Below are positions 1 to 14,196 of a stretch of 14,196 bases of DNA, piece by piece. Made by a program: the position numbers and the translations under genes. How positions within the stretch are numbered: the first letter of the stretch is position 1; every line of letters begins with the position of its first letter. This stretch comes from Cytophagales bacterium (GTDB lineage: Bacteria; Bacteroidota; Bacteroidia; Cytophagales; Cyclobacteriaceae), in assembly GCA_003500135.1 (NCBI GenBank), contig DNTA01000118.1, forward strand, positions 1 through 14,196. Reading direction: 5' to 3'. Under the pieces are notes generated by a model, which was not told where the DNA came from, did no database searches, and saw only the letters and a list, made by a program, of their open reading frames with translations.

Positions 1-422
1 TGTTAGGAACAGTTGCCCTTTTTTACGGATGTAATCCTGACGAAAAAATGGAAAGCCAAACAAGTGCAAATACCCTGATAATCAACTTGACCAGTGATGC
101 TACGGTAAATGCGCACGGTTCATTAATGGGCATCCACTTAGCTGAAAAAGCGCTCGAGAATAGGCTGGACGTGATAGTGTTTTTAAATGTCAATGGCGTA
201 AAATTGTTACAACCCGGAGCCGATACCCTCGCTTTTCATGGGGAAAAAATTTTGCAAGCCCTGGACAAGGTAGTGGAAAAAGGAGGCGACGTGAGGATAT
301 GTCCCCACTGTGCAGAAGCTTTAGGAATTGACAAAACACAGATTCCTGCCAATTTCAAAATGCAGGATGAGAAAATTATGATGGAAAAGCTCCGAAGCAA
401 TCCAACTGTATTTACTTATTAA
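1..422 (+). CDS. DsrE-like protein, probable lipoprotein; 5' end outside window
   Basis: The frame is open to the left edge. The first internal Met codon is at 48, but 15 sense codons precede it in frame and read LGTVALFYGC-NPDEK, which looks like the end of a lipoprotein signal peptide with the acylated Cys encoded at 30-32. The true start is therefore upstream of the window. The mature part resembles the DsrE/DsrF/peroxiredoxin-like fold: an alternating beta/alpha pattern, a conserved-looking VRICPHCAEALGI segment (codons near 294-332) with a CxxC pair, and the usual length of about 120 residues. DsrE-fold proteins commonly carry persulfide sulfur on a Cys. A membrane-anchored, periplasm-facing copy is less usual, since most are cytoplasmic. 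The gene is followed after 20 bp by a second lipoprotein gene, so the two are probably co-transcribed. Family assignment is by pattern recognition. The exact sulfur donor or acceptor cannot be read. Confidence 0.72.
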   Translation, partial: LGTVALFYGCNPDEKMESQTSANTLIINLTSDATVNAHGSLMGIHLAEKALENRLDVIVFLNVNGVKLLQPGADTLAFHGEKILQALDKVVEKGGDVRICPHCAEALGIDKTQIPANFKMQDEKIMMEKLRSNPTVFTY

Positions 423-442
423 ACAATATAAAAATAACCGAA

Positions 443-1177
443 ATGAAAAAGTCCAATTTCTACATCATTCTTTTTAGCGGCGCCTTTATTCTGGCATTTT
501 CTTCTTGTGGAAATAAGAAGAAAAATGAATCAAATAATCCAAATAGTATAGCAGAACAAAAAGTTACAGAAGTGTCTCCCCAAGTGGTTTTTGAAAATGA
601 CTATGCCTTGGTTTCAAAAGTCAGCCTTGCGCCGGGAGAGTTTCAAAAAGTTCACGAAGGGGAAAACAGGGTAATATATTCGCTAACAGATTACTCTATT
701 GATTGGGAAGAACAAGGCGAAACATTAGGCGCTAAATCATGGAAAAAAGGAGACGTCCATTATCACAAGGCCGGTAAACATTCTGCCAGGAATAATGGAA
801 CAACCACAGCCGAGTGGTTGGTGTTTTCTAAGAAAAATACAGATTTACCGTATTGTGAAGGGAAAACAAATGAAAATGATGTCAACTCGGTATCTGCTGG
901 ATTTACGAATGTTTTGTTAGACAATAATGACTTTAAAATTACCGAAGTAACCTTGCCAAAAGGTGAAAGTATTGCGATGCATTCAGGCATTAACCGAATC
1001 ATCTATTCAATTACAGAATATCAAATAATGTACAAATCAAATGAAGAAGGAAATAGTAAAAAACAATTTCAAAGAGGTGAAATCCATTGGCACGATGCCT
1101 GCCAACATGCTTTGCAAAATATAGGCGAAACAGAGGCTAAGTTTTTGGTAGTTGGCTATAAGCAAAAAAATGAATGA
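443..1177 (+). CDS. Lipoprotein with two tandem cupin-like repeats
   Basis: The 244-residue protein starts with a lipoprotein signal (hydrophobic stretch 6-20, lipobox SSC with Cys22) followed by a Lys/Asn-rich linker. The rest is an internal duplication. Residues about 50-130 and 160-240 share the same pattern: NDY/NDF, an xHxGxNRxIYSxT segment, then G-D/E-V/I-H-Y/W-H with a further His five residues on. Candidate metal ligands are H71, H106, H108 and H113 in repeat 1 and H180, H215, H217 and H222 in repeat 2, so both copies keep the full set. This is typical of small cupins, which bind a metal or small ligand in a beta barrel. The start ATG follows an AT-rich leader without a Shine-Dalgarno sequence. 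It lies 20 bp after the DsrE-like gene and probably shares its transcript. The function is unknown. A periplasmic metal-dependent or ligand-binding role is only an inference. Confidence 0.7.
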   Translation: MKKSNFYIILFSGAFILAFSSCGNKKKNESNNPNSIAEQKVTEVSPQVVFENDYALVSKVSLAPGEFQKVHEGENRVIYSLTDYSIDWEEQGETLGAKSWKKGDVHYHKAGKHSARNNGTTTAEWLVFSKKNTDLPYCEGKTNENDVNSVSAGFTNVLLDNNDFKITEVTLPKGESIAMHSGINRIIYSITEYQIMYKSNEEGNSKKQFQRGEIHWHDACQHALQNIGETEAKFLVVGYKQKNE

Positions 1178-1377
1178 GGGAACGAGTTATAACATCACAT
1201 AAGCATTGTGAGGCACTCGCAAATACATTCTTGGCAAAGTGAATAGGGTTAATCCCAACCAAACCGAGTTTTCGTCGGCCCTTAGGGCAAATTCTGCTCT
1301 ATTACAGGAATTGACTAAATAGGTTATGAATGGTTTTTGAAAAGTAAAGTATATTCTTGCAACAGTGAAAACTGTAT
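1178..1377. other. 200-bp intergenic spacer without a gene
   Basis: No open frame of useful length is present on either strand. It contains GCCC-TTA-GGGC (within 1277-1290) and a small GNRA-type hairpin just before the next start codon. I see no promoter with correct Bacteroidota spacing: TTTG at 1336 and a TATTCTTG at 1352 are only 12 bp apart. Confidence 0.5.
1362..1375 (+). promoter_or_regulatory. Short hairpin (ACAGT-GAAA-ACTGT) directly before the exporter start codon
   Basis: A perfect 5-bp stem closes a GAAA tetraloop and ends two bases before the ATG at 1378. It occupies the place where a ribosome would load, so it could influence translation of the exporter. A five-base stem can arise by chance, and the role is inferred. 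Confidence 0.25.
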
Positions 1378-2406
1378 ATGGAAGAAATCTATAAAATATT
1401 TCTAAAAGCCATCATGATAACCGGTTTTGTGTTCATTATGATGATAGTGGTTGAATACATAAATGTTCAGTCTAAAGGAGTATGGCAAAAACACTTAACC
1501 GGAAATATATTCAAACCATACTTCATTGCCGGATTACTGGGGGCTTTACCGGGTTGCCTGGGAGCTTTCACAGTGATTACTTTGTTCTCTCACAAATTGA
1601 TTTCATTTGGGGCTTTGGTTACAACTATGATAGCCACCAGTGGAGATGAAGCCTTTGTTATGTTTGCTATGTTCCCTAAACAAGCCATGATACTTACCAT
1701 TTTACTTATGGTTTTAGGGATTTTAGCAGGCTATTTAACAGATAAGTTTTACCACCCTAAACGCATTCTTGATCAAATTTCAGGACATAGTTTAATGTTG
1801 CATGAAGAGGAGTATTGTAAACACCCTCAACTAAATAGGTTTTGGAAAGATTCATTTCATCTTTCCCTTCCTCGAATATCTGTTGCGCTTGGCATAATTA
1901 CATTAATGGTCGGTGTCGTGACTGGTCTGCTTGCCGGAAACGCTGAAATGTGGGTCAAAGTAACTCTATTGGCAGCTTTTGCATTTGCCCTGTTTATAAT
2001 AGTTACTGTTCCTGATCACTTTCTAATAGAGCATGTCTGGAAACATATTGTAAAAGTTCATATGACACGAATTTTCTTATGGGTATATGGCATTCTGCTT
2101 ATTATGCATGTTGTGAACTTATATATCGATATAGAAAGTTGGATTTCCCATAACTTGTTAGTGATGTTGCTTATTGCCGTCTTTGTAGGTTTTATACCTG
2201 AATCAGGGCCTCATTTAATATTTGTAACACTTTTTGCGGCTGGCGCTATTCCGTTTAGTATTTTATTGGCCAGTTCAATTTCACAAGATGGACATGGTAT
2301 GTTACCCATGCTCGCCGAATCAAAAAAAGGGTTTGTAGCGGTTAAAATAATTAATATGATTTACGCATTAGTTATAGGAGGTATTAGTTTGAGCCTTGGA
2401 TTATAG
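1378..2406 (+). CDS. Putative 10-TM heavy-metal/manganese exporter (ArsP_2-like)
   Basis: The 342-residue integral membrane protein has about ten hydrophobic segments. It resembles the family called 'putative 10TM heavy-metal exporter' or 'putative manganese transporter' (ArsP_2). Two related halves are visible. The N-terminal half has GALPGCLGAF (55-64) followed by ATSGDEAF (86-93). The C-terminal half has GFIPESGPHL (271-280) followed by SQDGHGMLPMLAESKKGF (302-319). Acidic and polar residues inside membrane segments (D90, E91, E275, D304, E314) are plausible ion ligands. A His/Glu-rich cytoplasmic or periplasmic loop spans about 141-161. The protein probably exports a metal cation or metalloid; which one is not decidable here. 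The ATG at 1378 has no Shine-Dalgarno sequence. The gene stands alone between two gene-poor spacers and looks AT-richer than the minus-strand operon (about 33% GC in one sampled line here against 42-48% there). Confidence 0.72.
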   Translation: MEEIYKIFLKAIMITGFVFIMMIVVEYINVQSKGVWQKHLTGNIFKPYFIAGLLGALPGCLGAFTVITLFSHKLISFGALVTTMIATSGDEAFVMFAMFPKQAMILTILLMVLGILAGYLTDKFYHPKRILDQISGHSLMLHEEEYCKHPQLNRFWKDSFHLSLPRISVALGIITLMVGVVTGLLAGNAEMWVKVTLLAAFAFALFIIVTVPDHFLIEHVWKHIVKVHMTRIFLWVYGILLIMHVVNLYIDIESWISHNLLVMLLIAVFVGFIPESGPHLIFVTLFAAGAIPFSILLASSISQDGHGMLPMLAESKKGFVAVKIINMIYALVIGGISLSLGL

Positions 2407-2460
2407 TTAGCACACGTTATCACTATTACCTGATCAAAAAATCATCAACTTACCCCGATA

Positions 2461-2483
2461 AATTTATTACCCATAAATAAATT
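2461..2483. repeat. AT-only inverted repeat downstream of the exporter gene
   Basis: AATTTATT (2461-2468) and AATAATT-type arm AATAAATT (2476-2483) are perfect 8-bp complements around a 7-nt loop, 55 bp after the exporter stop codon. It could be a weak 3' hairpin. It lacks GC pairs and a T-tract, so terminator function is doubtful. Confidence 0.25.
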
Positions 2484-2898
2484 GTACAAACACATAAATA
2501 TTATGCTGTGAATACAAATGGTACTACATCTCAATCAAGTACTGGCACATATATTGGGCACGGCTGTAAAATAAGCTCTGTCATCAACTACTCAATTCTT
2601 TTTTTCATTCTTGATTAAACCTAGAATTGTCAATGGCAATATCTACTGACCACTGAGGAGCCTGAAGAAGCTTGCTATCAGCGGCTGAACCATATCCTCA
2701 GGCGCTTAGGGCAATATAGTTATACCTGGATCATGCATTAGCATTCTATTCCAAGTCCAAAATATTTCAACCTCAAGTATTTATGAACATTTTGGTACTC
2801 ACCGAGATGGTCAACCACGCCTCAGAAGCAAATATTACAGGCCCACTATCCTATGATAAAAGATAAAAGACATTGCGCTACAAAAGAAACAAATGATA

Positions 2899-2910
2899 TT
2901 TGGCGCCAAA
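2899..2910. repeat. 12-bp perfect palindrome TTTGGCGCCAAA
   Basis: The sequence is fully self-complementary with a GC core and AT flanks, the usual form of a dimeric regulator operator. It lies in the convergent spacer with no visible promoter next to it, so its role is unknown. Confidence 0.35.
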
Positions 2911-2927
2911 CTCCTACTTTGAATTAA

Positions 2928-2957
2928 AGTTAGGCTTATTTTTTACAGCCTTAAACT
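2928..2957 (-). terminator. Hairpin just downstream of the sulfur operon's last gene
   Basis: AGTT+AGGCT (2928-2936) pairs with AGCCT+AACT (2947-2957) with a two-base bulge and a T-rich loop. It begins 6 bp beyond the DUF202 stop codon, the right place for an operon terminator. No long T-tract follows on the minus strand, so it may act as a 3'-end stabiliser instead. Confidence 0.4.
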
Positions 2958-2963
2958 AGAATT

Positions 2964-3245
2964 TTAATAGTACTTTCCAATATTCCTTTTCGTGCGAAAA
3001 AAGCGGTACAGCCCTATTGAAAATGCAATAGGTGATGCAATTAATGCGGCATAGCCCAGCTCCTGAATTTCGGCAAAGAAACTTAACTTAATCAAAGTAA
3101 TCCCTGTGCCCAGTAACACGAGGGTAGTTCGCAGATAGGATAAAAAAGTGCGCTCATTTGCCAGTTTCGTTCGCTCAATTGCCAGCCAGTCACGAAGTAT
3201 CAAATCATTTTTTGAAGGGTTTTCCTTTGTCGACATCTCATCCAT
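2964..3245 (-). CDS. DUF202-family small membrane protein (YidH-like)
   Basis: The product is about 93 residues if it starts at the ATG at 3245. The diagnostic segment is LANERTFLSYLRTTL (28-42), typical of DUF202 proteins, followed by two membrane helices (about 40-58 and 64-80) and a basic tail RFFRTKRNIGKYY. The frame stays open upstream to an ATG at 3305, but those 20 extra residues (VTFRVPGAFPAILF and onward) do not look like this family, so I prefer 3245; ATGs at 3260 and 3236 are alternatives. The biochemical role of DUF202 is not known. It is the last gene of the minus-strand sulfur cluster, 147 bp after the short YeeE half, a wider gap than elsewhere in the operon. Confidence 0.75.
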   Translation of the reverse strand: MDEMSTKENPSKNDLILRDWLAIERTKLANERTFLSYLRTTLVLLGTGITLIKLSFFAEIQELGYAALIASPIAFSIGLYRFFRTKRNIGKYY

Positions 3246-3392
3246 ATTTTTTGTAAACATAAAAAGAATAGCCGGAAAAGCGCCGGGTACCCGAAAGGTG
3301 ACCATGTTGTATGAAAACTGAATTGGGACGGCACCCGGTAACTTATTCCTGCCCTTTTTTGCTCCCTCTTTGCAAAATATTTTTTTAAATGA

Positions 3393-3806
3393 TTAATGAG
3401 GTAGTTTGGCACGAACCAACCCATAGGTGAAGGTTCCGGCTACCGCGCCGAAGATCACTACCCATATCACATCTACGCCATGCCCGGCAAGCACAAACAT
3501 CGGGCCCGGACAAGCGCCGGTGAGCGCCCAGCCCAAACCGAATATAATGCCGCCAATCAGGTACCGGGGAATACTTTTATTTTTGGGGTTGAAACGAATC
3601 TCTACCCCTTCGATTGAACGCAGACGTTTTCTTTTGATCACCTGCACAATAATGATCCCCAGCACAATGGCTGAACCAATAATCCCATACATGTGAAAAG
3701 AACCAAACCTGAACATCTCGTAGATCCGGTACCATGAAACAATCTCGGCCATACTCATGACCATGCCAAACAAAATGCCAATTAATAAATATCTGAAGAA
3801 ATTCAT
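3393..3806 (-). CDS. Short YeeE/YedE-type half transporter (DUF6691-like)
   Basis: The 137-residue membrane protein has about four hydrophobic segments. The key motif is FGLGWALTGACPGP (89-102) with Cys99, the half-motif of the YeeE/YedE (sulf_transp) superfamily. Full-length YeeE/TsuA proteins import thiosulfate using conserved membrane Cys residues. Here the transporter is split into two short proteins, and this is the C-terminal-type half, of the kind listed as DUF6691. Its usual partner, the other half, lies two genes upstream. It starts 3 bp after the stop codon of the porin gene, so coupled translation is likely. It should sit in the inner membrane and move thiosulfate or another sulfur species, possibly as a heteromer. 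The substrate is inferred from the family only. Confidence 0.85.
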   Translation of the reverse strand: MNFFRYLLIGILFGMVMSMAEIVSWYRIYEMFRFGSFHMYGIIGSAIVLGIIIVQVIKRKRLRSIEGVEIRFNPKNKSIPRYLIGGIIFGLGWALTGACPGPMFVLAGHGVDVIWVVIFGAVAGTFTYGLVRAKLPH

Positions 3807-3809
3807 GTT

Positions 3810-5177
3810 CTAAATTTTATAATCGATAAATAACATTAAGTGCGTAAAGTTGAACCTGTTGTACACCAACGTAGGTTCATAAACCGCATCACCTGCCTGA
3901 AAGGTGCCGGCGTATAAAAACCGGACTTTTGCGCCTTCGAACAAGCCCTTGAGCTTATAGCGAATATTGAAATTCACCTGGTGGAAATCGGGGTACCGGA
4001 ATTTGTTCAAAGCAATCTGATCAATACCAGGTGTATCCATGAATCCATAATCGACCTCTATTCCCAGGTTATCCGCTTTCTCCGGGTGCCACTCTGTTTT
4101 CAGCACGTAGGAATAAGAATCTCCCTGTCCGTCCAGTCGGTATCGAGAGAAAAAGTTGTAGAAGTCGACCGTGCCAAATTCACGAGGGAACACAAAACGT
4201 CCCGACGAAGTGATCCGCGTGAGGTTACCACTGACTGCTATGTGGCCATCATCGTACTCCACTTTCCCGGCCATTAAATTGGTTTGTTGTCCCGGATCGT
4301 AGTAGGTCCGTTCGAGGTCACCATTACCGCCCTTATGAAGCCCCCACTGTCCAAGGTATTGCAATCCGCCTGTCCAGAAACCGTGGTGATACTCCGTTTG
4401 TAAAAGGGCTGTATTCATCACATTGTCGATGGCAGCATCCCATATTTTAAAATCCCAGTGGGCATTGGGTTTAATATCCACACCAATAACACCGATGCCG
4501 GCACTTCTCAGATTACCTTTATAGCCTGAGTTTGTACCCAGCGTGTTATATCCGCGCCCAAACAAACCAATGCTTTCTTCAATGGTGTACCAGTCGCGCA
4601 CACCTCTCGGCGAAGACTTGACCAGCCAGCCGCCCTGCACATGCCAGATACTTGTTTGATAGTGTGCCCATAAACCTTCGAAGGCAGTCGTCTTCATACG
4701 TGAATCCTGAGCATTGAGCAGAGGAGTATTTAAATTCAGCCTTCCTCCCTGCAGCCTCATATTTTTATATTGATACTGCAGATAAAACATTTCCAGAAAG
4801 CTGATATTATAGCGGTTAGACTTATCGGTCACGTCGAATAACTGTGATTCAAAGCGATTCCCTTTCCCCACTACCGGGTCGAGGTAGGTCAGGTCAGCGC
4901 TTCCCATATTAAACGAAGCACCTCCACCCATTCCGAAGCTAAAGCCATGCCAGCTACCCGATTGCCAGTATACCCTGGCACCCAGCGCATTGGCCCAGAA
5001 ATCAGATAAGTCGCCTTCATTAAAAGTAGCAAATGTAGCCCAGCGGATATTACCGCTGAAGTTACCATCCGCTATTACATCGCGTATATGCTGTTTTTCA
5101 GTGCTGTCACCGGCGTTAACCCCGCTGATCCAGACGGTCATCACAATAATTAAAAGCAGTGTATACCGGGCTGCCAT
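3810..5177 (-). CDS. OprD-like outer-membrane porin
   Basis: The 455-residue protein has a Sec signal peptide (residues 1-22, ending SGVNA), a mature start GDSTEKQ, and alternating aromatic/polar beta strands through to the C-terminus FNFTHLMLFIDYKI, as expected of an outer-membrane beta barrel. Early segments such as NFSGNIRWATFATF and FWANALGARVYWQSG, then MRLQGGRLNLNTPLL and FEGLWAHYQ, resemble OprD/OprD-like porins in order and spacing, and the length fits. It would let a small anionic or organic solute through the outer membrane. It sits between the two YeeE halves with 5 bp on one side and 3 bp on the other, so it is almost certainly co-transcribed and likely serves the same substrate. 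The exact porin subfamily is uncertain; a generic Bacteroidota barrel is the alternative. Confidence 0.7.
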   Translation of the reverse strand: MAARYTLLLIIVMTVWISGVNAGDSTEKQHIRDVIADGNFSGNIRWATFATFNEGDLSDFWANALGARVYWQSGSWHGFSFGMGGGASFNMGSADLTYLDPVVGKGNRFESQLFDVTDKSNRYNISFLEMFYLQYQYKNMRLQGGRLNLNTPLLNAQDSRMKTTAFEGLWAHYQTSIWHVQGGWLVKSSPRGVRDWYTIEESIGLFGRGYNTLGTNSGYKGNLRSAGIGVIGVDIKPNAHWDFKIWDAAIDNVMNTALLQTEYHHGFWTGGLQYLGQWGLHKGGNGDLERTYYDPGQQTNLMAGKVEYDDGHIAVSGNLTRITSSGRFVFPREFGTVDFYNFFSRYRLDGQGDSYSYVLKTEWHPEKADNLGIEVDYGFMDTPGIDQIALNKFRYPDFHQVNFNIRYKLKGLFEGAKVRFLYAGTFQAGDAVYEPTLVYNRFNFTHLMLFIDYKI

Positions 5178-5182
5178 TCTTA

Positions 5183-5749
5183 TTACGCGCTAAAAATCAG
5201 TGGCAACACCACGTAAGTCATAAAAAGACCACCAATAAAAAACCCTACCACAGCCAGCAATGAAGGCCATTGAAGGTCGCTCAATCCGCTTATGGCATGT
5301 CCGCTGGTACATCCTCCGGCATATCTGGCCCCGAAGCCAATCATAAAGCCTCCTCCAATCAGCACCAGTACGCCCTGCCACGAGAATAAAGTATCCCAAC
5401 TGAATATCCGGGAAGGGTAAAACTCTTCTCCGGCTTTATCAAAGCCCATCGCCTTCAAATCCTGCACAACTGCCGGAGCCAGCTCTACTGCCGATTGTTC
5501 GAGCAGGTACTTATGGGATATATAGCCCCCGATTATGGCTCCTAATACAAATACCAGGTTCCACGACTGTGCCTGCCAGTTAAAATTGAAAAAGTCGGAC
5601 CACCTGCCGGCACCACCAATCGAACACATGGTTCTCAGATTGGCCGATACGCCAAAGTTTTTGCCCGTATATAGCAATAAAAACATAATCAAAGCCAGTA
5701 TGGGCCCGGCAACATACCATGGCCATGGCTGTGAAATAAACTCTATCAT
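5183..5749 (-). CDS. YeeE/YedE-family sulfur transporter, first half
   Basis: The 188-residue inner-membrane protein has four to five hydrophobic segments. Two family hallmarks are visible: NLRTMCSIGGAG (37-48) with Cys42, and IGFGARYAGGCTSGHAISGLSDLQ within 137-160, containing Cys147. The second is the classic sulf_transp (YeeE/YedE) motif. In thiosulfate importers of this family, conserved Cys residues relay the substrate through the membrane. This protein and the short half downstream together provide three such Cys residues (C42, C147 and C99 of the partner). It is shorter than full-length YeeE (about 350 residues), which fits a split transporter. It follows the universal stress gene by 30 bp and precedes the porin gene by 5 bp. 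Confidence 0.88.
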   Translation of the reverse strand: MIEFISQPWPWYVAGPILALIMFLLLYTGKNFGVSANLRTMCSIGGAGRWSDFFNFNWQAQSWNLVFVLGAIIGGYISHKYLLEQSAVELAPAVVQDLKAMGFDKAGEEFYPSRIFSWDTLFSWQGVLVLIGGGFMIGFGARYAGGCTSGHAISGLSDLQWPSLLAVVGFFIGGLFMTYVVLPLIFSA

Positions 5750-5779
5750 AATGCTCTCAATTCCAGTTTTTGTTGTTGA

Positions 5780-6613
5780 TTAAATTTTATAAGTCAGAAT
5801 AGGCATATACACGTGGTTCACGATATCTTCCGTGATACTTCCCCGCAGCCAATGGCTTATGCCTTTTCTTCCGTGTGTACCAATGGCCACAATATCAATG
5901 GCATTTTCCTGTGCATAATGCACAATACCATCTTCCACACTTTTGTCGCAGTAGATGTTGTAAGTCACATTGTTGAGCTCATGGTCACGTGCAAACTGCT
6001 TCATCTCCTCCATCGCTTCATGATTGGTACAGAAGTCGCGCTCGGTATTGACTTTGAGCAAATGTATGGCCGCACCGGTATTCTGCTGCAGCTTCTTTAC
6101 CATTTGCAGATTTTGCTTTTTATGTTCAGTGAAATTGCTTGGCAACAGAATGTTGCGCACCTTCATTTGTGACCGGTCGCACTTAAGCGTAAGTACAGGC
6201 GCTTCGGCATTTCGAACGATGCGCTCGGTGTGTGAGCCGCTGATGAGTTCTTTGAATCCGGTAGCGCCATGTGTACCCATTACCACAAGATCAATATCGT
6301 GCTTCTCCACATATTTTAGTATGTTATCCGTAAGGTGGCCAATCTGTACGATACCATGTGGATTGCCCGGTTTGTTGCCCAACCACGCCTCCATTTGTTC
6401 TTCTGCTTTTTTAGCTTCCTCTTTCAGGGGTTTCACATCGTACTCCGTACAATCCAGCAGGTTGCCTTCTTTATCAAAGAGCGTCTCTCCCGGAGCTTCC
6501 ACAACTTTCAACGAATGAATTTCTGTGGAATCATTTTCTGACACCAGGCTGGCCAGGTTAAAAGCGTAGTCGGCCAGTTCGGAATAATCCGTTGGCACTA
6601 ATATCTTCTTCAT
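5780..6613 (-). CDS. Tandem-domain universal stress protein (UspA family)
   Basis: The 277-residue protein has two Usp domains, about 1-147 and 152-277. Each starts with the typical beta strand (MKKILVPTDYSE; VRNILLPSNFTE) and each ends with the ATP-binding motif G-x2-G-x9-G-S: GTHGATGFKELISGS (113-127) and GTHGRKGISHWLRGS (245-259). Both sites look intact, so ATP binding is likely. I chose the ATG at 6613, which gives the canonical N-terminus; a TTG four codons upstream is possible but adds nothing. Such proteins are cytoplasmic stress or regulatory factors. Next to sulfur and anion transport genes this one may sense energy state or modulate the transporters (inference). A 177-bp gap containing a large hairpin separates it from the MBL-rhodanese gene, and the next YeeE gene follows 30 bp downstream. 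Confidence 0.92.
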   Translation of the reverse strand: MKKILVPTDYSELADYAFNLASLVSENDSTEIHSLKVVEAPGETLFDKEGNLLDCTEYDVKPLKEEAKKAEEQMEAWLGNKPGNPHGIVQIGHLTDNILKYVEKHDIDLVVMGTHGATGFKELISGSHTERIVRNAEAPVLTLKCDRSQMKVRNILLPSNFTEHKKQNLQMVKKLQQNTGAAIHLLKVNTERDFCTNHEAMEEMKQFARDHELNNVTYNIYCDKSVEDGIVHYAQENAIDIVAIGTHGRKGISHWLRGSITEDIVNHVYMPILTYKI

Positions 6614-6707
6614 ATGTAAATCCAAATTATACTACCGAAGCTTCTGTTTTATTTCTTTTTCAAAAACAAGAACTGGAAGCACTCCGGTAAATTGTTAATG
6701 TTAAGTA

Positions 6708-6747
6708 CAAATGCCGACAGGGATTTTCTAAGTCCCTGCGACATTTG
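6708..6747 (-). ncRNA. Large intergenic hairpin between MBL-rhodanese and Usp genes
   Basis: The segment CAAATG (6708-6713) pairs with CATTTG (6742-6747), CG with CG after one mismatch, and CAGGGA (6718-6723) with TCCCTG (6733-6738), with a single bulged A. It lies 44 bp after the MBL-rhodanese stop codon. No T-tract follows on the minus strand, so a classical terminator is unlikely. An mRNA-processing or stability hairpin that tunes the upstream genes against the downstream ones fits better. The feature type is a best fit, as no RNA family is recognised. Confidence 0.45.
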
Positions 6748-6790
6748 AAAATTGTAAACCAATTAACTTAAACTACCAGCGAATGAAATA

Positions 6791-8200
6791 TTACTTGAGT
6801 GTCGAAGGACAAACATAGTCCGTTTTAGGCACTTCCGTTTTAGCTATCGCCGAAAATCCTCCAGCCACGTCGGTGATGTCATGGATACCTCGCGACTTCA
6901 GTATCGATGCCATGATCATAGAGCGGTAACCGCCTGCACAATGCAGGTAATAGTGCTTTTCATTGTCTATTTTGTCCATATTCTCATTGATGAAATCCAA
7001 CGGAATATTTTCTGCATCTTCCACGTGTTCTGCCTGGAATTCGCTAGGCTTACGCACATCCATCACATTAATCTTGCCGGCATTAAACCTTCCGGCAAAC
7101 TCCGTAGCCGGAATTGATTCCACTGAATCAGTTTCTTTTCCTGCTTCGATCCATGTTTCGATGCCTCCTTCAAGGTAGCCAAGTGTGTTGTCATAACCCA
7201 CACGGGCCAGTCGCGTTACGATCTCTTCCTCACGACCGTGCTCAGCCACAATAATGATTGGCTGGTTCAGGTCGGGAATCAAAGCACCTACCCATGGGGC
7301 AAAGCTACCGTCGATACCTATGAAGATTGAATTAGGTATGTGTGCCTCTGCAAAAGCTGCCGGCTGCCGTGTGTCGAGTACAATGGCGCCTTCATGATTG
7401 GCCATCGCCTCAAATGTTTCGACATTCAATGGTACCGTACCTTTTTCCAGTACGCTGTCAATGCTATCATATCCTGTTTTATTGATCATGGCATTCTTTG
7501 CGAAGTACTGAGGAGGAGGAAGAATACCTTCTGTCACTTCCTTAATAAATTCCTCTTTGCTCATATCGGCACGCAAGGCGTAGTTCGTCTTCTTTTGGTT
7601 ACCCAGAAGGTCCGTGGTTTCCTTGCTCATATTCTTACCACATGCTGATCCGGCACCGTGAGCAGGATACACGACTACATCATCTGGCAAGGTCATGATC
7701 TTGGTACGAAGGCTTTCATACAGCATGCCTGCCAGATCTTCCCTGCTCAGGTCTGACTTCACAGCAAGGTCAGGTCGACCAACATCGCCAATAAATAAAG
7801 TATCACCACTGAAGATCGCATGCTCTTTTCCGTTTTCATCGATCAAAAGATAGGTAGAGCTTTCCGGCGTATGGCCTGGCGTGTGCAATACTTTGATCTG
7901 CACTTTACCTAAATGGAATACTTCGCCATCTTTCGCTTCATGAATATCATATTCTGTTTTTGCGCCCGGCCCATACACGATCTTGGCGCCGGTTTTTGCC
8001 GCCAGATCAACGTGACCTGATACAAAATCGGCATGGAAGTGCGTTTCGAAAATGTATTTGATCTTCGAACCGTTTTCTTTTGCACGTTGCTGATAAGGCG
8101 CAGTTTCGCGCAATGGATCGATAATCGCTACTTCTCCGTCACTTTCGATGTAATAGGCTCCCTGAGCCAGACATCCGGTATAGATTTGTTCAATTTTCAT
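6791..8200 (-). CDS. Metallo-beta-lactamase/double-rhodanese protein (persulfide dioxygenase-rhodanese type)
   Basis: The 469-residue protein has three domains. The MBL domain (1-~240) carries THFHADFVSGH (53-63), H110 in HTPGH, D133 in SGDTLF and H181 in YPAHGAGSACGK. This is the pattern of ETHE1/persulfide dioxygenases, which use one iron held by two His and an Asp (here H54, H110, D133) to oxidise glutathione or other persulfide to sulfite. Rhodanese domain 1 (about 255-355) has VLDTRQPAAF, but its active loop reads AEHGREE with no Cys, so it is probably inactive. Rhodanese domain 2 (about 365-455) has VMDVRKPSEF and an intact Cys loop CAGGYRS (C421). The tail DYVCPSTLK adds a second candidate sulfur-carrying Cys, C464. 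The enzyme is cytoplasmic. It starts 35 bp after the SulP gene and has a real Shine-Dalgarno sequence (AAGGAG, 8204-8209), unusual in this window. Confidence 0.9.
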   Translation of the reverse strand: MKIEQIYTGCLAQGAYYIESDGEVAIIDPLRETAPYQQRAKENGSKIKYIFETHFHADFVSGHVDLAAKTGAKIVYGPGAKTEYDIHEAKDGEVFHLGKVQIKVLHTPGHTPESSTYLLIDENGKEHAIFSGDTLFIGDVGRPDLAVKSDLSREDLAGMLYESLRTKIMTLPDDVVVYPAHGAGSACGKNMSKETTDLLGNQKKTNYALRADMSKEEFIKEVTEGILPPPQYFAKNAMINKTGYDSIDSVLEKGTVPLNVETFEAMANHEGAIVLDTRQPAAFAEAHIPNSIFIGIDGSFAPWVGALIPDLNQPIIIVAEHGREEEIVTRLARVGYDNTLGYLEGGIETWIEAGKETDSVESIPATEFAGRFNAGKINVMDVRKPSEFQAEHVEDAENIPLDFINENMDKIDNEKHYYLHCAGGYRSMIMASILKSRGIHDITDVAGGFSAIAKTEVPKTDYVCPSTLK

Positions 8201-8203
8201 ATT

Positions 8204-8209
8204 ACTCCT
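8204..8209 (-). promoter_or_regulatory. Shine-Dalgarno sequence of the MBL-rhodanese gene
   Basis: AAGGAG lies on the minus strand four bases before the ATG at 8200. Other genes here lack a clear ribosome-binding site, so this suggests relatively strong translation of the enzyme and confirms its start. Confidence 0.6.
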
Positions 8210-8235
8210 TTTTTATTTTCTATTATTTGGTTTTA

Positions 8236-9993
8236 CTATTTTGATTCCTGAGTCGTCAATCTGTTGTATTGTGTGCTCATATCTACATTCTCTTCATTTC
8301 TGATTTTTTCTTCATTGTTCTTTTCATAGTGAGCCACTGCATCGGCCACATGCATGAAGAAATTGGATTTTCCAATCAGGTCCACCAGGCCATCCTGCAT
8401 CATTTTATCACGTACCGGACCTTTTACGCCGGCCACATAAAATTCAATCCCTCTATTATGGTAGTCGACTACTACATCGTGCAACTGATGAAGGGCCGAG
8501 CTGTCAATTCCGTTGATGGCTGCCGCATTGAGCACGACCACCTTTAGTTTATCCCCCTTTTCCAATTCCATTTTTTGTAGTTTGTCCCTGAGGTAACCAA
8601 TGTTGGCAAAGAACAGCTGGGCATCAAACCGGGCAATCAGCATATCCTCCCGCTGATCGGCATCCGGAAATCTTTTGACATTTCTGTAGTAATTGGTGCC
8701 CGGTAGTCGACCCAATTGCGCCATATGTGGGTAGGCAGCCCGATAGACCACCATCACCAATGAAAGTGCCACACCTATAATAATACCCTGTTCGATACCC
8801 ATAGTTAAAGTGGCAATAAATGTTACCGCCAACATGGCAAAATCACGTTTGTCTGATTTCCATAGATGTTTCGCCTCTTTTATATCAATAAGTCCGAATA
8901 CAGCCACCATGATCACTGAGGCCAGCACGGCCTTAGGCAAATAGTAGAATAGTGGCGTAAGGAAGATCAGCGTAAGCAGGATCAATACCGCGCTGATGAT
9001 CGATGCCAGTCCGGTTTTGGCGCCAGCCTGATCATTAACCGCCGTTCTGGAGAATCCTCCCGTGGTGGGAAAAGAGCTAAAGAATGCTCCACCGATATTG
9101 GCAACACCCAGGGCTATCAATTCCTGGTTGGAATCGACCTGATAATTCTTGTGCTTGGCCTGTATCGCTTTTGCTACGGCAATAGATTCCATAAAACCTA
9201 CCAGTGCAATGGTAAGTGCAATGGGAAGCAGGGCTTTCAGATCACCCATTTCAAAACCCGGAAAGTGAAAAGGAGGCAATCCTTCCGGCACTTCCTTAAC
9301 TATTTTCATCCCTCCCTTGTCCAAGCCGAAAAAATAAACTACCAAAATACTCAATACCACTACTACCAGCGGACCAGGTACCGGCCATTTCAGTTTCTTG
9401 ATCGTTAGGATAAGAGCAATTGCAGTTGCCCCTAATACAAATGTTGCGATGTGCACATCGCCAAGGTGCGTTCCTGCGTTGATCAAAATTTCGTGAATGA
9501 AATTGCTACGTGGAATATCGATGCCCAGCAAATGCTTCAGCTGGCTCAAACCAATGATCAAAGCCGCCGCTGAGGTAAATCCACTAATGACCGGATGCGA
9601 CAAAAAGTTGACCAAAAAACCCAAACGGAACAAGCCGAGACTGAATTGCATAACGCCAACCATTAATGCAAGTAAAATGGCCAGTGCGATGTAGTTTTCC
9701 GATTGATATGCTGCCAATTGACTAACGCCAGTGGCGATCAAGAGCGCCACCATGGCCACCGGTCCCACGGCTAATTGCCTGGATGTCCCAAAGAGGGCAT
9801 ATAAAATAAGTGGTATGGTTGAAGCGTATAATCCATAAATAGGTGGTAATCCGGCCAACATGGCATAAGCCATTCCCTGCGGAATTAACATCACACCTAC
9901 CGTAAGTCCGGCGGCCAGATCGTTTTTAAAGAGCCTTGCATTATAGTTTTCCAGGGCTCCAACTAAAGGCACATGTCGCTTAATGAAATTCAT
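8236..9993 (-). CDS. SulP-family anion permease with C-terminal STAS domain
   Basis: The 585-residue protein has the SulP/SLC26 layout. The membrane domain covers about 1-430, with the family signature DLAAGLTVGVMLIPQGMAYA starting near residue 25, then GLPPIYGLYAS, TSRQLAVGPVA and a second half containing GGAFFSSFPTTGGFSRTAVN. A STAS domain follows at about 449-560, with NGIDSSALHQL around S498/S499, the usual regulatory or phosphorylation-type loop. The length is normal. SulP proteins move sulfate, bicarbonate or other anions across the inner membrane. Placed first in a cluster with a persulfide dioxygenase, it may handle sulfate or sulfite, but bicarbonate cannot be excluded. The downstream enzyme gene begins 35 bp later. 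A Bacteroidota -7 box lies 37 bp upstream of the start. Confidence 0.92.
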   Translation of the reverse strand: MNFIKRHVPLVGALENYNARLFKNDLAAGLTVGVMLIPQGMAYAMLAGLPPIYGLYASTIPLILYALFGTSRQLAVGPVAMVALLIATGVSQLAAYQSENYIALAILLALMVGVMQFSLGLFRLGFLVNFLSHPVISGFTSAAALIIGLSQLKHLLGIDIPRSNFIHEILINAGTHLGDVHIATFVLGATAIALILTIKKLKWPVPGPLVVVVLSILVVYFFGLDKGGMKIVKEVPEGLPPFHFPGFEMGDLKALLPIALTIALVGFMESIAVAKAIQAKHKNYQVDSNQELIALGVANIGGAFFSSFPTTGGFSRTAVNDQAGAKTGLASIISAVLILLTLIFLTPLFYYLPKAVLASVIMVAVFGLIDIKEAKHLWKSDKRDFAMLAVTFIATLTMGIEQGIIIGVALSLVMVVYRAAYPHMAQLGRLPGTNYYRNVKRFPDADQREDMLIARFDAQLFFANIGYLRDKLQKMELEKGDKLKVVVLNAAAINGIDSSALHQLHDVVVDYHNRGIEFYVAGVKGPVRDKMMQDGLVDLIGKSNFFMHVADAVAHYEKNNEEKIRNEENVDMSTQYNRLTTQESK

Positions 9994-10030
9994 CTATAAT
10001 CTCTTTCCTTCGTTTTCACATTTGACGCTA

Positions 10031-10038
10031 CAAAAGTA
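10031..10038 (-). promoter_or_regulatory. Bacteroidota -7 box upstream of the SulP operon
   Basis: On the minus strand the box reads TACTTTTG, a perfect match to TAnnTTTG, 37 bp before the SulP ATG. No TTTG lies 18-20 bp upstream; that place holds an imperfect TGTG-N10-CACA dyad (10058-10075) that could bind an activator. The same 10-mer TACTTTTGTA recurs in the rhodanese promoter. Confidence 0.5.
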
Positions 10039-10115
10039 TGGTGACTGATCATCTTTTTGTGTAACCTGAATCACATATATGAAAACTTATTCATGTGTTT
10101 TGAACGAATCAATCT

Positions 10116-10140
10116 TGCAAATTGTTCTCACAATTTTGCA
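10116..10140. repeat. Tight inverted repeat upstream of the SulP promoter
   Basis: TGCAAATTGT (10116-10125) and ACAATTTTGCA (10130-10140) are complementary apart from one extra base, with a 4-nt loop. It lies about 80 bp upstream of the putative -7 box, so it is more likely a protein-binding site, or part of a longer leader if another promoter exists, than a leader hairpin of the predicted transcript. Confidence 0.35.
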
Positions 10141-10434
10141 TCAATTACCTTATTCGTCGCCTGCGAAGTAATAATTGAAAAACAATATGAAAACGGATGC
10201 GTTTCTGAAACAATGAGTACTTTTCAATAAATTCATGATATTTCGTCAAGGACTAGAAATGTCCTGGTTTTATTTGACCGTACATCTGATACCAGCTTTC
10301 AATTTCATCAAAATCAACTAAAGGGATTATCTTAAACCCTATGGGCAAAAAGGGTATAAGCTAAAATGAAAAAATGGTATAGTTGAGCTACGCCAATTAG
10401 GAAGTTTGCTTTTTTGGAAAGAAGATAAATGTGT

Positions 10435-10740
10435 CTAGTCGATAATTCTACCGGTAAAGCTTCCCACGCGCTTCCAACCGCCACCATTCACTGCCTCAAT
10501 ACCGGCGTTTTCCAGTATTTTAAGCGCTTTACCTGCGCGCATTCCCGACCGGCAACACAATATGACCGGCCTGCCTTTCTTCTTTAATAACTTTGTTCGC
10601 GCTTCTATGATATTCATGGGCATATTTACGGCGCCTTTGGCGTGTGCCTGCTTAAATTCAGCAGGTGTGCGCACATCCACTATGATCGCGTCGCGCTCCA
10701 GGAATTTTTTTATGTTTTTATTTCTAAACCAACCGAACAT
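10435..10740 (-). CDS. Single-domain rhodanese (sulfurtransferase)
   Basis: The 101-residue protein is one complete rhodanese domain. IIVDVRTPAEFKQAHAKGAVNMP (19-41) is the typical first half, and VILCCRSGMRAGKA (59-72) carries the catalytic Cys loop C63-R-S-G-M-R, with an adjacent Cys62. GGGWKRV near the C-terminus matches the family. It has no signal peptide, so it is cytoplasmic. It would take sulfane sulfur from thiosulfate or a persulfide and pass it on. It has its own promoter with a perfect dyad over the -7 box, so it is a separate transcription unit but probably part of the same sulfur response as the operon 441 bp downstream. The start ATG at 10740 gives the expected N-terminus, though no Shine-Dalgarno sequence is seen. 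Confidence 0.92.
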   Translation of the reverse strand: MFGWFRNKNIKKFLERDAIIVDVRTPAEFKQAHAKGAVNMPMNIIEARTKLLKKKGRPVILCCRSGMRAGKALKILENAGIEAVNGGGWKRVGSFTGRIID

Positions 10741-10752
10741 ATCTTTGAATTT

Positions 10753-10770
10753 TGATTACAAAAGTAATCA
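10753..10770. promoter_or_regulatory. Perfect dyad overlapping the rhodanese -7 box (candidate operator)
   Basis: TGATTAC-aaaa-GTAATCA has perfect 7-bp arms around four bases. It fully covers the -7 box and the likely transcription start, the classic place for a repressor. The regulator is not in the window. A sulfide- or persulfide-responsive repressor is an inference from the gene it controls. Confidence 0.5.
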
Positions 10771-10788
10771 GATTGTGCAATAGGCAAA
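10759..10788 (-). promoter_or_regulatory. Promoter of the rhodanese gene
   Basis: On the minus strand TTTG (10788-10785) and TACTTTTG (10766-10759) are separated by 18 bp, close to the Bacteroidota consensus TTTG-N19-TAnnTTTG. The -7 box lies 18 bp before the ATG, giving a very short leader. This is the best promoter in the window. Confidence 0.7.
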
Positions 10789-10800
10789 TAACAAAAGCAC

Positions 10801-10827
10801 AAAAAAAGACCGGAATTGCACCGGCCC
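10801..10827 (-). terminator. Rho-independent terminator after the unknown lipoprotein gene
   Basis: On the minus strand GGCCGG pairs with CCGGTC (one G-U pair) around a 7-nt loop and is followed by seven T's. It lies 27 bp beyond the lipoprotein stop codon and upstream of the rhodanese promoter, so the two genes are separate units. Confidence 0.8.
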
Positions 10828-10853
10828 TGATGTATACTGAGATGTAAATTATT

Positions 10854-11676
10854 TTAATTGATCGTCAATTCGGCGCTTCGACCACCCACTGAAATGATCA
10901 CCTTATTGTCACAAGACCCGTTCCCATAGTCGATAATAAAATCATTGCGCTCAGTCGACAAAGTTTTTATACCTGAGGAAGGAATGTAATTACCGGATAC
11001 TACGCAATTGCTTTCGAGATAAAGCGGCTGATCCTCATCGATAAGCGTTTCGTACTCAACATCATTTTTATTTACTCCATTGGTCCTACCCGTTATCCAA
11101 AGGTATAAGCCATTATTATCAAGATACCAAAAGTGTTTGCGGTTTACATTTCTGGTAGCGGTCGTACCATCAGGCCAAATAGCTTCACCGTCGTTTACTG
11201 TCACCTGGTAAACCAGTGTGGTATCCTGAGCGGTTGTTATATTTTCCACAATTCTGGCACCTTTTACCTGTACACCATCGATGTAAAAATCATTTAATAC
11301 CGTGTACGAAATAAAACCTTCCTGCCATCGCGTACCTTCCCATTCAACCACGAAAGATCCTTTCAAATCATATCCATATGGGCCGGTACATCCCGCCTCC
11401 GGCAATGTTACCTCCAACCTGCCCGCGCGGGTAAGTTCCAAAGTTACCCCTTCACAGGTAAGCACATTTCTATGCACCCTGCCTACCTCACTACTGTATT
11501 CATCAACCAGATCTTCAGTAAGATCATCAACAGTGGTGAAGTAACTTTCGATAAATTGCTCTGTTTCATAAGAGCTGCGTTCGGCTTCGTTAAAACATTG
11601 GGTTTTCCCGAATACCGTCACAACCGCCAAATACAATCAACAGCGCTAATAGACTAAATGCTGAAAAAGTTCTCAT
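10854..11676 (-). CDS. Unknown secreted lipoprotein; signal peptide and body in different frames
   Basis: The body is an open frame reaching from 10854 up to 11636, where the only available start is a TTG preceded directly by a stop (TGA). Its first residues (YLAVVTVFGKTQ) are not a signal peptide. In the neighbouring frame an ATG at 11676 encodes MRTFSAFSLLALLIVFGGCDG, an excellent lipoprotein signal with the acylated Cys at codon 19, but this frame stops at 11590-11592. Removing one base, most likely in the GGGAAAACCC run (11602-11611), joins the two into a lipoprotein of about 273 residues. The body has an acidic N-terminal segment, is beta-rich, and ends with SNCVVSGNY ... DYGNGSCDNKVIISVGG, a pattern I associate with Bacteroidota lipoproteins of unknown function. 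It is either a sequencing error or a recent inactivating frameshift. No function is assignable. Confidence 0.65.
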
Positions 11677-11914
11677 TATAATTTTTGGTGGAAATATAAT
11701 CACCACTCTATCGGCTTGCTTATTCTGTCGACTGCTTTAAATCAATGCTCGTTGAAAGTTCATTTTTTAGGGATGAGACAAAAAGAAAGGCATGCCAACA
11801 GCGTGCCCCACTCTTTGTATTATATTGTATGGCATTCAATGATAGCTCATAACGCTTTTATTTGCAAATAATTAAGGAAGTTTGTACATAAAACACACAA
11901 AGCTTCGTAGTAAA
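11677..11914. other. Divergent spacer between the lipoprotein and VOC genes
   Basis: The 238-bp spacer must hold promoters for both directions. No full TTTG-N19-TAnnTTTG match is visible. It contains a 14-bp perfect palindrome at 11858-11871 upstream of the VOC gene. Confidence 0.4.
11858..11871. promoter_or_regulatory. 14-bp perfect palindrome TTATTTGCAAATAA (candidate operator)
   Basis: The fully self-complementary site lies 43 bp upstream of the preferred VOC start codon, within promoter range. It has the form of a homodimer binding site. The regulator is unknown. Confidence 0.4.
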
Positions 11915-12307
11915 ATGAATGTACCTGTTATAAAGATCAGCCATGTGGCAATTTTTGTACGTGACCTCGAATCAATGAAAGATTTCTACCAGAAACATTT
12001 TGGGTTCGAAGCCGGAGAACGTTATGAAAATAAATCGAAAGGTTTTTCATCCTATTTTTTGACCACCGGAAGTGTTCGTATTGAATTGATGAACAGAATC
12101 GACCATTCGCAAACACCTATTGAAGGAATGACGGGTTTACACCATATCGCTTTTTCGTTAGGCAATAAAAAGGCAGTAGATGAAAAAACGGAGTACTTCG
12201 GAAAAAACGGGGTTCCTGTAATTTCCGGACCTCGTACCACAGGTGACGGATATTATGAAAGTGTGATACGAGATCCGGAAGGCAATGTAATTGAGTTGAC
12301 AGTATAG
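11915..12307 (+). CDS. VOC (glyoxalase/bleomycin-resistance fold) metalloenzyme
   Basis: The 130-residue protein has the paired beta-alpha-beta-beta-beta layout of the vicinal oxygen chelate family. All four typical metal ligands are present: H10 (ISHVAIFVRD), E57 (VRIELM), H77 (LHHIAFSLG) and E127 (EGNVIELTV), so it is likely a metal-dependent lactoylglutathione lyase-like or related enzyme, cytoplasmic and dimeric. The ATG at 11915 gives the canonical N-terminus. The frame is open 11 codons further up to a TTG at 11882, which I reject. The stop codon lies 7 bp from the end of the convergent DUF3078-like gene, so the transcripts probably overlap. The substrate cannot be told. Methylglyoxal detoxification is the default guess for this subgroup, and dioxygenase or fosfomycin-type activity is less likely. 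Confidence 0.85.
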   Translation: MNVPVIKISHVAIFVRDLESMKDFYQKHFGFEAGERYENKSKGFSSYFLTTGSVRIELMNRIDHSQTPIEGMTGLHHIAFSLGNKKAVDEKTEYFGKNGVPVISGPRTTGDGYYESVIRDPEGNVIELTV

Positions 12308-12314
12308 CTAAATA

Positions 12315-13208
12315 CTATTCTTCTTCTTCAAAATTTTTAAATTTATACACCAACCCAAGTGAGAAAAGTTGACTCAGTTGGATATCGGCATCCTGGTCTA
12401 CATCATAAATCATGATCACACCAAGATCGGTAGATAAAAAGCTATTGATCTGTGCACTTAAGGTCACGTCAAGCCTGTGGTCGATTTCATCAACAGGCAG
12501 TTCATAATTCCAAAACAGGATATATTTCCACTTCAGATTCAGGTTCTTTGCTAAATCCCTGTCAAAATCGGCAAACAATTGAAAAGCCGCCCACTCAGTT
12601 CGTAGTGTTTCGCCGCGGGCTACCCCATAATTTTCAGGAATGTTCTGAATAAGTTTGGTGTCCGAAACAATCGTGAAACGCGGTGAAAACGGTGATAAAC
12701 GCACTTTGAAAAAGTCTTTTGGCTGGTACTGAAAACCATATGAAGTGGTAATAAAGGCCGGGGCAAAAAACCGGGAAATAAGAATCTCCTGCTCATTACC
12801 ATTGGTATCATCTTCATATCTAAAACCATCGGCAAACTGGGTCAGGAAGTTTAATGAGGCATATAACGACCAGTGGTCACTTAATTGGTAACCGTACTTC
12901 GTATCAATAAATATCCGGTCATTGGTTTTGCGAAAGCCCTGCCCCTGGTTATTGACGAATCCGTAAAGTAATTCGATCTGGTTGTCCCAGGAGTGGCGGC
13001 CTTTTTGGTAGTTGGCCTTTAAATTAAAATGTGTATTGAGTCCTATTGAATTTATACCCCCGGCTGTCCAGTTACTGCTAAAAGATGCCTGGTTGATATT
13101 CAATCCAGTACTTAAATCGATCTTCCAATAGGTAGTATCGTTGTTATTCTGAGCCTGGTTGCCTGAACTAAAAATAATGACTACTAAAAGGGTTGCTAAA
13201 TATTTCAT
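12315..13208 (-). CDS. DUF3078-like outer-membrane beta-barrel protein
   Basis: The 297-residue protein starts at the ATG at 13208 with a signal peptide MKYLATLLVVIIFSSGNQAQ. The mature part opens with TTYWKIDLSTGLNINQASFSSNWTAGGINSIGLN, typical of DUF3078 proteins of Bacteroidota, and continues with alternating beta strands to a C-terminal LGLVYKFKNFEEEE. The barrel is predicted to be in the outer membrane, and its role is not known. The frame is open 36 codons further upstream, but that part overlaps the MscS gene and would bury the signal peptide, so I reject it. It begins 13 bp after the MscS stop codon, and the two are probably one operon. Confidence 0.8.
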   Translation of the reverse strand: MKYLATLLVVIIFSSGNQAQNNNDTTYWKIDLSTGLNINQASFSSNWTAGGINSIGLNTHFNLKANYQKGRHSWDNQIELLYGFVNNQGQGFRKTNDRIFIDTKYGYQLSDHWSLYASLNFLTQFADGFRYEDDTNGNEQEILISRFFAPAFITTSYGFQYQPKDFFKVRLSPFSPRFTIVSDTKLIQNIPENYGVARGETLRTEWAAFQLFADFDRDLAKNLNLKWKYILFWNYELPVDEIDHRLDVTLSAQINSFLSTDLGVIMIYDVDQDADIQLSQLFSLGLVYKFKNFEEEE

Positions 13209-13221
13209 TGACAAAGTACGT

Positions 13222-14043
13222 TTATTTTTCCTGATATAAATGAACATCTCGTTGTGGGAATGGAATGGAAACACCCTCCTTGTCAAACCTTTTCTTAACC
13301 GATTCCAGTTTTTCAAAATACAAAGGCCAGTAATCTGCTGCTTTTACCCAAACCCGAACCTGAAAATTCACTGAACTATCAGCCAGTGCAGTGAGTGCAA
13401 TAAATGGTTCTGCAGGCTCTTTGATGATGCGTTCATCCGAGAAGATTTCATCTATCAATATTTTCTTCACCTTATCAATGTCGTCACTGTAAGACACCCC
13501 GAAGGTCCAGTCCACTCTTCGATCTTCTTCGGTAGAATAGTTGATAATGTTACCATTAGACAAAGGTCCGTTGGGAATAATTATCCTTTTATTATCGAAG
13601 GTGTTGACAATGGTATTGAAAATCTGGATCTGTTTTACAATACCCAAAAAGCCTTGTGTTTCCACTACATCGCCTACTTTAAAAGGTCTTAGTACCAGAA
13701 TTAAAACTCCACCGGCAAAATTTGCCAGACTACCTTGCAGTGCAAGGCCCACTGCCAATGATGCGGCGCCCAGCACTGCGATCAATGAGGTAGTTTCGAT
13801 GCCTACCATCGATGCTACCGAGATAAATAGCACAAGCTTTAAAACAATATTAACAATGGAACTGATAAAAGGAACGAGGGAAGGATCGACATTCCTTTTG
13901 TTCATGGTACTTTTCAGGCCTTTGACCACCGGTTTAATAATTAACAAACCAATGATTAATACAACGATTGCCAAAATCAGCTTTGGGCCATAAGTCATGA
14001 TCATTTCAATCGCCTGATCGGAATATTTTTCAATGTCTTTCAT
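13222..14043 (-). CDS. MscS-type mechanosensitive channel
   Basis: The 273-residue protein has the small-MscS layout. There are three membrane helices, about 17-38, 58-80 and 86-110. The pore helix carries the Gly/Ala-rich pattern AVLGAASLAVGLALQGSLANFAGG, followed by LRPFKVGDVVE, which leads into the beta domain, and the C-terminus IPFPQRDVHLY is characteristic. It sits in the inner membrane and opens under hypo-osmotic stress to release solutes. The ATG at 14043 gives a normal N-terminus (MKDIEKYSDQAIE); a TTG 11 codons upstream is less likely. It is the first gene of a pair with the DUF3078-like barrel. A -7-like box lies 40 bp upstream. Confidence 0.93.
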   Translation of the reverse strand: MKDIEKYSDQAIEMIMTYGPKLILAIVVLIIGLLIIKPVVKGLKSTMNKRNVDPSLVPFISSIVNIVLKLVLFISVASMVGIETTSLIAVLGAASLAVGLALQGSLANFAGGVLILVLRPFKVGDVVETQGFLGIVKQIQIFNTIVNTFDNKRIIIPNGPLSNGNIINYSTEEDRRVDWTFGVSYSDDIDKVKKILIDEIFSDERIIKEPAEPFIALTALADSSVNFQVRVWVKAADYWPLYFEKLESVKKRFDKEGVSIPFPQRDVHLYQEK

Positions 14044-14083
14044 AGTTGGTAGTTTTTTTTTAATAATGAAATTCAAATCAACC

Positions 14084-14091
14084 CAAATATA
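14084..14091 (-). promoter_or_regulatory. Possible -7 box of the MscS/DUF3078 pair
   Basis: On the minus strand the box is TATATTTG, a perfect TAnnTTTG, 40 bp before the ATG. The nearest TTTG upstream is 14 bp away instead of about 19. A palindrome AATAATT-gt-AATTATT (14113-14128) lies just upstream. Confidence 0.4.
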
Positions 14092-14112
14092 ATTTTTTTG
14101 GTTTACAAAACG

Positions 14113-14128
14113 AATAATTGTAATTATT
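14113..14128. promoter_or_regulatory. AT-rich dyad AATAATT-N2-AATTATT upstream of MscS
   Basis: Perfect 7-bp arms around two bases, 21 bp upstream of the putative -7 box, in activator or repressor position. AT-rich palindromes occur easily by chance in such sequence. Confidence 0.3.
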
Positions 14129-14135
14129 AACCCGA

Positions 14136-14187
14136 ATTTTGCAATAGAAAATTTTCGGGTTTTAAACTAAATTTTCTATTGCAAAAT
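14136..14187. repeat. Perfect 19-bp inverted repeat with 14-nt loop at the right edge
   Basis: The arms 14136-14154 (beginning ATTTTGCAATAG) and 14169-14187 (ending CTATTGCAAAAT) are exact complements. A second, competing stem CCCGAA (14131-14136) with TTCGGG (14154-14159) overlaps the left arm. No T-tract follows on either strand. It lies 93 bp or more upstream of the MscS start. Confidence 0.65.
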
Positions 14188-14196
14188 GACGAAAAC

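What the first reader, a model, noticed from the sequence alone, without database searches (positions are those of the whole stretch)
2964..9993. Seven-gene sulfur-handling operon with a porin embedded between the two halves of a split YeeE transporter
Seen: SulP, MBL-Rhd-Rhd, tandem Usp, YeeE half, OprD-like porin, short YeeE half and DUF202 all run in one direction, and the porin is joined to both YeeE halves by 5 and 3 bp. Known: YeeE/YedE proteins carry thiosulfate or other sulfur species, ETHE1-like MBL enzymes oxidise persulfides, rhodaneses transfer sulfane sulfur, and SulP moves sulfate-like anions. Inference: this is an envelope-spanning route that imports a sulfur compound through a dedicated porin plus a split Cys-relay transporter, detoxifies or oxidises it inside, and exports or balances the oxyanion. 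The porin inside the split transporter is the unusual part and suggests an obligate functional link. DUF202 and Usp would be unassigned accessory parts.
Basis: partly seen in the sequence, partly recalled or inferred. Interest (0 to 1): 0.7.

Follow-up and report, generated by a model that had tools for sequence, protein, structure and literature searches.

The report
Sulfur-uptake operon with embedded porin
This operon places an outer-membrane channel gene between the two genes of an inner-membrane sulfur transporter, an arrangement kept in distantly related Bacteroidota, and the channel's relatives often lie beside thiosulfate-oxidising enzymes, so it is probably the outer-membrane door for thiosulfate or a similar sulfur compound.

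Summary
In detail: seven genes at the stated places, all on the minus strand, with the porin 5 and 3 bp from the two YeeE genes. It is not a one-genome oddity. YeeE_N–porin–YeeE_C recurs in 10 other genomes or contigs found here, two of them with a broken porin. The 10 embedded porins that entered the tree, the window's included, fall in one clade of 18. The porin is an 18-strand OprD/Occ-type barrel. Its homologues sit near the YeeE pair, a persulfide-dioxygenase/rhodanese gene and a TsdA-like thiosulfate dehydrogenase: 43 of 51 places in a first sample and 33 of 42 in a second had YeeE or TsdA nearby, nearly always on the same strand. Best explanation: a dedicated outer-membrane channel for thiosulfate or related sulfane-sulfur anions, serving a PmpAB/YedE1E2-type two-gene transporter. 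An 'obligate link' is not supported: 67 of 80 similar named YeeE loci lack the porin. 'Split' is probably the wrong word, since two-gene YeeE transporters are known. Substrate and direction are inferred; the window's own clade has no TsdA neighbour. New variant of a known kind.

The parts
10031..10038 (-). candidate -7 element of a Bacteroidota promoter (TACTTTTG, fits the recalled TAnnTTTG) upstream of SulP
   Evidence: Read directly in the sequence; the consensus is recalled, not tested
8236..9993 (-). SulP-family anion transporter with STAS domain
   Evidence: PF00916 E 2.3e-127; STAS E 8.2e-18; TIGR00815 551.6 bits, above its cut-off
6791..8200 (-). MBL-rhodanese-rhodanese protein, CstB-like persulfide dioxygenase/sulfurtransferase; first rhodanese has no Cys at the aligned active-site place, second has HCAGGYR
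   Evidence: matches over nearly the full length to 3tp9 E 3.9e-73 and 3r2u E 4.5e-57
6626..6790 (-). intergenic stretch between MBL and Usp that folds strongly as RNA; possible attenuator or processing site
   Evidence: MFE -44 kcal/mol, z -4.26, 0 of 200 shuffles as low
5780..6625 (-). tandem universal stress protein (likely start ATG at 6613)
   Evidence: PF00582 E 1e-38, 2 stretches. A similar Usp lies directly upstream of YeeE_N in 0 of 31 first-sample, 11 of 30 second-sample and 2 of 80 named YeeE_N genes
5183..5749 (-). YeeE_N: larger gene of the YeeE pair (188 aa); GGCTSGH Cys aligns with TsuA Cys293
3810..5177 (-). OprD/Occ-type outer-membrane porin with an N-terminal signal-like helix and an 18-strand barrel
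3393..3806 (-). YeeE_C (DUF6691-like, 137 aa); GACPGP Cys aligns with TsuA Cys91
2964..3305 (-). DUF202 membrane protein, accessory; a DUF202 match was seen near 2 of the 10 other embedded loci (L203, L269)
   Evidence: (E 3.4e-15)

Best explanation
The locus is a Bacteroidota sulfane-sulfur/thiosulfate module spanning both membranes. The OprD-like porin lets thiosulfate (or a close relative such as tetrathionate or polysulfide) cross the outer membrane. YeeE_N and YeeE_C form the inner-membrane transporter, each supplying one of the two relay cysteines, and bring thiosulfate or its sulfane sulfur into the cytoplasm. The CstB-like MBL-Rhd-Rhd enzyme oxidises or transfers that sulfur, and SulP balances the resulting oxyanion. 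In many relatives the same porin family follows a periplasmic TsdA-type thiosulfate dehydrogenase; in the window's clade no TsdA lies nearby and the porin gene sits between the two YeeE genes, where gaps of a few bases probably couple its expression to theirs. Shown here: gene content, order, predicted fold, recurrence, one porin clade. Inferred: substrate, direction, single transcript, stoichiometry.
For: (1) Porin homologues and sulfur genes. First sample: 43 of 51 places have YeeE or TsdA on the fetched stretch, 36 of 51 within 1 kb; same strand for 33 of 33 YeeE_N, 28 of 28 TsdA, 30 of 30 MBL/rhodanese matches. Second sample, 42 places from 41 further genomes found with a porin profile only (A4, built from five embedded porins): 33 of 42 within 8 kb, 24 of 42 within 1 kb; same strand 29 of 30, 26 of 27, 31 of 33. 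(2) The one TsdA-like neighbour tested against solved structures matches TsdA (4wqc, E 2e-43); 7 of 7 neighbours aligned keep two CxxCH motifs and the Cys of DCFERS/GCMERS. (3) Embedded order in 11 cases including the window; in six other cases the junctions are -4 to 12 bp by mechanical ORF starts (stop codon added). (4) Of 140 YeeE pairs measured, 129 have their genes within 250 bp, one at 681 bp, and the 10 above 1 kb all hold this porin. (5) Both YeeE proteins align with TsuA at its Cys91 and Cys293. (6) Published YedE1E2 takes up zero-valent sulfur and TsuA thiosulfate (passages). (7) A SoxB-like gene lies directly upstream of the porin in L191.
Against: No transport, expression or phenotype data. 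Both samples contain related genomes, so the counts are not independent events. The own genome has no close TsdA (only E 5.2e-4), so the thiosulfate argument for this porin is indirect; 0 of the 18 porins of its clade has TsdA nearby and 7 of the 18 have neither YeeE nor TsdA nearby (some stretches are cut by contig ends). 8 of 51 and 9 of 42 porins lack both genes on the fetched stretch. Two embedded porins are broken (L204, L100); in L100 YeeE_N has an internal stop too. Porins of the OprD fold carry many other small molecules (recalled).
Confidence: 0.62

Rival explanations
1. Export/detoxification: the CstB-like enzyme makes thiosulfate or sulfite inside; the YeeE pair or SulP passes it to the periplasm, and the porin lets it (or TsdA-made tetrathionate) out of the cell.
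For: PDO operons are described as sulfide detoxification (PMC7315123 passages); porins are passive, so genes alone do not fix direction; SulP and MBL are in the operon.
Against: Characterised YeeE-family members import (TsuA, YedE1E2, SoxT; passages).
Confidence: 0.2
2. The porin is a general nutrient channel that merely sits in a sulfur-responsive operon; the gene between the YeeE genes is a fossil of an old insertion with no functional tie.
For: A broken porin between uninterrupted YeeE genes (L204) and a locus with both porin and YeeE_N interrupted (L100); 67 of 80 named YeeE_N loci have no such porin on the fetched DNA; 7 of 18 clade members lie apart from YeeE and TsdA.
Against: Association with two different sulfur modules (YeeE, TsdA) in two samples, strand almost always shared; the embedded order is kept among porins only 26 to 39% identical to the window's (four others aligned).
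Confidence: 0.15
3. Porin and YeeE pair serve zero-valent sulfur or polysulfide rather than thiosulfate.
For: YedE1E2 takes up zero-valent sulfur (PMC10812762); OprD-like porins are proposed for S0/polysulfide uptake in Sulfurovum (PMC10045233); a porin beside YeeE/YedE is proposed for polysulfide import in Desulfurivibrio (PMC12142623).
Against: Frequent TsdA neighbour, a thiosulfate/tetrathionate enzyme, although not in the window's clade.
Confidence: 0.25

Closest known systems
PmpAB / YedE1E2 two-gene YeeE transporters in yeeE-yedE-pdo2 operons
   Same: Two small YeeE proteins, together supplying the cysteines aligned to TsuA Cys91 and Cys293, with a persulfide-dioxygenase-like gene in the same cluster.
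   Different: Here the larger subunit has about 188 aa with an extra invariant Cys (position 41 in A2 numbering, 19 of 19 rows), against about 130 aa for PmpA; a porin gene lies between the subunits. A BigR-type regulator was not searched for.
TsuA (YeeE) thiosulfate transporter, PDB 6leo
   Same: Same family and relay cysteines.
   Different: TsuA is one chain of about 339 aa, here two chains; the residue aligned with TsuA Cys22 in YeeE_C is not Cys.
CstB of Staphylococcus aureus (that 3r2u is CstB is recalled)
   Same: PDO, rhodanese without the Cys, rhodanese with it, aligned over nearly the full length.
   Different: Different partners: none of the 15 window proteins scanned with Pfam is TauE or SQR.
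OprD/Occ porins (OccK, OccD, BenF-like)
   Different: Only 12-16% identity in the structural alignments; sulfur-gene neighbourhood instead of the carboxylate or amino-acid uptake known for Occ porins (recalled).
TsdA thiosulfate dehydrogenase with an adjacent porin of this family
   Same: A TsdA-like gene lies within 50 bp on the same strand in 16 of 51 and 10 of 42 porin places, upstream in 25 of the 26.
   Different: The window has no TsdA.
Porin co-localised with YeeE/YedE in Desulfurivibrio dismutans (PMC12142623)
   Same: Authors propose the porin for polysulfide import across the outer membrane (passage).
   Different: Different phylum, one genome; I did not compare its sequence.

Membership tests
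Two-gene YeeE (PmpAB/YedE1E2) transporter | Two small Sulf_transp proteins, one matching each half of TsuA | tested here: met
   YeeE_C matches TsuA 6-111, YeeE_N matches 276-328
Two-gene YeeE (PmpAB/YedE1E2) transporter | Conserved Cys equivalent to TsuA Cys91 and Cys293 | tested here: met
   C146 (A2 numbering) of YeeE_N and C99 of YeeE_C invariant in 19 of 19 and 18 of 18 rows
Two-gene YeeE (PmpAB/YedE1E2) transporter | The two genes are contiguous | tested here: not met
   Porin gene of 1368 bp between them; 129 of 140 other pairs are within 250 bp
Two-gene YeeE (PmpAB/YedE1E2) transporter | Transports thiosulfate or zero-valent sulfur | not testable with these tools
   No assay; the YeeE_N model was too poor to use (pLDDT 61.8, pTM 0.43)
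OprD/Occ porin | 18-stranded barrel of the Occ fold | tested here: met
   (a predicted model)
OprD/Occ porin | Pfam OprD gathering score | tested here: not met
   22.1 bits against 25 for the window protein; the four other proteins found are listed with PF03573
OprD/Occ porin | Basic ladder lining the pore | not tested
   Seven basic and six acidic residues are invariant or nearly so in A1, but no model coordinates were at hand to see which line the pore
CstB-type persulfide dioxygenase-sulfurtransferase | PDO domain, Cys-less rhodanese, Cys-bearing rhodanese in one chain | tested here: met
CstB-type persulfide dioxygenase-sulfurtransferase | Turns persulfide into thiosulfate | not testable with these tools
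   No assay
TsdA-porin module | TsdA-like gene beside the porin | tested here: not met
   None among the window genes scanned; own genome only E 5.2e-4; genome 94% complete

The most novel reading that the evidence does not exclude
The porin and the YeeE pair are made together because they form one trans-envelope assembly: a substrate-specific outer-membrane channel docked on the inner-membrane Cys-relay transporter, so that sulfane sulfur or thiosulfate passes without release into the periplasm, replacing the periplasmic TsdA step of related loci.
Probability: 0.08. Interest if true: 0.85.

Novelty: new variant of a known kind. Interest (0 to 1): 0.58.

Why it matters
How thiosulfate and other sulfane-sulfur anions cross the outer membrane is little studied, to my knowledge; the papers I looked into mostly treat the inner membrane. 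A porin family whose neighbours are the YeeE pair, TsdA and a persulfide dioxygenase gives a concrete, testable candidate in Bacteroidota. It also gives a cluster signature (MBL, Usp, YeeE_N, YeeE_C, TsdA, porin, and the embedded variant) for recognising thiosulfate or sulfane-sulfur handling in heterotrophs.

Tried and rejected
The search for related loci with the porin alone found no relative in genome contigs; the porin is too divergent for exact patterns, so the genome search was used. The search for homologous proteins gave only 5 hits each time, which I put down to the word filter, not to rarity. A structure of YeeE_N was predicted but was too weak for a fold search, so the idea that YeeE_N supplies the helix missing from PmpAB was dropped. 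The idea that the embedded order is unique to this genome was rejected. The idea that it arose many times was not supported: the 10 embedded porins in the tree sit in one clade, but they are mixed there with 7 unlinked porins and 1 more distant one, so moves or losses are needed, and the label needs at least 5 changes on supported branches (quick tree, LG+G4, SH-aLRT only). The smaller 63-row C20 tree agrees (clade of 10, 6 of them embedded, support 99). The sigma-70 and terminator scan gave no more promoter-like sites than shuffles (32 against mean 35.3) and 16 terminator-like sites against 13.2, so it says nothing on operon boundaries.

L188's nearest YeeE_N match is a weak piece (34 bits) inside a TsdA-like ORF, and L191 holds DNA the operators withhold; both loci were kept. 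First-sample MBL counts include weak rhodanese-only matches; second-sample counts need 100 bits. Some stretches end at contig ends. Porin pieces under 800 bp (the two of L100, one place of L172, L258, L282) were left out of the trees; L204 is in by its main piece. Pairs of YeeE genes further than 3 kb apart were not counted. The promoter coordinates were also mended.
Full report
What is there. YeeE_N ends 5 bp before the porin, and the porin 3 bp before YeeE_C. That the organism is a Bacteroidota is inferred from its nearest named YeeE_N matches, which are Bacteroidota by their titles.

The YeeE pair. YeeE_C matches TsuA residues 6-111 and YeeE_N residues 276-328, with cysteines at the places of TsuA Cys91 and Cys293, the two that PMC11582611 calls indispensable (passages read). 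That paper also proposes that PmpA and PmpB act as a heterodimer and that the two-gene form preceded the fused one. 'Split transporter' is therefore better read as 'two-gene transporter'. YedE1E2, the same kind of pair, took up zero-valent sulfur, and 177 of 212 yedE1E2-bearing bacteria had pdo genes (PMC10812762, passages). A yeeE-yedE-pdo2 operon is known in Acinetobacter (PMC7315123, passages). The MBL-Rhd-Rhd protein has the CstB layout over nearly its full length, with no Cys at the aligned place in the first rhodanese and one in the second (that 3r2u is CstB is recalled).

Is the embedded porin peculiar to this genome? No. Porin homologues were found in 24 of 59 relatives, 22 of 395 genomes of a phylum sample (alike) and 52 of 345 of a class sample; these tallies include the window's genome and overlap in part. 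Around the 51 non-own places have YeeE or TsdA on the fetched stretch, 36 within 1 kb, and 45 have YeeE, TsdA, MBL or SulP; the remaining six have none. YeeE_N was on the porin's strand in 33 of 33, TsdA in 28 of 28, MBL/rhodanese in 30 of 30. A second set, 42 places in the 41 genomes not seen before, found by a porin profile alone, gave YeeE or TsdA within 8 kb in 33 of 42, and YeeE, TsdA or MBL in 37 of 42; same strand 29 of 30, 26 of 27 and 31 of 33. As rough arithmetic, a genome of about 4 Mb with one or two YeeE_N genes would place a random gene that close in about 1% of cases or fewer; related genomes are not independent, so I give no probability.

Orders. Of 103 porins in the tree, 44 lie downstream of a YeeE pair (many as YeeE_N-YeeE_C-TsdA-porin, some preceded by MBL and Usp, as in L252, L257, L274), 15 directly upstream of YeeE_N (often MBL-porin-YeeE_N-YeeE_C), 15 beside TsdA without YeeE, 10 embedded, 16 with neither, 3 other. 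Named examples (for porin, YeeE and MBL; for TsdA) are Fulvivirga marina L090, Marinoscillum L084 and Brumimicrobium oceani L150 (L150 without TsdA). The embedded order YeeE_N-porin-YeeE_C occurs in the window and L163, L203, L204, L267, L269, L275, L279 (8 of 94 porin places, window included), and in 3 of 80 named YeeE_N loci (L100 Euzebyella marina, L101, L137). L267 also has Usp directly upstream, as in the window. By mechanical ORF starts the junctions of L163, L203, L101, L137, L267 and L269 range from -4 to 12 bp (stop codon added); L275 and L279 overlap. In L204 the porin is broken into pieces while the YeeE genes are not; in L100 both the porin and YeeE_N are interrupted, from decay or sequencing error. 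Of 140 same-strand YeeE pairs, 129 are within 250 bp, one at 681 bp, and all ten wider ones hold this porin.

Origin. In the tree of 103 porins all ten embedded rows fall in one clade of 18 (SH-aLRT 98), with 7 unlinked rows and 1 more distant one; the smaller 63-row tree agrees (clade of 10, support 99). None of the 18 has TsdA on the stretch examined. The simplest reading is an old feature of one porin clade, later lost or moved in some members, rather than a recent accident; the tree does not prove a single origin.

Why thiosulfate. The gene next to many other porins of the family is TsdA-like: the L206 neighbour matches solved thiosulfate dehydrogenase 4wqc at E 2e-43 over 199 residues; seven aligned neighbours keep two CxxCH motifs and the Cys of the DCFERS/GCMERS motif (that this Cys is a haem ligand is recalled). 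NCBIfam gave no family above its cut-off for these seven. A TsdA-like gene lies within 50 bp of the porin in 16 of 51 and 10 of 42 places. In L191 a SoxB-like protein (TIGR04486 251 bits, below its cut-off of 550) is encoded directly upstream of the porin. The same porin family thus accompanies two thiosulfate or sulfane-sulfur machines, which is the basis for naming the substrate. Against: the window's own genome shows no TsdA-like match better than E 5.2e-4, so for this clade the substrate is inferred from kin.

How it probably works. Porin across the outer membrane, YeeE pair across the inner, CstB-like enzyme inside, SulP for the product. The last step, the direction and a single transcript are inference. 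The 165 bases between MBL and Usp fold far better than shuffles (z -4.26), so the operon may be two units or be processed there. The link is not obligate: 67 of 80 named YeeE_N loci have no such porin on the fetched DNA, and this genome has a second MBL-YeeE_N-YeeE_C locus (L209, on a contig that ends about 400 bases later) but only one porin of this family.

Prior art. None of the papers listed by my searches that I looked into describes this porin with YeeE or TsdA in Bacteroidota (most listings were capped at 15 to 20 titles, and the library lacks most subscription papers). Related proposals exist: a porin co-localised with sulfurtransferases and YeeE/YedE in Desulfurivibrio dismutans (PMC12142623, passages) and OprD-like porins in S0 uptake in Sulfurovum (PMC10045233, passages). 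So the idea of a sulfur porin is not new; the conserved Bacteroidota family, its TsdA link and the embedded order appear to be.

Noticed in passing
window 6626-6790 (-): Intergenic stretch between MBL and Usp folds strongly as RNA (z -4.26); possible attenuator, processing site or small RNA.
   Followed up: partly
window 48-422 (+): DsrE/DsrF-like protein (PF02635, E 2.5e-7), a possible sulfur-relay protein at the window edge on the other strand.
   Followed up: partly
window 10435-10740 (-): Single-domain rhodanese (E 6.7e-14) upstream of the operon, with a TACTTTTG promoter-like element of its own (10759-10766).
   Followed up: no
window 1378-2406 (+): ArsP_2-type exporter (NF037962 arsenic efflux, 140 bits, above its cut-off of 100).
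   Followed up: no
YeeE_N, window 5183-5749: An extra Cys (position 41 in A2 numbering) is invariant in 19 of 19 rows, beyond the one conserved Cys reported for PmpA-type proteins.
   Followed up: no
L195:7036-7995: A porin of this family directly precedes a YeiH-like putative sulfate exporter (TIGR00698 108 bits, below its cut-off), followed by a TsdA-like gene.
   Followed up: partly
L204 and L100: Embedded porin in pieces: in L204 between uninterrupted YeeE genes, in L100 next to a YeeE_N that has an internal stop. Decay or sequencing error.
   Followed up: partly
L199:9870-10550: The only other wide YeeE_N-YeeE_C gap (681 bp) seen in 140 pairs; its content was not identified.
   Followed up: no
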